From: [Limnothrix rosea] IAM M-220
GTDB lineage: Bacteria; Cyanobacteriota; Cyanobacteriia; Cyanobacteriales; MRBY01
Reading direction: 5' to 3'
NCBI RefSeq assembly: GCF_001904615.1
Contig: NZ_MRBY01000021.1
Coordinates: 1 to 62,553 of the forward strand
DNA: 62,553 nucleotides
The position numbers were made by a program, and so were the translations under genes. This document shows positions 1 to 62,553 of this stretch, piece after piece (within the stretch, counting starts at the first letter, position 1; every line of letters begins with the position of its first letter). The notes under the pieces were generated by a model, which worked only from the letters and a program-made list of their open reading frames with translations, made no database searches and was not told the origin of the DNA.

Positions 1-136
1 GCTCTTTTAGCTCTTCGTAATACATTGCTTTGTTTCTTCATTCCCCTAATTCCATTCTTTTCTATTTTATTCATGCAAGAGGTCTATTTAACGAAAAATG
101 AATTAAGGCAAAAGTTTCAAACAGGCGATCGCCGAC

Positions 137-580
137 CTATTCTTCCGCGACTTGTTCTTCTTCTTGATCTTTTGGCAGGACGAGCAAAATACAAAAAATG
201 CTGAGAATGATTAGCTCTGTGCCAATAAGTTGGTTTAAAACGGCACCGTCTTCGGGTTTCGAAATGAACTGCGATCGCCAAACGGTATAGGGCAAAATCT
301 GTAAACAAAAAATACCGCCGAATAAAAGCCACACAGACCAAGCAACGCCGAACCACAGGGCGATCGCCGTACCGACATCAAAGATTAATAAAACAACATC
401 CATAAATTGCCAAAGCAGTGGTGTTTCGAGCCATGGCGTACCTGTCCATCCGGCAATATTGCCGACATGGGCAAACCCACCATAGAGCAACACAAAGGCC
501 ACAATTCTGGCATAAGCCTTCGTCCATGATTGTTGGAGAGCGATTTTAAAAGCTTGATTGAAGTTGCTAAAAATGGTCAT
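137..580 (-). CDS. Small integral membrane protein, function unknown
   Basis: A 147-residue protein with about four hydrophobic segments (roughly residues 25-45, 58-78, 80-100 and 118-136) and an acidic C-terminal tail. The size and four-helix layout recall DoxX-like or other small four-helix membrane proteins, but I see no signature that names it. It lies downstream of the SDR gene on the same strand with a gap of about 58 bases containing a HIP1 site, so the two may be cotranscribed. The ATG start is followed directly by a plausible amphipathic N-terminus. No catalytic motif is visible. Confidence 0.7.
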   Translation of the reverse strand: MTIFSNFNQAFKIALQQSWTKAYARIVAFVLLYGGFAHVGNIAGWTGTPWLETPLLWQFMDVVLLIFDVGTAIALWFGVAWSVWLLFGGIFCLQILPYTVWRSQFISKPEDGAVLNQLIGTELIILSIFCILLVLPKDQEEEQVAEE

Positions 581-638
581 TCAGGTATAGAAAATTAGTT
601 AAATCTATGGGTCAAAGTTTAGGCGATCGCCTGATGCA

Positions 639-1550
639 TTAGACAACAAATTTTTTCCCTGTGAGTTTTTCCGATACTTGCCATAGTTTTGCGGCGACTT
701 CTTGATCAAGGGCATGATCCGCTTTTTCAGCGCGACCGGGTTGGCCTGTCATTTCAGCAGTGCCTTGGGGGCCAAAATATTCACTCCCTTTTACATCAGG
801 GGCGATCGCCGCCATCAGTGTCGGTAGAGCTGCTTGGTCTACTGGATGCGTAATAAATGGTGCAACGGTAATGCCCATAATCCAAACCAACCAGCCCGGC
901 ATATGGCGTGCTAATTCTGTTTGGGCAACACCGGGATGGGCTGCAACGGAAATCTTTTGTTTACCACTCGCCTCTAAACGTCGTTGCAATTCATCGGCAA
1001 ACATCAAGCAGGCTAACTTGCTTTGACCGTAGGCTGCCGTAGCTGAATATTTTTGCTCGGATTGCAGATCGTCGAAATTAATTTTGCCAAATTTATGAGC
1101 GTTGCTGCTGAGGGAAACCACTCGCGATTCTGGCGTATCGGGCATCAGGTCAATGAGCAACTCCGTCAAGAGAAAATGCCCCAGATGATTCACGCCAATC
1201 TGACTTTCAAAGCCCTCTTCGGTTTTGGTGTAGGGCGGAAACATGATGCCTGCATTGTTAATCAGTAAATCCAAAGAATCATGGCGATCGCGGTATTCGC
1301 TGGCAAACTTTTTAACCGACTCTAGGCGACTCAAATCAAGATGCATCACTGTGACATCAGCATCTTTTACCTGCTCAAGAATTTTGGTTTTTGCCGCGTC
1401 TGCTTTTTCGAGATTACGGCAAGCTAAAATGACCGTCGCGCCAAGTTTTGCTAGGCCTAACGCTGTTTCAAAGCCTAATCCTGTATTCGCCCCGGTTACA
1501 ATTGCTTTTTTTCCTGTTTGTTTGGGGGCATTTTCTAGACTGAAACTCAT
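639..1550 (-). CDS. Short-chain dehydrogenase/reductase (retinol dehydrogenase / POR-like)
   Basis: A classical NAD(P)-dependent oxidoreductase with a Rossmann fold. The sequence shows the nucleotide motif TGANTGLG near the N-terminus, the structural NNAG motif, and the catalytic YGQSK (Y-x-x-x-K). The tail 'GPQGTAEMTGQPG' is typical of the cyanobacterial retinol-dehydrogenase-like or protochlorophyllide-reductase-like SDR branch; the substrate cannot be told. I chose the ATG at 1550 because SDRs of this family start about 15 residues before the Gly-rich motif; a GTG at 1637 would add 29 hydrophobic residues (possibly a membrane anchor). It is convergent with nothing and precedes the small membrane protein on the same strand. 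Confidence 0.88.
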   Translation of the reverse strand: MSFSLENAPKQTGKKAIVTGANTGLGFETALGLAKLGATVILACRNLEKADAAKTKILEQVKDADVTVMHLDLSRLESVKKFASEYRDRHDSLDLLINNAGIMFPPYTKTEEGFESQIGVNHLGHFLLTELLIDLMPDTPESRVVSLSSNAHKFGKINFDDLQSEQKYSATAAYGQSKLACLMFADELQRRLEASGKQKISVAAHPGVAQTELARHMPGWLVWIMGITVAPFITHPVDQAALPTLMAAIAPDVKGSEYFGPQGTAEMTGQPGRAEKADHALDQEVAAKLWQVSEKLTGKKFVV

Positions 1551-1649
1551 ATACCGTGATCTCGCTGCGCTAAATATTACTTCATAAAATTGTGCCGCAA
1601 GATAAAAGATTGTGCCGAAGAAAAAGGCGATCGCCACCGGTTTTGATGT

Positions 1650-2996
1650 TTAGGAAAGATTTTCGCAGAGGGAACGGAAATGTTCGCCGCGCTCTTCAAA
1701 GCTACTGTATTGGTCAAAACTGGCACAGGCAGGAGACAATAAAACAACTTTAGGCTTGAGTTCGGGGATCAGCTCCACACTGCGGGCGATCGCCTGATCC
1801 ATCGTTTCCAAAATTTCATACTGTTCAAAACCCTGTTCGGAGAACATTGCCCCAAACTTTTCGGCGGCATCCCCGATTAATAAAGCTTTGATGGCCTTTG
1901 CCTTAATTTGTTTAATCCATTGGGTCCCATCCCCTTCCTTGGGATCGCCTCCTGCAATGAGAATCGCTGGTGCGTTCACCGCTGTTAAACCCACCTCTGC
2001 CGCATCATAGTTTGTCGCTTTACTGTCATTAATGAATTGCACACCCTGATAATTACGGATGAGTTCGAGACGGTGGGGCACACCGGGAAATGTGGCAATG
2101 GCTTCGGTAATTGCACTTTTTTCAATGCCTGCTAACCTTGCGGCGGCGATCGCCAACAGTAGGTTTTGGAGATTATGGTCGCCCACCATTTTCAGTAACG
2201 ACACAGGCATAATTAGTTCACCAAAAGCCTTCACCCAAGCGTCTTCAATCACGACCCCTTTGGATTTATCGCAGGGTAAATCCGCCTCACCCTTAACAGA
2301 AGTCCAATAGGCATCCGGCCACTGATCAACTTGGGAACGCAAAAAAGGATCATTGCCATTTAAAACTTGACGGCGGCTACGCTTAAGTAAAGAAGCCTTG
2401 ATGTTGTAATAATTTTCGAGGGTTTTGTGGCGTGCTAAATGGTCTGGCGTAAAGGTCGTCCAGATGCCAATGCGAGGCTGCAAAGTTTGGGACGACTCGA
2501 TTTGATAACTGCTCACTTCGGCGATCGCCCATTCCGGTGGTTGTTCGCGTAACGCCAATTCACAAGCAGCATTGCCAATATTGCCGCAGGCTGGTGCGTC
2601 TAATCCTGCTGTTTTAAAAATTGCCGCCACGAGAGCCGTAGTTGTCGTTTTCCCATTTGTACCCGTAATGCCCACCCAAGGAATATCTTTCAGCGATCGC
2701 CATGCCAGCTCCATCTCGCCGATCGTATCGACCTGATGCTGCCGAGCCATTTGCAAAAATGGGATATCCCAAGGCACACCGGGACTCGCTACAACTAGAT
2801 CCGGCTGATCAACGGCTAAATCTGGATTGTGACCAAGTTTAACTGTGATGCCGAGGGGAGCTAATGCGTCGCGCACCTGTTCAAGGGCAGGTTTATTTTG
2901 GCGATCGCCGAGCACCACATCCCAACCCTGATGTTTGAGTAACTTGGCCGCAGCAATACCAGAACGACCCACACCAATCACTAAAGCCTGACCCAT
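1650..2996 (-). CDS. murD: UDP-N-acetylmuramoyl-L-alanine--D-glutamate ligase (MurD)
   Basis: Cytoplasmic peptidoglycan precursor ligase that adds D-glutamate to UDP-MurNAc-L-Ala with ATP. The 448-residue length fits MurD. An N-terminal UDP-binding Rossmann-like segment (VIGVGRSG at about 6-13) is followed by the Mur ligase P-loop GITGTNGKTTTT at 109-120, the central domain and the C-terminal domain with 'FINDSKATNYDA', which is the family's conserved lysine/aspartate region. It starts with ATG. Its stop lies about 100 bases before the start of the SDR gene on the same strand, so cotranscription is possible. Confidence 0.97.
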   Translation of the reverse strand: MGQALVIGVGRSGIAAAKLLKHQGWDVVLGDRQNKPALEQVRDALAPLGITVKLGHNPDLAVDQPDLVVASPGVPWDIPFLQMARQHQVDTIGEMELAWRSLKDIPWVGITGTNGKTTTTALVAAIFKTAGLDAPACGNIGNAACELALREQPPEWAIAEVSSYQIESSQTLQPRIGIWTTFTPDHLARHKTLENYYNIKASLLKRSRRQVLNGNDPFLRSQVDQWPDAYWTSVKGEADLPCDKSKGVVIEDAWVKAFGELIMPVSLLKMVGDHNLQNLLLAIAAARLAGIEKSAITEAIATFPGVPHRLELIRNYQGVQFINDSKATNYDAAEVGLTAVNAPAILIAGGDPKEGDGTQWIKQIKAKAIKALLIGDAAEKFGAMFSEQGFEQYEILETMDQAIARSVELIPELKPKVVLLSPACASFDQYSSFEERGEHFRSLCENLS

Positions 2997-3054
2997 ACCC
3001 TTACCGAACAGAGAATAAATATCGCTGATTGTATCGGATTATGGAGCCATCACC

Positions 3055-3792
3055 CTAGCCAAACCGATAGCCAAAGCCCCGCACAGTAATCAAATATTCC
3101 GGTTGACTAGGATCAACTTCGAGCTTTTCCCGGAGCCAACGGATATGCACATCGACTGTTTTTGTATCACCAAGAAAATCTGCCCCCCACACTTGATCAA
3201 TCAGCTGATCCCGTGACCAAACCCGGCGAGGATAGCCCATAAACAGCTCCAGCAATTTATATTCCTTGGGCGATAAATTCGCTTCCTCACCCCGCACCAC
3301 CACGCGGCATTCCTCCGGAAATAAAGAAATATCCTTAAACTGACGTACCGTTTGCTGAGGCGTGCTTTTAATAAATTGCTGGCGACGCAACAATGCCCGA
3401 CAACGCGCCACCAATTCCCGCAAACTAAATGGCTTCGTTAAATAATCATCCGCACCAACTTCTAAGCCCAAAACCCGATCCGTTTCACTGGCTTTCGCAC
3501 TCAAAATCAAAATAGGAATCGTATTACCCTGATACCGCAAAAAACGACATAAATCGAGGCCGTTAACCTGCGGCAGCATAATATCAAGAATCAACAGATC
3601 CAAAGGCATATCCGGCGCATTAAACTCCGGATTTTGCAGCATATTAAGCGCGGTTCGACCATTATCGGCAAAGAAAACTTCATAGCCTTCCTCTTGCAAT
3701 CCCATGACAATCATGTCGCGGATTACTTCCTCGTCCTCAACCACTAAAATTCGTGCTTTGGTTGATAGCTCAGCATCTAAAGTGTTTGACAT
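3055..3792 (-). CDS. OmpR/PhoB-family response regulator
   Basis: A two-domain transcription factor. The receiver domain (about 14-128) has the acidic pair E19/D20, the phospho-acceptor D70 in LLILDIMLP, and K120 in YLTKP. The winged-helix output domain (about 150-245) ends with TVDVHIRWLREKLE and TVRGFGYRF, typical of PhoB-like regulators. It resembles the cyanobacterial SphR/NblR group, but I cannot assign it to one, so no symbol is given. The ATG at 3792 gives MSNTLDAE; an ATG at 3810 would add six residues, and neither has a clear Shine-Dalgarno sequence. The gene just upstream on the same strand encodes a cyanobacteriochrome GAF protein, about 95-110 bases away, and no histidine kinase lies next to the pair. 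Confidence 0.92.
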   Translation of the reverse strand: MSNTLDAELSTKARILVVEDEEVIRDMIVMGLQEEGYEVFFADNGRTALNMLQNPEFNAPDMPLDLLILDIMLPQVNGLDLCRFLRYQGNTIPILILSAKASETDRVLGLEVGADDYLTKPFSLRELVARCRALLRRQQFIKSTPQQTVRQFKDISLFPEECRVVVRGEEANLSPKEYKLLELFMGYPRRVWSRDQLIDQVWGADFLGDTKTVDVHIRWLREKLEVDPSQPEYLITVRGFGYRFG

Positions 3793-3904
3793 CAAATCAA
3801 GGGAAAGCATAGTTTTTTTTAATGTATGACTTTACGCAAACATATACACCAAAAGGTATAAATTTGGCTAGGGGAAAATAATTTATTCTTCGCGCTTCTT
3901 CGTC

Positions 3905-4405
3905 TCAAAATGAACGCTCAGCTAAAACAGGAGCCTGTTCGAGGCGGCGAGCTTGGGTCAACATTGCTTGGCGATCGCCCGCAGTCCAATGGCGAGGTTC
4001 ACAATGGTGGGCAATTAATAGGCCCCAAAGGCGATCGTGGACAATGACCGGAATTACAAGGTTTGCACGCACCTGAATAGATCGCAAAAAATTGAGGTGA
4101 CATTCTTCATAGCCAATGCACTCAATATCATCTACCTGAGAAATACGGCCCTCCAGATAAAGCTGCGCATAGGCACCATTAAAACAATCATCCGCACCGG
4201 TCGAACCCAAAATAGAGTACTGGAGGTGACTGAGGGATTCGGCGATAACCTGTCCCTTCCACTCACGATAAAAATAATATAAAACAACGCGATTAACCGC
4301 TAACTGTTGTTGCAGCTCATTAATTACATCCTGCAATAATCGGTTACGGGCAAGGGTTTTGTTCAAGCGCTCATTGACACGATTCAAACTGCGGTCAAAC
4401 ATCAT
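3905..4405 (-). CDS. Stand-alone DXCF-type cyanobacteriochrome GAF protein
   Basis: The whole 166-residue protein is one bilin-binding GAF domain with no output module. It carries the DXCF motif as D72-D73-C74-F75 and the canonical chromophore cysteine C102 followed by H103 in ECHLNFL. The two cysteines are 28 residues apart, the spacing I recall for TePixJ. Further hallmarks are WKGQVIAES, VRANLVIPV and LWGLLIAHH. DXCF domains usually attach phycocyanobilin or phycoviolobilin and sense blue/green or blue/teal light. With no kinase or cyclase, it must act through a partner; the OmpR regulator gene follows on the same strand. The domain assignment is read from motifs; bilin attachment and signalling are inferred. 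Non-photoactive GAF function remains possible. Confidence 0.85.
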   Translation of the reverse strand: MMFDRSLNRVNERLNKTLARNRLLQDVINELQQQLAVNRVVLYYFYREWKGQVIAESLSHLQYSILGSTGADDCFNGAYAQLYLEGRISQVDDIECIGYEECHLNFLRSIQVRANLVIPVIVHDRLWGLLIAHHCEPRHWTAGDRQAMLTQARRLEQAPVLAERSF

Positions 4406-4493
4406 AATTGAGATATATGGGAGGGCATCGGCAAATTTATCGACAAGATACGACTAAAGCACATAAGACATTAACCTCAACGCCTCAACCGAT

Positions 4494-4527
4494 CTATGTG
4501 GTGACTCAATCTATGTGGTGGCTCAAT
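4494..4527. repeat. 17-bp direct tandem repeat in intergenic region
   Basis: Two adjacent copies of CTATGTGGTGACTCAAT, the second with one change (A to G at position 11), lie about 90 bases upstream of the cyanobacteriochrome gene. The surrounding gap 4406-4912 is AT-rich and shows no coding sequence. The repeat could be a paired operator for the divergently placed 5' region of the GAF gene, but nothing in the sequence proves regulation. Confidence 0.5.
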
Positions 4528-4780
4528 GAATAATTAATGAGTCATAGGTCATCAAAATTAATTCATTAAACGAATTTATTAAACGCTAACACTATCTCTA
4601 TGGCCAAGAATATCATCAACACTATCTGGATTCCAAAAGATATCATTGAAGCTCACTGAAACTATATCTCACTTATCGAAATTTCAACTTAAGCTTGTCT
4701 GGAACTTTTCTCGCCATAACCAATAATCTTTAGTTCAGGAAATACGGTAAAAATATCGGAACTTGAGATGCCATTAGCCA

Positions 4781-4819
4781 AAAAAAAGGCTAGCGATCGC
4801 CGAAACGATCTTAGCCTTT
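4781..4819 (-). terminator. Rho-independent terminator of petH
   Basis: On the minus strand an 8-bp stem AAAGGCTA...TAGCCTTT (arms 4812-4819 and 4785-4792) closes a loop that includes a HIP1 site and is followed by a run of T (plus-strand A run 4781-4787). It sits about 95 bases after the petH stop codon. Nothing else in 4406-4912 looks like a gene. Confidence 0.7.
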
Positions 4820-4912
4820 ACCTTGCTCAAAGGGAGAGCGCTGATGAATTGAGATAGTCTGTCTAGCAAAAAAGCGACTAACTCATAGCGTTTAACCGGG
4901 CAGGGCGATCGC

Positions 4913-6821
<1,909 letters not shown>

Positions 6822-8825
6822 ATGGAACCGCTCTATCAATATGCGTGGCTAATTCCGGTGCTCCCTCTGCTTGGAGCCATGATCATCGGGATTGGACTTA
6901 TCTCATTTAATAAATTTACAAATAATCTGCGGCAGATTAACGCTGTACTGATCCTGAGTTTGATTGGTGCGTCCATGACGATGTCGCTGGGTCTCCTCTG
7001 GAGTCAGTGGCAGGGTCACGAGGCATTTACCTACACTCTTGAATGGGCTGCGGCTGGTGATTTTCAGCTCCGGATGGGCTACACGGTAGACCATTTGAGT
7101 GCGTTGATGTCAGTCATCGTCACGACGGTGGCGCTGTTGGTGATGATTTACACCGATGGCTATATGGCTCATGATGCTGGGTATGTCCGGTTTTATGCGT
7201 ATCTCAGTATTTTTAGTTCGTCTATGCTGGGGCTTGTTTTTAGTCCAAACCTTGTACAGGTCTATATTTTCTGGGAATTGGTGGGAATGTGTTCCTACCT
7301 ATTGATCGGCTTCTGGTACGACCGTAAGGCGGCGGCTGATGCTTGTCAGAAAGCGTTTGTGGTGAACCGTGTTGGTGACTTTGGGTTGCTGCTCGGTATG
7401 CTTGGTCTTTATTGGGCGACGGGGAGTTTTGAGTTTAATGTGGTCGGCGATCGCCTCGTGGAGCTTGTTTCTAGCGGTGCGATTAGCAGTACCCTTGCCA
7501 TTGTTTTTGCCGTCCTTGTTTTCCTCGGCCCCGTCGCCAAGTCTGCACAGTTTCCGCTACATGTGTGGCTGCCTGACGCGATGGAAGGCCCAACGCCGAT
7601 TTCTGCCCTCATTCATGCTGCAACCATGGTTGCTGCGGGTGTTTTCCTTATCGCACGGATGTACCCCGTATTTGAGCCGATCCCTGAGGCGATGAATGTC
7701 ATTGCCTGGACTGGGGCGACCACGGCCTTTGTGGGAGCGAGTATCGCGATGACCCAAAACGACATTAAAAAAGGTCTGGCCTATTCCACCATGTCCCAAC
7801 TGGGCTACATGGTAATGGCCATGGGCATCGGTGCTTATACTGCTGGTCTATTTCACCTCATGACCCATGCTTACTTTAAAGCGATGTTGTTCTTGGGGTC
7901 TGGCTCGGTGATTCACGGTATGGAAGAGGTGGTTGGCCATGACGCAGTTCTCGCCCAAGATATGCGCCTAATGGGTGGTTTGCGTAAATATATGCCGATT
8001 ACTTCTGCGACGTTTTTGATTGGTACTTTAGCGATCTGTGGTATTCCACCTTTTGCTGGATTCTGGTCTAAGGATGAAATTCTCGGTTTAGCCTTTGAGG
8101 CGAATCCCGCATTGTGGCTAATTGGCTGGGCAACGGCTGGTTTGACTGCTTTTTATATGTTCCGCATGTACTTTATGACCTTTGAGGGGGAATTTCGTGG
8201 TACTGATGAAAAGCTTCAAGGTGAATTATTAGCGGCTGCTGGCAAGGAAGCGAAGGGTGATGATCACCATGGCTCTAAGCCCCATGAGTCGCCGCTAACG
8301 ATGACCTTCCCGCTGATGGCTTTGGCTGTTCCTTCGACTCTCATTGGTTTGTTGGGAATGCCTTGGGCAAATCGTTTTGAGAGCTTTGTGTTTTCTCCCA
8401 ATGAAGTGGCTGAGGCTGCGGAACATGCTGAGCATTTCAACTTAACTGAATTCCTGATTATGGGTGGTAATTCGGTTGGTATTGCGCTGATTGGCATTAC
8501 GATTGCGTCGTTGATGTACCTCCAGAAGAAAGTCAATGCTGGGGCGATCGCCGCCAAAATTCCGGCATTGTATCGTTTATCTTTGAATAAGTGGTACATC
8601 GACGAGATTTACAACAATGTATTCGTCATGGGAACCCGCCGTATTGCTCGCCAGATTTTGGAGGTTGACTACCGTGTTGTTGACGGTGCGGTGAACCTAA
8701 CTGGTATTGCAACACTCCTCAGTGGTGAAGGTCTGAAATACTTCGAGAGTGGACGAGTGCAGTTCTATGCCCTCGTAGTTTTTGGTGCACTCCTCGGCTT
8801 TGTTGTTGTCTTTAGTGTGGCTTAA
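6822..8825 (+). CDS. ndhF: NAD(P)H-quinone oxidoreductase subunit 5 (NdhF1)
   Basis: Proton-pumping membrane subunit of the photosynthetic NDH-1 complex in thylakoids, used for respiration and cyclic electron flow around photosystem I. The 667-residue protein has some 15 hydrophobic segments and the conserved antiporter-like core: FWELVGMCSYLLIGFWY, FPLHVWLPDAMEGPTPISAL with the channel lysine region, and MTHAYFKAMLFLGSGSVIHG. The C-terminal lateral helix region is present. It begins with ATG (MEPLYQYAWLIPVLPLLG). No ndhD follows; the next gene is convergent, so this ndhF appears monocistronic. Confidence 0.96.
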   Translation: MEPLYQYAWLIPVLPLLGAMIIGIGLISFNKFTNNLRQINAVLILSLIGASMTMSLGLLWSQWQGHEAFTYTLEWAAAGDFQLRMGYTVDHLSALMSVIVTTVALLVMIYTDGYMAHDAGYVRFYAYLSIFSSSMLGLVFSPNLVQVYIFWELVGMCSYLLIGFWYDRKAAADACQKAFVVNRVGDFGLLLGMLGLYWATGSFEFNVVGDRLVELVSSGAISSTLAIVFAVLVFLGPVAKSAQFPLHVWLPDAMEGPTPISALIHAATMVAAGVFLIARMYPVFEPIPEAMNVIAWTGATTAFVGASIAMTQNDIKKGLAYSTMSQLGYMVMAMGIGAYTAGLFHLMTHAYFKAMLFLGSGSVIHGMEEVVGHDAVLAQDMRLMGGLRKYMPITSATFLIGTLAICGIPPFAGFWSKDEILGLAFEANPALWLIGWATAGLTAFYMFRMYFMTFEGEFRGTDEKLQGELLAAAGKEAKGDDHHGSKPHESPLTMTFPLMALAVPSTLIGLLGMPWANRFESFVFSPNEVAEAAEHAEHFNLTEFLIMGGNSVGIALIGITIASLMYLQKKVNAGAIAAKIPALYRLSLNKWYIDEIYNNVFVMGTRRIARQILEVDYRVVDGAVNLTGIATLLSGEGLKYFESGRVQFYALVVFGALLGFVVVFSVA

Positions 8826-9002
8826 AAGTCGGCTAGGGATTTGAGTGATTTTAGATGATTTTGGTAGGGGTTGAACAAATTCAGCCCCCACTATCAGAAG
8901 AACTTCGCAGTATGCCGACCATAGGTGAAAGCTTGGTTGGTGTTGCTGGGAGAGGATGTCGATTGAAAGGGTTCTCCGCTGCGTTTTGTAGGGGAGAATT
9001 TT

Positions 9003-10112
9003 TTATGGGAATGAGGGATTGCTTGAAGGTTGTTCCTGCATAATGGGCAAATCTAAATTTTGGAGATCAAGATCATCAGATTTGACTTCTTGGATCGGAC
9101 TTACCCGAAAAATAACTTTGAAATTTCGTTTGGTACGCTTACGTAAAAATGCTTCGACGAGGAGAGCTTGTTTTGGGGTAATTTCTTTTTTTGCCTGTAA
9201 GTCAACGTAGATAATCGGCGGTGAGTCTGTCCAATCCACTCGTATTCTGACATTGCTGACATCTTCGCCAACCGTGACGGTTTGGGTGGTGAGCTGAGCG
9301 GTGATATCGCGCTGTAAATGCAGTTGTTGTACTAGTTCGACAAAACGAGCGCCAAGGGGCACAAATAAAACCATTGTGAGGGCGATCGCCCAGCCGAGAG
9401 TATAATTTGCTTCGGCATAACCCACGATAATGTAGACCACCATACAGGCAAGGGTAATACCAAGGAGGTTGGTTAGGTAAAGCAAAAATGCGCCCCTTGC
9501 AAAATTAAAAAATCCTTGGGATAAAGACAAGCCTACAACACATAAAGGTGGCATCAATGCGACGGCGATCGCCGTTCCCGCTAGAGCATCATTAATGCCC
9601 CGCCTAACCTTGGCAAAACCGCTAATTCCCCCGGCGGAGACAGCGATCCCTAGATCGATCAAATTCGGTTGGGTGCGTGCTACCAGCTCCGAGCCAAAAT
9701 CTGGAATGCCCACAATGATTCCCGTCATCCAGGACAGCACTAACGAGAGTAATGTCGCTCCCGTGATGGAATATAGGGATCGCCAAAATAGCTGGAGTTC
9801 CCCCTCAAGGGCAGCAAAGGCCAGTCCTCGCAATGGCAACATCAAAGGCGCAACCAACATCGCACCGATAATCACCGCCGTACTATTACTAATCAACCCG
9901 AAGGTGGCGATCATACAAGAGCTGATCGTCAGCACAATAAAATTTAGTCGCCAACTGGCTTCCACTAAAAGCTGTCGATAAAGACGGCGGGTTTTGCGGC
10001 CTGTGACCGGACGGGGAATAAACCACTCCACCAGATCAATAAACTGCAGCCACCGCTCTATTGTGCGACCAAAACTCGGCGATCGCCGACGCAGTAAACG
10101 TTTGTACCACAT
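9003..10112 (-). CDS. DUF389 family integral membrane protein
   Basis: A 369-residue protein with the DUF389 core: about six membrane segments starting near residue 55 and the signature SNSTAVIIGAMLVAPLMLPL at about 75-94, then ALAGTAIAVALMPPLCVVGL near the centre. A C-terminal soluble region (about 265-369) follows the membrane block. The family is widespread and uncharacterised; transport has been suggested but not shown. It starts with ATG and is convergent with ndhF. Confidence 0.88.
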   Translation of the reverse strand: MWYKRLLRRRSPSFGRTIERWLQFIDLVEWFIPRPVTGRKTRRLYRQLLVEASWRLNFIVLTISSCMIATFGLISNSTAVIIGAMLVAPLMLPLRGLAFAALEGELQLFWRSLYSITGATLLSLVLSWMTGIIVGIPDFGSELVARTQPNLIDLGIAVSAGGISGFAKVRRGINDALAGTAIAVALMPPLCVVGLSLSQGFFNFARGAFLLYLTNLLGITLACMVVYIIVGYAEANYTLGWAIALTMVLFVPLGARFVELVQQLHLQRDITAQLTTQTVTVGEDVSNVRIRVDWTDSPPIIYVDLQAKKEITPKQALLVEAFLRKRTKRNFKVIFRVSPIQEVKSDDLDLQNLDLPIMQEQPSSNPSFP

Positions 10113-10278
10113 AGGTTTTAAACGACTTGTTAGGGCTTTCTGATTTTAGTCGAACTAACCTTAAAACAGTGATTTCCCTTGTTGGCCTGAGTTTGAGTCG
10201 GGTCGGGAAGGGTGACGCAGTGAGAGAGGGACAGGGTGATGGGAAAAACAGAGAAAGTAATTTGCCCAACACAAAGAT

Positions 10279-10345
10279 ATGAATCAGTCTCTCTACCTCC
10301 CCATGTCTCCGCGTCTCCGTGTCCCCAAGCCTGCTTTTCTCCCAG
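10279..10345. repeat. STRR-like C/T-rich short repeat (CTCCGTGTCCCC type)
   Basis: The stretch contains imperfect reiterations of CTCCCCATGTCTCCGCGTCT followed by CCGTGTCCCC, between the DUF389 and orthocaspase genes. The same CTCCGTGTC vocabulary recurs at 41300-41340, 49111-49168 and 62477-62553. It resembles the short tandemly repeated repetitive (STRR) sequences described in other cyanobacteria; this link is an inference. Confidence 0.5.
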
Positions 10346-10367
10346 AGTTTTAGGCTTGCCCGTAACC

Positions 10368-12758
10368 CTAACGGACTCCTTTATTCCAGCGGGCGATCGC
10401 CCCCATGGCCGAGCTATGGGATGGACTATCTGCCGGGACTAATTTTGCCGTTTGAACAGCGAGCTTATATTTCCCTTGGGCAGCACGGGAATTTGCTAAT
10501 AGATAAATAGTGCGGCTCCACTGATCTTGGAGAACACGGGCTTCGGCAAAGGCTGGTTCGTTAGGCTTAATGGTTTTGAGGATATTAATGCCGCGACTGT
10601 AGGAAGAGGCTTGGTTCGGAATAATTTCCTCTTTGGCATTGGCGATAATTTGGCGATTTTTCTGGGCTGCGGCCAGCTGCGGTTCCCATTTTTTGATGGA
10701 ATTTTGGGCAAGGCCATAAACCTGGGGCACATCAGACGGTACAAGGCGAGCAGCGGCGATCGCCCCGGCAATGTCCCCTTTCATAGCTCTGGCTTCGGCA
10801 ATGTCTAAGATCACACGACTCCAGCGATTAATTTGGGTGCGAGCTTCATTATAAAGGGGAGTTCCGGGCTTAATGGTGCGGGCAGCGGCGATCGCCTGAT
10901 TAAAGCTCGAAGCCTGACTAGATCGCAGTACCTGACTTGCCTCCGTCAAAATACTCTCATTTTGAGTTTGTAGCTCAGCCCCATTCGGAACAATGACGCT
11001 AGTCCCAACCGAGGGCATAGCTGGCGCAGTTCCTCGGTTACCCCTGTTGTTGCCCGCTGCCGGTGCAGTAGAGCCATTGCCACTACCCATGCCAGCATCA
11101 GCTACCGATGGACTAGTCGCACCATTGCTTTGACCATTAGCAGCCGCGGTCGCCGCCGTTGAATTACCCTCACCCGCTGCGTTGCCAGAGGCATTGTCTA
11201 TATTGCCAGAAATACCATTATTGCCAGCCGTTGTGTTCCCCGCAGCACCATTAGGAGTATTACTGCCGTTGCCCGCATCGGTATTGCCAGCTTCTGCATT
11301 GTCAGAGTCTGTGCCCGTTGGATTTGCCGTTATCGGTAGTGCTGGATTCCCCGTCCCCGCAATGGTGGCATCGTTACCCGTCGAATGCTCACCAACATTG
11401 CCCGGCTCAGTTTCCGAGCCATCAACTGTCGCGGGAGAACTGCCATCCCTAGGGCTACCGTCAGGATTTGTGGCCGATGGATCACTTGCTTCGCCTCCAC
11501 CAGAGTCCGTGGCCTCAGTTTGCCAGAACGCAAAATTAAAGTCTTCCCCTTTAAAGGCCTGCCACCCCAATGCTCCGAGGAGGAGCAACAGCAGTAACAG
11601 TAACCACTGCCAACTGGCTAAATACCAAGGCTGCTTATCTTTGTCCTTCCCAGAGGATTGCCCAAAACCTGTGGGCATCATAGCCGGTTCAGTCGGATCG
11701 ATATCAGAGGCTTCTTCATCTACAAATATCGCTTCCTCGTCAATGGGAGCTACATCAAAATCGTGGATTGCGAGGTCATCTCCATCGCTAGAGTAGGGAT
11801 AATCAACCAAGTCATCAATAACGACTTCGGCGGGTTGATCGGTGGGTAATGGCTCAGTGTCATCGTTAGCGCCCATCTTGATATGGCTAGAATGACCGTG
11901 ACCATTAGTAAAAGGTGGTTCTGTTTCTTTGCCATTCGCGTACTCAGCTAAACTTGCACCAATGGGAATGGCTGTTTGCCAATGAATTTTTGATGTTTCA
12001 CCCGTGGGTAAAATTAATTCGCGGCTAGCGGCAAGGGAGGGGATGACCATCATGGGCGTTTGAACCGGTCGCCAGTGATGTTCGCTTAGCTCTTGGAGGC
12101 GATCGCCCAAATACCGATTGAGTAGATCAAGAGTGAGGTCACTGCGGTGATAGCGGAGTGCCTCTAGTACCGATGCGGTAAACATACCGTGGCCGAGTGC
12201 CGCCGTTTCATGGGAAAACTCCTCTGGTTTACAAGAAAGAATCGCCGCAATTCCCATTTGTCCAGCAAGATCTAAAGTTTGTTCCCCCACCTCACCATTG
12301 CCGACGACGGCTGTAGAACGATTCATATCAAGCAGGGCAATAATTTTGCCTGCCCCTTGCTGCCGTAAAGCATTAAAAACTTTGCTAATGGGAATGCCCG
12401 TTGCTGCCGGATTATCGAGCTGGGCATCGATGGGCAATAAATAATCCTCGCCTAGGTGCTGAACGGCGTAGCCGCTAAAGACAAACCACAAAATCGAAGA
12501 GCCACTGCGGTTGGTTGTGGAGCCATGCTTACTAAAGCCCCTCTCGATCCAATCCAATAAATTCTTTCTAGTGGGATATGTCGGCTCTTCGTTAACCCAT
12601 GGAGAATTATCGGTGAATGTCAGGGTTTGACAGGAGCTAATCCGTGCCTCTTCACAAAAAAACCGCTCTAAATCCTCAATATCTGCTTGCGCATAGGAAA
12701 GTGGTTGCACATGTTGGTAACTATTTATACCAATGCCGATGAAGTTGTAGTTTGTCAT
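10368..12758 (-). CDS. Membrane-anchored pseudo-orthocaspase (catalytic His-Cys replaced by Tyr-Asn)
   Basis: A 796-residue protein whose N-terminal caspase-like (peptidase C14) domain spans about 1-250. Where active orthocaspases have SGHG and DxCRS, this one has FSGYAVQ (Y97) and LLDMNRS (N146), so the catalytic dyad is Tyr-Asn and the domain should lack protease activity. Such Y-N variants are known in cyanobacteria. An acidic region, a membrane segment (about 379-401, poly-Leu), a Gly/Asn/Ala/Thr-rich linker (about 415-610) and a C-terminal helical region with two repeated units (RW....A.A...G) follow. I chose ATG at 12758 (MTNYNFIGIG) because the caspase fold begins there; an ATG or alternative start further upstream adds 34 non-family residues. 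It probably works as a scaffold or sensor. Confidence 0.85.
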   Translation of the reverse strand: MTNYNFIGIGINSYQHVQPLSYAQADIEDLERFFCEEARISSCQTLTFTDNSPWVNEEPTYPTRKNLLDWIERGFSKHGSTTNRSGSSILWFVFSGYAVQHLGEDYLLPIDAQLDNPAATGIPISKVFNALRQQGAGKIIALLDMNRSTAVVGNGEVGEQTLDLAGQMGIAAILSCKPEEFSHETAALGHGMFTASVLEALRYHRSDLTLDLLNRYLGDRLQELSEHHWRPVQTPMMVIPSLAASRELILPTGETSKIHWQTAIPIGASLAEYANGKETEPPFTNGHGHSSHIKMGANDDTEPLPTDQPAEVVIDDLVDYPYSSDGDDLAIHDFDVAPIDEEAIFVDEEASDIDPTEPAMMPTGFGQSSGKDKDKQPWYLASWQWLLLLLLLLLGALGWQAFKGEDFNFAFWQTEATDSGGGEASDPSATNPDGSPRDGSSPATVDGSETEPGNVGEHSTGNDATIAGTGNPALPITANPTGTDSDNAEAGNTDAGNGSNTPNGAAGNTTAGNNGISGNIDNASGNAAGEGNSTAATAAANGQSNGATSPSVADAGMGSGNGSTAPAAGNNRGNRGTAPAMPSVGTSVIVPNGAELQTQNESILTEASQVLRSSQASSFNQAIAAARTIKPGTPLYNEARTQINRWSRVILDIAEARAMKGDIAGAIAAARLVPSDVPQVYGLAQNSIKKWEPQLAAAQKNRQIIANAKEEIIPNQASSYSRGINILKTIKPNEPAFAEARVLQDQWSRTIYLLANSRAAQGKYKLAVQTAKLVPADSPSHSSAMGAIARWNKGVR

Positions 12759-13021
12759 GGTCCTAGAGAATTTAGAGGCGATGGTGTTATCCCCATTTGT
12801 CGCTAAGTATAGCAACCTCCTTTCGTTCTGTTCTGGCGATCGCAACCACTGTTTACGCAATTGATTTGAATTCCCCTAGATTTAAGATGCTGACGAAATT
12901 AACTGGGATATTTTGGGAGTCAATGGGTTAATAGTTTGTACGAAAATTGTCTGAGGGGGTTACGCTTTGAGGATTAAGACTTTATAATTGAAATTCTGTA
13001 AAAAATCGTACATATAGTACT

Positions 13022-13192
13022 ATGGCAGCTCCTAAAAAGAAAACCTCTAAGACAAAGCGCGATCAACGTCGTGCCCACTGGAATCGTAAGGCTACCCTCG
13101 CCGCACAGAAAGCCCTTTCCCAAGGCAAGTCTGTCCTCACTGGTCGCTCTACTTTCGTTTATCCCACCCCTGAAGATGACGACGAAGAGTAA
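13022..13192 (+). CDS. rpmF: 50S ribosomal protein L32
   Basis: A 56-residue basic protein beginning [20 protein letters not shown], the conserved L32 N-terminus, and ending with an acidic tail typical of cyanobacterial L32 (PTPEDDDEE). The usual zinc-binding cysteines of some L32 types are absent, as is normal for cyanobacteria. An own promoter region lies in 12861-13021 and a strong terminator follows at 13258. Confidence 0.95.
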
Positions 13193-13257
13193 AAGTAAAT
13201 TCCGTTTTATTTTTAATCCTTTATCTCTTATTCAAAATTTATATATTTATCCATTAC

Positions 13258-13288
13258 GGTAGGCCTTGCTCAATGCCTACCTTTTTTA
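13258..13288 (+). terminator. Rho-independent terminator of rpmF
   Basis: Perfect 7-bp stem GGTAGGC (13258-13264) / GCCTACC (13275-13281) with a 10-base loop, followed by six T residues. Confidence 0.85.
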
Positions 13289-13461
13289 TTGATGAATCAA
13301 CCCTAGGCCGTAGTTTTTGTCAGGCCAAGATGTCTCGGCAATAGAGCGCTAATTTTTTAGTGTTTTCAGAAGCCTTGGGGGTGAAGTCTGTGCTGATGCT
13401 CTGCCAACTCTCAGGGTTGCGACCTACAGTGGAGAAATATGTCGTATTTTTCTGGGCAACA

Positions 13462-14415
13462 ATGGCTACGGTTAAGTCTTTTTTGTTTGCAATCTACGCT
13501 GCATTGAATAATGTCTATAGCGGCTGGATTTTATGGAATTTGTTTTTGGCTTTTTTGCCGTTATTGATGAGTGTTGTTTTATTCCGGCGGCAAACTTTAA
13601 CGGGAATAAAATTTTTCGGGGCTTGTTTTGGCTTAGGACTCATTGGCATTGTCGGCACGCAGCTCCGTACGCCGTGGGTGATTGAACGCGTTTTAAATAA
13701 GGTGGATGGGGCGATCGCCAACAATCCGGCAATGTTATTAAATGCGCTGTGGTTTGCCGCGATTGTCGTGTTTACCTTGGGGATGAGCTTTTGGCTCTTT
13801 CGTAAAGAAAAGACCCTAAAGTCGATATTGTGGTGGCTCTGTTTTGTGACGTTTATTTGTTTTTTGCCGAATGCGCCCTATGTGCTGACGGATATTATTC
13901 ATCTGATTCGCGGGACGAGTTCTGGGCAAATTCCGACTTGGGTTGTGGCTTTGGTTTTTATTCCGCTCCATGTGACGGCGATCGCCCTTGCTTTTGAGGC
14001 CTATGTTTTATCGATTTTGAATCTGGACTATTATTTGCGGGAGCGGGCGGGACAGCGCTGGATTTTGCCGACGGAGTTAATTATTCATTTGTTGAGTGCT
14101 ATCGGTATTTACCTTGGTCGATTTATGCGGTTTAACAGTTGGGATTTAGTTGTTGATCCTAGTAGTGTGGTCGTGAGTACGCTCAATACTTTGACATCAA
14201 GACGACCTTTGGCAGTTATTGGGGTAACTTTCATTATTTTGACGGTGCTGTATTGGGTGATGAAGCAGGTGACGTTAGGATTACGGCTGCGGATTTATTT
14301 GGCAAAACAGGGTATTGATGTCTTTGATTTACCCGAGCAGCTCAGCGTTAAGTCTTCGGCATCTACGACTCCAGCAATGCCATTGACATCGAATATGACG
14401 AATAAATCACCTTGA
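13462..14415 (+). CDS. DUF1361 family membrane protein
   Basis: A polytopic membrane protein of about 317 residues with seven or so hydrophobic segments. The DUF1361 hallmarks are LPNAPYVLTDIIHL in the middle and GIYLGRFMRFNSWD further on. Function is unknown. I chose the ATG at 13462 (MATVKSFLFAIY); the longest frame starts with a GTG at 13360 and would add 34 residues without family resemblance. It stands alone between rpmF and a cell-wall peptidase gene. Confidence 0.85.
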   Translation: MATVKSFLFAIYAALNNVYSGWILWNLFLAFLPLLMSVVLFRRQTLTGIKFFGACFGLGLIGIVGTQLRTPWVIERVLNKVDGAIANNPAMLLNALWFAAIVVFTLGMSFWLFRKEKTLKSILWWLCFVTFICFLPNAPYVLTDIIHLIRGTSSGQIPTWVVALVFIPLHVTAIALAFEAYVLSILNLDYYLRERAGQRWILPTELIIHLLSAIGIYLGRFMRFNSWDLVVDPSSVVVSTLNTLTSRRPLAVIGVTFIILTVLYWVMKQVTLGLRLRIYLAKQGIDVFDLPEQLSVKSSASTTPAMPLTSNMTNKSP

Positions 14416-14761
14416 GTTTCAGTGGCGATCGCCCAATGGGTCTGCTATGCTTCCGCCGACCAATAATCATGATCTCGGAACAAAAGTCATGGCGATCGCT
14501 GTCTGAAGAAAAAATTAAATGAGACATTTCATAATCATTCTTCGGTCAGAATACCCAATAATTTTAGAGGCTCTACAAATGCAATCTTGAATCGCTTATA
14601 AAATCAAGGTTTTAGTTTACCCATTTGTCACTCTCACTTTTTAAATTGGTATAAATAACGTGACTCATTACTCATTCTGGCGCGAAGCCACTACAATAAA
14701 TGGTCAAATTGGATTGTTTTCTCAAACCACGGTATGTCGCTTTTTTGAAATTTAGACACTT
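14416..14761. other. 346-bp intergenic region, no feature recognised
   Basis: AT-rich sequence with two HIP1-like sites and no plausible reading frame. It should hold the promoter of the M23 peptidase gene that starts at 14762. Confidence 0.5.
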
Positions 14762-15436
14762 ATGCTAAATCAACGTTCATTCCTTCTCTGGCAGCGTCAT
14801 TGGCTCAAATCTATTGTTTTCGGCGTTGTCACTTTTGCATTAGTACTTGGCCTTAATACAGTGCCCCACCGTGTCACTGCTCCCGCGGCGATCGCCGGCG
14901 AATCCCTACAAGCGACAAATACAGCGACAAATACATGGCGACAAGCCTCATTTCCCGTCGAAAATTTCCAAAGGTATACTTCCGGGTTTGGCTATCGCAG
15001 CTCCCCTGTAACAGGGCAAAGACAATTTCACCGTGGTATTGACATTGCTGCACCTTTAGGAAGCTATATCCGTAACTGGTGGGGCGGCAAGGTTACAAAA
15101 CTCTCTGACAACACCGCCTGCGGCACAATGATTTGGGTCAAGTCTGGGGAGTGGGAGCATATTTATTGTCACCTCAGTGGCTATGTCGCCACCTCAGAGC
15201 AAGGCACTTATCTGATGGATCGCAATGGCGGTATCCAGTTGTGGTTAGGGCAGGAAATTCCCGCTGGTACGCGCATCGGTCGGATCGGCATGACGGGTCG
15301 GACAACGGGGCCACACCTCCACTGGGGTCTGAAATATTCGGGACAGTACGTTGATCCCGCCCTCGTTTTACGGGCAATGTACAATCAGAGCACTGCTTCG
15401 ATCGATAATCTAGATAGTCTAGTGCGACCAACTTAA
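14762..15436 (+). CDS. Secreted M23 family metallopeptidase (LytM-like)
   Basis: Predicted zinc peptidase that cuts peptidoglycan cross-links in the periplasm. A signal peptide (basic start, hydrophobic core about 15-35, A-x-A near 42-46) precedes the M23 domain. Zinc ligands are H90 and D94 in FHRGIDIAAP and H187 in GPHLHWGL, with H185 and the H137 of YCHLSG as catalytic histidines, so all active-site residues are present. At 224 residues it is compact, with no LysM or other wall-binding domain. It starts with ATG and ends in a hairpin terminator that overlaps the 3' end of convergent nagA. Confidence 0.9.
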   Translation: MLNQRSFLLWQRHWLKSIVFGVVTFALVLGLNTVPHRVTAPAAIAGESLQATNTATNTWRQASFPVENFQRYTSGFGYRSSPVTGQRQFHRGIDIAAPLGSYIRNWWGGKVTKLSDNTACGTMIWVKSGEWEHIYCHLSGYVATSEQGTYLMDRNGGIQLWLGQEIPAGTRIGRIGMTGRTTGPHLHWGLKYSGQYVDPALVLRAMYNQSTASIDNLDSLVRPT

Positions 15437-15458
15437 GGACAATTAAAATTTAATTCAC

Positions 15459-16571
15459 TTAAATTCGGGAGAAAGAAATTTCTCCTTTTTTTTGTGTCCA
15501 ACGTAAAAGATTGACGGGTTGACCTGTTGTGAGGGTGGCCATCTTTAGGGCTTTGCGTGGGGCAGTGGTAGCTAGGGCGATCGCCGTTTCGAGATCGCAA
15601 ATTTGCCATTTCACCAGATTTTTCACCCCCTCAAAGAGCGGCAATGTTGTTCCGGATAAAGTGCCGTTGTCTAAACGAGCGGTTCCTTTGGTTACAGTAA
15701 TTTGGCGATCGTCCCAAGGATAAACCCCATCCGGTAAACCGATAGGAGCTAAAGCGTCACTGACCAGAAATGCGCCTTTTTCAAATTGCGCCGCCCGTAG
15801 AAAAACTTCTAACATTGTGCGATTGACGTGCTGACCATCGGCAATAAACCCACAATAAACTTCTGGATACACCATTGCCGCACCGAGCATTCCAGCTTCG
15901 CGGTGGTGCAAACTGGGCATGGCGTTAAAAGCGTGGGTGACCATTGACGCACCATAGGCAAAGGCTTTATTGGCTTGATCTTCAGTGGCGAGGGAATGCC
16001 CTAAACTGACCACAATATCTTGAGAATGGAGATATTCAACGCACCCATTGCTGGGATCAAGTTCTGGTGCGAGGGTCATAATTTTGATGAGAGGGGCAAA
16101 ATCACCAATAACCGCTTTCAGTTTTTCGAGGGTTAATGGCTGCAAATGTTGTTTTGGGTGAGCGCCGCGTTTTTCGTAATTTAGGAAAGGTCCCTCTAGA
16201 TGAATGCCTAAAACTTGTGCTGTATTCGGTTGGGGATTTGCCCAAAGCTCTGCAAAAACCGAGAGCGATCGCCGAATATTTTCGAGGGAAGTGGTGACAA
16301 TGGTCGGACAGAAACCATCAACGCCTTGCTCCCAAAGATAATCACAAATTTCTGTTAATTTCGGCAAATCATCACGGGTCACTTCTGGAAAAGCCAGACC
16401 TAATCCCCCATTAATCTGTAAATCTAGACCGCCGAGGGACAGCCAATCCCCACCTAAATCTTGAATATTTTCTTGGAATTCTGGCAGAATGGGCACAGTA
16501 ATCGGCTGCATGTGAGTGAGGCAAGAATTTTCGTCTAAGCGCAGCCAGTATTTATCCTCAAATCCCACCAT
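15459..16571 (-). CDS. nagA: N-acetylglucosamine-6-phosphate deacetylase
   Basis: Amidohydrolase that removes the acetyl group from GlcNAc-6-phosphate in amino-sugar recycling. Motifs seen: LQINGG near the start of the barrel, HLEGPFLN, SLGHS, THAFNAM and the catalytic aspartate in SDALAPIG. The first ATG consistent with the family is at 16571 (MVGFEDKYWLRLD). The preceding codons read LINAR, which resembles the conserved N-terminus of this family, so a rare start (CTG or ATT just upstream) may be used. The open frame runs on to 16973 but that part is antisense to purE and is not real. The last codons form part of the terminator of the convergent M23 gene. Confidence 0.9.
   Translation of the reverse strand: MVGFEDKYWLRLDENSCLTHMQPITVPILPEFQENIQDLGGDWLSLGGLDLQINGGLGLAFPEVTRDDLPKLTEICDYLWEQGVDGFCPTIVTTSLENIRRSLSVFAELWANPQPNTAQVLGIHLEGPFLNYEKRGAHPKQHLQPLTLEKLKAVIGDFAPLIKIMTLAPELDPSNGCVEYLHSQDIVVSLGHSLATEDQANKAFAYGASMVTHAFNAMPSLHHREAGMLGAAMVYPEVYCGFIADGQHVNRTMLEVFLRAAQFEKGAFLVSDALAPIGLPDGVYPWDDRQITVTKGTARLDNGTLSGTTLPLFEGVKNLVKWQICDLETAIALATTAPRKALKMATLTTGQPVNLLRWTQKKGEISFSRI
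15468..15493 (+). terminator. Terminator of the M23 gene, inside the nagA 3' end
   Basis: Perfect stem GGAGAAA (15468-15474) / TTTCTCC (15479-15485), loop GAAA, then eight T residues. It lies within the last codons of convergent nagA, so the same bases encode the NagA C-terminus. Confidence 0.85.
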
Positions 16572-16652
16572 ACGGGCATTAATCAGCGTTTGTGCAATAT
16601 TCTTGCTTTGTTTATGATGGGTAGTCGGTGAAACGTACACGAGCAAAGACCT

Positions 16653-17177
16653 ATGAGTGCAACCAATCCCCTTGTCGGCATTATTATGGGGAGCGATTCT
16701 GATCTTCCCACAATGCAAGCGGCGATCGCCATCTGTGAGCAATTTAATGTGCCCCACGAAGTCGGGATTGTGTCTGCCCACCGTACTCCTGAGCGCATGG
16801 TGGAATATGCTCAAACTGCCCACGAACGCGGCATTAAAGTGATTATTGCAGGGGCTGGCGGTGCGGCGCATCTTCCCGGTATGGTGGCAGCTCTGACTGC
16901 TTTGCCAGTAATTGGTGTTCCCGTTAAAACCAGTACCCTCAGTGGTGTTGATTCCCTTTATTCCATCGTCCAAATGCCTCGCGGAATCCCTGTCGCAACG
17001 GTGGCGATCGGTAATGCAATGAATGCTGGTTTATTGGCTGTGCAAATCCTCGGTGCGTTTGATCCAGAATTATTGAAAGCAGTTCAGGATTATCGCCAAA
17101 GCTTAAAAGATATGGTTTTGGATAAACAATCTAACCTCGAAAGAATGGGCTATCAAGATTACCTAACGCGAATGTAG
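16653..17177 (+). CDS. purE: N5-carboxyaminoimidazole ribonucleotide mutase (PurE)
   Basis: Purine biosynthesis enzyme converting N5-CAIR to CAIR. The class I PurE motifs are all visible: [10 protein letters not shown] at about 12-21, SAHRTPERM at about 41-49 and [18 protein letters not shown] at about 66-83. The 174-residue length is normal. It is divergent from nagA with about 80 bases between the two starts, so the promoters are back to back. Confidence 0.96.
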
Positions 17178-17216
17178 TGACTTTAATTTTTGAGCCTTGA
17201 AGTTTCAAAAAAGTAT

Positions 17217-18014
17217 TTACGATAAAGTTGCAATTACATTAGCTTGCCAAAGATAATCTGTTACGTTGATTTTGATTGATTGTCCTATTTTTTGGAGCTG
17301 CAAACCTTCAGATTTTAGTTTTTGTTCTTGGTCTGGAACGTAGGGGATCAGTTCACCGCGAGAATTTAAAATTCGATGTAATGGATAATCATCAGTAGAC
17401 GTTTTCTTAAGGTATTGGGGAATGGCGCGAAAATAACTCCGATCAACGCCCATGCCTAAAAGCACCTCTTTATAAGTCACCACTTTGCCTGCGGGAATTT
17501 TACTGACAAAACTCAAAAATCGTTCGTAGGGAATTTCTGATAATGGCTTGAAAATAGCCGTTGTCACTTGAAGATTGTTGGCGATCGCCACATTGCCCGA
17601 CTCAACCACAACACCCAAGACCCCACGCTTACCCTTGAAGTTTTTCCAATCCTCAACAAACTCACTAATTTTTTTGCAAGGCTCACAATAAAAGGTCAGC
17701 CGGATTTTTGCGCCACTTTCAAATTCCAACAATGAACCGGGTTTGAGATGGTCAGCATCAATATTTTGAATAATCAAATTCTCCCGTAAAGAACCGGGGG
17801 CGATCGCCGCTTCTCTTAAATCCTCATCTCGCACAACTAAAACCTGTCTCGGGCTGATGGGATGACCATTGACATCGCCTTGAATGCCAAAACTTTTTTC
17901 TAGGAAGACTGACTGTTCTGGTCGCAATGACTCACCATGCTCACATTTACGAAATAACCCGACAATACTTCCCGACTGCTCTGACATAGATAATTGGCTG
18001 GATGAACTCCCCAT
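17217..18014 (-). CDS. MOSC domain fused to alkyltransferase-like (ATL) domain
   Basis: A 265-residue two-domain protein. Residues about 15-150 match a MOSC domain (SVFLEKSFGIQGDVNGH, VLVVRDEDL, GSLRENLI) with candidate cysteines C110 and C113 in FYCEPCKKI. Residues about 162-245 match the DNA-binding domain of O6-alkylguanine transferases (ERFLSFVSKIPAGKVVTYKEV, then PLHRI at 211-215). The usual acceptor cysteine of PCHR is a leucine (L212), as in alkyltransferase-like proteins, so it may bind but not repair alkylated DNA. The MOSC-ATL combination is unusual to me. ATG at 18014 is used; ATG at 17987 is an alternative. A true alkyltransferase gene lies about 1.7 kb away. Confidence 0.82.
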   Translation of the reverse strand: MGSSSSQLSMSEQSGSIVGLFRKCEHGESLRPEQSVFLEKSFGIQGDVNGHPISPRQVLVVRDEDLREAAIAPGSLRENLIIQNIDADHLKPGSLLEFESGAKIRLTFYCEPCKKISEFVEDWKNFKGKRGVLGVVVESGNVAIANNLQVTTAIFKPLSEIPYERFLSFVSKIPAGKVVTYKEVLLGMGVDRSYFRAIPQYLKKTSTDDYPLHRILNSRGELIPYVPDQEQKLKSEGLQLQKIGQSIKINVTDYLWQANVIATLS

Positions 18015-18124
18015 AAATTAACGTTTTGCCAATCTAGAGGTTTTTTGTAGCAAGAGAGTTATTTCAACAAGTGACCAAGACTCGATATCTTAGAACACAG
18101 TTGTTACCCTTTCATGTTGATTCT

Positions 18125-18571
18125 ATGAATTACTTTGTTGCGCTGCTTTGCTCAATGCTGCTGACTGTTGTTACTTTTGTCTCAAATGGAGCGCCTGCCA
18201 TGGCTGAGGCGATCGCCTCACCAGCACCTGATAACGCTCAGGTTTATATTATTTCTCCTGAAAATGGCAGCACAGTGTCCAGTCCTTTTACCATTCAATT
18301 TGGCCTATCTGGCATGGGCGTTGCACCTGCTGGCATCGACCGTCCCGCAACTGGACATCACCATTTATTAGTGGACTTAGAAACCTTGCCTGAACTTGAT
18401 CAGGCATTATCCGCAACGGAGCAAATCAAGCATTTTGGTGGCGGTCAAACTGAAGCAACGCTAGAACTTCCCCCCGGAAAGCACACCCTCCAACTGGTAC
18501 TGGGCAACTATGCTCACGTTCCCCATACTCCTCCTGTTTTGTCTGAGCCGATTAACATTACCGTCAAATAG
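18125..18571 (+). CDS. DUF4399 family exported protein
   Basis: A 148-residue protein with a signal peptide (hydrophobic core about 3-22, AMAEA cleavage region). The mature part carries the DUF4399 motifs VSSPFTIQFGLSGMGVAPAG, GHHHLLVD and HFGGGQTEA...LPPGKHTLQLVLG. The family is periplasmic and uncharacterised; the histidine-rich GHHH suggests possible metal binding, which is inference. The ATG at 18125 is chosen because it opens the signal peptide; the frame is open from 18071. Confidence 0.85.
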   Translation: MNYFVALLCSMLLTVVTFVSNGAPAMAEAIASPAPDNAQVYIISPENGSTVSSPFTIQFGLSGMGVAPAGIDRPATGHHHLLVDLETLPELDQALSATEQIKHFGGGQTEATLELPPGKHTLQLVLGNYAHVPHTPPVLSEPINITVK

Positions 18572-18669
18572 AGTTCGACTCTGCACTATTTTTGTAAGCT
18601 CTGAATTGTGACTAGCAAAACGATTCGGAGCTTAACTATGCACTACTCACAGAGTTGAAAGACACTCAC

Positions 18670-18924
18670 ATGATTGATTGGGCGATCGCCAGATTGAACG
18701 TGAAGGTAAAGCCGGGTAATACCGATGACCATAAACCTGTGGTGGAACTTTTGCAGGATTTATTTGGCAAAGTGTTTGCTGACAAAGGTTCTGTGTCCAA
18801 GCCTTTAATGAAGAAGTTGTAAGCGAAACACAATCTCATGCTTTTGGCCAAGCCACGCCGTAATATGAAAAATGATTTAATGCTTTTGCCGGATAAACTC
18901 CTTGCCCGTAAACGCGCTATCGTG
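18670..18924 (+). pseudogene. IS982-family transposase remnant
   Basis: The frame reads KPGNTDDHKPVVELLQDLFG then KVFADKG, KPRRNMKN and LLPDKLLARKRAIV, which match the C-terminal half of IS982-type DDE transposases. An in-frame TAA stop at 18820 interrupts it between KPLMKKL and LMLLAKPRRN, and both the N-terminal half and the last part (normally NQLKNISQIEHSRH...) are missing. It begins at a HIP1 site in MIDWAIARLN, which does not look like transposase. The element is dead. Both sides of the remnant abut other debris. Confidence 0.75.
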
Positions 18925-19016
18925 ATGCGGCTCATCTACCTATCAGAATTGCTAAGGAAATTTTCACCACTCAGGAATTACAGCGTTATTTTCGGTCTGA
19001 AGACTTACTACAGTAA
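18921..19016 (+). pseudogene. Unidentified C-terminal coding fragment
   Basis: A 31-codon frame reads RDAAHLPIRIAKEIFTTQEL, then QRYFRSEDLLQ and a TAA stop. It has a protein-like composition and no start codon, and begins exactly where the IS982 similarity ends, in another frame. It is probably the tail of a gene cut by rearrangement; I do not recognise the family. Confidence 0.3.
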
Positions 19017-19023
19017 ATAAGAA

Positions 19024-19146
19024 TTGCGGCGATCGCAACAAATAGGGATAAACCCGATGCTCTGGATGTCGTTTGCTCAGTTTGGGCTTGGGATACACCA
19101 TGTGCAGGCTGAGTTGGCGCATCAGGCATTGCATACGCTTACGATT
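19024..19146 (-). pseudogene. IS3-family transposase (OrfB) remnant
   Basis: Read on the minus strand from 19146, the sequence gives NRKRMQCLMRQLSLHMVYPK followed by PKLSKRHPEHRVYPYLLRSP, which matches the segment of IS3/IS150-type OrfB (usual form NRKRVQRLMR..GI.A.YPKP...PEH..YPYLLR). Only about 41 codons remain. On the plus strand this fragment supplies the first 41 codons of the open frame that continues into xisH, so that frame's N-terminus is an artefact. Confidence 0.75.
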
Positions 19147-19398
19147 GTTGAGATCAAGAGTTTTATTAGTGCCTCTCTATTTAAAGATTTTGAATTGGCA
19201 TTGGATCAATACATCATCTACAGAAATTTAATTCGACTTTCTCAAAGTGAGTATCAAGATATTCATCTTGCTATTAAAGATGATATTTATGATTCATTTT
19301 TTCAACGTAAATCTGTTCAAACTCTAGTGGATATCAACTCTATTGCACTGGTTTCTGTTGATGTTATTAAAGAAGAGGTTATTCAATGGATAAACTAA
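19147..19398 (+). pseudogene. xisH: XisH-like (fdxN-element excision controlling factor), 5'-truncated
   Basis: The 83 codons before the stop read VEIKSFISASLFKDFELALD, then QYIIYRNLIRL and end KEEVIQWIN; this is the C-terminal two-thirds of XisH (VEIKSF..., ALGQ(Y/F)..YR, ...EI..W). The family's first 45 or so residues are missing and the junction at 19146/19147 is with an IS3 remnant read backwards. XisH and XisI usually form an overlapping pair in cyanobacteria and are widespread outside nif excision. The stop overlaps the next ATG as in intact pairs. An open frame from 19024 exists, so a chimeric product could be made. Confidence 0.65.
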
Positions 19399-19661
19399 AT
19401 AATTATCGTCCTGTAATTAAAAAAATTCTTACTGAGTATGATCAGAAATCTTTAATAACTGTTGCTCAGATAGAAGATTCAAGCGAAGCCAATGTAGTGG
19501 AGCTTTTCAGCGAAGTTAAAATTCATAAGGTAACCTCTGATGGACAGAGAATGGCAGAAGCGTTAAATCAAATTGCTGGAACCTCATCTCTTTCCGATCT
19601 AGAGCCGATAGCTTGGCAGAAAGAAATTCGCGGCGATCGCCTAACTATTTTTCCTAAATGA
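19386..19661 (+). pseudogene. Chimeric ORF: XisI-like start joined to antitoxin-like tail
   Basis: The 91-residue frame starts MDKLNNYRPVIKKILTEY, which is how XisI proteins begin, and its ATG overlaps the xisH stop by 13 bases as in xisHI operons. From about residue 22 the XisI pattern is lost. The rest ends SLSDLEPIAWQKEIRGDRL, which resembles the conserved tail of small type II antitoxins (DPVAWQREIR.DR.LPGR). The simplest reading is a deletion joining the 5' end of xisI to the 3' part of an antitoxin gene. No toxin gene follows. The open frame is intact and may be expressed. Confidence 0.45.
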
Positions 19662-19667
19662 ATATCA

Positions 19668-20261
19668 ATGAAACTGACTATTGTCTCAACAAAAGAATTT
19701 AAACATACACACCAGTTATTTGTATTGACTTACGGTTTATATCGCTCGCCTTTTGGAGATTGTTTAATTACAATTACCGAAAAAAGTATCTGTGGTCTTT
19801 ATTTTTTTGAGACAAATGATTTGGCGATCGCCGCCGATTTTCTCCGAACAGAATGGGGTAAAAATACTGAATTACACCACACGCCAGAAGCGATTCAAAA
19901 CCTAGGCGATCGCCTTTTTTCCAGAAACGCGACATCTGATCCTCATAACTTTAATATTTATCTCAAAGGCACAGACTTTCAATTGCGAGTTTGGCAAGCT
20001 TTGCTCAATATTCCCTATGGACAGACCAGCACCTATCAAAATTTAGCGGCAACAATTGGTCAGCCCAAAGCGATGCGAGCAGTGGGCAATGCTGTCGGGC
20101 GAAATCCTGTGAGCTATGTAGTACCCTGCCATCGGATTCTTCGTACATCTGGCGAAATAGGTGGGTATCGCTGGGGCGTAGAACGTAAAATTGCGATGCT
20201 CGACTGGGAGAAAAAATATGCGCAACAGTTCAGCTCTAGGATGATTGATTGGGCTGTCTAA
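19668..20261 (+). CDS. ogt: Methylated-DNA--protein-cysteine methyltransferase
   Basis: DNA repair protein that takes the alkyl group from O6-methylguanine onto its own cysteine. The C-terminal domain shows FQLRVWQALLNIPYGQTSTY (104-123), the Arg-finger region KAMRAVGNAVGRNP and the acceptor motif PCHRI with C154, followed by GEIGGYRWGVERK. The N-terminal about 90 residues are the usual ribonuclease-like fold. No Ada or AraC domain is present. The start ATG at 19668 directly follows the chimeric XisI-like frame (6-base gap). It is complete and active-looking, in contrast to the ATL domain at 17217. Confidence 0.92.
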   Translation: MKLTIVSTKEFKHTHQLFVLTYGLYRSPFGDCLITITEKSICGLYFFETNDLAIAADFLRTEWGKNTELHHTPEAIQNLGDRLFSRNATSDPHNFNIYLKGTDFQLRVWQALLNIPYGQTSTYQNLAATIGQPKAMRAVGNAVGRNPVSYVVPCHRILRTSGEIGGYRWGVERKIAMLDWEKKYAQQFSSRMIDWAV

Positions 20262-20271
20262 ATTTGGCGAT

Positions 20272-22080
20272 TTACAAACCCACCATACTTTGGGGGAACG
20301 TCATCACAAAACAAGTTTCATAGGTTTTCTTGCCACGGTTCGGTTCGCTGCTCACCTCAATGGTTCCTTCCAGCTGTTCCACAAGTGCTTTTACGAGCGC
20401 TAATCCCAAACCAGTACCGGGAATTGCCTGCTCTGTGACTCCTGCACCGCGCCGAAATTTCTCAAAAATATGGCCTTGCTCCTCTGCTGCAATGCCGGAG
20501 CCATCATTGCAAAGACGTAGTTGTATTTGTGCTGGAGATTTTGCGAAATATTCCACTTCGAGACGAACTTTTGTGTTGCGGGCTGAATATTTGCCTGCAT
20601 TGGTTAATAGTTCACTGAGGGCATTGGTCAAACTCTCTTCGTCCGTTTCAATTTGTAGTTTCTGGGACACATTTTCAGGAACGTAGGTAACTTCTAGTTC
20701 AAGACCTTTTAATAATTGCCAGCGTTGATTAAATTCTTGGCGCATCGCTTCTAGGATCGGATTTAGCGACAAACGTTGGGGCTTCATCGCAAATTGCTCG
20801 GACTCAAAATGTTGCAGTTTTAGGAGGTCTTTAATGAGTTTGCTTTCGCGGGTTAGTTCTTGTTCGAGGATATCGAGGTAGGTTGCTTGTTTTTCTGGCG
20901 ATCGCCCCGGTTGTTTGAGCATTTTGACAGCAACTTTCATGGTCGCGAGGGGAGTATTTAGCTCATGGCTCATGGTACTGAGAAATTCATCCTTGAGGAC
21001 ATTGAGCTGGCGGAGCTGCTGAATTTGCTGACGCATTTTCGCGCCGAGTTTTGCCTGTACGTCGAGGCTCCATTTTAGTTGGGCGGTGCGTTCATCCACT
21101 AGGGATTGCACGCGCTGGAGAGACTGCTGATGAATCATAGCTGTGCTGAGCTGGTGGGCAACAAAATCCGCTAATTGCTTTTCTTCTGCCTGCCACACGC
21201 GACTTGTTTGCTGTCCCAAAATCACTAGGCCAAGGACTGTACTGGACTGGCCATCACTGGACTGTTGCCCCATTAAAGGGGTCACAAGAAAACTTTTATA
21301 GCGATCAGTGAGGGGAGATGTGGCTAAATCGGTTTGGTCAATGTCATTGATCGCCAGAATTTCCGGAGCGGACAGCCACCCTTGGCGACAAATGCCACAA
21401 TCTTTTAAAACGGTTTGTCGTGGGACTAGATTTGTTTCGTTAACAACATTAAAGGTTGCATCGGGACAAATTTGCGGTTCATTTCTGGCTAGTAATGGAT
21501 TGGCATATTTAAATAAACCGGCTAAACCAAAATCTACGTCGTAACATTCCACCACTGCGGCGATCGCCTGTTGTAGCAGCTTATTGATGCTAGTTTCCGT
21601 ATCGATTAGCTGATTAATTTTTGCGAGTAATGCATTATTATCGCGGCTCTGCTGATTTTGTTGCTGTAGTGGTAGGGTCTGCGCGGCAAGATCTAAAATA
21701 GGCAGCACAATTTCCGTAAGCTCTTCTAGCGGTGGTAAAGAGGTACGAGAGGCCATGGCGATCCAGCCAGAACGGCTCGTTTCCGTATCGAAGGGCATCA
21801 ATGCCAACTGCCGAATTCCCTGTTCTTGCAATGGCTGGTACTTTTTTGCTTTTAGCTCCTTTTTAAAAACGGCTTTTTTGGGTGGCTCGACGTGGGCGAA
21901 TGCTTCCAAATCAGGGATTTCACTCCAATAGCCCGCTAAAGGTAAAGTTACTTGGCAGTCCAACTCAAAATATACGGCCTCCACTGAGAAGTAACGGGCG
22001 ATCGCCTCAGCTAGATGATCAACAACAACATGGGGATCAGGAGAAAACGTTAAACAGCGGTAGAGAGAATCAAGAGCCAT
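20272..22080 (-). CDS. GAF-domain sensor histidine kinase
   Basis: A 602-residue soluble two-component kinase. N-terminal sensor region (about 1-130) of uncertain fold, then a GAF-like domain (about 155-315) with cysteines at C205, C228 and C231, a coiled coil (about 318-360), and a HisKA/HATPase_c core: H372 in STMSHELNTPLATMK, N box ELLTNAGKYS, G1 NDGSGI, F box FEKFRRG and G2 GTGLGLALVKALVEQ. It has no membrane segment. The short gap to the next gene upstream (9 bases to the stop at 22090) suggests an operon with the 297-residue protein. Its signal and response regulator are unknown. Confidence 0.92.
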   Translation of the reverse strand: MALDSLYRCLTFSPDPHVVVDHLAEAIARYFSVEAVYFELDCQVTLPLAGYWSEIPDLEAFAHVEPPKKAVFKKELKAKKYQPLQEQGIRQLALMPFDTETSRSGWIAMASRTSLPPLEELTEIVLPILDLAAQTLPLQQQNQQSRDNNALLAKINQLIDTETSINKLLQQAIAAVVECYDVDFGLAGLFKYANPLLARNEPQICPDATFNVVNETNLVPRQTVLKDCGICRQGWLSAPEILAINDIDQTDLATSPLTDRYKSFLVTPLMGQQSSDGQSSTVLGLVILGQQTSRVWQAEEKQLADFVAHQLSTAMIHQQSLQRVQSLVDERTAQLKWSLDVQAKLGAKMRQQIQQLRQLNVLKDEFLSTMSHELNTPLATMKVAVKMLKQPGRSPEKQATYLDILEQELTRESKLIKDLLKLQHFESEQFAMKPQRLSLNPILEAMRQEFNQRWQLLKGLELEVTYVPENVSQKLQIETDEESLTNALSELLTNAGKYSARNTKVRLEVEYFAKSPAQIQLRLCNDGSGIAAEEQGHIFEKFRRGAGVTEQAIPGTGLGLALVKALVEQLEGTIEVSSEPNRGKKTYETCFVMTFPQSMVGL

Positions 22081-22089
22081 ACAGCACCG

Positions 22090-22983
22090 TTACGGAGAAA
22101 CATCGGGGGCTAATGCCTTCGCCTTTGCAAGGGCAAGTTCACTATTCTGACGATAGCTTAAGACCCGCTCCTGCGCCTCCGCATACCGAGGATGATTTGG
22201 TGCTACCAGTTTCATCAGCTCCGACGCTTGCTGCCAACGATTCGCTAAATCAAGCCATTCACCATAGGTTGTCGCAGATTGTCCACCATTGGCTGCTTGG
22301 ATCGCTAAGCGTACAGCCTGATTAAAAGGTTCAAAACTCAAATCACTGCCACTACTCCCAGAGGTGGAAGTTTGGGTTACCGTGGCGCTACCGGAGATAT
22401 TTGGTGACACTTGGGTCTTGAGCTGCCACCAGTCATGACTTAGCCAACCGCAAAATCCGGCGGCGATCGCCCCCAACACTAATTTACTTTGGGGTGAAAA
22501 ACTAAGCGATGGCATTTTTCGTTCTGCAGCAGATGTCGCAGCAACAGGCGGCGCAGCCAACTTAAACTTCGTTGAACGCTTTTGGGGCTTGGATTTCGGT
22601 AGCTTAATCTCCCAAGAACGCAACATTCGTTTTACCCAAGATAAATGGCGAATTTGAATCTTTTCAGACCACAACAGCTTCCGGCGCGCTTCAAAACTTA
22701 GGGTGGACACCCATAAAGACTGCACATCATTAGTCAGACAGCTTTGGATATGAACCTGGCGAAACGGTCGCGGCGACAACTGATCCAAGCTCCGCTGAAT
22801 ACGGCTGACAATGACCCGTTTATCCAAATTTTCCGGATGTCCCGCCTCACACAAAATCTCAAGAATCCCATTCGCACCAAGGGCAACCCGCGTACTCACA
22901 CCAGTATCCTGCAACTGTTCGTTCAGGACTTCCATAATTGCCTTAACGCTACCCTGATGTGCAAGCTGAATAAGATTTTTCAT
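22090..22983 (-). CDS. Conserved cyanobacterial protein with one membrane segment, unknown function
   Basis: A 297-residue protein. A soluble N-terminal domain (about 1-110, MKNLIQLAHQGSVKAIMEVL...) is followed by a basic linker, a single hydrophobic segment (about 165-185, LVLGAIAAGFCGWLSHDWW) and a C-terminal helical domain (FNQAVRLAIQAA, RWQQASELMKLV, RYAEAQERVLSYRQNS). The C-terminal pattern resembles the helical tail of the pseudo-orthocaspase at 10368. The N-terminal motif is common at the start of cyanobacterial hypotheticals. It stops 9 bases before the histidine kinase gene on the same strand and is probably cotranscribed with it. Confidence 0.75.
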   Translation of the reverse strand: MKNLIQLAHQGSVKAIMEVLNEQLQDTGVSTRVALGANGILEILCEAGHPENLDKRVIVSRIQRSLDQLSPRPFRQVHIQSCLTNDVQSLWVSTLSFEARRKLLWSEKIQIRHLSWVKRMLRSWEIKLPKSKPQKRSTKFKLAAPPVAATSAAERKMPSLSFSPQSKLVLGAIAAGFCGWLSHDWWQLKTQVSPNISGSATVTQTSTSGSSGSDLSFEPFNQAVRLAIQAANGGQSATTYGEWLDLANRWQQASELMKLVAPNHPRYAEAQERVLSYRQNSELALAKAKALAPDVSP

Positions 22984-23059
22984 ATTGTTGCGCGACTGCC
23001 ACTAGCTCCGCCAATACTTTAAGCCTCAGAAAAAGTCAGCCAAAATCCGGACAAAAACC

Positions 23060-23392
23060 CTAAATATCTTGCTCCAGTTCAGGTTGCTCAAGTTTCTCTG
23101 ACTCCGCATCCATTAAAGCCTTCATAATGAATTTAAGCTTCGGTCGCGCAATATAGGGCCAGCCCCCTTCTTCTTCCATGTCTCGCAGCAGATTATATAA
23201 ATCCCGTCGCCGTTCAGGTAACGTCGGATAAAAATACTGTTCACAAATTTTGCGGTGTAACTGTTCGATTTCACGCAGAATGACAAGCTGGGTTTCTCCT
23301 TTCCCTTCATGCTCAGCGGCGATCGCCAAAATATCCTGTAAAAGTGACTCAAGGTTTTGAGACAGATCCAAATTCTTTTCAGCAGCAGTCAT
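23060..23392 (-). CDS. Conserved hypothetical protein, soluble helical
   Basis: A 110-residue acidic protein with amphipathic helices and no membrane segment. The pattern LVILREIEQLHRKICEQYF, then RRRDLYNLLRDMEEEGGWPY and PKLKFIMKAL has the look of a conserved cyanobacterial orphan family, but I cannot name a function. It lies 77 bases upstream of the 297-residue membrane protein on the same strand, so it may lead the operon with the histidine kinase. Confidence 0.75.
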   Translation of the reverse strand: MTAAEKNLDLSQNLESLLQDILAIAAEHEGKGETQLVILREIEQLHRKICEQYFYPTLPERRRDLYNLLRDMEEEGGWPYIARPKLKFIMKALMDAESEKLEQPELEQDI

Positions 23393-23649
23393 AAATCTTG
23401 ATGAGAAGGGATAGACGCATTGATCTTATAGTACTTTTGGAGATATCAACCGCAAAACAATTGCAGTCACTAGACACAATCTGCAACAGACACCCCAGCA
23501 ACAACTTAACTCCAATCAATGCTACGTCATTGCTCAATATCTCCTATTTAGTAGACTCCCAGCAATGGGCAGATAAGTCAAAAATTATTTATTTACACCG
23601 TCAATAATCAAGACCTTCTGAGACTATTCATTATTTCCTTTCAGCCTCT

Positions 23650-24204
23650 ATGAAAATCCTCTATCGTCTCGCTACAGATGCTGACTTAGACGATATTTTA
23701 GCCGTCCAAACCCTTAATCTGAAAATCCTTCTAGGTTCGTCTTTATCAGAGGAAGTACTAACTGCTTTAGTCATAAACCAAGAAAAGAAACGCGATCGCC
23801 AGCGTGAACTGATTTTTATTGCCATTTGTAATGGGAAAGTGATTGGTTTTATTGCTCTTTTACTGAATAGCGCCAGAATAACGGGTTTATTTGTTCATCC
23901 AGATTTTGTACAGCAGGGCATTGGCTCTGAACTGTTGACCATTGCCATAGATGTCTTAGATTCCAAGAAACATCGCACTATTTTTGCTTGGTCATTTGAT
24001 TCTGCTAAGGCCTTTTATCGGAAACATGGTTTTCATTCTTCGCGTAGCAACTATCTTTTATTAGGAAGACATCTCAAGGTTCGTACCTTTTGGATGCGCA
24101 AAACTATTCGTCCACTGACTGAGATAGAGCAAAAAAGAAATACGATTATTACGGCAATTATAATCAGCCTTATTCTCGTGAGTTTAATTACATCTTTAAG
24201 CTAG
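23650..24204 (+). CDS. GNAT-family N-acetyltransferase with C-terminal membrane tail
   Basis: A 184-residue GNAT protein. Acetyl-CoA binding is shown by ITGLFVHPDFVQQGIGSELL (residues about 77-96, the R/Q-x-x-G-x-G/A loop) and the late motif FYRKHGFHSS. The last 20 residues (ITAIIISLILVSLITSLS) form a strongly hydrophobic segment, so the protein looks tail-anchored in a membrane, which is uncommon for GNATs. The substrate is unknown. It starts with ATG and is flanked by non-coding sequence on both sides. Confidence 0.82.
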   Translation: MKILYRLATDADLDDILAVQTLNLKILLGSSLSEEVLTALVINQEKKRDRQRELIFIAICNGKVIGFIALLLNSARITGLFVHPDFVQQGIGSELLTIAIDVLDSKKHRTIFAWSFDSAKAFYRKHGFHSSRSNYLLLGRHLKVRTFWMRKTIRPLTEIEQKRNTIITAIIISLILVSLITSLS

Positions 24205-24399
24205 TCTGTCTCGATCATCCAGTCTTTTTTAAGGCATCGTTAGCTGATAAAAATATCGGTGACTCATGAACAGTTGCCATGATGCCTCGGTCAATGATCG
24301 CTCTCTGTTTTGAGAAATTTAGTTGCGTCAGTGATATTACAATCCACTGCAAACAGCTGATCGAAAGAAAAGAAAAAGATATGCTGGATCTACGGAATG

Positions 24400-24420
24400 C
24401 TCCTCCTAGGCAGTGAGGAG
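24400..24420 (+). promoter_or_regulatory. Hairpin in the VWA gene leader
   Basis: Stem CTCCTC (24400-24405) / GAGGAG (24415-24420) with a 9-base loop, about 30 bases before the VWA start codon. The 3' arm holds a GGAGG sequence, but that is too far from the ATG to be its Shine-Dalgarno. It could be a terminator stem without a clean T-run or a leader element. Confidence 0.3.
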
Positions 24421-24451
24421 GAAAGTACTGTTTTGTGCGAGATAAAAAAAG

Positions 24452-25702
24452 ATGAAAGTCGGACTGCAAGTTCTCCTGAGTGATGCTCACCTCGATGCAC
24501 AGCAATCCCATAGCCAAAGGCAGTTGTCGTTTTCGATTACGGCGATCGCCGATGATTTTCAACCGCAAGGCCTACCGTTAAATCTCTGTTTAGTACTAGA
24601 TCATAGTGGCTCCATGGCGGGGAAACCGCTACGCACAGTCAAGGAAGCCGCGATCCAATTGGTTGACCGTCTTGACGGAGGCGATCGCCTATCGGTCATT
24701 GCCTTTGACCACAAAGCAAAGGTCATTGTGGAGAACCAAAACGTCATCAATAAAGATCAAATAAAAAAACAAATTAGTCGCCTAGAAGCCGCCGGCGGCA
24801 CAAGCATTGACGATGGTATGCGCCTCGGTTTAGACGAACTCGCGAGTATCACTGGCAACTACGCCTCCCAAGTATTTATGCTGACCGACGGCGAAAATGA
24901 ACATGGTGATAACGAGCGCTGCCTCAAAATTGCGCGGTTAGCCGCAGAGTATGGCGTGACCTTAAATGCCCTTGGTTTTGGTGCCAACTGGAATCAAGAT
25001 GTCCTCGAAAGTATTGCCGATGCAGCCAATGGTAGCCTTGCCTATATTGAAACCCCAGAACAGGCCAGTGAAACCTTTAATCGTCTTTTGCTACGAGCCC
25101 AGTCTGTCGGTTTGACCAATGCCCAATTATTATTACAACTCACCTCCTATTCCCGTTTGGCCGATCTCAAGCCCTTAGCTCAGGTAGCGCCGGAAACGAT
25201 TGAACTAGAGGTGATCCGAGAGGGGGATTTCTACGGCGTGCGTTTGGGGGATTTGTTGACTGATGTGCCGCGGGTTATCCTCGCCAATGTCTATATCGAT
25301 CAGTTGGCACTGGGGGATCATCTGATTGCGGCGGCTCAGGTGCGCTACGATGACCCAGCCCATGGGCAAACTCAGCTCATGTCGGAAAGTATTCCTGTGA
25401 TGGTAACCGTGCAGAGCAATTATCAACCGCAGGTCAACTCAGGGGTACAAATGTCGATTTTGGCTCTAGCAAAATATCGGCAAACGCAAATGGCTGAGGC
25501 TAAACTCAAATCCGGCGATCGCCAAGGGGCAGCCACCATGCTACAAACGGCGGCCAAAACAGCGATTCAACTAGGCGACGACAATGCTGCAACCATTCTC
25601 CAAAAAAATGCCACACAACTACAAAGCGGCAATGAACTATCTGAAGGCGATCGCAAACGTACCCGCATCGCATCTAAAACAATTATCCAACCCCCCCATT
25701 AA
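24452..25702 (+). CDS. von Willebrand factor A (VWA) domain protein
   Basis: A 416-residue soluble protein. The VWA domain (about 40-220) has a complete metal-ion-dependent adhesion site: DHSGSM (D50, S52, S54), the threonine of GGTSIDDG and the aspartate of MLTDGENEHGD. A beta-rich middle region and a C-terminal helical domain (about 325-416) follow. The architecture resembles the Mg-chelatase-like/VWA family common in cyanobacteria; partners are unknown. It has no signal peptide. Its stop overlaps the stop of the convergent S4 gene by three to four bases. Confidence 0.88.
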   Translation: MKVGLQVLLSDAHLDAQQSHSQRQLSFSITAIADDFQPQGLPLNLCLVLDHSGSMAGKPLRTVKEAAIQLVDRLDGGDRLSVIAFDHKAKVIVENQNVINKDQIKKQISRLEAAGGTSIDDGMRLGLDELASITGNYASQVFMLTDGENEHGDNERCLKIARLAAEYGVTLNALGFGANWNQDVLESIADAANGSLAYIETPEQASETFNRLLLRAQSVGLTNAQLLLQLTSYSRLADLKPLAQVAPETIELEVIREGDFYGVRLGDLLTDVPRVILANVYIDQLALGDHLIAAAQVRYDDPAHGQTQLMSESIPVMVTVQSNYQPQVNSGVQMSILALAKYRQTQMAEAKLKSGDRQGAATMLQTAAKTAIQLGDDNAATILQKNATQLQSGNELSEGDRKRTRIASKTIIQPPH

Positions 25703-25923
25703 TCTTCATTAAATTCCACCTGTACAGTCTCCCCCTCAAAACTGACAATATCGCCATGGCGGAGCTTTTTCTTACGACGGGTTTCAGTTTCACCATTAAC
25801 ATCAACAAATCCCCCCTGGATCATGGCCTTAGCCTGACCACCTGTCGCGACAAAATTCATCACCTTTAGAAATTGATCAAGCTGAATCGTTGGTTCATCA
25901 GGAGGAAGATTGTTGGCCATCAT
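25699..25923 (-). CDS. S4-domain RNA-binding protein (YbcJ-like)
   Basis: A 74-residue protein that is essentially one S4 RNA-binding domain: IQLDQFLKVMNFVATGGQAK followed by VDVNGETETRRKKKLRHGDIV. This matches the YbcJ/YaaA-type small S4 proteins, thought to act in ribosome or RNA metabolism. It begins with two ATG codons; either may be used. It is convergent with the VWA gene. Confidence 0.88.
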   Translation of the reverse strand: MMANNLPPDEPTIQLDQFLKVMNFVATGGQAKAMIQGGFVDVNGETETRRKKKLRHGDIVSFEGETVQVEFNED

Positions 25924-26036
25924 ATTCTCGCAAACAAAACGTTATTACCCTAGAAATTGTACCGTTTGACTTTAGGGAACTTCATTTTCTCCGTAGCCGA
26001 TAATCAAGCAAAGTTGACCCAGCTATTTATAGCTAT

Positions 26037-26786
26037 TTATAACGAAGGGCGAAGTACACGCCTAAACAATTCACGCACATGTTCCCAAGCATCTGATGCT
26101 GCATGGGGTTCATAGCTCCCACGGCGATCGCAGAAAAAACCATGACCAGCATTGTCATAACAAACAATACGATGGGTAACTTGATGGGCTTCTAGTTCAG
26201 ATTGAATCTGTGCCACCTGTTCAGCCGGAATAGAGGCATCTTCATTGCCAAAAAAGCAGTAAATTTCACCCTTAATGTCCCTCGTAAACTCAATGGTTGC
26301 TAGGCGTTCTTTTCCCGGACACCAGTTCGCAATACCCGCGCCATAAAAAGAAGCTGTCGCTGTAACAGCATCTAAAGTTGCACCGAGATAAACCACATGA
26401 CCTCCAAAACAAAAACCAATTAGACCAACGCCAGTTTGTTGCACTTGGGGCAAAGCGTAAAGGTAGTCAATTGTTGCTTGCAGATCACTCATTAATTCGG
26501 AGGCCTTGGTCTGCACCTTATATTGCCGGCCAACTTTAATATCGTCTGCTGTATAGCCCGTTTCAAAACCCGGGGCTATGCGTTGGTAAATTGCCGGGGC
26601 GATCGCCACATATCCCAAGGCGGCAACACGTTCCGTAACCTCACGAATATGGGCATTCACTCCAAAAATTTCCTGCACCACCATCACAGCAGGATAAATT
26701 TCATCACCGACAGGCCGAGCTAAGTAGGCATCAATTTGCAAATCACCATTGTGAATTTGGATATTGCTCGTTGTCAGCTGATTCAT
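26037..26786 (-). CDS. Dienelactone hydrolase family protein
   Basis: A 249-residue alpha/beta hydrolase. The catalytic triad of the dienelactone hydrolase family is visible: C126 in GFCFGGH, D183 in GNEDASIP and H215 in NAGHGFF. The N-terminal strand region (AVMVVQEIFGVNAHIREV) is also typical. No aromatic degradation genes are near, so the natural substrate is probably something else. It starts with ATG and is a single gene. Confidence 0.92.
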   Translation of the reverse strand: MNQLTTSNIQIHNGDLQIDAYLARPVGDEIYPAVMVVQEIFGVNAHIREVTERVAALGYVAIAPAIYQRIAPGFETGYTADDIKVGRQYKVQTKASELMSDLQATIDYLYALPQVQQTGVGLIGFCFGGHVVYLGATLDAVTATASFYGAGIANWCPGKERLATIEFTRDIKGEIYCFFGNEDASIPAEQVAQIQSELEAHQVTHRIVCYDNAGHGFFCDRRGSYEPHAASDAWEHVRELFRRVLRPSL

Positions 26787-26907
26787 GAAGGGTACTTTGG
26801 AAAATTAGAGTTTTAAATCATTGTGATTGTCTCAAAAATTGCTGGATTCTGAAACTAAATTTGTCAACATCTTCAGCAAGAACTTTATTTTCAACGAAAA
26901 AGAGTAA

Positions 26908-26935
26908 TAAAAAAGAGGGCGATCGCCCCCTTAAA
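26908..26935 (-). terminator. Terminator of the LysM-M23 gene built on a HIP1 palindrome
   Basis: On the minus strand the perfect palindrome GGGCGATCGCCC (26917-26928), extended by flanking A/G-T/C pairs, is followed by TTTTTTATT. It sits about 25-50 bases after the stop of the LysM-M23 peptidase gene. Confidence 0.6.
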
Positions 26936-26960
26936 AAATTATTTGATTATTAATTGAAAT

Positions 26961-29168
26961 TTAGCGTTTAGGCAAGAAAGCAATAGGATTCTTCGCACCT
27001 TGACCAGCCTTATGAACTTCAAAGTGGAGATGGGGACCAGTACTAAAACCAGTACTTCCCATCGCTGCAATTTGCTGACCCTGCTTCACCTTTTGACCCT
27101 TACGAACCAAAATACGACTGTTGTGAGCATAAAGCGTCACACTGTTATCTTTGTGCTTGACCTTGACAAGGTTGCCATAGCCACCAGAGTTCCAGCCCGC
27201 ACTAACCACCTCACCACCAGCAGCAGCAAAAATCGGTGTACCAACAGGTGCCGCAATATCAATGCCTCTGTGCATACGACCCCAACGGCGACCATAACCA
27301 GAAGTCAAAACACCTTGAGCAGGCCAAATATAGCCATTAAAAGCCTCTTCACCCGGTAAATACTCATCAGGATTAGCAAGGGGAGGAAGCTGAGGACTTA
27401 CCGTTTCACCAACAGACAAACGAAGGAGAGAATTGTAGTTAGCAATATCTGTTTGAGAGGCCGCAGCGAGTTGTTGAGGCTCATCCACCGCCACACTTTC
27501 TACAACAGGCTTAACTTCATTCACTTCTCCTTGCCATTCAGGATTTACGACAGTTTCTGAAGCTCTCGAATTACCGTTAAGGGCAAATTCAACACTTGCC
27601 TGCACTTTCGGAGATTCAGCAGCTAGCTGTTCTTGATAATTTTGACGCATACGCGCAATGTCGGCTCGTAGTTCATTAACCGCAGACTCGGCTGTTACAT
27701 CAAGGCGAAAGGCCAATTCGCCTCCATTATTCCGACTATCAGGTGTTTCTGCCGTTCCAAGCGTAGGAGCATTGGCTAAAGTCCGACTATTGCGATTAAT
27801 ACTTTGAGTTGTCTCGGTACTAGGCAAGAGCGCCACAAAATTATTACTTTCATCCGCACGACGTGTTGGAATGACGAGCTTTTGGTTCACCTTAATAACA
27901 TTAGGGTTTTCCAAGCGGTTAGCCGCAATTAACTCATGACCCGGCAGACCATAGCGGCGCGCAATCGCATATAACGTTTCACCGGAGCGCACAACGTGGG
28001 TTTTACCGAGGGAGGCAGTCGCAATAACAGTAGACTCAGGCTTGAAAGAGCGAGTTGTCACGGCCTCTTCTAAAACATACGTATTAGATTCAGGCATTGA
28101 TGTTTGGAAAGTCACACTAGTATCACTAGATACTTGGGGTGCAGGCGTAGCTTCTACAGGAGCTTCCGGCTCAAGGCTCGGTGGCTCTGGTAAGAGACTA
28201 TCGCTAGAAATAGTCCTATTAGCAACTAATGTCTCTAGGGTGGGCGCTGTAACGTCTTCTTCGCGCCTCCCTTTGGGTTGTTGCGGCAAAGGAACAGGAA
28301 TTACAACCGCATCCTCGGCGACGACGGTAGGGGAAATTTCTTGAATTGCTGTGGAGCTAATGAGGGTTTCGGGTTGAGCTTGCTTAGGATCTTCTGCATC
28401 AAAAACAACCTCTGTTTTTTGGTCACGCAGTTGTTCAATTTCCTCTGCAAGACTTTCTTGCTTAGCCCGAAGTGTGGCGATCGCCTCATCTTCTTGCACT
28501 TGTAAATCGGTTGCAGGCGCGATAATGCGCTTACTTGGCTCTAAAGTTGCTACCTTAGGTGCCACCGTTGGACGCTTCATTACTTGGGGAGTAGCAGCGA
28601 CAGGCCGGTCAAATGTTGTGGGAATTTTTATCGACTGTCCAAGGGACAAAGTAGCGTCGATGGCTAGATTATTCAGTTTAGCGATCGCCTCGGCAGAAAC
28701 TCCGTAGCGTTGAGCCAAAGACCAGAAAGTCTCATCAGCGGCGACAACATGCTTAATAGCGGGGAGTTCAGGTTCTACTCTATTTGTACTGGTAGAACTT
28801 GGGCTTACAGCAGCGACGAGCTGGCTAGACTCAACCACAGGCTGAGCTTCAGGAGCCGTTGCTAAAGTTACCGGAGCAGGAATCATAAACATTTCTCCTT
28901 GGGAAATAGGGCGGTCTGCTTGAGAATTTTCTAGAGTTGCCGCTTCAACTGCCTGAACCCGTTGGTGATCAGAGAGTAATAACCCAGCTGCACCGACGGA
29001 CAGCGCCAGGGAAACTTTAGCTAGGGATGAATATTTACCTGATGGGTTAAACCCAATTGCTCCTGTCGGAGTGGTAATACATTCGTCCTGAAGCAACTCA
29101 TTGGACGACATTGAAGTGTGAGTACCCGAAGCCAATTGGCTTGTGGACTTCTGTTGTACGTCTTTCAA
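26961..29168 (-). CDS. LysM- and M23-domain peptidoglycan endopeptidase
   Basis: Large envelope protein predicted to bind and cut peptidoglycan, likely at the septum or in daughter-cell separation. In order: a cytoplasmic N-terminus, a hydrophobic anchor (SLALSVGAAGLLL, about 50-65), a first LysM (ADETFWSLAQRYGVSAEAIA), a long linker with coiled coil, a second LysM (VRSGETLYAIARRYGL), and a C-terminal M23 domain with MHRGIDIAAPVG, LYAHNS and TGPHLHFEV; all zinc and catalytic histidines are intact. I chose the TTG at 29168 because a perfect AGGAGG lies six bases upstream; the ATG at 29204 would place that sequence inside the gene. A long leader (29205-29643) precedes it. Confidence 0.9.
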   Translation of the reverse strand: MKDVQQKSTSQLASGTHTSMSSNELLQDECITTPTGAIGFNPSGKYSSLAKVSLALSVGAAGLLLSDHQRVQAVEAATLENSQADRPISQGEMFMIPAPVTLATAPEAQPVVESSQLVAAVSPSSTSTNRVEPELPAIKHVVAADETFWSLAQRYGVSAEAIAKLNNLAIDATLSLGQSIKIPTTFDRPVAATPQVMKRPTVAPKVATLEPSKRIIAPATDLQVQEDEAIATLRAKQESLAEEIEQLRDQKTEVVFDAEDPKQAQPETLISSTAIQEISPTVVAEDAVVIPVPLPQQPKGRREEDVTAPTLETLVANRTISSDSLLPEPPSLEPEAPVEATPAPQVSSDTSVTFQTSMPESNTYVLEEAVTTRSFKPESTVIATASLGKTHVVRSGETLYAIARRYGLPGHELIAANRLENPNVIKVNQKLVIPTRRADESNNFVALLPSTETTQSINRNSRTLANAPTLGTAETPDSRNNGGELAFRLDVTAESAVNELRADIARMRQNYQEQLAAESPKVQASVEFALNGNSRASETVVNPEWQGEVNEVKPVVESVAVDEPQQLAAASQTDIANYNSLLRLSVGETVSPQLPPLANPDEYLPGEEAFNGYIWPAQGVLTSGYGRRWGRMHRGIDIAAPVGTPIFAAAGGEVVSAGWNSGGYGNLVKVKHKDNSVTLYAHNSRILVRKGQKVKQGQQIAAMGSTGFSTGPHLHFEVHKAGQGAKNPIAFLPKR

Positions 29169-29174
29169 AAACAA

Positions 29175-29180
29175 CCTCCT
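29175..29180 (-). promoter_or_regulatory. Perfect Shine-Dalgarno supporting a TTG start
   Basis: AGGAGG on the minus strand, spaced six bases from the TTG at 29168. Most genes in this window lack such a site, so it argues for the TTG over the upstream ATG at 29204. Confidence 0.6.
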
Positions 29181-29204
29181 GTTGTGTGATGAGCGATGCT
29201 CCAT

Positions 29205-29643
29205 CGATAAAACCGAATGGCTTTAAGAATGATTTTTTGCATCTGCTCAGAGTGACCTAGATCACTGAATTTGAGTTTGCAATGAATATCTAGGAAAGGT
29301 TACCTTGCTTTTTTACTTTGCACAAGGGTATGACTGAAGTTACCGCCTAGCTCGGCCAAAATTTAACAGCCAATTAGTAATATGCAATACAAAACACATT
29401 ACTGTTGTCATCAGAATGTTTTAGTTTTCTGAGAGTAGCACTGGTATAGCACATTTTTTTTTTATGTGTTTAGCCAATCTCTAGAGTCATTGTTCTACCT
29501 ATGTTTCGGAGAAGTTCAAATATCAGTAATTCCACGCATTTTTCAATTAAATTGACGATGTCATGGAACGATCTGTGGTTTTAGTTTTCTGGGGTGGGGT
29601 CTTGTCTCAGGAATTTGATAAAAATTTCTTATGCCCTTAAAAA
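29205..29643. other. 439-bp intergenic region: leader of the LysM-M23 gene
   Basis: No gene seen. On the minus strand this is the 5' region of the peptidase. It contains the short inverted repeat AAGGTAACCTT (about 29296-29306) and the segment GGCCGAGCTAGGCGGTAAC (about 29342-29360). I compared it with the c-di-AMP (ydaO) riboswitch and did not find the GGGGAACC and GGGGUGAAUCC cores. Confidence 0.4.
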
Positions 29644-30099
29644 TCAGACTCCTAGTTGACGACGTGCTTCGAAAAGTCCGACGGCTGCACTAACGGAAAG
29701 ATTAAGGCTACGTACGTGTTTTTTACTGATAGGAATTGTGAGGGTTGCATCGCAGTCTTGCAGGAGTTTTAGGGGGAGTCCTTGGGTTTCGCTGCCAAAG
29801 AGTAACCAGTCGTCAGTGTGGTAACTGTACTCGGTATAAATATGTTGGCCACGAACGCTATACCCTAATAGGCGGCCGCCCCGTTGTTTGTGTTCGTTGA
29901 GGAAATGTTCGAGGTCTGGATGCAAGGTCAGTTTGACGTTTGGCCAATAATCTAGGCCTGCGCGCTTGAGGGTGCGATCGCTAATTTCAAAGCCGAGGGG
30001 GCCCACAAGGTGGAGTTCTGTTTCGGTGGCGGCGCAGGTACGGGCAATATTGCCGGTGTTGGGGGGGATTTGTGGATGAACCAACACAAGTTGAGGCAT
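29644..30099 (-). CDS. trmL: tRNA (cytidine/uridine-34-2'-O)-methyltransferase (TrmL)
   Basis: SPOUT-class methyltransferase that uses S-adenosylmethionine to modify the wobble base of certain leucine tRNAs. The 151-residue protein has the TrmL motifs: PQIPPNTGNIARTCAAT (9-25), LLFGSETQGLP (about 108-118) and ISKKHVRSLNLSVSAAVGLFEA near the C-terminus, the trefoil knot region. It starts with ATG (MPQLVLVHPQ). The gene upstream, gshA, is on the same strand about 110 bases away. Confidence 0.93.
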   Translation of the reverse strand: MPQLVLVHPQIPPNTGNIARTCAATETELHLVGPLGFEISDRTLKRAGLDYWPNVKLTLHPDLEHFLNEHKQRGGRLLGYSVRGQHIYTEYSYHTDDWLLFGSETQGLPLKLLQDCDATLTIPISKKHVRSLNLSVSAAVGLFEARRQLGV

Positions 30100-30210
30100 G
30101 GCGTAATTTTAGGTGATGAGATTGAGCGGACAAGTATAAAAAATCTGTTGTGGGTCGTTAGCGACTGTGGGAAGGCGGGGAATGTCGTGAAAGTGTTTGT
30201 TTGATTTTTT

Positions 30211-31356
30211 CTAGGCGACTAGGGCTGCTGGTTCACAGAGGTATTGACTTAGTTCGTAATCGTGGTCGGCGGCAGCGGCGATCGCCCCTTGGATAATATC
30301 AGGGAGAGTTTCACCCTGTTGGTAAGCGGCTAGCCATTGTTGGGCTTGATTGCCCTCCCGCAAAATTTTCTTGAGCGGACTAAGGAAACAGGCAAAACCA
30401 GATTTTTTAGCCATGGGATAAACTTCGTCGTAAATTTCATTAATCCAGTCTGCTGCGCTAATTGATTCCCCCGTACGCCAGTGGGTTAGGGTGGCATCAA
30501 GGCTGTGCTGCGCTGCGAGTTGCTCATTCTCGTCGGTCAACTCCAGTAAGCGTGCCGCACTGAGCTGGCTGGATTTCAGTGGGTCGAGGTGAGGCTGATT
30601 AATTAATTGTTGGATGCGCGCTTCGAGGAACGCCACAATTGAAAGTAGCTGTAAAGGATGAATGACTAAATCGCTAATACGCAATTCCAAACGGTTGAGG
30701 GAATAGGGGCGGCGATCGCCGTTCGGACGAACCGCAGACCATAAATGGCGAACATTTTGCATCGTCCCCAACTCAAGCTGTTCATTCGTCCAATCAATAA
30801 AATGTCGATGACTCCGAAATAAAGGCACATGGGCAGGCGTTTTCGGAAAAACCTGCCAACGACGGGAGTGGGAGCCCGTAACCTTACCATCGAGAAACGG
30901 AGACGAAGCACTGAGCGCCAAAATCAGAGGAGCCTCTAAACGCACCAACCGACAAGCCCGAAATAATAAATCCAAATCACTAATACCAATATTGATATGA
31001 ACACTAGCAGTTACAACATCAGTGCCATAGGTATTTTCGATATAAGCATGATAAGGATTGTTCGGATCCGAGCGATAGAAACGACTTGCATCACCCAGAG
31101 ACAAAGTACTGCCCGGAATAAGCGTGTAATCGCCCAACGTTTTCAAATAATCTCTTAACTGCAAGCGAGGTTGTAAAACCGCACACAGCAAACTTTCATA
31201 GGAGCAACAAGGAGGCGTTGTATATTCCACATTGCGACTATCTGGCTCACGCACAAAGCCATCTAGCTGTTTAACGATTTGATCCGATAAACCGACAATC
31301 CTTCCCTGGGGTGTGCCTGTGTAGATCTCGATTTCTAAACCTTTTGATAACAGCAC
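30211..31356 (-). CDS. gshA: Glutamate--cysteine ligase, cyanobacterial type
   Basis: First enzyme of glutathione synthesis. The 381-residue sequence fits the cyanobacterial GshA family rather than the enterobacterial one: KGLEIEIYTGTPQGRIVGLS at the N-terminus, SRNVEYTTPPCCSYE, TLIPGSTLSLGD, ASVHINIGI and RPYSLNRLELRISDLV. The start is a GTG at 31356 (MLLSKGLEIE), supported by a GAGGA Shine-Dalgarno seven bases upstream. Cysteines C49 and C50 lie in the PPCC motif. Confidence 0.93.
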   Translation of the reverse strand: MLLSKGLEIEIYTGTPQGRIVGLSDQIVKQLDGFVREPDSRNVEYTTPPCCSYESLLCAVLQPRLQLRDYLKTLGDYTLIPGSTLSLGDASRFYRSDPNNPYHAYIENTYGTDVVTASVHINIGISDLDLLFRACRLVRLEAPLILALSASSPFLDGKVTGSHSRRWQVFPKTPAHVPLFRSHRHFIDWTNEQLELGTMQNVRHLWSAVRPNGDRRPYSLNRLELRISDLVIHPLQLLSIVAFLEARIQQLINQPHLDPLKSSQLSAARLLELTDENEQLAAQHSLDATLTHWRTGESISAADWINEIYDEVYPMAKKSGFACFLSPLKKILREGNQAQQWLAAYQQGETLPDIIQGAIAAAADHDYELSQYLCEPAALVA

Positions 31357-31527
31357 CTGTGTTCCTCAAGTGTTTTCTCTATGCAGCTTGCGCCCAACAT
31401 TTGGCGACAATATATTCTATCCTGTCGTTCTAGTCGCACCGAAAAATAAAATTAATAACGATACAAAAATACGTTTTGAGTTAATATACCTACCGGTTTA
31501 AAAAAACTCTTTTTCATATTTTTATTT

Positions 31528-31674
31528 ATGTCTCAATCACTTCTTCAGGATCGCACTGCGGCAAAGTTACCCCTTGATGCCCAAGTCAAATATCTTTCGA
31601 TCCAAGCAGAGCTGGATCTTTTGATGCAACAGATTCGTTCAAGCCAAGTGAAGTTAGAAGAGCAGAAGGGTTAA
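31528..31674 (+). CDS. Small coiled-coil protein, conserved-looking, unknown function
   Basis: A 48-residue protein (MSQSLLQDRTAAKLPLDAQV..., ending KLEEQKG). The second half (YLSIQAELDLLMQQIRSSQ) is a heptad-rich helix, so it likely forms a small coiled coil. It begins with ATG, is oriented opposite to gshA and has a clean in-frame stop. Codon use resembles a real gene and I recall similar short cyanobacterial proteins, but cannot assign a role. Confidence 0.65.
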   Translation: MSQSLLQDRTAAKLPLDAQVKYLSIQAELDLLMQQIRSSQVKLEEQKG

Positions 31675-31965
31675 GTTAAAGGTCTTATAGGTCGTTTATC
31701 GTCAAGAAAAAATCGGTACATATATTTTTTTGAGGGAAGGATCAACTTCTCTTTTTTATTTTTGACACCCATGGTCTAGAACAATCTCATCATTTTTGAG
31801 ATTAAGTTTGTCATGGGATACTTGACATTCAGGCACGAAAGAGGAACAAGTGCTACAAAGAAAGATGGGTTAGCATGATATGCTTTGGCATTCCTTATTT
31901 CATAAGGAAACGCTAAATGGTTGTTAACGATTAATTGGTACTTTCTATCACTGCTTCATAACTAT

Positions 31966-32742
31966 ATGACTCAAGCATCTAGTCTCGTCGGTAAGGTCTA
32001 TCTTGTTGGCGCAGGGCCTGGAGACCCTGGTCTGTTTACGCTGAAGGGCAAAACGCTTTTAGAAATGGCGGATGTGGTTGTCTATGACGCTCTTGTGAGT
32101 GAGGCGATTTTGTTGATGATCAATCCCAATGCTGAGCGCATTCACGCTGGTAAGCGGCGGGGACGACATTCTCTCAAGCAAGAAGAAACGACTCGAATTT
32201 TAATCGAAAAGGCAAAAGAACACGCCATTGTTGTCCGTCTTAAGGGCGGTGATCCCTTTGTTTTTGGGCGGGGCGGCGAGGAAATGGCGGATTTGCAGGC
32301 GGCGGGTATTCCGGTGGAGGTTGTGCCGGGTATTACGTCGGGTATTGCGGCTCCTGCCTATGCGGGGATTCCGCTGACTCACCGTGGTTATAGTTCTTCG
32401 GCGACTTTTGTGACGGGTCATGAGTCTGTGGGGAAATATCGCCCTAATGTGAATTGGTCGGCGATCGCCCAAGGGTCAGAAACACTCGTTATATATATGG
32501 GTGTCCACAATTTGCCGCAGATTGTCCCGGAATTATTGGCGGGTGGCCTAACGCCTGAAACGCCCATTGCGCTAATTCGTTGGGGAACGCGTCCGGATCA
32601 AGAGGAATTGCTGGGAACGCTTGGTGATATTAGTGACAAAATTGCGGAAACTGGTTTCTCGGCACCGGCGATCGCCATTATTGGGCGCGTGGTGGAGCTC
32701 CATCCTGAGAACCAAGCCGAAGCGAAACAGGTCTTAGGGTAA
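31966..32742 (+). CDS. cobA: Uroporphyrinogen-III C-methyltransferase
   Basis: Methylates uroporphyrinogen III at C2 and C7 with S-adenosylmethionine to give precorrin-2, the branch point to siroheme and cobalamin. Motifs: VYLVGAGPGDPGLFTLKG (SAM-binding loop), VVYDALVS, RLKGGDPFVFGRGGEE and VVPGITSGIAAPAYAGIPLTHRG. The 258-residue length from ATG 31966 (MTQASSLVGK) is that of a monofunctional CobA without CysG or HemD fusion; the frame is open from 31921 but the extra residues are not family-like. Its stop overlaps the convergent next gene by nine bases. Confidence 0.95.
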   Translation: MTQASSLVGKVYLVGAGPGDPGLFTLKGKTLLEMADVVVYDALVSEAILLMINPNAERIHAGKRRGRHSLKQEETTRILIEKAKEHAIVVRLKGGDPFVFGRGGEEMADLQAAGIPVEVVPGITSGIAAPAYAGIPLTHRGYSSSATFVTGHESVGKYRPNVNWSAIAQGSETLVIYMGVHNLPQIVPELLAGGLTPETPIALIRWGTRPDQEELLGTLGDISDKIAETGFSAPAIAIIGRVVELHPENQAEAKQVLG

Positions 32743-33459
32743 AAACTCTAGAAAAATACCCACTCGACTTTCCTTGGCGGCGGTGGAATTATGTTTTTGA
32801 ATTTCTGTCGCTAAACGTAAATGCTCGGCAAAGGCATAGCCTGCACCTAGGGTTGTGATGCCCATTTCTTGATCACCGGAAAGATTGACGAATTGCTGGC
32901 TCAGGGAAAGGGTTGATGCGCCGGAACGGGAAAGGTTGAGTTGGATTTTACCACCCACTTCTAATCCGTCACGGTCATAGTCTTCGCCGGAAAAGGTATG
33001 GTAGCCAAGGGTGGGGGCAATATTGATGCGGCTACCGAGCGGCAATAAATAATAGTTAGCGCGGGCGGCAAATTGGTGGCGATCGCCGTCGAAAGTGCTG
33101 TGACCTCCAGCGGAAAAAGTTAGTGGTACAGCGTCTTTTATAAATAAGTCTTCTACGCCAATGCTCCAGCCGCTACGCTTGTCAGTGGACGGAAACGAGC
33201 TAAAACCGACACGCCAACGGGTTGTGAAACTAGGATCGTGACGGATTTCTGCCAAAACATCCGGTACTTCGTCAGTCCACTCTTGGATGATGGGACTGGT
33301 TTCAATAATCTCTGAGTCTAAATCGAGGTGGTCGGGGGCTAAAGTTTGCGCTGTTGTGGCAATGGGGATAGTGGCGATCGCCCCCAAACCGAGAGCGATA
33401 GAGCCGAATAATGCTTTAAACAAGGCACAAACTCCAGAACAGTGATGGGCAAAATACAA
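32734..33459 (-). CDS. Exported beta-rich protein, possibly outer-membrane
   Basis: A 241-residue protein with an N-terminal signal-like segment (about 12-38, ALFGSIALGLGAIATIPIATTAQ). The mature part alternates aromatic and polar residues in short strands (FAARANYYLLPLG, INIAPTLGYHTFSG, GIFLEFLP with a final hydrophobic residue pattern), suggesting a small beta-barrel or surface protein. I do not recognise a family. It is convergent with cobA. Confidence 0.65.
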   Translation of the reverse strand: MYFAHHCSGVCALFKALFGSIALGLGAIATIPIATTAQTLAPDHLDLDSEIIETSPIIQEWTDEVPDVLAEIRHDPSFTTRWRVGFSSFPSTDKRSGWSIGVEDLFIKDAVPLTFSAGGHSTFDGDRHQFAARANYYLLPLGSRINIAPTLGYHTFSGEDYDRDGLEVGGKIQLNLSRSGASTLSLSQQFVNLSGDQEMGITTLGAGYAFAEHLRLATEIQKHNSTAAKESRVGIFLEFLP

Positions 33460-33475
33460 GTTTTTCTATGCTAAA

Positions 33476-33892
33476 TCATCCCGCAAACAGATCAAGGGGA
33501 AAATGACCATAGGTTCCTTGTAACTCATCTGTTTCCGACTGGATCGCAATTAAAACACCACGATATATCCCGTCATAATCATCAAAATAATGTGCCATTT
33601 TCTGGGTATTAAATTTTAGATAAACGGGTTTATCTGACCACTCGGTCACGTCTGCTGAAAAATTATTTTTGTAGCCTAACGCCGCGAGATATTGGCGCAC
33701 CGACTCTAATGCAAGGATGGCATTATCCGCGCAAATACCAATATTTTCCCAATCTGCTTCCTGCGAAACCAACCGAATATTTTGCCGTAATGTTTCCCGC
33801 TCGGTTTCAGACTCAATGTGGGGCGTTTCTAGACAGCTTTTTTCCTTAAGGATGGCGATCGCCGCAGCTAGTTCAGGGGACAAACTCATCAA
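33476..33892 (-). CDS. DUF1824 family protein
   Basis: A 138-residue soluble protein ending KPVYLKFNTQ, DDYDGIYRGVLIAIQSETDE and LQGTYGHFPLDLF, matching the cyanobacterial and plastid DUF1824 family. Function unknown. The start has two ATG codons. It lies 16 bases upstream of the exported protein gene on the same strand, which suggests cotranscription. Confidence 0.85.
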   Translation of the reverse strand: MMSLSPELAAAIAILKEKSCLETPHIESETERETLRQNIRLVSQEADWENIGICADNAILALESVRQYLAALGYKNNFSADVTEWSDKPVYLKFNTQKMAHYFDDYDGIYRGVLIAIQSETDELQGTYGHFPLDLFAG

Positions 33893-33947
33893 TAAACCTC
33901 GAATAATGCCGTCCTAGCGTAGCAGAATTTTTGGATGTAAACGAACT

Positions 33948-34601
33948 CTAAATCCATTCGCCATCATCATCCAAATCTGGGATTGGGGACTGTTCTTCTT
34001 CCGGACTATAGGGCGGCGTAATCACACGATAATCAGCGTCGTAAACCCCTTCACCTTTTTTCTGCGGCGGTTGGGAGGTTTTGCGGCGGGGACGAGAAGG
34101 CCGCTCAGTGGCGTTGTCGGGGGTTGGGCGAGGCCGTTGTGGTTTTTGCTGATTAGAACGAATTTTCTCAGGATTGGGGCGATCGCCGGGCGGTTTGGGA
34201 CGAGTTGGGGTTTGGGGCGGCGATTCGATGTCCCACGTCTCAGCATCTTCTTCCTCCACATCTTTATCAGTCCAATCATAGTTTGCACGACTGCGTTCCC
34301 AATCGGAGCGACCAGTGCGATTATCCGGTTTGCGAGGCGGACGTTGCTTGAGATTTTCCAGTCTTTCGTTAAGGCGATCGACCTTTTTGGGAGCTTCAAA
34401 ACCCAGCAACAGTTGCATCAAGAGATTGGTAATTATCCCAGCAATCACCGCGAAAATCATCCAGAAACTGAGGGGTAATGTCAGTGGCAGTTGCTGATTG
34501 AAAATCACTAGATTCAATGGCTGACTATTTTGTAACAGGAGAATAGATCCCCCACCAATGAGGAGTAAAAATACAGCAGCAGTCAGCGAGCGAGAATTCA
34601 T
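33948..34601 (-). CDS. LapA-like (DUF1049-type) membrane protein with disordered tail
   Basis: A 217-residue protein. Two hydrophobic segments (about 8-24 and 45-66) separated by NSQPLNLVIFNQQLPLTLPL give the LapA/DUF1049 layout, followed by a coiled-coil piece (KKVDRLNERLENL) and a long hydrophilic tail rich in Pro, Arg, Asp and Lys. The tail is probably disordered. LapA-type proteins act at the membrane in lipopolysaccharide control in some bacteria, but this cyanobacterial version has no known role. Confidence 0.7.
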   Translation of the reverse strand: MNSRSLTAAVFLLLIGGGSILLLQNSQPLNLVIFNQQLPLTLPLSFWMIFAVIAGIITNLLMQLLLGFEAPKKVDRLNERLENLKQRPPRKPDNRTGRSDWERSRANYDWTDKDVEEEDAETWDIESPPQTPTRPKPPGDRPNPEKIRSNQQKPQRPRPTPDNATERPSRPRRKTSQPPQKKGEGVYDADYRVITPPYSPEEEQSPIPDLDDDGEWI

Positions 34602-34678
34602 ACGTTAGAAGAACTTAGGGAATAGGCAATCAACATCAACAAAATAGGCGATCGCCAAAGAAAAGGCTTGATCTTAAC

Positions 34679-35218
34679 CTACTCATCAGCAGGAGTTTCT
34701 GGGGTCTCAGGCATTCCCTCAGCCTCACTCTCAGCTTCATCAGGAGTTTCTGGAGTCTCAGGCATTGCCTCAGATTCCGTTGTTAAACCATCACCCTCTT
34801 CCACCGGGACAACAGTCGGATTCGTTCGTACAATATTTTCTTCAATTTGAACCTTGAGATCCTTCAGAACCTGATCCTCCGGAAACAAAGTAATAAGCTT
34901 ATCCAAGGGATCGATCACCCCTTGTAAATCGCCCAATTCCAACCGAACCCGGATTAGATTCTGGAGAGCATTCGGATTATTCGGCTCCCGTTCCAGCACC
35001 ACCAACAAATTTTCTTCTAGTGCCTGAAGTTCTGCCGCAGGGATCTCAGTTTGGGACGTTGTCCCATCCTCACTAGGCGTACTATTGCCACCCAGCAAGC
35101 TTCCGATAATTGGCAGCATCGCCGTTCCCAAAAATGCACCACCACCGATAAAAAGAATCACTTTCTGCCAAAATTTTCCTTTGCCTTTAGCGTTTGATTT
35201 TTTTGAAGAAGAGGGCAT
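34679..35218 (-). CDS. TPR-like membrane-anchored protein, paralogue 1
   Basis: A 179-residue protein: basic N-terminus, membrane segment (about 18-42), then a TPR-like helical domain (EREPNNPNALQNLIRVRLEL, GDLQGVIDPLDKLITLFPED). The acidic tail holds a repeated block (AMPETPETPDEAESEAEG then MPETPETPADE). It resembles the next upstream gene (35306-35731) in order and motifs, so the two appear to be tandem duplicates. Function unknown. Confidence 0.78.
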   Translation of the reverse strand: MPSSSKKSNAKGKGKFWQKVILFIGGGAFLGTAMLPIIGSLLGGNSTPSEDGTTSQTEIPAAELQALEENLLVVLEREPNNPNALQNLIRVRLELGDLQGVIDPLDKLITLFPEDQVLKDLKVQIEENIVRTNPTVVPVEEGDGLTTESEAMPETPETPDEAESEAEGMPETPETPADE

Positions 35219-35305
35219 ATGTCTCGGTGCTATGGGGACGAAATTTTTCCTATTCTAGTCTAAGCCCATAGCAAACTCTTTCTACAGCAGGGATGCTTCT
35301 AGATG

Positions 35306-35731
35306 CTATTCATTTTCTGTAGGTGTTGAATTTAGGTTCAGATTTTGTTCTATCTGCGATCGCATTTCCAAAAAATTTTCATTATTAGGAAACGCAGTTA
35401 AAAGCTTTTCAAGGGGTTCCAACGCGCCTTCGTAGTCTTTGAGTGCCATGCGAGCTTCGGCCAAACTTTTGAGAGCTGTGAAATTATTTGGCTCACGTTC
35501 CAACACAATCAAAGCGCCAGCTTCTTTCTGATAAAGCTGTTTATTCACTTGCAATTCCTGTTTTGCCGATTCAGCGGAAAGATCTTGGCTAAAACCTCCG
35601 ATAATATTTTTTCCAGTGGAAATGGCTCCCCTTGCAATGAAAGCTCCAGCTCCTAAAGAAAGAAAAATTAATTGTCTTTTCTTGCGCCTTTTTTTATCTT
35701 GCTGAACAGTTTTATCTGAGAAAAATGGCAT
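35306..35731 (-). CDS. TPR-like membrane-anchored protein, paralogue 2
   Basis: A 141-residue protein with a strongly basic N-terminus (DKKRRKKRQ), a membrane segment (about 20-35) and the same TPR-like pattern as its neighbour: LEREPNNFTALKSLAEARMAL and KDYEGALEPLEKLLTAFPNN. It lacks the acidic repeat tail. The shared EREPNN..AL and PL(D/E)KL(I/L)T.FP motifs show common origin. It is on the same strand, 87 bases upstream of paralogue 1. Confidence 0.78.
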   Translation of the reverse strand: MPFFSDKTVQQDKKRRKKRQLIFLSLGAGAFIARGAISTGKNIIGGFSQDLSAESAKQELQVNKQLYQKEAGALIVLEREPNNFTALKSLAEARMALKDYEGALEPLEKLLTAFPNNENFLEMRSQIEQNLNLNSTPTENE

Positions 35732-35833
35732 GTTACTTCATCTAAAATTCTGGCGAACAACCAGTGTGTACCATCTTAAAATGTCTGGATTTAATTTTCC
35801 TGAGGATCATTCGTTCATCAGCAAAGCTTCACA

Positions 35834-36985
35834 TCACTGTTTCAAGAGCAAATAGAAAAGTTGCCCTTCATCATTGACAAGCCCTGCTTCTGTTTGGACA
35901 TTTACACCTGTGCCAAGGAAAATATCGACGCGACCTGCGCCTTTAATCGCGCTACCAGTGTCTTGGTCGAGGGCATAGAAATTTCGATCTAGCTTAATCC
36001 AGTCACCGTCATAGGTCGGGAAAGGTAACACGGTAGAAACTAGGGCGATCGCCCCCGGTGGCATGAGGGATTTATCAGTGGCAATGGAACGGTGGGCAGT
36101 TACGGGAACATTGAGGCTACCGATGGGTGGCGACCCAAAGGTTTCGCGGAAGAAAATAAAACGGTCATTGCGGGGAATATAGTCGCTAAGTTTTTCGGGA
36201 TTCGTTTCAAAGTAGTCGAGGAGCTTGGGCAAACTCAATTCTTCGGGTGCAAAAACACCGTCATTAATTAACTCTTTACCGAGGCTGACATAGTCATAAT
36301 CAGTGCTGCCATGGAAACCAACAGTCATAACTTTGCCATCGGGCAATTGAAGGCGAGCAGAACCTTGAACTTGTACTAGATAGGCTTCTAGGCGAGTGGG
36401 TAGCCAAACGAGTTCTTGTCCCAGCAATGGGCTATCGGCTGGCGCAACTCCATCGATGCCTTCTAATTCGGCGCGGGTGGGGTGAGGTAATTCCCATTGG
36501 TCAAAGGTGGAGGGTCGGCGGTAAATGGGATAGCGAAACTTGTCGGTGCGAACGGGACTGGCCTGATAAGACGGTTCAAAATAGGCGGTAAAGTCGACGG
36601 TTCCTAAACCATCTGTGCCGACAGATTGATAGAAATCAAATTCCTGCTGAATCTGCTGTTGTAAGGCGTTGGGATTATTGCTAGCCTGCACTAATTCTCG
36701 AAATCTGAGGAGCGATCGCCGCACATTATCGCGGGAAAATTTTGGCGGCAAGTCGAGTGTGGCATAATCCTCTGCTGATTTTGCCGTGTCGAGGTAGGTC
36801 AAACTGTGGTTAATGGACTCAATCAGTTGGGTTTTACTCTCGGCCTGCCAAAGGTCTAAATCTGTATAATCACTGGCTTCTAGCTCAACTTTTTCTAATA
36901 TCTGAGCCAAAACGGGATTTATCCCAGCCATTGCCCAGAAACATCCGGCGATCGCCGCCACCGTTAGCCAATTTCGTCCTATCAA
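35834..36985 (-). CDS. mltA: Membrane-bound lytic murein transglycosylase A (MltA)
   Basis: Peptidoglycan hydrolase cutting the glycan strand with formation of 1,6-anhydro-MurNAc. The 383-residue protein has a signal peptide (about 1-28, ending VLAQ), the MltA barrel (DFTAYFEPSYQASPVRTDKF near 130-150, QGSARLQLPDG) and the C-terminal 3D domain with its three aspartates in ALDQDTGSAIKGAGRVDIFLG. No lipobox cysteine is seen, so it is probably soluble periplasmic. The start appears to be TTG at 36985; a later ATG would remove the signal peptide. It is divergent from the Argonaute gene. Confidence 0.92.
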   Translation of the reverse strand: MIGRNWLTVAAIAGCFWAMAGINPVLAQILEKVELEASDYTDLDLWQAESKTQLIESINHSLTYLDTAKSAEDYATLDLPPKFSRDNVRRSLLRFRELVQASNNPNALQQQIQQEFDFYQSVGTDGLGTVDFTAYFEPSYQASPVRTDKFRYPIYRRPSTFDQWELPHPTRAELEGIDGVAPADSPLLGQELVWLPTRLEAYLVQVQGSARLQLPDGKVMTVGFHGSTDYDYVSLGKELINDGVFAPEELSLPKLLDYFETNPEKLSDYIPRNDRFIFFRETFGSPPIGSLNVPVTAHRSIATDKSLMPPGAIALVSTVLPFPTYDGDWIKLDRNFYALDQDTGSAIKGAGRVDIFLGTGVNVQTEAGLVNDEGQLFYLLLKQ

Positions 36986-37132
36986 CCCTTAAAATCTCCG
37001 CGTTCTTGAGTAATTCGTATCATAAGCCGACTGTTTCTACAGAAAAAATGTTTCCCATATCTTTACCAATCGCCTAAACCATCAATTAAACTGTAGCAAC
37101 TACACGTACATCACGTTTTTGCGCCTTATTTT

Positions 37133-39307
37133 ATGAGCCTGACTTTGTTTGCAGAGATTTTGCCCATTGACGTAACCGCATTACCACAGCTTTTCACTTA
37201 TCAAATCAACTTCACCGGGCAGGCTGATCGCAACCAAGTTGCAAGAAAATTACAATACAGACTCCTAACTGCATTTCGCGGATATTGGGTTTGGAGCAAA
37301 TCAGACCAAAAAATTATTGCTGATCGAAAAATTTCTCAGCCTCAACTACATAATGCACTGGAGCAGTTATGGCAAGATCAAAATGAAGATCTATTTCATC
37401 GATGCATTGACAGTATTCAATTCTCTCAAAACTATTTGATTACAAATCAAGGAATTGCCGATTTTGTATCACAAGGATTACTTCGTCATCATTACGCTCG
37501 GATTGTAGCAATATTAAAACAAAGTCAGCAGCAGAAAAATAGATATTCGATCAATATTGTCCATCAAATATATTCGTGGGTTGTCCATAGTCAGCCGGCA
37601 ATTTCACTATCCATTAAACAAGAAATTGACTATGGTGGCACATTAGCAAGTTATTTACAGAAAAATCCTGATATTCAAAATATCAAAGGATTGCATGTCT
37701 TAGATATAACCAAACCTTCCTTTAATAACGCTATGGAAATTAAAAAGGTAATTGGCAGACTGGGAGAAGGAAATACAAGACAAAGATTATTATCTCAAAC
37801 TAGAAATCCAGCAATGCAGGAAATGATTAAAGAGGCTCCCAATCAAGAAGTCATTGTCGAAGTAGGAAATGCTGGCTACCACTACATTTCCAGCGCTCTT
37901 AAAATTAGAGTTTTAAACCGTGATTATGAAAGGTTTGGTATACGAGAACGGTTACAAATACCATCGGATGAACGTATAAAATACCTTAAGCCTGCAATGG
38001 ATTTTGTGCAGAACTTAAACTATTTACAAAGAGCATATAACTCAAGAAGCAACAATTGTTTCATTATGCCGCATCAAAGCTGGGGACATGACCTTGACTT
38101 ATTATTTGGAAGCAATCATGTAATTCAAGCTTCACAAGCTAGCAAAAAGCTGCAAACAATTAAAAATTATGGTGAATATAGAAAAACTGGCAAGGAAGTA
38201 ATCAGCATTTCTATTCTAAACTGTACAGGGAAGGATTACAGCAAAAATACTGGTGACAGTCTAAATAATCTGTATAGATTTCGTGATGCTCTCAAAAAGA
38301 ATTTTCACCCAGATGTAACGAAAAGAAGACTCCCTTATAAGTTGAAGTTAGTAGAACAAATAGATTTGAACAGTAAACAATGTTCTCGAACAGAAATTTC
38401 ACAAGTAGTTTCTAAGTTAGCAGTTAATCAGCCTGATATTGTTCTTTGTTTAATGCCCAAAGGTGCATCGTATGATATTACTGACAGAACGTTATACGAC
38501 GACCTAAAGCAATTTTTCTTGCAGAATAATTTACAGTCTCAAATGATTCGTGAAGAGACTCTTTATAACTTTAATTATAAGCTTGACAATATCATTTTAG
38601 GTGTCATGGCAAAAGTTGGCAGCGTGCCTTATATTTTGGCAAATCCGTTGGAATATACGGATTTAATTGTGGGTTTGGATGTGTCTCGTCGTCGCAAGAA
38701 AAATAATCAAGGAACTAACAGTGTCGCTGCCATGACTCGTATTTATACTAATCAAGGGGAATTGGTTCACTATAGTATTCGTGACGCTGTAATTGATGGA
38801 GAAATTCTGCCGGAACACATTCTTTATGATTTGTTTCCTGCTGAAGAGTTTGGAGGGAAACACATTCTTATTCATCGTGATGGCTTGTTTCCTGAAAATG
38901 AGCGGTTAACACTAGATAAAATTGGCGCTGAAATCAAAGCAAGGTTCAATTATGTGTCTGTTATTAAGAGTGGTAATCCGAGACTATATGGCATACGTAA
39001 TCAGCAAGTGGGGAAAGCACCAAAAGGAAGCATTTTTCAAATATCAGATAGAGAAGCATTTGTTGTTAGTTCTGAATTTCCTGATGGTTTTAAAGCGACG
39101 CCTCAACCTCTTCGGGTAGAAACATTTGATGGTTTTTCTTTACAGCACGCTGTGCATTCGGTGTTGTCATTGACTTATTTGCATTATGGTTCTGAGCGAT
39201 CGCCTCGATTGCCTGTCAGTACTTACTATGCGGACAAAATTTCCACAATGGCTTCTAAAGGAATTAAGCCTCGTGATCCAGATGGTAATTTACCGTTTTG
39301 GCTGTAG
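37133..39307 (+). CDS. ago: Long prokaryotic Argonaute, predicted catalytically active
   Basis: A 724-residue pAgo, probably a DNA-guided nuclease. The MID domain keeps the full 5'-phosphate pocket: Y455, K459, Q470 and K494, with the same spacing (4, 11, 24) as R418/K422/Q433/K457 of Thermus TtAgo. The PIWI domain has a complete DEDD tetrad: D516 in VGLDVSR, E557 in DGEILPE, D583 in HRDG and D701 in YYADKIS. The N and PAZ-like parts (about 1-300, with GYHYISSALKIRV) are present, so it is a long pAgo. Characterised cyanobacterial relatives are SeAgo and LrAgo. No helicase, nuclease or Cas gene flanks it. The gene is AT-rich with only one HIP1 site (39197), suggesting acquisition by transfer. 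Confidence 0.95.
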   Translation: MSLTLFAEILPIDVTALPQLFTYQINFTGQADRNQVARKLQYRLLTAFRGYWVWSKSDQKIIADRKISQPQLHNALEQLWQDQNEDLFHRCIDSIQFSQNYLITNQGIADFVSQGLLRHHYARIVAILKQSQQQKNRYSINIVHQIYSWVVHSQPAISLSIKQEIDYGGTLASYLQKNPDIQNIKGLHVLDITKPSFNNAMEIKKVIGRLGEGNTRQRLLSQTRNPAMQEMIKEAPNQEVIVEVGNAGYHYISSALKIRVLNRDYERFGIRERLQIPSDERIKYLKPAMDFVQNLNYLQRAYNSRSNNCFIMPHQSWGHDLDLLFGSNHVIQASQASKKLQTIKNYGEYRKTGKEVISISILNCTGKDYSKNTGDSLNNLYRFRDALKKNFHPDVTKRRLPYKLKLVEQIDLNSKQCSRTEISQVVSKLAVNQPDIVLCLMPKGASYDITDRTLYDDLKQFFLQNNLQSQMIREETLYNFNYKLDNIILGVMAKVGSVPYILANPLEYTDLIVGLDVSRRRKKNNQGTNSVAAMTRIYTNQGELVHYSIRDAVIDGEILPEHILYDLFPAEEFGGKHILIHRDGLFPENERLTLDKIGAEIKARFNYVSVIKSGNPRLYGIRNQQVGKAPKGSIFQISDREAFVVSSEFPDGFKATPQPLRVETFDGFSLQHAVHSVLSLTYLHYGSERSPRLPVSTYYADKISTMASKGIKPRDPDGNLPFWL

Positions 39308-39342
39308 GTACTTAAGTTGGTCGAGCGATAGTTACTTATGGG

Positions 39343-39549
39343 GAGGCGATCGCCCTCTCTGAGACTTGTTGGAGACAAAATGTAAGAGCTAAAACATTCA
39401 TTTCTGCTGAATTGGCAGATGGCTTATTGCCCACTTTGGTTGACCAAGTATTTGAGGGAATCGAATCTCTATTGGAAGCGATGTGATTTATAGAAGCAAA
39501 TGAAGCTCAAGGTAAAATCGTAATCTTGGTCACTGTTGAATCGCTTTAA
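39343..39549 (+). pseudogene. Quinone oxidoreductase-like (MDR family) C-terminal remnant
   Basis: One frame reads EAIALSETCWRQNVRAKTFI, then ELADGLLPTLVDQVF, a TGA stop at 39484, and continues FIEANEAQGKIVILV to a TAA at 39547. This follows the C-terminal pattern of zinc-type or quinone oxidoreductases (..IALT..F.....ADG.L.PVID.VFPLEEA.EAHRYMEAN...GKIVL). Only about 67 codons remain and a stop interrupts them. No other gene is visible between the Argonaute and the pentapeptide gene (39308-39639). Confidence 0.6.
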
Positions 39550-39639
39550 TTGCAGGCGATCGCCCATATATTTAATCAGCAAAAAACGGATCGAGCAGTG
39601 ACTCAATCCGTTTGGGAAAATAATTTTATATCAAGGTTT

Positions 39640-40137
39640 CTAGCAACCGAGAGAATCCGCTGTCGCAATACCAGTCACAGGATTCACCCCAGTCGCCGCC
39701 GCACAAAGTTTCTTTTGCTGAGTACCATCAAGAACCGCAAAACTAAAATCAGCGCCATCAATATTTGCACCATCGAAGGTCGAACGCAGGAGAATAGCCT
39801 CCTCGAAAATAGCACCAGACAAATCAGCGTCAGTAAACTTCGTCAGATAGGCAATACCATTAGTCATATTTGCGCCATGTAAATCAGCATTTTGTAGCTG
39901 ACAACTATTAAAAACAGCCCCTCGCAAATCCGTCTCACTTAAATCCGCATTACGAAAATTCACCTCAGTAAATTCAGCCCCCTGGAAACTTTCCCCAGCA
40001 AAATTTTCATTAGCAAAATCTTCACTATCGATCGCCGAACGCGAAGTCGCCGCTGGACTCGATGCATAGGCAGGAGATCCAACAAATAAACATAACACCA
40101 TCAAAGATAAACATGCGATTCGCACTAAAACCTTCAT
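39640..40137 (-). CDS. Exported pentapeptide-repeat protein
   Basis: A 165-residue protein with a signal peptide (about 1-25, ending PAYASS) and a right-handed beta-helix of A(D/N)LXX-type repeats (FRNADLSETDLRGAVF, LQNADLHGANMTNG, FTDADLSGAIFEEA, FDGANIDGADF). It ends with two cysteines that could pair. Such small lumenal or periplasmic pentapeptide proteins are common in cyanobacteria. I chose the ATG at 40137 (MKVLVRIACL), preceded by GAGGG; the upstream alternative start adds six residues. It is divergent from trpD. Confidence 0.88.
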   Translation of the reverse strand: MKVLVRIACLSLMVLCLFVGSPAYASSPAATSRSAIDSEDFANENFAGESFQGAEFTEVNFRNADLSETDLRGAVFNSCQLQNADLHGANMTNGIAYLTKFTDADLSGAIFEEAILLRSTFDGANIDGADFSFAVLDGTQQKKLCAAATGVNPVTGIATADSLGC

Positions 40138-40262
40138 AACCCTCAAATTGCCCATTGCCTAAAAGAACCTTTTTCAAGGCATATTCTAAAAGATTCTCGG
40201 AATGACTGGGAATTCCGATAAAGTTTTTGGAGAGAATAAATTTTTTTGCTTGCGTTTTTGCC

Positions 40263-41300
40263 ATGACAACAACCAATTGGACAGACTTTCTTACACAGCT
40301 CATCGAAGGGATTTCCCTCGACCAAGAGCAAGCACGTACTTTGATGACAGGCTGGCTCAACGAAGAGATTTCACCGATTTTGTCGGGGGCAATTTTAGCG
40401 GCGATCCAAACGAAAGGAGTTTCGGCAGACGAGCTAACAGGGATGGCGAGGGTTTTAAAATCTCAATCGCTACAACAGGAAACGCTCAATCATAATCAGC
40501 CCGTTGTGGATACCTGCGGTACGGGTGGTGATGGTTCTTCGACCTTTAATATCTCCACGGCTGTGGCCTTTGTCACGGCTGCGGCAGGGGTAAAAGTCGC
40601 GAAACACGGTAATCGTTCGGCTTCAAGTAAGGTTGGTTCGGCGGATGTGTTGGAAGCTTTAGGTGTGGATTTGGGTGCGCCTAGCGAAAAAGTGGCTGCG
40701 GCTCTAAATGAAGTAGGTATTACGTTCCTATTTGCGCGGGGCTGGCATCCAGCCATGAAGGCAGTGGCTCCGATTCGTCAGGAAATGAAAATCCGCACAG
40801 TGTTTAATTTGCTTGGCCCTTTGGTGAATCCGCTGCAACCCACTGGGCAAATTATTGGTGTCTATGATCCGAAATTTATCGAACGGATGGCGATCGCCCT
40901 CCAGCAGCTAGGCACAACAAAAGCAATGGTGCTCCATGGTCGCGAGAAACTTGATGAAGCAGGCTTAGGCGATTTAACAGATTTGACGGCGGTGAATGGC
41001 AATGACGTAAAAACCATCACCCTCGATCCCAAAGAATTAGGTTTAACCTCTGTTCCCCTCGCAGACTTGAAAGGTGGCGATATTCCTGTTAACCAAGAAA
41101 TTCTTACTAACGTCCTCCAAGGTAAAGCGACAAAAGCCCAAACCGATGTGGTGGCGCTTAATGCATCCCTTGCCCTTCAGGTTGCGGGTTCCGTTGAATG
41201 GGGAAATCATGCCGCAGGTATCGCCAAAGCAAAAGAAGTCATTGCCAGTGGCGCAGCGTGGGACAAACTTCAGGCTCTTGTGAGTTTTCTAAAAGCGTAG
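40263..41300 (+). CDS. trpD: Anthranilate phosphoribosyltransferase
   Basis: Tryptophan pathway enzyme joining anthranilate and PRPP. Motifs: the PRPP-binding [37 protein letters not shown], and the anthranilate/metal region [15 protein letters not shown]. The 345-residue length from ATG 40263 ([10 protein letters not shown]) is normal; the frame is open from 40227 but lacks family resemblance there. No other trp gene lies nearby, as usual in cyanobacteria where trp genes are scattered. Confidence 0.96.
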
Positions 41301-41377
41301 GGAGAGACGCGGAGAATGGGAGATTCGGGGGACGCGGGGATTTTTGGTTTGGCGATCGCCCCGTCATCTCATTTTTA

Positions 41378-43117
41378 TTACTCGGTGGCTTCCGAAGCCT
41401 TTTTCCATTGGGCAATATTCCAAGTATTCATATCCCATGGCGTGAGGGAAACACCCGATAAGTTATTGCTAACCCCAGCTGTTTCCGCACGATGCACGAG
41501 GGGAATTACCACAAAATTATTCACAAGCAAATCATTCATTTCAATAATGGCGGCCTGCCGTTTTTCTGGATCGAGTTCTTTATTAGTCGCTGCCCAAAGC
41601 TCGTCATAGTCAGGATTACAATAGCGGGCGTAATTATCGCCAGTCCAACTATTTTCCATAGTCGGGATTTGGCTGCAGGTATAGCGTTTTAAATAGGGCA
41701 GCGGATCAGGGTTGGTATTGCCAGTCGTGAACATTTGCAGATCAGCAACAAATCTTTCTGCCGTGTCTGCATTGGCAGGATCTCCTGAGAAAAAGACACT
41801 AGCGTCAATACTCTTCAGTTCCAGATCAATGCCAATCTCCCGTAAGTTTTGTTTGGCGATCGCCTGAGTTTTTTGCCGCAAGGGATTTACGGAAGTCTGA
41901 AAAACCATTTTCATTTCCACGCCATCTTTATCCCGTGTGCCATCGCCATTACTATCCACCCAGCCCGCTTCATCCAGCAAAGCATTGGCTTTTTCGAGAT
42001 TGAATTCGTAGCTGGTGTTGGGCGAAACCAATTCCGGCGGGTTCACCACAAAATTGGCATTAGCTTTGCCTGTAATCCCATAAAGCTCTTCGGTGATTGT
42101 GTCTCGATCAATAGCTGTGGCGATCGCCTCCCGAACCTTAATATCCGTCAAAAATGGGTGAGGAAATTCGGTGCTAGAACGTTCACCTTCAGCCGTTTCT
42201 TTGTTGGGGTCGGTGAAATTAATAATGATGCGCTCACCAAGGGAACCAAAATTAGCAACCACCTCACCCTGTCCCCCTTGACTCAGCTCATCCAGAATTT
42301 TCGATTCCACTTGGAGGTTATAGGCAAAATCCGCATCGCCCGTTTGCAACACAGCCCGCGCCGCCGAAGTTGCATCACCACCGCCCTTTAGCTCAAGACG
42401 CTCAAACCCAACCGTCTCCGCCTCACGATAATTCGGATTTTTTTCATAAACCACCACATCACCGGGCTTAAATTCCACCACCCGATAGGCTCCTGTGCCC
42501 ACAGGCATCAAATTTGCCGGAGCCGTTCTTGCTTCAGTCCCTTGGTAATCTTCAAATTTATGCTTCGGTAACAGCATTCCCTCACTACCGACAAACACCC
42601 CAAACCAAGACGGTGTCACCTCTTTAAAAGTAACCTTGACGGTCAGCTCATCAATCGCCTCGACCTTCTCGACCACCTCAAAAATCCCTAAACTGGTCGC
42701 GCCAGTATCAGGATTACTCGCCCATTCATAGGTGAAGACCACATCCTCAGCGGTAAAGGGTTCGCCGTCAGACCATAAAATATCAGGCTTAAGCTGCCAC
42801 GTCACCGATAAACCATCTGCTGCAACACCGCCATTTTCGACACTCGGAATTTCCGCCGCCAAAATCGGAATTAATTCGCTATTTTCATTAAAGGTTGCCA
42901 GAGGCTCTAGCGTAATGCGGCTCGCTTCCCAATCCTTAAAACCCGTCGAGAGATGGGGATTTAGAATAGTCGGCGCTTGCCAATACAGAAGTTTTAAAGT
43001 CGAGGTATCTTCAGTATTTGTCTGGATTCCCGGAGAAGTTTGAGTGCCACCACAGGCAGCTAACCCCAACAAAGAAATAAGCGACATGCTGACGGCAAGG
43101 CGAGAAACAAAGGACAT
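41378..43117 (-). CDS. ABC transporter peptide-binding lipoprotein (DppA/OppA family)
   Basis: A 579-residue substrate-binding protein (SBP family 5). The signal peptide ends in a lipobox LAAC (residues about 19-22 from the ATG at 43117), so the protein is lipid-anchored. Family motifs: WQLKPDILWSDGEPFTAEDV, VREAIATAIDRDTITEELYG and a C-terminal LYTxx-like hinge region. No permease or ATPase genes are next to it. The start at 43117 (MSFVSRLAVS) opens the signal peptide; the longer frame to 43207 is not needed. It lies 70 bases after the FAH gene on the same strand. Confidence 0.92.
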   Translation of the reverse strand: MSFVSRLAVSMSLISLLGLAACGGTQTSPGIQTNTEDTSTLKLLYWQAPTILNPHLSTGFKDWEASRITLEPLATFNENSELIPILAAEIPSVENGGVAADGLSVTWQLKPDILWSDGEPFTAEDVVFTYEWASNPDTGATSLGIFEVVEKVEAIDELTVKVTFKEVTPSWFGVFVGSEGMLLPKHKFEDYQGTEARTAPANLMPVGTGAYRVVEFKPGDVVVYEKNPNYREAETVGFERLELKGGGDATSAARAVLQTGDADFAYNLQVESKILDELSQGGQGEVVANFGSLGERIIINFTDPNKETAEGERSSTEFPHPFLTDIKVREAIATAIDRDTITEELYGITGKANANFVVNPPELVSPNTSYEFNLEKANALLDEAGWVDSNGDGTRDKDGVEMKMVFQTSVNPLRQKTQAIAKQNLREIGIDLELKSIDASVFFSGDPANADTAERFVADLQMFTTGNTNPDPLPYLKRYTCSQIPTMENSWTGDNYARYCNPDYDELWAATNKELDPEKRQAAIIEMNDLLVNNFVVIPLVHRAETAGVSNNLSGVSLTPWDMNTWNIAQWKKASEATE

Positions 43118-43187
43118 AGGCTCTGGCAGATCCAATAATTTGTTAGGAATAATTGTGGAGTAAATTTTACGGGATATTCTTCCGCAC

Positions 43188-43967
43188 TTACTGTTTTGGG
43201 GCAACAACGGTATTTTCTAATTCGCCAATGCCCTCAATGGCAATCCGGATGCGATCGCCGATATTGACTTTCCCCACCCCAGAAGGTGTCCCCGTCAAAA
43301 CCACATCCCCCGGCAATAGCGTCATCACATGGGAGATATAACTCACCAACTCCGTCACCGAAAACACCATATCCAACACGGAAGCTGACTGGTGAGGTTC
43401 CAGCGCATCGTTAATATAAGTCTGCAATTTCGCTTCTGGACTCAGTTCCCGCACAATCCATGGGCCCAATGGGCAAAATGTATCAAAGCCCTTCGCCCGC
43501 GTCCATTGACCGTCTTTTTTCTGTAAATCTCGCGCCGTCACATCATTGGCGATCGTGTAGCCCCAAATCTTGGTATGAGCTTCTTCCGGGGTGCAGTGGA
43601 ATGTGCGATCGCCGATAATCAAAGCCAGCTCCCCTTCAAAATCAACCCAATTCGACTGGGACGGATAAACAATATTTTCTTCATGGGCAATAATCGTCGT
43701 CGAAGGCTTGAGAAAAAGTAACGGCTCCGTCGGCACCTCATTCCCCAGCTCCGACGCATGACCCACAAAATTGCGACCCACTGCAATCACCTTAGAAGGC
43801 GCACAAGGAGGCAAAATTTTATAACTATCCGGCTCAATCGTCATTTCCGTCACCTGACCACCGAGCCAAGCAGGCGCGTCGAGAACCTTTACCTCGCGAT
43901 TTAGACAAAGCACACCATAATACACCTGCCCTTGGCGAGTTTGAATCCGGACATAACGTTGCGCCAT
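43188..43967 (-). CDS. Fumarylacetoacetate hydrolase family protein
   Basis: A 259-residue protein with the FAH fold. The conserved metal and catalytic region is visible: SKVIAVGRNFVGHASELG, PLLFLKPSTTII, WVDFEGELALIIG (metal-binding acidic residues), GYTIANDVTARDLQ, and LLPGDVVLTGTPSGVGKV. Likely a hydrolase or decarboxylase on acylpyruvates or oxaloacetate; the exact substrate is not predictable. Start ATG 43967 (MAQRYVRIQT) is favoured over 43985. It probably shares a transcript with the peptide-binding lipoprotein gene downstream. Confidence 0.9.
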   Translation of the reverse strand: MAQRYVRIQTRQGQVYYGVLCLNREVKVLDAPAWLGGQVTEMTIEPDSYKILPPCAPSKVIAVGRNFVGHASELGNEVPTEPLLFLKPSTTIIAHEENIVYPSQSNWVDFEGELALIIGDRTFHCTPEEAHTKIWGYTIANDVTARDLQKKDGQWTRAKGFDTFCPLGPWIVRELSPEAKLQTYINDALEPHQSASVLDMVFSVTELVSYISHVMTLLPGDVVLTGTPSGVGKVNIGDRIRIAIEGIGELENTVVAPKQ

Positions 43968-44195
43968 AGCAAAAATCTGAACCAACCTTTACAAAAAAAA
44001 GAGCCTCACCCGTGCCAGCATACTGGAGAAATCCCACAAAACAAGGGGGCTTACAGAAGCAATATCCAAAGAGGTGCAAGGTATAGTAGAATTCTATATC
44101 CTTGCTACTCAAATAAATTCGAAGAAATCAACAATATTTTGTGAATTTTTTCAGATAACCAAGTAGCCCCCTGTCCACAAGGAAAAAATTATTTA

Positions 44196-44549
44196 ATGAG
44201 CAATAACTACGAATTAATGTACATCTTGCGCCCAGACATTGGCGAAGAGCAAGTACAAGAAGCCTCCACAAAGTACAAGACTATGTTGCAAGAGTCTGGT
44301 GCTACTGACATACAAGTTCAAGTACGCGGTAAGCGTCACTTGGCCTATCCGATCCAAAACTTCAACGATGGCATCTACATCCAAGTCAACTTCAAAGCTG
44401 ACGGTAGCCAGATTAAAACCTACGAGCGTGACATGCGTTTCAACGAATCTGTCATTCGTTATCTGACCATGAAGATGGATGCTGAACCTGTTCTCGCTGC
44501 TGATGCTGAGGATGCTCCTCCTTCTGAGCCTGCGGCTCCCGGCGCTTAG
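44196..44549 (+). CDS. rpsF: 30S ribosomal protein S6
   Basis: A 117-residue ribosomal protein, starting MSNNYELMYILRPDIGEEQV and containing RGKRHLAYPIQNFNDGIYIQ and FNESVIRYLTMK. The Ala/Pro/Glu-rich C-terminal tail is typical of cyanobacterial S6. It stands alone with its own promoter region upstream and a terminator downstream. Confidence 0.97.
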   Translation: MSNNYELMYILRPDIGEEQVQEASTKYKTMLQESGATDIQVQVRGKRHLAYPIQNFNDGIYIQVNFKADGSQIKTYERDMRFNESVIRYLTMKMDAEPVLAADAEDAPPSEPAAPGA

Positions 44550-44631
44550 GTTTAAATATCTTTTAAATAGCTCTTTTAGAACTAAATTATTTAGTCAGGA
44601 GCTATGTCGGGTCATTGAATTCGAAGTGTGA

Positions 44632-44657
44632 CGGCAGGTATAACCTGTCGTTTTTTT
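44632..44657 (+). terminator. Rho-independent terminator of rpsF
   Basis: Stem CGGCAGGT (44632-44639) / ACCTGTCG (44643-44650) with one G-T pair and a 3-base loop, followed by seven T residues. Confidence 0.85.
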
Positions 44658-44883
44658 GTGTGAAAAATCCCACTAAAGTGCCGATGATTGCTGCTCGAAA
44701 AGTAGGTTTTTAAAGTTTCTGTGAAGCTGAAATGATTACTGATGATTGTTGGCATGCTTTGACTCAAAAAAACTTACAGGTCACCCAGTCCAATACAAAT
44801 CATTGCTAAGTGCAGATTATGTTGACCGTTTTTACAAAAATAAGAAGAATAAGGCTAATAATTATCAGAGTTCTATAAAAAAA

Positions 44884-45840
44884 ATGATGTCTTGGATTGC
44901 TTGGAAAAGAATATTGACTGTTTGTTTCGCTAGCACGATGGCGATCGCCCCGGCGGCGATACAAAGCGAGAGAAATAGCGTGTCTGCTAATCCTTTCACC
45001 GAGGATTCTGAGCTGCCTCTAGATTTAAGTTTAGGAGAACTAGATGGCTCCTGGCGGCAGTTTCGCATTGCTGGGCAGTATGAATTTGCAGATCTCATGC
45101 AAACTTGGTTTAGCTTGTTTGGGATCACCAATGTCTATGGCAATACCTACTTTACCCAAGGTGAGACGACGGAGATGGGTGGCAAAGAATATTTAGTGGC
45201 CTATCGTTTCCCCCTCGCGCCCCAGGAACTAGATCTAGAGGATATGTTTGCTGTGTTTGACTCGGGGCAGCAGTGTGATGATATGTCTCGCCTAGAGGCG
45301 GCCATCCTCAATGAAAATACCAAGGTTAGTCTTGCCCTACTTAATCCCAACACGATTGGCTCCCTGAATGATATTCAGACCCTTGATGTTCCCGGCATGC
45401 TTCAGGCATCTCAGGAGCAGTTCGCCATGATGCAGGAAACTTGTGCAGAGGTGAATGCAGAAAATCAGGTGATCGAGGCTCTTGATAATTTAGGTGCGAT
45501 TAATCGAGCGCAACAGGATTTTTGGCTAGAAAATAAGCGTTTTACTGACAATATTGAGTCCTTGCAGATTGGGTTATCGCCAGAGACGGATGCCTATAGC
45601 TACACTATGACATTGCAAAATCCAAGCCTTGTGACTTCCCAGGCGATCGCCAAATCTCCGGAGGGTTACCATATTGTGGGGGCGACCCATGTTTACGATG
45701 ATTTTGACAGTGAGTTCCCCTCAACAATTACTATTTTGTGTGAGAAATCTGAACCGGGTGGCCCAGTTCCTTCACTGCCATTTTTCGACGAGGCGACCAA
45801 TTATTTAGCTTGTCCCCTGGGTACTTTTGAGACGTACTAA
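44884..45840 (+). CDS. Exported protein with pilin-like C-terminal domain
   Basis: A protein of about 318 residues with a signal peptide (MSWIAWKRILTVCFASTMAI, cleavage about 28-36). The C-terminal part (LGAINRAQQDFWLENKRFTD, then SLQIGLSPETDAYSYTM) matches the globular region of cyanobacterial type IV pilin G/H-like proteins, but the N-terminal pilin helix and the prepilin cleavage site are missing; a different 170-residue domain with a DLMQTWFSLFG segment precedes it. So it is probably a secreted protein that borrowed the pilin-like fold. Start is ATG 44884 or 44887; the frame is open from 44746 without family support. Confidence 0.72.
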   Translation: MMSWIAWKRILTVCFASTMAIAPAAIQSERNSVSANPFTEDSELPLDLSLGELDGSWRQFRIAGQYEFADLMQTWFSLFGITNVYGNTYFTQGETTEMGGKEYLVAYRFPLAPQELDLEDMFAVFDSGQQCDDMSRLEAAILNENTKVSLALLNPNTIGSLNDIQTLDVPGMLQASQEQFAMMQETCAEVNAENQVIEALDNLGAINRAQQDFWLENKRFTDNIESLQIGLSPETDAYSYTMTLQNPSLVTSQAIAKSPEGYHIVGATHVYDDFDSEFPSTITILCEKSEPGGPVPSLPFFDEATNYLACPLGTFETY

Positions 45841-45981
45841 TTTGTTGGGCTAAATGCTCAAAGCTCAGGGCGATCGCCTCAAAATATTTTTATGGGAGAA
45901 ATACAAAAAATTTAATGCCATAATTCTGGTTTTCAGCAAAATCGTTATACTGAAAAAACATGGATTTCAGTGAGGCACAGC

Positions 45982-46230
45982 ATGTGTATTTGTATTAACT
46001 GTGAATATGTGGATCGATGTCAGACATACCATGTGGTTGAAACTCAACATCAACAGCCTCACCTAACGGAAAATCCCACATTTGAGCCGAAAGAACCCAC
46101 GATTAATGTCAATATTCGCTCTGAGGGTGAAGTGATTGAAATGGAATGGGACGTGGTCGGTTGCCAAAGTTTTTCCCGCGAAGATGGTAAATGGGCCATG
46201 CTACGACCCGGTGAAGCTGTACCCACCTAG
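45982..46230 (+). CDS. ycf34: Ycf34 family iron-sulfur protein
   Basis: An 82-residue protein conserved in cyanobacteria and red-algal plastids. It starts MCICINCEYVDRCQTYHVVE with cysteines C2, C4, C7 and C13, and ends MEWDVVGCQSFSREDGKWAM followed by LRPGEAVPT. Ycf34 has been reported to bind an iron-sulfur cluster and to matter for photosynthetic electron transport in Synechocystis. I chose ATG 45982 because it begins the conserved MCIC; the frame opens four codons earlier. A terminator follows at 46270. Confidence 0.93.
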   Translation: MCICINCEYVDRCQTYHVVETQHQQPHLTENPTFEPKEPTINVNIRSEGEVIEMEWDVVGCQSFSREDGKWAMLRPGEAVPT

Positions 46231-46269
46231 CAACTTGAGTATTTTTCAGTTTTGACAATGTGATCTTTT

Positions 46270-46301
46270 GTGCCTCCCATTTTTGAGAGGCACTATTTTT
46301 T
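46270..46301 (+). terminator. Rho-independent terminator of ycf34
   Basis: Stem GTGCCTC (46270-46276) / GAGGCAC (46287-46293), 10-base loop, followed by TATTTTTT. It sits just before the 3' end of convergent gltX. Confidence 0.8.
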
Positions 46302-46309
46302 GCGGCACA

Positions 46310-47755
46310 TTAAATTGAACCAAGGGCTTGGGTGAGGCGATCGCCGTCCCAGCCTTTCTGATGGAGAAGAACCCAAGACTGCATCAGATCCGGACCTTGG
46401 AGCTTACCCATTAGACCAGCACGGAGGGACTTCATCACAAGACCTTTTTTCACGCCGTGGGCTTTGGTCACATCTTTAATGATCGCTTTGCAACCATCGA
46501 CATCTAGCTCACCTGTTTCTTGAATAGCCTTCAGAACATCTTGCAGAACCGTTGCCACACCTTCTGTTTGAAGTTGCTTAGTTGCTTTTTCGTCTAGCTC
46601 AATGGTGTTGCCAAAGAGTAATTCACTTTCTGCCACAACATCAGTCAAACGAGTCAAGCTAGGCTGCACCAATTCAGTTAATGACTCTAACCAAGGGCGA
46701 TCGCCGAGATATTCCCCAAGATCTGCCTCTTCGAGATAGGGCACAAGTAAATCTGTTAATTCGCTCACAGGCATATGGTGGAGGTACTGGGAGTTAATCC
46801 AATCCAGCTTATCCCAATCAAACTTTGCACCAGCTTTATTGACCCGCTCAAGAGAGAAAACTTTAGCCGCTTCATCGAGGGTAAAAATTTCCTGAGTCGA
46901 ATCTGGCGCAGTCCAACCAAGCAAGGTCATGTAATTTGCCAGAGCAGGCGCTGTAAAACCCATTTTGCGGAAATCATCCACAGAGGTCACACCGTCACGC
47001 TTGGAAAGTTTGCGGCCATCTTGATTCAGGATTAGAGGTGTGTGAGCAAACTCAGGCACTGCTGCACCGAGCGCTTCGTACAACAAAATTTGCTTCGCAG
47101 TGTTCGCAATATGATCTTCCCCGCGAATGACGTGGGAAATTTGCATATCCACATCGTCAACAACTACCGCGAGGTTATAGAGGGGCTGACCAAAGGCTTC
47201 ATCACCTTCCGGGGTTCTTGCGATCACCATATCACCACCGAGATCACTCCCTTGCCAAGACATCTTGCCCCGCACAAGATCCTGCCAAATAATTTGTTGA
47301 CCATCGTCAATTTTGAACCGAATCACGGCGGTACGACCTTCTGCTTCAAAGGCGTTGCGCTCTTCATCGGTTAAATTACGGTGGCGGTTATCGTAGCGGG
47401 GCGCTTGATTATTTGCTTTTTGTTTTTCCCGCATCTCGTCCAGTTCTGCGGGAGTGCAGTAGCAACGGTAGGCTAAGCCTTTATCTAGAAGCGTTTGAAT
47501 TGCGGCTTTATATTGATCGAGGCGTTGAGTTTGGAAGAAGGGGCCTTCGTCCCAGGTCATGCCGAGCCACTCTAGACCGGATTTAATGTTTTCGGTATAT
47601 TCGGGGCGCGATCGCTCGGTATCTGTATCTTCAACACGGAGAATAAATGTACCGCCTTGGTTGCGGGCAAAAAGCCAGTTAAAGACGGCTGTTCTGGCTG
47701 TACCAATGTGGAGGTTGCCAGTGGGGCTAGGGGCAATACGAACGCGAACGGTCAC
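46310..47755 (-). CDS. gltX: Glutamyl-tRNA synthetase
   Basis: Class I aminoacyl-tRNA synthetase; in cyanobacteria it also charges tRNA-Gln for later amidation and supplies glutamyl-tRNA to tetrapyrrole synthesis. The HIGH motif is [14 protein letters not shown] (9-22) and the KMSKS motif is GRKLSKRDG (about 251-259). The 481-residue length is usual. Start ATG 47755 ([10 protein letters not shown]). The gene is preceded by a repeat-rich spacer and psaE. Confidence 0.97.
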
Positions 47756-47814
47756 AGGGTTAATCCTTTTATATAGATGTTTTGTTTACTGAGGTTCTTA
47801 ACAATGGGTCTGAA

Positions 47815-47906
47815 GTTCCCCTCTTGGGAGGGGCTAGGGGTGGGTTTCGATGAGCTACGTAACCCTCTGAAACCCCTTCCGCCTTCGGCACCTTCCCCAA
47901 GGAAGG
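47815..47906. repeat. Palindromic GC-rich intergenic element
   Basis: Within the 310-base gap between psaE and gltX a GC-rich block contains the hairpin CCCCTCTTGGGAGGGG (47818-47833), the segment GGGGCTAGGGGTGGGTT and a second hairpin CCTTCCCCAAGGAAGG (47891-47906), with CCGCCTTCGG between. The composition differs from the AT-rich flanks. It looks like one copy of a dispersed cyanobacterial repeat family (MITE- or REP-like); only one copy is in this window. Confidence 0.55.
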
Positions 47907-48065
47907 ATATGAGTCGGAAATCTTATTTACTTTTGTAAGAATACCTACTCTATTCATTTTCCCATTGTCTTTCGGGAAATAGAAGTGCCAATAAAAAACA
48001 CCGCCTCTGCTGAAGACGATGTCGGAAAATTGAATTTGATGTCAGAAATAAAAGCGAGTGAAATC

Positions 48066-48290
<225 letters not shown>

Positions 48291-48375
48291 TTAAAGCGAT
48301 ACTAAAAAAGTAATTAGACTTAGATAACAGCGTACTATCGGAATGTGGTTTTCTGGCGATCGCCGAGTTTAAGTT

Positions 48376-48996
48376 TTATTGCGCATCCTGCCAGCGTAAT
48401 CGGACAAAATGGCTCTGATTCCCCGCAATATCGGTACTGTCCTCGATTTCCATCATTGTTAAGTTAAAGGGAATTGAGGTGGTGAGGTAACGCTGGGCAT
48501 AGCGTCCCACTTCGGGGGCGATCGCCATTGCAGTCGCCGCAGCAGTGCCCATACCGATTAATTGAGACAAGGGATCTTTAGGCAAAAGCCAAGATGCACC
48601 AGCGGCTAAACCAGCGGTTAAGAATAAACCCACGGAAAGATTTGTGCCACACCGGGGATGAACTGCTAAATGCCACTCACCATTACGGAGGCGATCGCCA
48701 GCATTGGCCACTGCCCGATACAGATCTACTTTGTCAACTGCGCCATAGAGATAAAAACCATTTTCTGTAGACATACCGCCCAGCTCAGCATAGCCCTGTC
48801 GCCATTTTGCGGGGAACTGTTCCGCAATCTCCGTTAACATCCACACCGTTGCATGTTCGAGGGCATGGACTTGGCGCACGATTAAAGCTTCTCGCAGGCC
48901 GGGGACAAAATTGAGCTGGGTGATTAACTCTTGGTCTAATGTTTGTTGCGGCGCAAACCAACCTTCATCCCAAAACTCATTCGGTGCAGTTGTCAT
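48376..48996 (-). CDS. DUF6391 family membrane protein
   Basis: A 206-residue protein with a soluble N-terminus and one or two hydrophobic segments (about 118-145 and 148-165). The conserved HALEHATVWML and HPRCGTNLSVGLFLTAGLAA match the DUF6391 family of cyanobacteria and plants. The conserved His and Glu of HALEH could bind metal, an inference. Function unknown. It is cotranscriptional in orientation with psaE but separated by a HIP1-containing spacer. Confidence 0.8.
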   Translation of the reverse strand: MTTAPNEFWDEGWFAPQQTLDQELITQLNFVPGLREALIVRQVHALEHATVWMLTEIAEQFPAKWRQGYAELGGMSTENGFYLYGAVDKVDLYRAVANAGDRLRNGEWHLAVHPRCGTNLSVGLFLTAGLAAGASWLLPKDPLSQLIGMGTAAATAMAIAPEVGRYAQRYLTTSIPFNLTMMEIEDSTDIAGNQSHFVRLRWQDAQ

Positions 48997-49110
48997 AATG
49001 TCTAGTCCTCTTCTTGAAGCTTGAGCGACTGTTTAAAACTAACAATTCCATTCTAGCGAGGGATAGTTTGAGTTAAGGGTCAGGCATTAATTCTCGAAAG
49101 AATGGGAGAC

Positions 49111-49168
49111 ACGGAGAGAAGGTGATACGGAGAGAAGGTGATACGGAGAGAAGGTGATACGGAGACAC
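49111..49168. repeat. 16-bp tandem repeat (ACGGAGAGAAGGTGAT x3 plus partial)
   Basis: Three perfect tandem copies (49111-49126, 49127-49142, 49143-49158) and a partial fourth ACGGAGACAC, between the DUF6391 and S2P genes. The unit resembles the CTCCGTGTC-type repeats on the other strand elsewhere in the window, so it may belong to the same STRR-like family. Confidence 0.75.
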
Positions 49169-49280
49169 AAGGCATGAGTTGAAACTCGCCTTCTGGACAT
49201 CTACAACTGTTTCAATACAAAAATCTCCCTGTCCCTTGCTCTCCCCTTCACCGCTTCATTTTCACAAAGCCCAATTCAGA

Positions 49281-50780
49281 TCAACCGATACCTAACTGAC
49301 CCGCCAAACTAGGGCTCAAGGGAATCAAAGTCACCAACATAAACAACAATGCGGCCAAACCAAGGAGGGCACGGTTATCGTCGGGTTCGATCAGTTCATT
49401 TAGGCTCGGACGCTCTGCATCACGTTGAATAAAAGCAATAATTAATGCCCAATATAGAGGAATGGGATTTGAAGGATTAAATAAAGCCACAATGCCTAGA
49501 ATAATTAGCGTTGCTAAGGTTGTACGGCGAGCCGTTTTGCGACCGTAAATGGCCTGAATCACACGCCCTCCATCTAGTCGTCCGGCGGGCATGAGGTTTA
49601 AGGCGGTAATCACCAGACCCAGCCATCCCAAAATGGTTAGGGGATGAATGGCGACAACGGCTGCTTGAATCGCATCTCCCATAAAAAGTTTGGCTAGGCT
49701 GCCCACAAGGATAGAGCCACCGAAAAATTGGCTGGGTATTTGAAACAGACTGTTAGGCTGCGACAAAACTAAACCGGTAATTAACATCACTAGGGATAAG
49801 GCTCCCCCAGCAATTGGCCCGGCGATCGCAATATCAAAGAGGGCATTACGAGTCGGTAAAAGGGATTCAAAGCGAGTGATGGAACCGAATGCGCCAATTT
49901 GCCAGTTGGGCAAGAAAAAAGGAATGCTGAGTTTGACGTTATATTTTTCGCTGATCACCCAATGGGCAAGCTCGTGAGCACCGAGGATCGCCCATAAACC
50001 TAAACTCAGGGGTAATACTTCTTTATAACGGGATAAATTACTCGATAGATCAAAGCCTTGCAAAATACCGAGGGCTTCTAGGGTCGTAGCGAGGGTGGCT
50101 ACGAGTAAAACTAAGGCAAGATTTTTCTGAATAAGGGTGGTTGTTTTGGGATCGTTGGTGCTGGGTAAAACGATCACAACGGGTTTCCCTTCGGGATCTT
50201 CGACGAGAAATAAACGGTATTTATCGCCGAGGCGATCGCCTAAACTTTGGGTCAATCTCTCATGGGTTTTCTCTGGATCACCGCGGAGATTTCCTTTAAA
50301 AATGGCACCATCTTGGTAGGGAATGGACTCCGTCGAGAAAAAAGTATCAATGCCAAAAATCCCCTTAATCGCCTGTAAATCTTCCGGATCAATGGGGGCA
50401 ATGGCCGGCGGTGTGTCTTCGGCTTCCTCACTCTGGGTTGAGGAGGAGGGTGATGCTTGGGTTTCTTCGTCCTGCATGCGGGCGATCGCCTTTTGCTTGA
50501 GTTCTTCCGCCTGTCCCGCTTCCCGCCGTAAATTACCAAGGTAAATATAAGCGCCGACTGAAGCCACCAGGAGCATAATCACTCCAATCGTATCGAGGCT
50601 AATGCCGAGCAAGACGCAGGTGATAAAGACAAACCACGGTGCCGTCACCGACAGGGATTGCCCCCAAGCCAATAAGCCTAGGCGACCTGCTTTTTGCGAT
50701 CGCTGGTATCCCCACAGCACCACGACGAACGCTGCGACAGCAAGGACGACAAGGGCTGAGGTTTCCGGAGAAAAAACCAT
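49281..50780 (-). CDS. Site-2 protease family zinc metalloprotease (EGY1-like, M50)
   Basis: A 499-residue intramembrane protease. Two N-terminal hydrophobic segments, a coiled-coil/disordered linker (about 85-130), a soluble domain (about 130-215), then about six membrane segments. The zinc site is HELAH at 269-273 with the second motif LMPAGRLDGG near residue 400. The order matches the EGY1 family of chloroplast membrane proteases in plants and their cyanobacterial counterparts. Role in thylakoid membrane protein turnover is inferred from the family. Start ATG 50780. Confidence 0.9.
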   Translation of the reverse strand: MVFSPETSALVVLAVAAFVVVLWGYQRSQKAGRLGLLAWGQSLSVTAPWFVFITCVLLGISLDTIGVIMLLVASVGAYIYLGNLRREAGQAEELKQKAIARMQDEETQASPSSSTQSEEAEDTPPAIAPIDPEDLQAIKGIFGIDTFFSTESIPYQDGAIFKGNLRGDPEKTHERLTQSLGDRLGDKYRLFLVEDPEGKPVVIVLPSTNDPKTTTLIQKNLALVLLVATLATTLEALGILQGFDLSSNLSRYKEVLPLSLGLWAILGAHELAHWVISEKYNVKLSIPFFLPNWQIGAFGSITRFESLLPTRNALFDIAIAGPIAGGALSLVMLITGLVLSQPNSLFQIPSQFFGGSILVGSLAKLFMGDAIQAAVVAIHPLTILGWLGLVITALNLMPAGRLDGGRVIQAIYGRKTARRTTLATLIILGIVALFNPSNPIPLYWALIIAFIQRDAERPSLNELIEPDDNRALLGLAALLFMLVTLIPLSPSLAGQLGIG

Positions 50781-50845
50781 AGTGTTTTGTTAAATGTTTA
50801 TTTGAATGCTCTACACATTCTAGAGGGATTTGAATCGGAAGGTTT

Positions 50846-51946
50846 TTAGAGCAAATCTAACTGGGTTGCTTGGGACGGTTTATTTTCGAGCAAACCGAGG
50901 TGTTGACGGGCATTATCAGTAACCACTCGTCCCCTGGGTGTCCGGCTCAAAAAACCAATTTGTAATAAATACGGCTCATACACTTCTTCGATGGTTTTAC
51001 TGTCTTCGCCAGTGGCGGCGGCGATCGCCTCCAAACCCACAGGGCCACCGCCAAAATGACTAATCATAGTGTCAAGGATGAGACGATCTGTCCAATCTAA
51101 ACCCAGCGGATCAACGTTGTATAAATCCATTGCCGTTGCCGCCACTTCATCATTAATCTCAGCAAAGCCCTTGACTTGGGCATAATCTCGAATTCTTCTG
51201 AGCAAACGATTAGCAATGCGTGGGGTTCCCCGCGCCCGTCTTGCAATGGCGATCGCCCCAGCTTCTGTCACCGGCTGATCAAGAATTTTGGCACTACGAT
51301 GCACAATGGCAACCAACTCATCCACCTCATAGAAGCGCAAGCGTTGGATTAACCCAAAACGATCCCGCAATGGCGACGTTAGTGACCCAATTTTTGTCGT
51401 TGCCCCAATCAAAGTAAAAGGTTTGAGGGGAATACTGCGGGTTCTCGCACTGACACCTTTACCAATGGTGATATCAAGACGACTATCCTCCATCGCCGGA
51501 TAAAGTAGCTCTTCTGCCATACGGTTGAGGCGGTGAATTTCGTCGATAAATAAAATATCGCCCGCTTCCAAACCCACGAGTAAACCACTAATATCGCGGG
51601 GGCGTTCTAGGGCTGGTGCTGCCGTAATTTTGCACTTTACGCCCATTTCTGCCGCCAAAATGAGGGACATGGTTGTTTTACCCAATCCCGGTGGCCCGTA
51701 GAGCAACATATGGTCAAGGGGTTCTTGGCGAGATTTTGCGGCGGCGATCGCAATGCCGAGGACTTCTTTGAGATCCCTTTGTCCGAGATAATCTGCCAAA
51801 GTTTGGGGACGAATGCGATCTTCTGACGTAGATTGATCTGTTTCCGTCGGTAAAGCTTGACCGCTAGTGAGGGGATCGCGCGCTGATTTCTGACTCGATT
51901 TACTCTGTTTCGGGGCAGGATTTCCTTGGCTACGTTTAATCGCCAT
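50846..51946 (-). CDS. ruvB: Holliday junction branch migration ATPase RuvB
   Basis: Hexameric AAA+ motor that drives branch migration with RuvA in recombination. Motifs: Walker [10 protein letters not shown] (about 84-92), Walker [10 protein letters not shown], sensor 1 GATTKIG and arginine-finger region TSPLRDRFG, then the C-terminal winged-helix domain. The N-terminal 40 residues form a polar extension ([17 protein letters not shown]) before [13 protein letters not shown], common in cyanobacterial RuvB. Start ATG 51946. Confidence 0.97.
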
Positions 51947-52181
51947 GAGCTAAAAGTTAAAACACTTGTTCTTTATATCCTATGCCGAATTTTCCCTAAA
52001 GGCGATCGCCTACTCCTTCTACCAAAAGGCATAACCCCCGAATCTGTGCGTCAAATCACCTAAGTAAAACTACAGCTTTAGGTAAAATAACTACTATTTA
52101 CAATGGGTGTCACCCATAGAGTGCGTTAACTCACAACTTACCGACCTACCATTCACGAACCATTCGAGGACAACAATATTC

Positions 52182-53372
52182 ATGAAAGCCATGATTCTGG
52201 CAGCGGGCCGGGGCACAAGGGTACGCCCCATCACCTACACAATCCCCAAGCCACTAATTCCAATTTTACAAAAACCCGTGATGGAATTTTTGCTTGATCT
52301 GCTGGTGGAGCATGGTTTCGACCAGATCATGGTAAATGTTAGCCACCTCGCCCATGAGATCGAAGGATATTTTAAAGATGGTCAGCGCTATGGGGTACAC
52401 CTCGCCTATTCCTTTGAAGGCAGTATTGAGGATGGTGATCTTAAGGGTGATGCCCTTGGTTCGGCTGGCGGCCTACGTAAAATCCAAGATTTTAATCCCT
52501 TCTTTGATGACACTTTTATTGTGCTCTGTGGTGATGCGTTAATTGATCTTGACCTCACGGCAGCGGTGAAATGGCATCGCGAAAAGGGGGCGATCGCCAC
52601 GGTCATTACCAAATCTGTACCCCTCGAAGATGTGCCCAGCTACGGCGTTGTGGTTACCGACGACGAAGACCGTATTCTCAGCTTCCAAGAAAAACCTTCC
52701 GTCGAAGAAGCCCTGAGCACAAAGATTAATACCGGTATTTACATCTTTGAGCCAGAGGTGATTGATTACATTCCGCCCAACTGTGAATTTGATATTGGTG
52801 GTGAGCTATTCCCCAAACTCGTCGAAAGTAAAGCGCCGTTTTATGCCCTCGATATGGATTTTGAGTGGGTAGATATCGGTAAAGTGCCCGACTATTGGCA
52901 GGCCATCCAAGATGTTCTTCAGGGCAAGGTCAAAAATGTTCCCATTCCGGGTATTGAAGTCAAACCCGGTGTATACACTGGCTTAAATGTGGCTGTCGAC
53001 TGGGACAAAGTTGACATTGAAGGCCCCGTCTACATTGGTGGCATGACACGCATTGAAGATGGTGCCAAAATTGTTGGCCCGACAATGATTGGCCCTAGTT
53101 GTTGGATTTGTTCTGGCGCAACGGTCGAAAGTAGTGTGGTCTTTGAATATTCTCGCCTTGGTTCTGGTGTCAGAATCAAGGATAAATTGGTGTTTGGCCG
53201 CTATTGCGTTGATAAAACGGGTGCGACGATCGATCTCCAGGAAACAGCCCTTGATTGGTGGATTACGGATGCTCGCCATGCCAATCCACCGGAGGCTCCC
53301 ATTGATGCGAATCCCCATGTGGCAGAGAGTCTCGAAATTGAGGAGTTTCTTAATACCACTGTGGCGGAATAG
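52182..53372 (+). CDS. Sugar-phosphate nucleotidyltransferase (mannose-1-phosphate guanylyltransferase-like)
   Basis: A 396-residue enzyme of the NDP-sugar pyrophosphorylase type. The N-terminal nucleotidyltransferase domain begins MKAMILAAGRGTRVRPITYT and KPLIPI; catalytic/metal aspartates lie in LCGDALIDLDL and DMDFEWVDIGKVPDYW. The C-terminal part (about 245-360) is a left-handed beta-helix with hexapeptide repeats (VYIGGMTRIEDGAKIVGPTM). Similar cyanobacterial proteins are annotated as mannose-1-phosphate guanylyltransferase; the actual sugar is uncertain. Start ATG 52182 is supported by GAGG upstream; the open frame begins at 52107. Confidence 0.88.
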   Translation: MKAMILAAGRGTRVRPITYTIPKPLIPILQKPVMEFLLDLLVEHGFDQIMVNVSHLAHEIEGYFKDGQRYGVHLAYSFEGSIEDGDLKGDALGSAGGLRKIQDFNPFFDDTFIVLCGDALIDLDLTAAVKWHREKGAIATVITKSVPLEDVPSYGVVVTDDEDRILSFQEKPSVEEALSTKINTGIYIFEPEVIDYIPPNCEFDIGGELFPKLVESKAPFYALDMDFEWVDIGKVPDYWQAIQDVLQGKVKNVPIPGIEVKPGVYTGLNVAVDWDKVDIEGPVYIGGMTRIEDGAKIVGPTMIGPSCWICSGATVESSVVFEYSRLGSGVRIKDKLVFGRYCVDKTGATIDLQETALDWWITDARHANPPEAPIDANPHVAESLEIEEFLNTTVAE

Positions 53373-53433
53373 GGTGCTATCGGATCGGCGATCGCCACAA
53401 AAACGTTGTATGTATTGATCTCAACGTATTTTT

Positions 53434-53460
53434 AGGAGCTTCAGCTAGAGGCTCCTTTTT
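53434..53460 (+). terminator. Terminator of the nucleotidyltransferase gene, overlapping the ankyrin 3' end
   Basis: Stem AGGAGC (53434-53439) / GCTCCT (53451-53456), 11-base loop, followed by TTTTT. The hairpin includes the stop region of the convergent ankyrin gene (stop at 53441). Confidence 0.75.
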
Positions 53461-54901
53461 GTTTGAGCAGTGCGGCGATCGCCTCACATTTATTAAATTG
53501 GGCAATTTTTAGGGCTGTATCACCACGTTTGTTGGTGGCATTTAAATCCAAATCCGGTGCATGGTCAAGCAGTAACTGAACTGCGTCAGTAAACCCTCGG
53601 TGGGCTGCCCACATTAGGGGTGTCGCCCAAAAATCATCGCGGGCATTGACATCGGCTTTAGCGGCAATCAAGGTTTTCATTAGGGATAAATTTCCTTGAT
53701 CTGCGGCCTGCATGAGTAATGTTTTTCCCTTGGCAAATCGTTGATTGGGATTAGCACCTTGGTCGATCAACAATTCAATGAGATTGTTATGTTTTTCTTT
53801 CACGGCAATGGTTAGGGCTGTTTCACCGTCATTGCTAAAGTTAATATCAGCGCCATTATCTAACAATGTTGCGGCGATCGCCCCATGACCCTGATAGACG
53901 GCAATGAGTAATGGTGTGTCACCTTGGACATTAACCACATCAACCCTTGCGCCCGCATCGACTAAACAATGCACCATGTCGCGATAACCTTCGAGGGCAG
54001 CAGCATGGAGGGCGGTATCACCGGATTCATCTTGACTATCAATGGCGAGGGAACGGGACAATAAAAATTGCACCAAGGGCACACAACCAGACAGGGCAGC
54101 GAGTGGCAATAGGCTTTCAGTTTGGGTAAAGGTTGCCCCAGCAGCCAAGAGTCTGGCGGCGATCGCCTCATCTCCCTGCTCAATCGCTAAAATTAGGGCG
54201 GTATCACCATTCAGGTCACTAAAATCCACCTCCGCCCCCGCAGCGAGGAGCTTTTCAACAATATCGACACTGCCCGCCATCGCAGCATGCATGAGTGGTG
54301 TGCGGCCATCACTACTCGGTAAATTAGGATTTACACCGAACGCCAATAAAACATCTACACAGGCGATCGCCCGTTCCGATACCGCCAAAACCAAACTGCC
54401 ATACCCTTGATAAGGATTAGCCCCCTTGGTCAGCAACAGTCGCACAACCGCCGGGTGTCTACCTTGAATGGCTAAATTCAGCGCTGTATCTTGGTCGCGA
54501 TCACTTTGATTTAGCGTTGCCCCAGCAGCTAAAAGTTGTTCGACAATCTCAACAGAACCTTTATAGGCCGCCACCATCAAAGCCGTTGTACCATCTTCAT
54601 TGACCAGATTGACCTTCGCCCCAGCAAGCAATAGACGCTCCACCACCCACTCTTGCTGCGCCATGGCCGCCACCATTAAAGCCGTTAAACCATGGCGACC
54701 GACCAGATCGACCTTTGCCCCAGCCCCCAAACACAAATTAACAAGCTCTGAATTCCCATTCTGACTGGCATACATCAAAGGACTCGTGCGATCGCCATCC
54801 AGACCATTCACATCGACCCCCTTCCCTAAAATCAGTCGTGCCGTTTCCACCTCCTGTTGGCGAATTGCTTGGCAGAGCAAAATATGACCCGCGACATTCA
54901 T
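53441..54901 (-). CDS. Ankyrin-repeat protein
   Basis: A 486-residue protein made almost wholly of about 14 ankyrin repeats of 33 residues, with the typical pattern GDTALxxAxxxGxxxIVxxLLxAGAxVxxxD (for example GLTALMVAAMAQQEWVVERL). No signal peptide or other domain is seen. Ankyrin proteins mediate protein-protein contacts; the partner is unknown. Start ATG 54901. It is convergent with the nucleotidyltransferase gene and divergent from the DUF4079 gene. Confidence 0.93.
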   Translation of the reverse strand: MNVAGHILLCQAIRQQEVETARLILGKGVDVNGLDGDRTSPLMYASQNGNSELVNLCLGAGAKVDLVGRHGLTALMVAAMAQQEWVVERLLLAGAKVNLVNEDGTTALMVAAYKGSVEIVEQLLAAGATLNQSDRDQDTALNLAIQGRHPAVVRLLLTKGANPYQGYGSLVLAVSERAIACVDVLLAFGVNPNLPSSDGRTPLMHAAMAGSVDIVEKLLAAGAEVDFSDLNGDTALILAIEQGDEAIAARLLAAGATFTQTESLLPLAALSGCVPLVQFLLSRSLAIDSQDESGDTALHAAALEGYRDMVHCLVDAGARVDVVNVQGDTPLLIAVYQGHGAIAATLLDNGADINFSNDGETALTIAVKEKHNNLIELLIDQGANPNQRFAKGKTLLMQAADQGNLSLMKTLIAAKADVNARDDFWATPLMWAAHRGFTDAVQLLLDHAPDLDLNATNKRGDTALKIAQFNKCEAIAALLKQKGASS

Positions 54902-55051
54902 AACAAAATTTAAACTCCCTCAAAAGGCTTGCTTATCAGTATCGCACCCCAGATCCCCCGGCCAAACCCAACAGATCATTTCCATTTGCGGAGGGGATGA
55001 GTTAACTTTTATAAAGATTTGCAACACACCTTGAGGAAAAAAATAATCACC

Positions 55052-55516
55052 ATGGCTATTCCAGAATCCGTTAAAGTTTGGTCTCAGTTTGGTCACCCTG
55101 TCATGATGTGGGTACTGTTTGGTCTCACAATTTACGCCATGTACCTCGGCGTTCAAATTCGCCGTACTCGCTCTGCGGAAAAAGAAGTCCGCAAAGAACT
55201 GATCAAAAAACAGTTTAATTTAAAGCATCACCAAATCGGTTCTGTTTTACTGGCCTTAATGGTGCTTGGGACTCTCGGTGGCATGGCCGTGACCTACATC
55301 AACAACGGTAAGCTTTTTGTTGGTCCCCACCTGATTGTTGGTTTGATCATGACTGGTATCATTGCTGTGTCCGCAGCTCTCACCCCCTATATGCAACGGG
55401 GTAATGAGCTAGCACGTATTTCTCACATCGGTTTAAATACAGTCCTTGTTGGTTTATTTGGCTGGCAAGCGGTTTCTGGTATGGACATTGTGATCAATAT
55501 TATTGGTCGGATGTAA
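55052..55516 (+). CDS. DUF4079 family membrane protein
   Basis: A 154-residue protein with four hydrophobic segments (about 18-35, 62-82, 92-112 and 123-145) and conserved histidines (H15, H58/H59, H125 region: GHPVMMW, LKHHQIGS, ISHIGLN). This is the DUF4079 family of cyanobacteria and plants, whose layout resembles cytochrome b561-like proteins; heme binding is an inference. Start ATG 55052 (MAIPESVKVW); the open frame begins at 55019. A weak GAGG lies about 14-18 bases upstream. Confidence 0.85.
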   Translation: MAIPESVKVWSQFGHPVMMWVLFGLTIYAMYLGVQIRRTRSAEKEVRKELIKKQFNLKHHQIGSVLLALMVLGTLGGMAVTYINNGKLFVGPHLIVGLIMTGIIAVSAALTPYMQRGNELARISHIGLNTVLVGLFGWQAVSGMDIVINIIGRM

Positions 55517-55557
55517 TAGCTTCTGTGGCAAAAGAGTTCCTTTGATAACGAGTTTTT

Positions 55558-56331
55558 TTACAACGCAATATGTTGAGTGGGGGCATTGGCTGGGTCAATG
55601 TCCTCTTTTTGTTGGGGAACTGGTGGGACGACCTCAGGGGCACTATCGCGGGGAATAAAGGTACAGGCGCTGGCACTCTTGGGGGGCCTCGGCAGATTTA
55701 AGGTGCGGTGAAAGTCTTGCTGCACTTTTACGGTTAATCGCGGGGAAATCTGGGCAACAATGCTGGATAGGAGGCGATCGCCGGTAGATTTGAGGACATT
55801 GCGGGGAAGTTTATAAATAAATTTAGGAAACTGAACAGTCACATTCAGGTCTAGTTGCCAATCGACTTGGGTGATGTGCTGGGGAATCGGGCGATCGCCG
55901 AATAGCTTTTCAGCCTTTTTAACATTGTGAATGGCCGCGTCCCAGGTCGTACCACTCAGCTGCATTGCCGCCTGATAATCAATCGCATAGCCCAGATAAG
56001 GCTCATCAGGAATCGGCACATTGTACATTTTGTAATTTGCTTCAACCGGTGGGTCCAGCAACACAGCGATCTTTGGCTCCACTTCATAGCCAAAATTGCC
56101 AAATTTACCCACAGTGAGGATGTAGCCTTTTTCGGTAAAAGGTTCTACTTTCATCGGGTGAGCGCAACGGCAAAACCAACCGCTATGGCAATTTAGATAG
56201 TCTGTCACCACCTCAGGAGCCGCGTACATCAGCATAATGCCCTTGTAATGAGTCTGGAAATGCATTGGCGGAAAGCCATCACTATGCTTGGTTATATCTG
56301 TAGCAGAAGACGAAGATTCTGAAACGCCCAT
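55558..56331 (-). CDS. DUF1997 family protein
   Basis: A 257-residue soluble protein of the DUF1997 family found in cyanobacteria and green plants. Conserved parts: FQTHYKGIMLMYAAPEVVTD, DYLNCHSGWFCRCAHPMKVE, GYILTVGKFGNFGYEVEPKI and QVDWQLDLNVTVQFPKFIYK. The fold is thought to be START-like and lipid-related, which I cannot confirm here. The C-terminal 45 residues are a Pro-rich tail. Start ATG 56331; convergent with the DUF4079 gene. Confidence 0.85.
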   Translation of the reverse strand: MGVSESSSSATDITKHSDGFPPMHFQTHYKGIMLMYAAPEVVTDYLNCHSGWFCRCAHPMKVEPFTEKGYILTVGKFGNFGYEVEPKIAVLLDPPVEANYKMYNVPIPDEPYLGYAIDYQAAMQLSGTTWDAAIHNVKKAEKLFGDRPIPQHITQVDWQLDLNVTVQFPKFIYKLPRNVLKSTGDRLLSSIVAQISPRLTVKVQQDFHRTLNLPRPPKSASACTFIPRDSAPEVVPPVPQQKEDIDPANAPTQHIAL

Positions 56332-56470
56332 AAAAATTACAAAACAAGGAATACACTCGTTGTACCTAAAATCATGCCTGCTTTTCTACAAAGTTGCATC
56401 CCTAGGAATACCGATTCGTTATATTTAACAGGACTTTATTTTAACTTTTTGTAACAAAAGAGGCTTTGAG

Positions 56471-57130
56471 ATGAAAATTTTGGTGGCTGGTGCAACGGGA
56501 GAAACGGGTCGTCTAATCGTAAAAGAACTGGTAAAGCGCAATATTGCAGTGCGAGCGATGGTTCGGGATCTGGAAAAAGCGAAGGAAATCCTCCCGGCCA
56601 ATGTGGATTATGTCGTCGCAGATTTGCAGAAAAAAGAAACTCTAGAGGTGGCGATCGCCGACTGTGACTATGTAATTTCCGCTGCAGCCTCCCGTCCTAG
56701 CCTTAATATCGCTGGATTTTACCAAGTCGATTATGTCGGCACCAAAAATCTCATCGATGTAGCCGAAGCCAAAGGCATAAAGCAATTTATCCTCGTCACT
56801 TCCCTATGCACCTCTAAGTTTTTCCATCCCCTCAATATCTTTGGCTTAGTACTTTTCTGGAAAAAACAAGCAGAAGAATATCTCATTGGAAGTTCCCTCA
56901 AATATACAATTGTGCGCCCCGGTGGTTTAAGCACAGAAAAAATTGCCCCGGTTGTGGTTTCAGGGGCAGATACCCTATTTGAAGGGCGTATTCCCCGTCA
57001 GCTTGTCGCCGAAATTTGTGTCGCAGCCCTTGGTGATCCCCATACGCTTGATCAAGTTATTGAAGCGGTCACCGACGAAAAAGCCCCCGAAAAACCCTAT
57101 GCAGAACTCTTTGAGGCGATCGCCTCCTAA
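56471..57130 (+). CDS. NAD(P)H-binding atypical SDR protein
   Basis: A 219-residue atypical short-chain dehydrogenase. The N-terminal nucleotide motif is VAGATGETGRLIVKELVKRN with R28/R32 suited to NADPH. It resembles the cyanobacterial Ycf39/UOS1 and TIC62-like group, in which the classical YxxxK is often absent; I see no clear YxxxK. Role unknown; relatives help photosystem assembly or bind membranes. Start ATG 56471 with a preceding GAGG-like AGAGG. It ends at a HIP1 site. Confidence 0.85.
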   Translation: MKILVAGATGETGRLIVKELVKRNIAVRAMVRDLEKAKEILPANVDYVVADLQKKETLEVAIADCDYVISAAASRPSLNIAGFYQVDYVGTKNLIDVAEAKGIKQFILVTSLCTSKFFHPLNIFGLVLFWKKQAEEYLIGSSLKYTIVRPGGLSTEKIAPVVVSGADTLFEGRIPRQLVAEICVAALGDPHTLDQVIEAVTDEKAPEKPYAELFEAIAS

Positions 57131-57549
57131 ACGAACGAATCACACCGAACACCTAGCCCAGAAGAGCATTTCGGGAAACACCCAGCAGGGAAAGACAAAG
57201 CAAACCGAGAAAAATTTGCCAAAAAATAACCGCCATTGCCAACCAATTTTTTAGCAAACTAGCATCTTCACAAAATGTCGTTGAAGAGTAATCGGTCAGT
57301 TGCGACAGTTATCGGGCGGTTCCCGCACCGCCCCTAGCAATGGCCCATTCAAATATCAAATACTCAAAAGTGTCTTTTGTGCCCTTAAAACTCGCTTCCC
57401 TGTGACTGAGATCAACGGACATTTACCCAATCCTTGACTATGGTAGAGATATCAAACTAGGGACAAATTCGGGGAATGTCTTATGGGTGTACCGCGTGAA
57501 CAAACAGTCCCATCCGGAAGTCAATGGCCCCATCGCAGAAGCAATTTTC
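57131..57549. other. 419-bp intergenic region, no feature recognised
   Basis: Contains no supported gene or hairpin with a T-run. It should hold the promoter of the GAF-like gene starting at 57550 or 57487. Confidence 0.5.
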
Positions 57550-59745
57550 ATGGAAGACCAACCTCTTTTACTCGTCGACAATCCCCTGAGTGATCCGTTC
57601 AATATTGCCGCCGATTTTGCTGGGCAAAATATTTCTTGGCACGACCTACTGCATAAACACAGTAAATTACTCATGGCAGTCCTTGAACCCGGCTCCTTTG
57701 TGCTGAGAAAAATTAATCATGCCTTTGAAACACTGACAGGCCTTGATCAACAGCAGTTACCGCTAAATCATCAAAATATCTGCATTTTTGATCTACTCGC
57801 AGATGTGGACGACAACTTCCCCGAACAGCTATACCGCCGTCATTTATTGCCCCTCGTACTGCGGGATGTCTATGGTATTTGCCATGATCGTTGGCGCTTC
57901 CTCGATGAACCTTTAGTTGCCACATTTCGGCCAACTGGAACGACCGAACCTCGCTACATTCAGTTTTGGTTGCGATCGCAGCATCTCCATGTCCAGCGGA
58001 TAAATCCCGACCTCGATGAATTCGCTGGTTTTGGTCTCCGGAGTATTGCTCCTGAAGATATTGTGCTGTACCCCGAATGGGAGCAACATCTGAATCTTGA
58101 TAATTACAAAGTGACGGGTCAGTGGCTATGGGAAGGGTTAGATGTTACAAACCGTGAATTACTGCAGCGTTTAATTGCCTCCCTTGTTGATCGCGAGTCG
58201 ATTTTTGAGGAAGAGAAATTTCAAAGTCTGACCCAGCAGATGAAATCGCTCTTTCGCTCCCATGGGGGCATTTTGCTCAGTGTCCAACACGAAAAAATCA
58301 AACTGTATCGCATTAAAAACGGCAGAATTCGGCAAACGACGCTTTCTTCCCTGCATTCCCTTGATAATTCTCATTTTTTGCAGGCGGCATCCCACAATCA
58401 TGTCCTGAATGTACCGGATCTCAAATCCCATTGTGTTACGGAGTTTGAGAAGAAACTGGTCAGCCAAGGTATCCGTTCTATGCTGCTCATTCCGTTGGTT
58501 TTAGCGTGCCAGCAGGAAAATAGCGACACGCAGCAGTTGATGGGCATGGTGGTCATGCTCAGCGATCGCCGCAATAATTTTGACCACCTAGATATTAGCC
58601 ACGGCCAAAAACTGATTCCCGCTTTAAGAACGGCTCTGCGTACGGCGAATCAATTGCCCTTTAATCATATTCACCCGTCTGTGGAATGGCGTTTCCGCGA
58701 AGAGGCAGAACGTCGTAGTTGGGGCTTGCCGCCGGCTCCGATTATTTTCGAGAAAGTCTATCCCATGTATGGCATCTCGGATATTCGTGGTTCTTCTGAG
58801 GAACGCAACCACGCAGTGCAAAGGGATCTACTAGAGCAATATACTTTGGCGATCGCCGTGATTGATGCCGTTTTAGAACAACAAAATATTTCGTTTTTAC
58901 AGCAGCTCCACCTCAATATCACCGAAAAAGCCCAACGTCTCGCGGAAGGTATTCATGTCGAAGACGAAGTGACGGCAATCGAGTATCTACGGCAACATCT
59001 TGAGATCTATTTTGACTATTTTCAAACCCTAAAAGGTCAAGTCCCCAAGGCGATCGCCACCTATAAAGCCGCCTGCGACAATTCCCAAGGCTCTGCTTGC
59101 TCAGCCCGTGAACATTACGACTACATGATCCACGACATTACCAGTCGCCTACGCAAAACATGGGAGTACTGGCAACAGAAAATGCAGGCAATCATTCCCC
59201 ATTACTGCGATGTCGAAGTCACCGATGGCATTGACCACATGATCTATTGCGGTGCAGCTATTAACCCCAGCTTTTCCCCCTTTCATCTCCATGCCCTACG
59301 CTACGAACAGATCCGCGCCGTGTGTGACTGTGCCCGCACCTGCCTCCAGCTAAAAAATGACTACGACACCACTATCGAAGTAACTCATTTGGTGCTCATC
59401 CAAGACATTACTATCGACATTTACCACGACGAACAAACCGAAAAAAGCTTCGATGTGCGCGGCAGCAAAGATACCCGCTACGAAATCGTAAAAAAACGCA
59501 TCGACAAAGGCCGCGATCTCAATACAAAAAGCCGCATTACCCAGCCCGGTATGTTGACAATTGTGTATTCCACCGACGACGAATGGGATCAATATCGGCA
59601 ATATGTCCATTATTTACAGCGGGAGAAATGGCTAGACACAGAAGTTGAATCCGGTACAGTCGAACCATTACAAGGAGTGACCGGATTGAAATATGCACGA
59701 ATGCGAATTCTGCCAGACTTGCCAGAAGCGAAGATTACCACCTAG
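57550..59745 (+). CDS. Large GAF-like/PAS-like signalling protein, function unknown
   Basis: A 731-residue soluble protein (752 from a GTG at 57487). The N-terminal region has a PAS-like portion (about 40-140, LRKINHAFETLTGLDQQQLP), the middle a GAF-like domain (about 235-390, with SQGIRSMLLIPLVLAC and LMGMVVMLSDR), then a conserved segment PMYGISDIRGSSEERNHAVQ and a helical C-terminal half with cysteines (SACSAR, VCDCARTCL). No kinase, cyclase or HTH domain is present. It lies about 115 bases upstream of the DICT-GAF histidine kinase gene on the same strand, which suggests one signalling unit. Start 57550 is favoured because MEDQPLLLVDNP looks like an N-terminus. Confidence 0.7.
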   Translation: MEDQPLLLVDNPLSDPFNIAADFAGQNISWHDLLHKHSKLLMAVLEPGSFVLRKINHAFETLTGLDQQQLPLNHQNICIFDLLADVDDNFPEQLYRRHLLPLVLRDVYGICHDRWRFLDEPLVATFRPTGTTEPRYIQFWLRSQHLHVQRINPDLDEFAGFGLRSIAPEDIVLYPEWEQHLNLDNYKVTGQWLWEGLDVTNRELLQRLIASLVDRESIFEEEKFQSLTQQMKSLFRSHGGILLSVQHEKIKLYRIKNGRIRQTTLSSLHSLDNSHFLQAASHNHVLNVPDLKSHCVTEFEKKLVSQGIRSMLLIPLVLACQQENSDTQQLMGMVVMLSDRRNNFDHLDISHGQKLIPALRTALRTANQLPFNHIHPSVEWRFREEAERRSWGLPPAPIIFEKVYPMYGISDIRGSSEERNHAVQRDLLEQYTLAIAVIDAVLEQQNISFLQQLHLNITEKAQRLAEGIHVEDEVTAIEYLRQHLEIYFDYFQTLKGQVPKAIATYKAACDNSQGSACSAREHYDYMIHDITSRLRKTWEYWQQKMQAIIPHYCDVEVTDGIDHMIYCGAAINPSFSPFHLHALRYEQIRAVCDCARTCLQLKNDYDTTIEVTHLVLIQDITIDIYHDEQTEKSFDVRGSKDTRYEIVKKRIDKGRDLNTKSRITQPGMLTIVYSTDDEWDQYRQYVHYLQREKWLDTEVESGTVEPLQGVTGLKYARMRILPDLPEAKITT

Positions 59746-59860
59746 GCAAAAATGTTCACTAAAAATTGATCAATGGTAGGGAATCAAGGATAATCAGGTT
59801 GATTCCCGTGTCAGAATGCCAAATCTTCGGCGATATCCCAAAGGATCACAGCATTTTTCA

Positions 59861-61891
59861 ATGAGCACTCACCCCTCAATTGTCGAGCAATTACTTGCCG
59901 CAGTACCCAACGGGCAACCACAACTTTACTTTAAGTCCTCTCTGACGGCCCTATCCCACGCCATGGAGGATCAGGTGCTGGCCGGATCTGGCTCGCCACT
60001 GGTCATTGCAAGTTTTCAGCAAGAGCGCTATTACCGTCAAGAGGCTAACCGTTATCGTCGTATTGCGGCCATCTCTGATCAGGTGTATGTGTTTGCTGCG
60101 CCGGAGACAGAATTTAAAAATGCTTCTAAGGAATTTGAGATGGTGGCCTTCGAGCCGGAGGATAGCCTCAGTAATGAATGGCATCTCATTGTGATTGGGG
60201 AAAATTTTGCCAGTTGTCTTGTGTGTCGGGAAAAAGTCGTCACTCCCGGCAGCAATGAAAGTTTTGCGGCGGACAATTCACGACGGTTTGAAGGTCTATG
60301 GACAGAAGATCGTCGCATTACGGAAAAGGCCGCTGATATTTTATTGGATCGTGTGTTGGTCTATCGTCCTGAACTGGCGGAAAAAATCAAAATGGCAAAG
60401 GACACCTATTTTTCAGGGGTTCCGGCAGACATTATTGAGCAGGCTCCCCATTCTACTGCTGATCCGTTTGTGCAACGGCTGATTAATTATTTGCAGGCGA
60501 GTCAGTACAAAATCATCAAAGCTAATCGTTCTCTCTCTAATAAGGAGCAAAAGGAACGACTGATTAATACTGTGACCGCAGCAATTCGGCGATCGCTGGA
60601 TACGGAAGATATTTTACAAGTAGCAGTCGAGAGTCTGGGGGAAGGTCTGGGGGTTTGTCGCTGTATTATTTACCGCTGTGAGGAAAATTCTGAAACGGCA
60701 ACCATTGGCCACGAATTCCTCACGGGTGAGCAAATTTCTGTTAAAAGCCAAAGTTGGCCGCTAAAAAATAATCCCCTCTTTCAAGAAGTTGTGGCCCTTG
60801 GTGAGCCGCTAGGGGTCGATCAAACTGCGAATGATCCCTATTTTGTTAAAGGTGAAATTCAGCAGTTGGCACAGAACTGTTCCATTGTGTCGTGGCTCCT
60901 TGTGCCGATTTTGTATCAGGGTCGCTTGCTAGGCATGATCGAACTACACCACTGCGACGCGGAGTCGATCCATTGGCGACCGGAAGATGTTGCCCTCGTC
61001 GGGGCGATCGCCGTGCAGGTAGGTGTGGCGCTAATTCAAGCCGAAGCCTACAACAACCTCGAAGAAGTTAACGAGCAATTAGAAGCCCTTGATCGTACCC
61101 GTTCTAACCTTGTGGCGATTACAGGACATGAATTGCGGACACCCTTATCCACCATTCAAGTCTGTCTCGAAAGTTTGGCGACGGAACCCGATATGCCCGA
61201 CGAGTTACGCCAAGTGATGCTCGAAACAGCCCTACAGGATGCCGAACGATTGCGGACATTGGTACAGGATTTTCTCACCCTGTCTAAACTGGAAAGCGGC
61301 CGAGTGGAATGGACAGAAGAACCACTACTATTGCGGGAATGTGTCGAGCTTGCCATGAGTCATATGCGTGCACGTCGTCTCCAAAGTGGTGGTAGGGCAC
61401 TACCTAATCTCATTAACAATGTTTCTGCTGATTTGCCCTTAGTACAGGCTGATGGTGAATGGCTTGTGGAAGTGATCGCGAAGCTATTGGACAATGCCTG
61501 CAAATTTACGGAAGAATCCGGCACAGTAGAAATTAATGTGACGGCCGCAGATCCAGATCAGTTAACGCTAAGTATCGCCGATGATGGACGTGGCATTGAA
61601 CCGAAGCGCCTCGAAACAATTTTTAATTTGTTCTACCAAGAAGAGGGAGCACTACGGCGTAGTGCTGGTGGTACAGGTATGGGTTTAGCCATCTGTCGGC
61701 AAATTGTTACCGGCTGGAATGGTGCCATCTGGGCAGAGTCTGAGGGGAAAGATACAGGCAGCCAGTTTTCCTTCACCATTCCGGTGTTTGATTTAGAATC
61801 TTTGCCCCCAAAAGTTGAGCGTACAAGTCTCGTGCTCCAGCCCCGTGCGAGACGGCAGAATCGCAGAAGAAGATCCACAAGGGCAAAGTAA
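59861..61891 (+). CDS. DICT-GAF sensor histidine kinase
   Basis: A 676-residue soluble kinase. An N-terminal DICT-like domain (about 10-165) resembles the input module found in cyanobacterial two-component and cyclase proteins; a GAF domain follows (about 240-395, with LLGMIELHHCDAESIHWRPE), then the kinase core: H423 in AITGHELRTPLSTIQ, N box LLDNACKF, G1 DDGRGI, F/G2 NLFYQEEG and GGTGMGLAICRQIV. The tail is Arg-rich (RARRQNRRRRSTRAK) and could bind nucleic acid or membrane. Start ATG 59861 (MSTHPSIVEQ); an upstream ATG at 59816 is less likely. Its regulator is not adjacent. Confidence 0.9.
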   Translation: MSTHPSIVEQLLAAVPNGQPQLYFKSSLTALSHAMEDQVLAGSGSPLVIASFQQERYYRQEANRYRRIAAISDQVYVFAAPETEFKNASKEFEMVAFEPEDSLSNEWHLIVIGENFASCLVCREKVVTPGSNESFAADNSRRFEGLWTEDRRITEKAADILLDRVLVYRPELAEKIKMAKDTYFSGVPADIIEQAPHSTADPFVQRLINYLQASQYKIIKANRSLSNKEQKERLINTVTAAIRRSLDTEDILQVAVESLGEGLGVCRCIIYRCEENSETATIGHEFLTGEQISVKSQSWPLKNNPLFQEVVALGEPLGVDQTANDPYFVKGEIQQLAQNCSIVSWLLVPILYQGRLLGMIELHHCDAESIHWRPEDVALVGAIAVQVGVALIQAEAYNNLEEVNEQLEALDRTRSNLVAITGHELRTPLSTIQVCLESLATEPDMPDELRQVMLETALQDAERLRTLVQDFLTLSKLESGRVEWTEEPLLLRECVELAMSHMRARRLQSGGRALPNLINNVSADLPLVQADGEWLVEVIAKLLDNACKFTEESGTVEINVTAADPDQLTLSIADDGRGIEPKRLETIFNLFYQEEGALRRSAGGTGMGLAICRQIVTGWNGAIWAESEGKDTGSQFSFTIPVFDLESLPPKVERTSLVLQPRARRQNRRRRSTRAK

Positions 61892-62000
61892 TTTGCGAGG
61901 GATTTTTATGGTCACTTCATCTCCCATTGAGTGGCCATATCTCGACGATGGTCATTGCTTGCGTAAATGAATGTTTGAGTTGTGAGTTCGTGAATTTTCC

Positions 62001-62222
62001 TCACAAATCGATAAGTTTATCGATAAGTTTATCGCCTAGGCTAGCGAGATTAGTACAAAGGTCTTGGAGTTCAAGGGTTGGGGATTTTTCAACGGGCTTC
62101 ATGTACTTTGCTAGCATTTCACCAATCTCCGACTGTTTATAGTCAAAACTGCCAAGATCAAGATATTGGATCGGCTTCGTCGTCTTATTTTGTATGGGTT
62201 TACTATGTCCATTGGCTTCAAC
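62001..62222 (-). pseudogene. Possible minus-strand gene fragment, unidentified
   Basis: A minus-strand frame free of stops from 62222 to a TGA at 62001 reads PIQYLDLGSFDYKQSEIGEM, then LAKYMKPVEKSPTLELQDLC and a DKLIDKLIDL end. It has protein-like composition, but its 5' end is blocked by a TAA and the first ATG leaves only about 40 residues. It may be the tail of a decayed gene; I do not recognise it. The plus-strand frame at 61927-62142 is its antisense shadow. Confidence 0.35.
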
Positions 62223-62476
62223 TTAAGCAGGAAAAACTTGCTGTGTAAGGATTTCACATTCCACTAATACGCCCTGATAACATCTCCAGCCCATGCAATA
62301 CACAGGATATCTATTGATTTGGGGGCTTTGAAAATCAAGAAGCCATGGGCCTTAGACTTAAAAAACCTGAGTTCGGTTTAAGAATGGTCTAGGATGACGA
62401 CGCGGTGAAAGGGAGAGCGAGTGATGGGGAGATTTTTCATTCAAATAATTCTAATGCGGGTGTCCGTTGATATCCC

Positions 62477-62553
62477 GTGCCTCCCAATCCCAATGTCCCC
62501 GTGTCTCCCAATCCCAATGTCCCCGTGCCTCCCCCTCTCCGTGTCTCCCGATC
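62477..62553. repeat. 24-bp tandem repeat, STRR-like (GTG(C/T)CTCCCAATCCC...)
   Basis: Two tandem 24-base copies (62477-62500 and 62501-62524), which differ at one base (C or T), and a partial third up to the window edge. The array continues beyond the window. The same CCGTGTCTCCC vocabulary is seen at 10279-10345 and, on the other strand, at 49111-49168. Confidence 0.75.

Follow-up and report, generated by a model that had tools for sequence, protein, structure and literature searches.

The locus examined here raises two questions: whether the long prokaryotic Argonaute (pAgo) gene that it carries encodes a new nuclease, and what such a nuclease would do in its own cell. The gene lies in a stretch of 62,553 nucleotides from [Limnothrix rosea] IAM M-220 (contig NZ_MRBY01000021.1), which is referred to as the window. 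We consider it highly probable that the gene encodes LrAgo, the long active pAgo of this very strain, an assignment that comes from the strain and not from an LrAgo sequence. The Argonaute itself has thus most likely been described before, and only its genome context is added here.

The gene, its protein and the conserved residues

The gene (ago) is an open reading frame of 724 codons for amino acids that runs from an ATG start to a TAG stop. The one reverse frame translated across the region is full of stops, and the ORF list of the window holds no other ORF of at least 80 amino acids inside ago. The gene and its landmarks are as follows.

37133..39307, forward strand: ago, long prokaryotic Argonaute, most likely LrAgo (intact ORF, 724 aa, matches in Pfam, PADLOC and PDB, modelled fold)
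38489..39265, forward strand: Pfam Piwi match (residues 453-711, E 8.7e-19)
38678..38680, forward strand: codon of catalytic D516 (D in 72 of 72 aligned proteins)
38801..38803, forward strand: codon of catalytic E557 (E in 72 of 72)
38879..38881, forward strand: codon of catalytic D583 (D in 72 of 72)
39233..39235, forward strand: codon of catalytic D701 (D in 63, H in 8 and a gap in 1 of 72)

The PADLOC pAgo model PDLC02396 scores the protein at 1045 bits, and phmmer finds 15 distinct PDB sequences at E up to 1, the best being 9iad (E 4.9e-61), which is Chroococcidiopsis thermalis CtAgo by its title in the fold search; an NCBIfam search returned no match up to E 1. The Pfam, PADLOC and PDB matches lie well outside what chance would give. 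A new kind of Argonaute was considered and rejected, with PDLC02396 giving 1103, 1026 and 1034 bits for the Argonautes of three other genomes (G002, G045 and G010, respectively).

An alignment-based scan yielded 94 relatives, the best 80 of which were analysed. A structural model was predicted from 30 aligned sequences (alignment A2, the window protein with 29 of the 80 related loci) and has a mean pLDDT of 82.4, with weak stretches at residues 395-398, 524-526 and 685-699. In the fold search it aligns with full-length Argonautes across residues 1-724, with Z scores of 33.8 for 9iad and 32.3 for CbAgo, and the protein is predicted to have the full-length N-PAZ-MID-PIWI fold of a long Argonaute.

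The earlier note had described an intact catalytic tetrad and 5'-phosphate pocket, and all eight residues are indeed found where it placed them in the translation, namely D516, E557, D583 and D701 in PIWI and Y455, K459, Q470 and K494 in MID. The pocket was also said to be spaced as R418/K422/Q433/K457 of TtAgo, here the Thermus thermophilus Argonaute from a plasmid record. This was borne out in that seven of the eight residues align with TtAgo columns K422/Q433/K457/D478/E512/D546/D660, three of them in the pocket, whereas Y455 lies opposite a gap and is matched to R418 only through a common offset of 37 in residue number. The DEDX tetrad of the window protein sits in the TtAgo tetrad columns.

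Residue conservation was counted, and a FastTree tree was built, over 72 proteins, comprising the window's own, those of three of the searched genomes and 68 of the 80 loci; the other 12 lack an intact frame of at least 650 amino acids and were left out of both. Columns 516, 557, 583, 455, 470 and 494 are invariant over this set. Column 459 holds K in 14 proteins, Y in 44 and S in 14, so the pocket lysine at this position is not general. Lysine is restricted there to an 11-member clade and three Microcystis-type loci, the other 58 proteins having Y or S.

On this anatomy, a small DNA guide would be held by its 5'-phosphate end in the MID pocket and pair with complementary DNA, whose paired strand would be cut at the DEDD site of PIWI; the result would be guide-directed nicking of matching DNA by an Argonaute that probably acts alone. 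In its own host, LrAgo may work alone on DNA fragments that come from host nucleases. The earlier note's view of an active guide-directed nuclease that acts against plasmids or phages, or helps replication, stands only in part: residues, predicted fold and neighbourhood fit an active-looking stand-alone long pAgo well, but nothing in the window shows either native role. A literature search found no text that joins LrAgo with D516A.

Identity with LrAgo and distribution of relatives

LrAgo reportedly goes back to Kuzmenko et al. 2019. The earlier suggestion that the protein may be LrAgo itself proved to be the best reading, resting on the same strain, a single Argonaute in the genome and a compatible identity to TtAgo. 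Pfam Piwi and protein searches of the host genome (4,065,636 bases in 92 contigs) together count one Argonaute; the Pfam search alone could overlook divergent Argonautes, since the Piwi control was silent in a Synechococcus elongatus control genome. The MID-PIWI regions of the window protein and TtAgo are 24.1-28.0% identical, a value that varies with the method and bounds chosen and is not specific to LrAgo, and the figure given for LrAgo in the available portion of the published account is 25.8% (PMC10269773). By the earlier note's own rule, under which identity above 95% to a characterised Argonaute denies novelty, the window protein, being most likely LrAgo, would therefore not be new.

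That the gene instead encodes a near relative of LrAgo, from a different strain of this group and hence a new member with the same mechanism, is very unlikely. Such a reading draws on the fact that the identity with LrAgo was taken from the strain and not read from a sequence, and on the Argonaute of a genus-mate (G002), which is only 54% identical, so that Argonautes within the genus differ a good deal. On the other hand, the host genome agrees with the published IAM M-220 assembly. This strain, placed in Picosynechococcus in the NCBI taxonomy, has also been published as Oscillatoria rosea NIES-208, with a 4.0 Mb draft under MRBY (PMC5334580). The accessible part of a further study gives its 16S as 99% similar to that of Leptolyngbya sp. 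PCC 7376 and locates an olefin-synthase-type gene, NIES208_12590, on contig MRBY01000033 (PMC6256058). The host analysed here encodes an olefin-synthase-type protein of 2741 amino acids with AMP-binding, ACP, KS, AT, KR, sulfotransferase and hydrolase domains. LrAgo thus remains the preferred identity.

Argonaute matches were found in 18 of 60 genomes searched, the host's own included, and alignment A1 combined the window protein with 12 of that search's 20 other hits. Within the genus, a full-length ago is present in two of six genomes (the host and G002), a 27-residue fragment in G005 and none in the remaining three. Across the phylum, matches at E 1e-70 or better occur in 3 of 386 genomes, again including the host. 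A separate single-protein scan of genome contigs confirmed 0 of 41 candidates. The top relatives among the best 80 of 94 come from Poribacteria (41 and 39% identity), Thiospirillum jenense (39%), two Pseudanabaena (37 and 35%), a Chloroflexi MAG (33%) and Phormidium tenue FACHB-1050 (33%). Eleven proteins, including the window's, form one clade with support of 1.0 under midpoint rooting, thinly scattered over several phyla, and DEDD together with Y/K/Q/K is kept in all eleven.

The genomic site and the search for partners

A comparison with the genus-mate G005 delimits the DNA that carries ago.

35834..36985, reverse strand: left flank, MltA/3D-domain protein (86% identical in G005)
37040..39639, no strand: insert of about 2.6 kb with ago, absent at the matching G005 site (left edge uncertain by about 10 bases)
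39385..39546, forward strand: relic of a zinc-binding dehydrogenase C-terminus with one in-frame TGA (PF13602, E 6.4e-4, 21.1 bits against a cut-off of 27)
39640..40155, reverse strand: right flank, pentapeptide-repeat protein (86% identical in G005)
40227..41300, forward strand: right flank, trpD-type glycosyl transferase family 3 protein (93% identical in G005)

DNA similarity between the window and G005 ends near 37039 and restarts at 39640, with about 120 bases of other DNA between these points in G005. The flanking genes are collinear there, with no ago between them, and the nearest three are 86, 86 and 93% identical. The insert has a GC content of 37.2% vs 46.5% for the rest of the contig, and none of 300 windows of 2.6 kb is lower. 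No counterpart of the dehydrogenase relic was found in the five other genomes of the genus, and the ago of G002 lies at a different place, between other genes. Overall, ago looks horizontally gained, apparently as an insert of one gene into the host chromosome. The insert's history is most simply read as a gain in the lineage of the window, with loss from the site in G005 as a possible alternative.

In G005, a C-terminal ago remnant of 27 residues, 70% identical and spanning the position of D701, was observed (L028:9949-10176; G005:C1:2127578-2127658). It adjoins three transposase genes and lies about 178 kb from the empty ago site. In G010, which branches early in the clade, ago and a trpD-type gene are immediate neighbours on opposite strands (L030:9245-12631). 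A trpD-type gene also lies two genes downstream of ago in the window (37133-41300), and the likeness is possibly due to chance.

A phage origin was tried and rejected, with 0 of 32 viral-contig candidates confirmed; one record in a phage collection aligns with 53% of the query protein (27.5% identity, E 1e-22). A plasmid origin was likewise rejected, as 27 records match and none covers more than 80% of the query. No RNA genes were found in the window at ARAGORN or Rfam gathering thresholds.

The nearest neighbours of ago are the MltA-family, pentapeptide-repeat and trpD-type genes. The claim that ago stands alone, with no helicase, nuclease or Cas partner beside it, holds as tested, since PADLOC models match 0 of 8 ago neighbours, a set without the trpD-type gene. 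An all-against-all comparison of flanking ORFs, whose flank lengths differ between loci, gave no partner gene common to the 11 clade loci. What it did return was one adjacent two-gene pair (L089 and L091), seven matches between two loci, and a single chained group, represented in 6 of 11 loci, that consists, by Pfam, of two-component, GGDEF and EAL signalling proteins of varied make-up; this group is not read as an Argonaute partner because it is a common class.

Of the 10 other clade loci, four have toxin-antitoxin genes close to ago (L089, L091, L085 and L088), a raw count that serves as a lead; none were seen by eye in L027, L029, L030, L086, L087 and L090. Immediately downstream of ago, genes for a 73-aa protein without a firm Pfam family and a PIN_3 protein form a pair in a Pseudanabaena MAG (L089:10171-10801) and in Phormidium tenue FACHB-1050 (L091:10204-10828), two loci with otherwise different surroundings. 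Upstream of ago, a BrnT toxin gene was observed in a Poribacteria MAG (L085:1973-2468), and a RelB-like/ParE-type pair in Pseudanabaena sp. UWO311 (L088:6897-7401).

Native role and comparison with known Argonautes

The published evidence on LrAgo, as far as the available portions of two reports go, comes from Escherichia coli and in vitro work (PMC10269773; PMC10992608). In vitro, LrAgo cuts DNA under the direction of DNA guides and is most active at 50-55 C, and its cutting of plasmid targets is limited to low GC (PMC10992608, in part). In E. coli, according to the accessible text, its guides are about 14-19 nt long and plasmid DNA is favoured 3- to 9-fold; it loads DNA of the ter region and aids cell division under ciprofloxacin, for which RecA and RecBCD are needed (PMC10269773).

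The host differs from E. coli in ways that bear on these guides. RecC has no match in the host genome, E. coli alone being positive among 14 controls. Two UvrD-type helicases are encoded, PcrA and a 748-aa protein, and neither comes near the recB or addA cut-offs, the latter being far below them, in a comparison that covered RecC, RecB and AddA. The C-terminal half of the 748-aa protein (G000:C19:41488-42369, L167) shows RecB-like similarity that stays under all the curated cut-offs listed. As to topoisomerases, one GyrA and a second GyrA/ParC-type subunit are present. Because RecC has no match here, the RecBCD-shaped guide pattern reported in E. coli may not carry over to the native host.

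Defence against mobile DNA is probably the likelier native role, since ago is patchy and transferable. A role mainly in chromosome replication and decatenation, as proposed for TtAgo, appears unlikely, even though the ter loading and the help under ciprofloxacin seen in E. coli (PMC10269773, available portion) would suit it and ago sits among ordinary chromosomal genes. The gene is dispensable, as a full-length copy occurs in just 2 of the 6 genomes in the genus; the E. coli effect needs RecBCD, and in the host RecC has no match and no helicase approaches the recB or addA cut-offs; furthermore, the two GyrA/ParC-type subunits here contrast with the single type II topoisomerase of T. thermophilus, as stated in the accessible part of the same report (PMC10269773). 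That ago is decaying or silent cargo with no present function is most improbable. The adjoining pseudogene relic, the G005 remnant among transposase genes and the 12 of 80 related loci without an intact frame of at least 650 amino acids, some of which owe this to contig or match ends, point in that direction, but the window's frame is full-length with every catalytic and pocket residue kept, and the same residues persist in 11 of 11 clade members.

Defence thus being the preferred role, a wider proposal may be put forward, although we regard it as rather doubtful as a whole: native guides would arise without RecBCD or AddAB, the ter/Chi pattern would be imposed by E. coli, and the clade would represent a lone nuclease gene that spreads between phyla, in some cases next to toxin-antitoxin modules, and that natively defends against mobile DNA. 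If the protein is already characterised as LrAgo, the Argonaute find adds little. What the locus offers is a context of use, namely a stand-alone Argonaute, apparently horizontally gained, whose site is empty in a genus-mate and whose host lacks a RecC match, and this setting makes the native guide source and the effect on plasmids directly testable.

Among known systems, short pAgo systems (SPARTA, SPARSA and the like) and pAgos with a partner were considered and rejected, given the intact tetrad and the 0 of 8 neighbours matching PADLOC. LrAgo is probably the same protein, by strain, single Argonaute and a compatible but unspecific TtAgo identity, with no known difference. CtAgo (9iad), the best solved relative, shares the DEDD tetrad and aligns with Z 33.8 over 643 residues, but is only 26% identical; it is of the cyanobacterial type in which column 459 is mostly Y or S, CtAgo itself being outside the 72-protein alignment. 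CbAgo (Clostridium butyricum, 6qzk), a mesophilic long pAgo, aligns with Z 32.3 over 659 residues at 19% identity. SeAgo (Synechococcus elongatus), likewise a long and active cyanobacterial nuclease that cuts DNA with DNA guides, has the effects in E. coli that are reported for LrAgo, and its MID-PIWI region is 35.7% identical to that of TtAgo vs 25.8% for LrAgo by the published values (PMC10269773, in part). TtAgo shares seven of the eight tetrad and pocket columns with the window protein, with a structural match of Z about 28 and MID-PIWI identity of about 24-28%, and its host is described in the available text as having the RecBCD homologue AddAB and gyrase only (PMC10269773).
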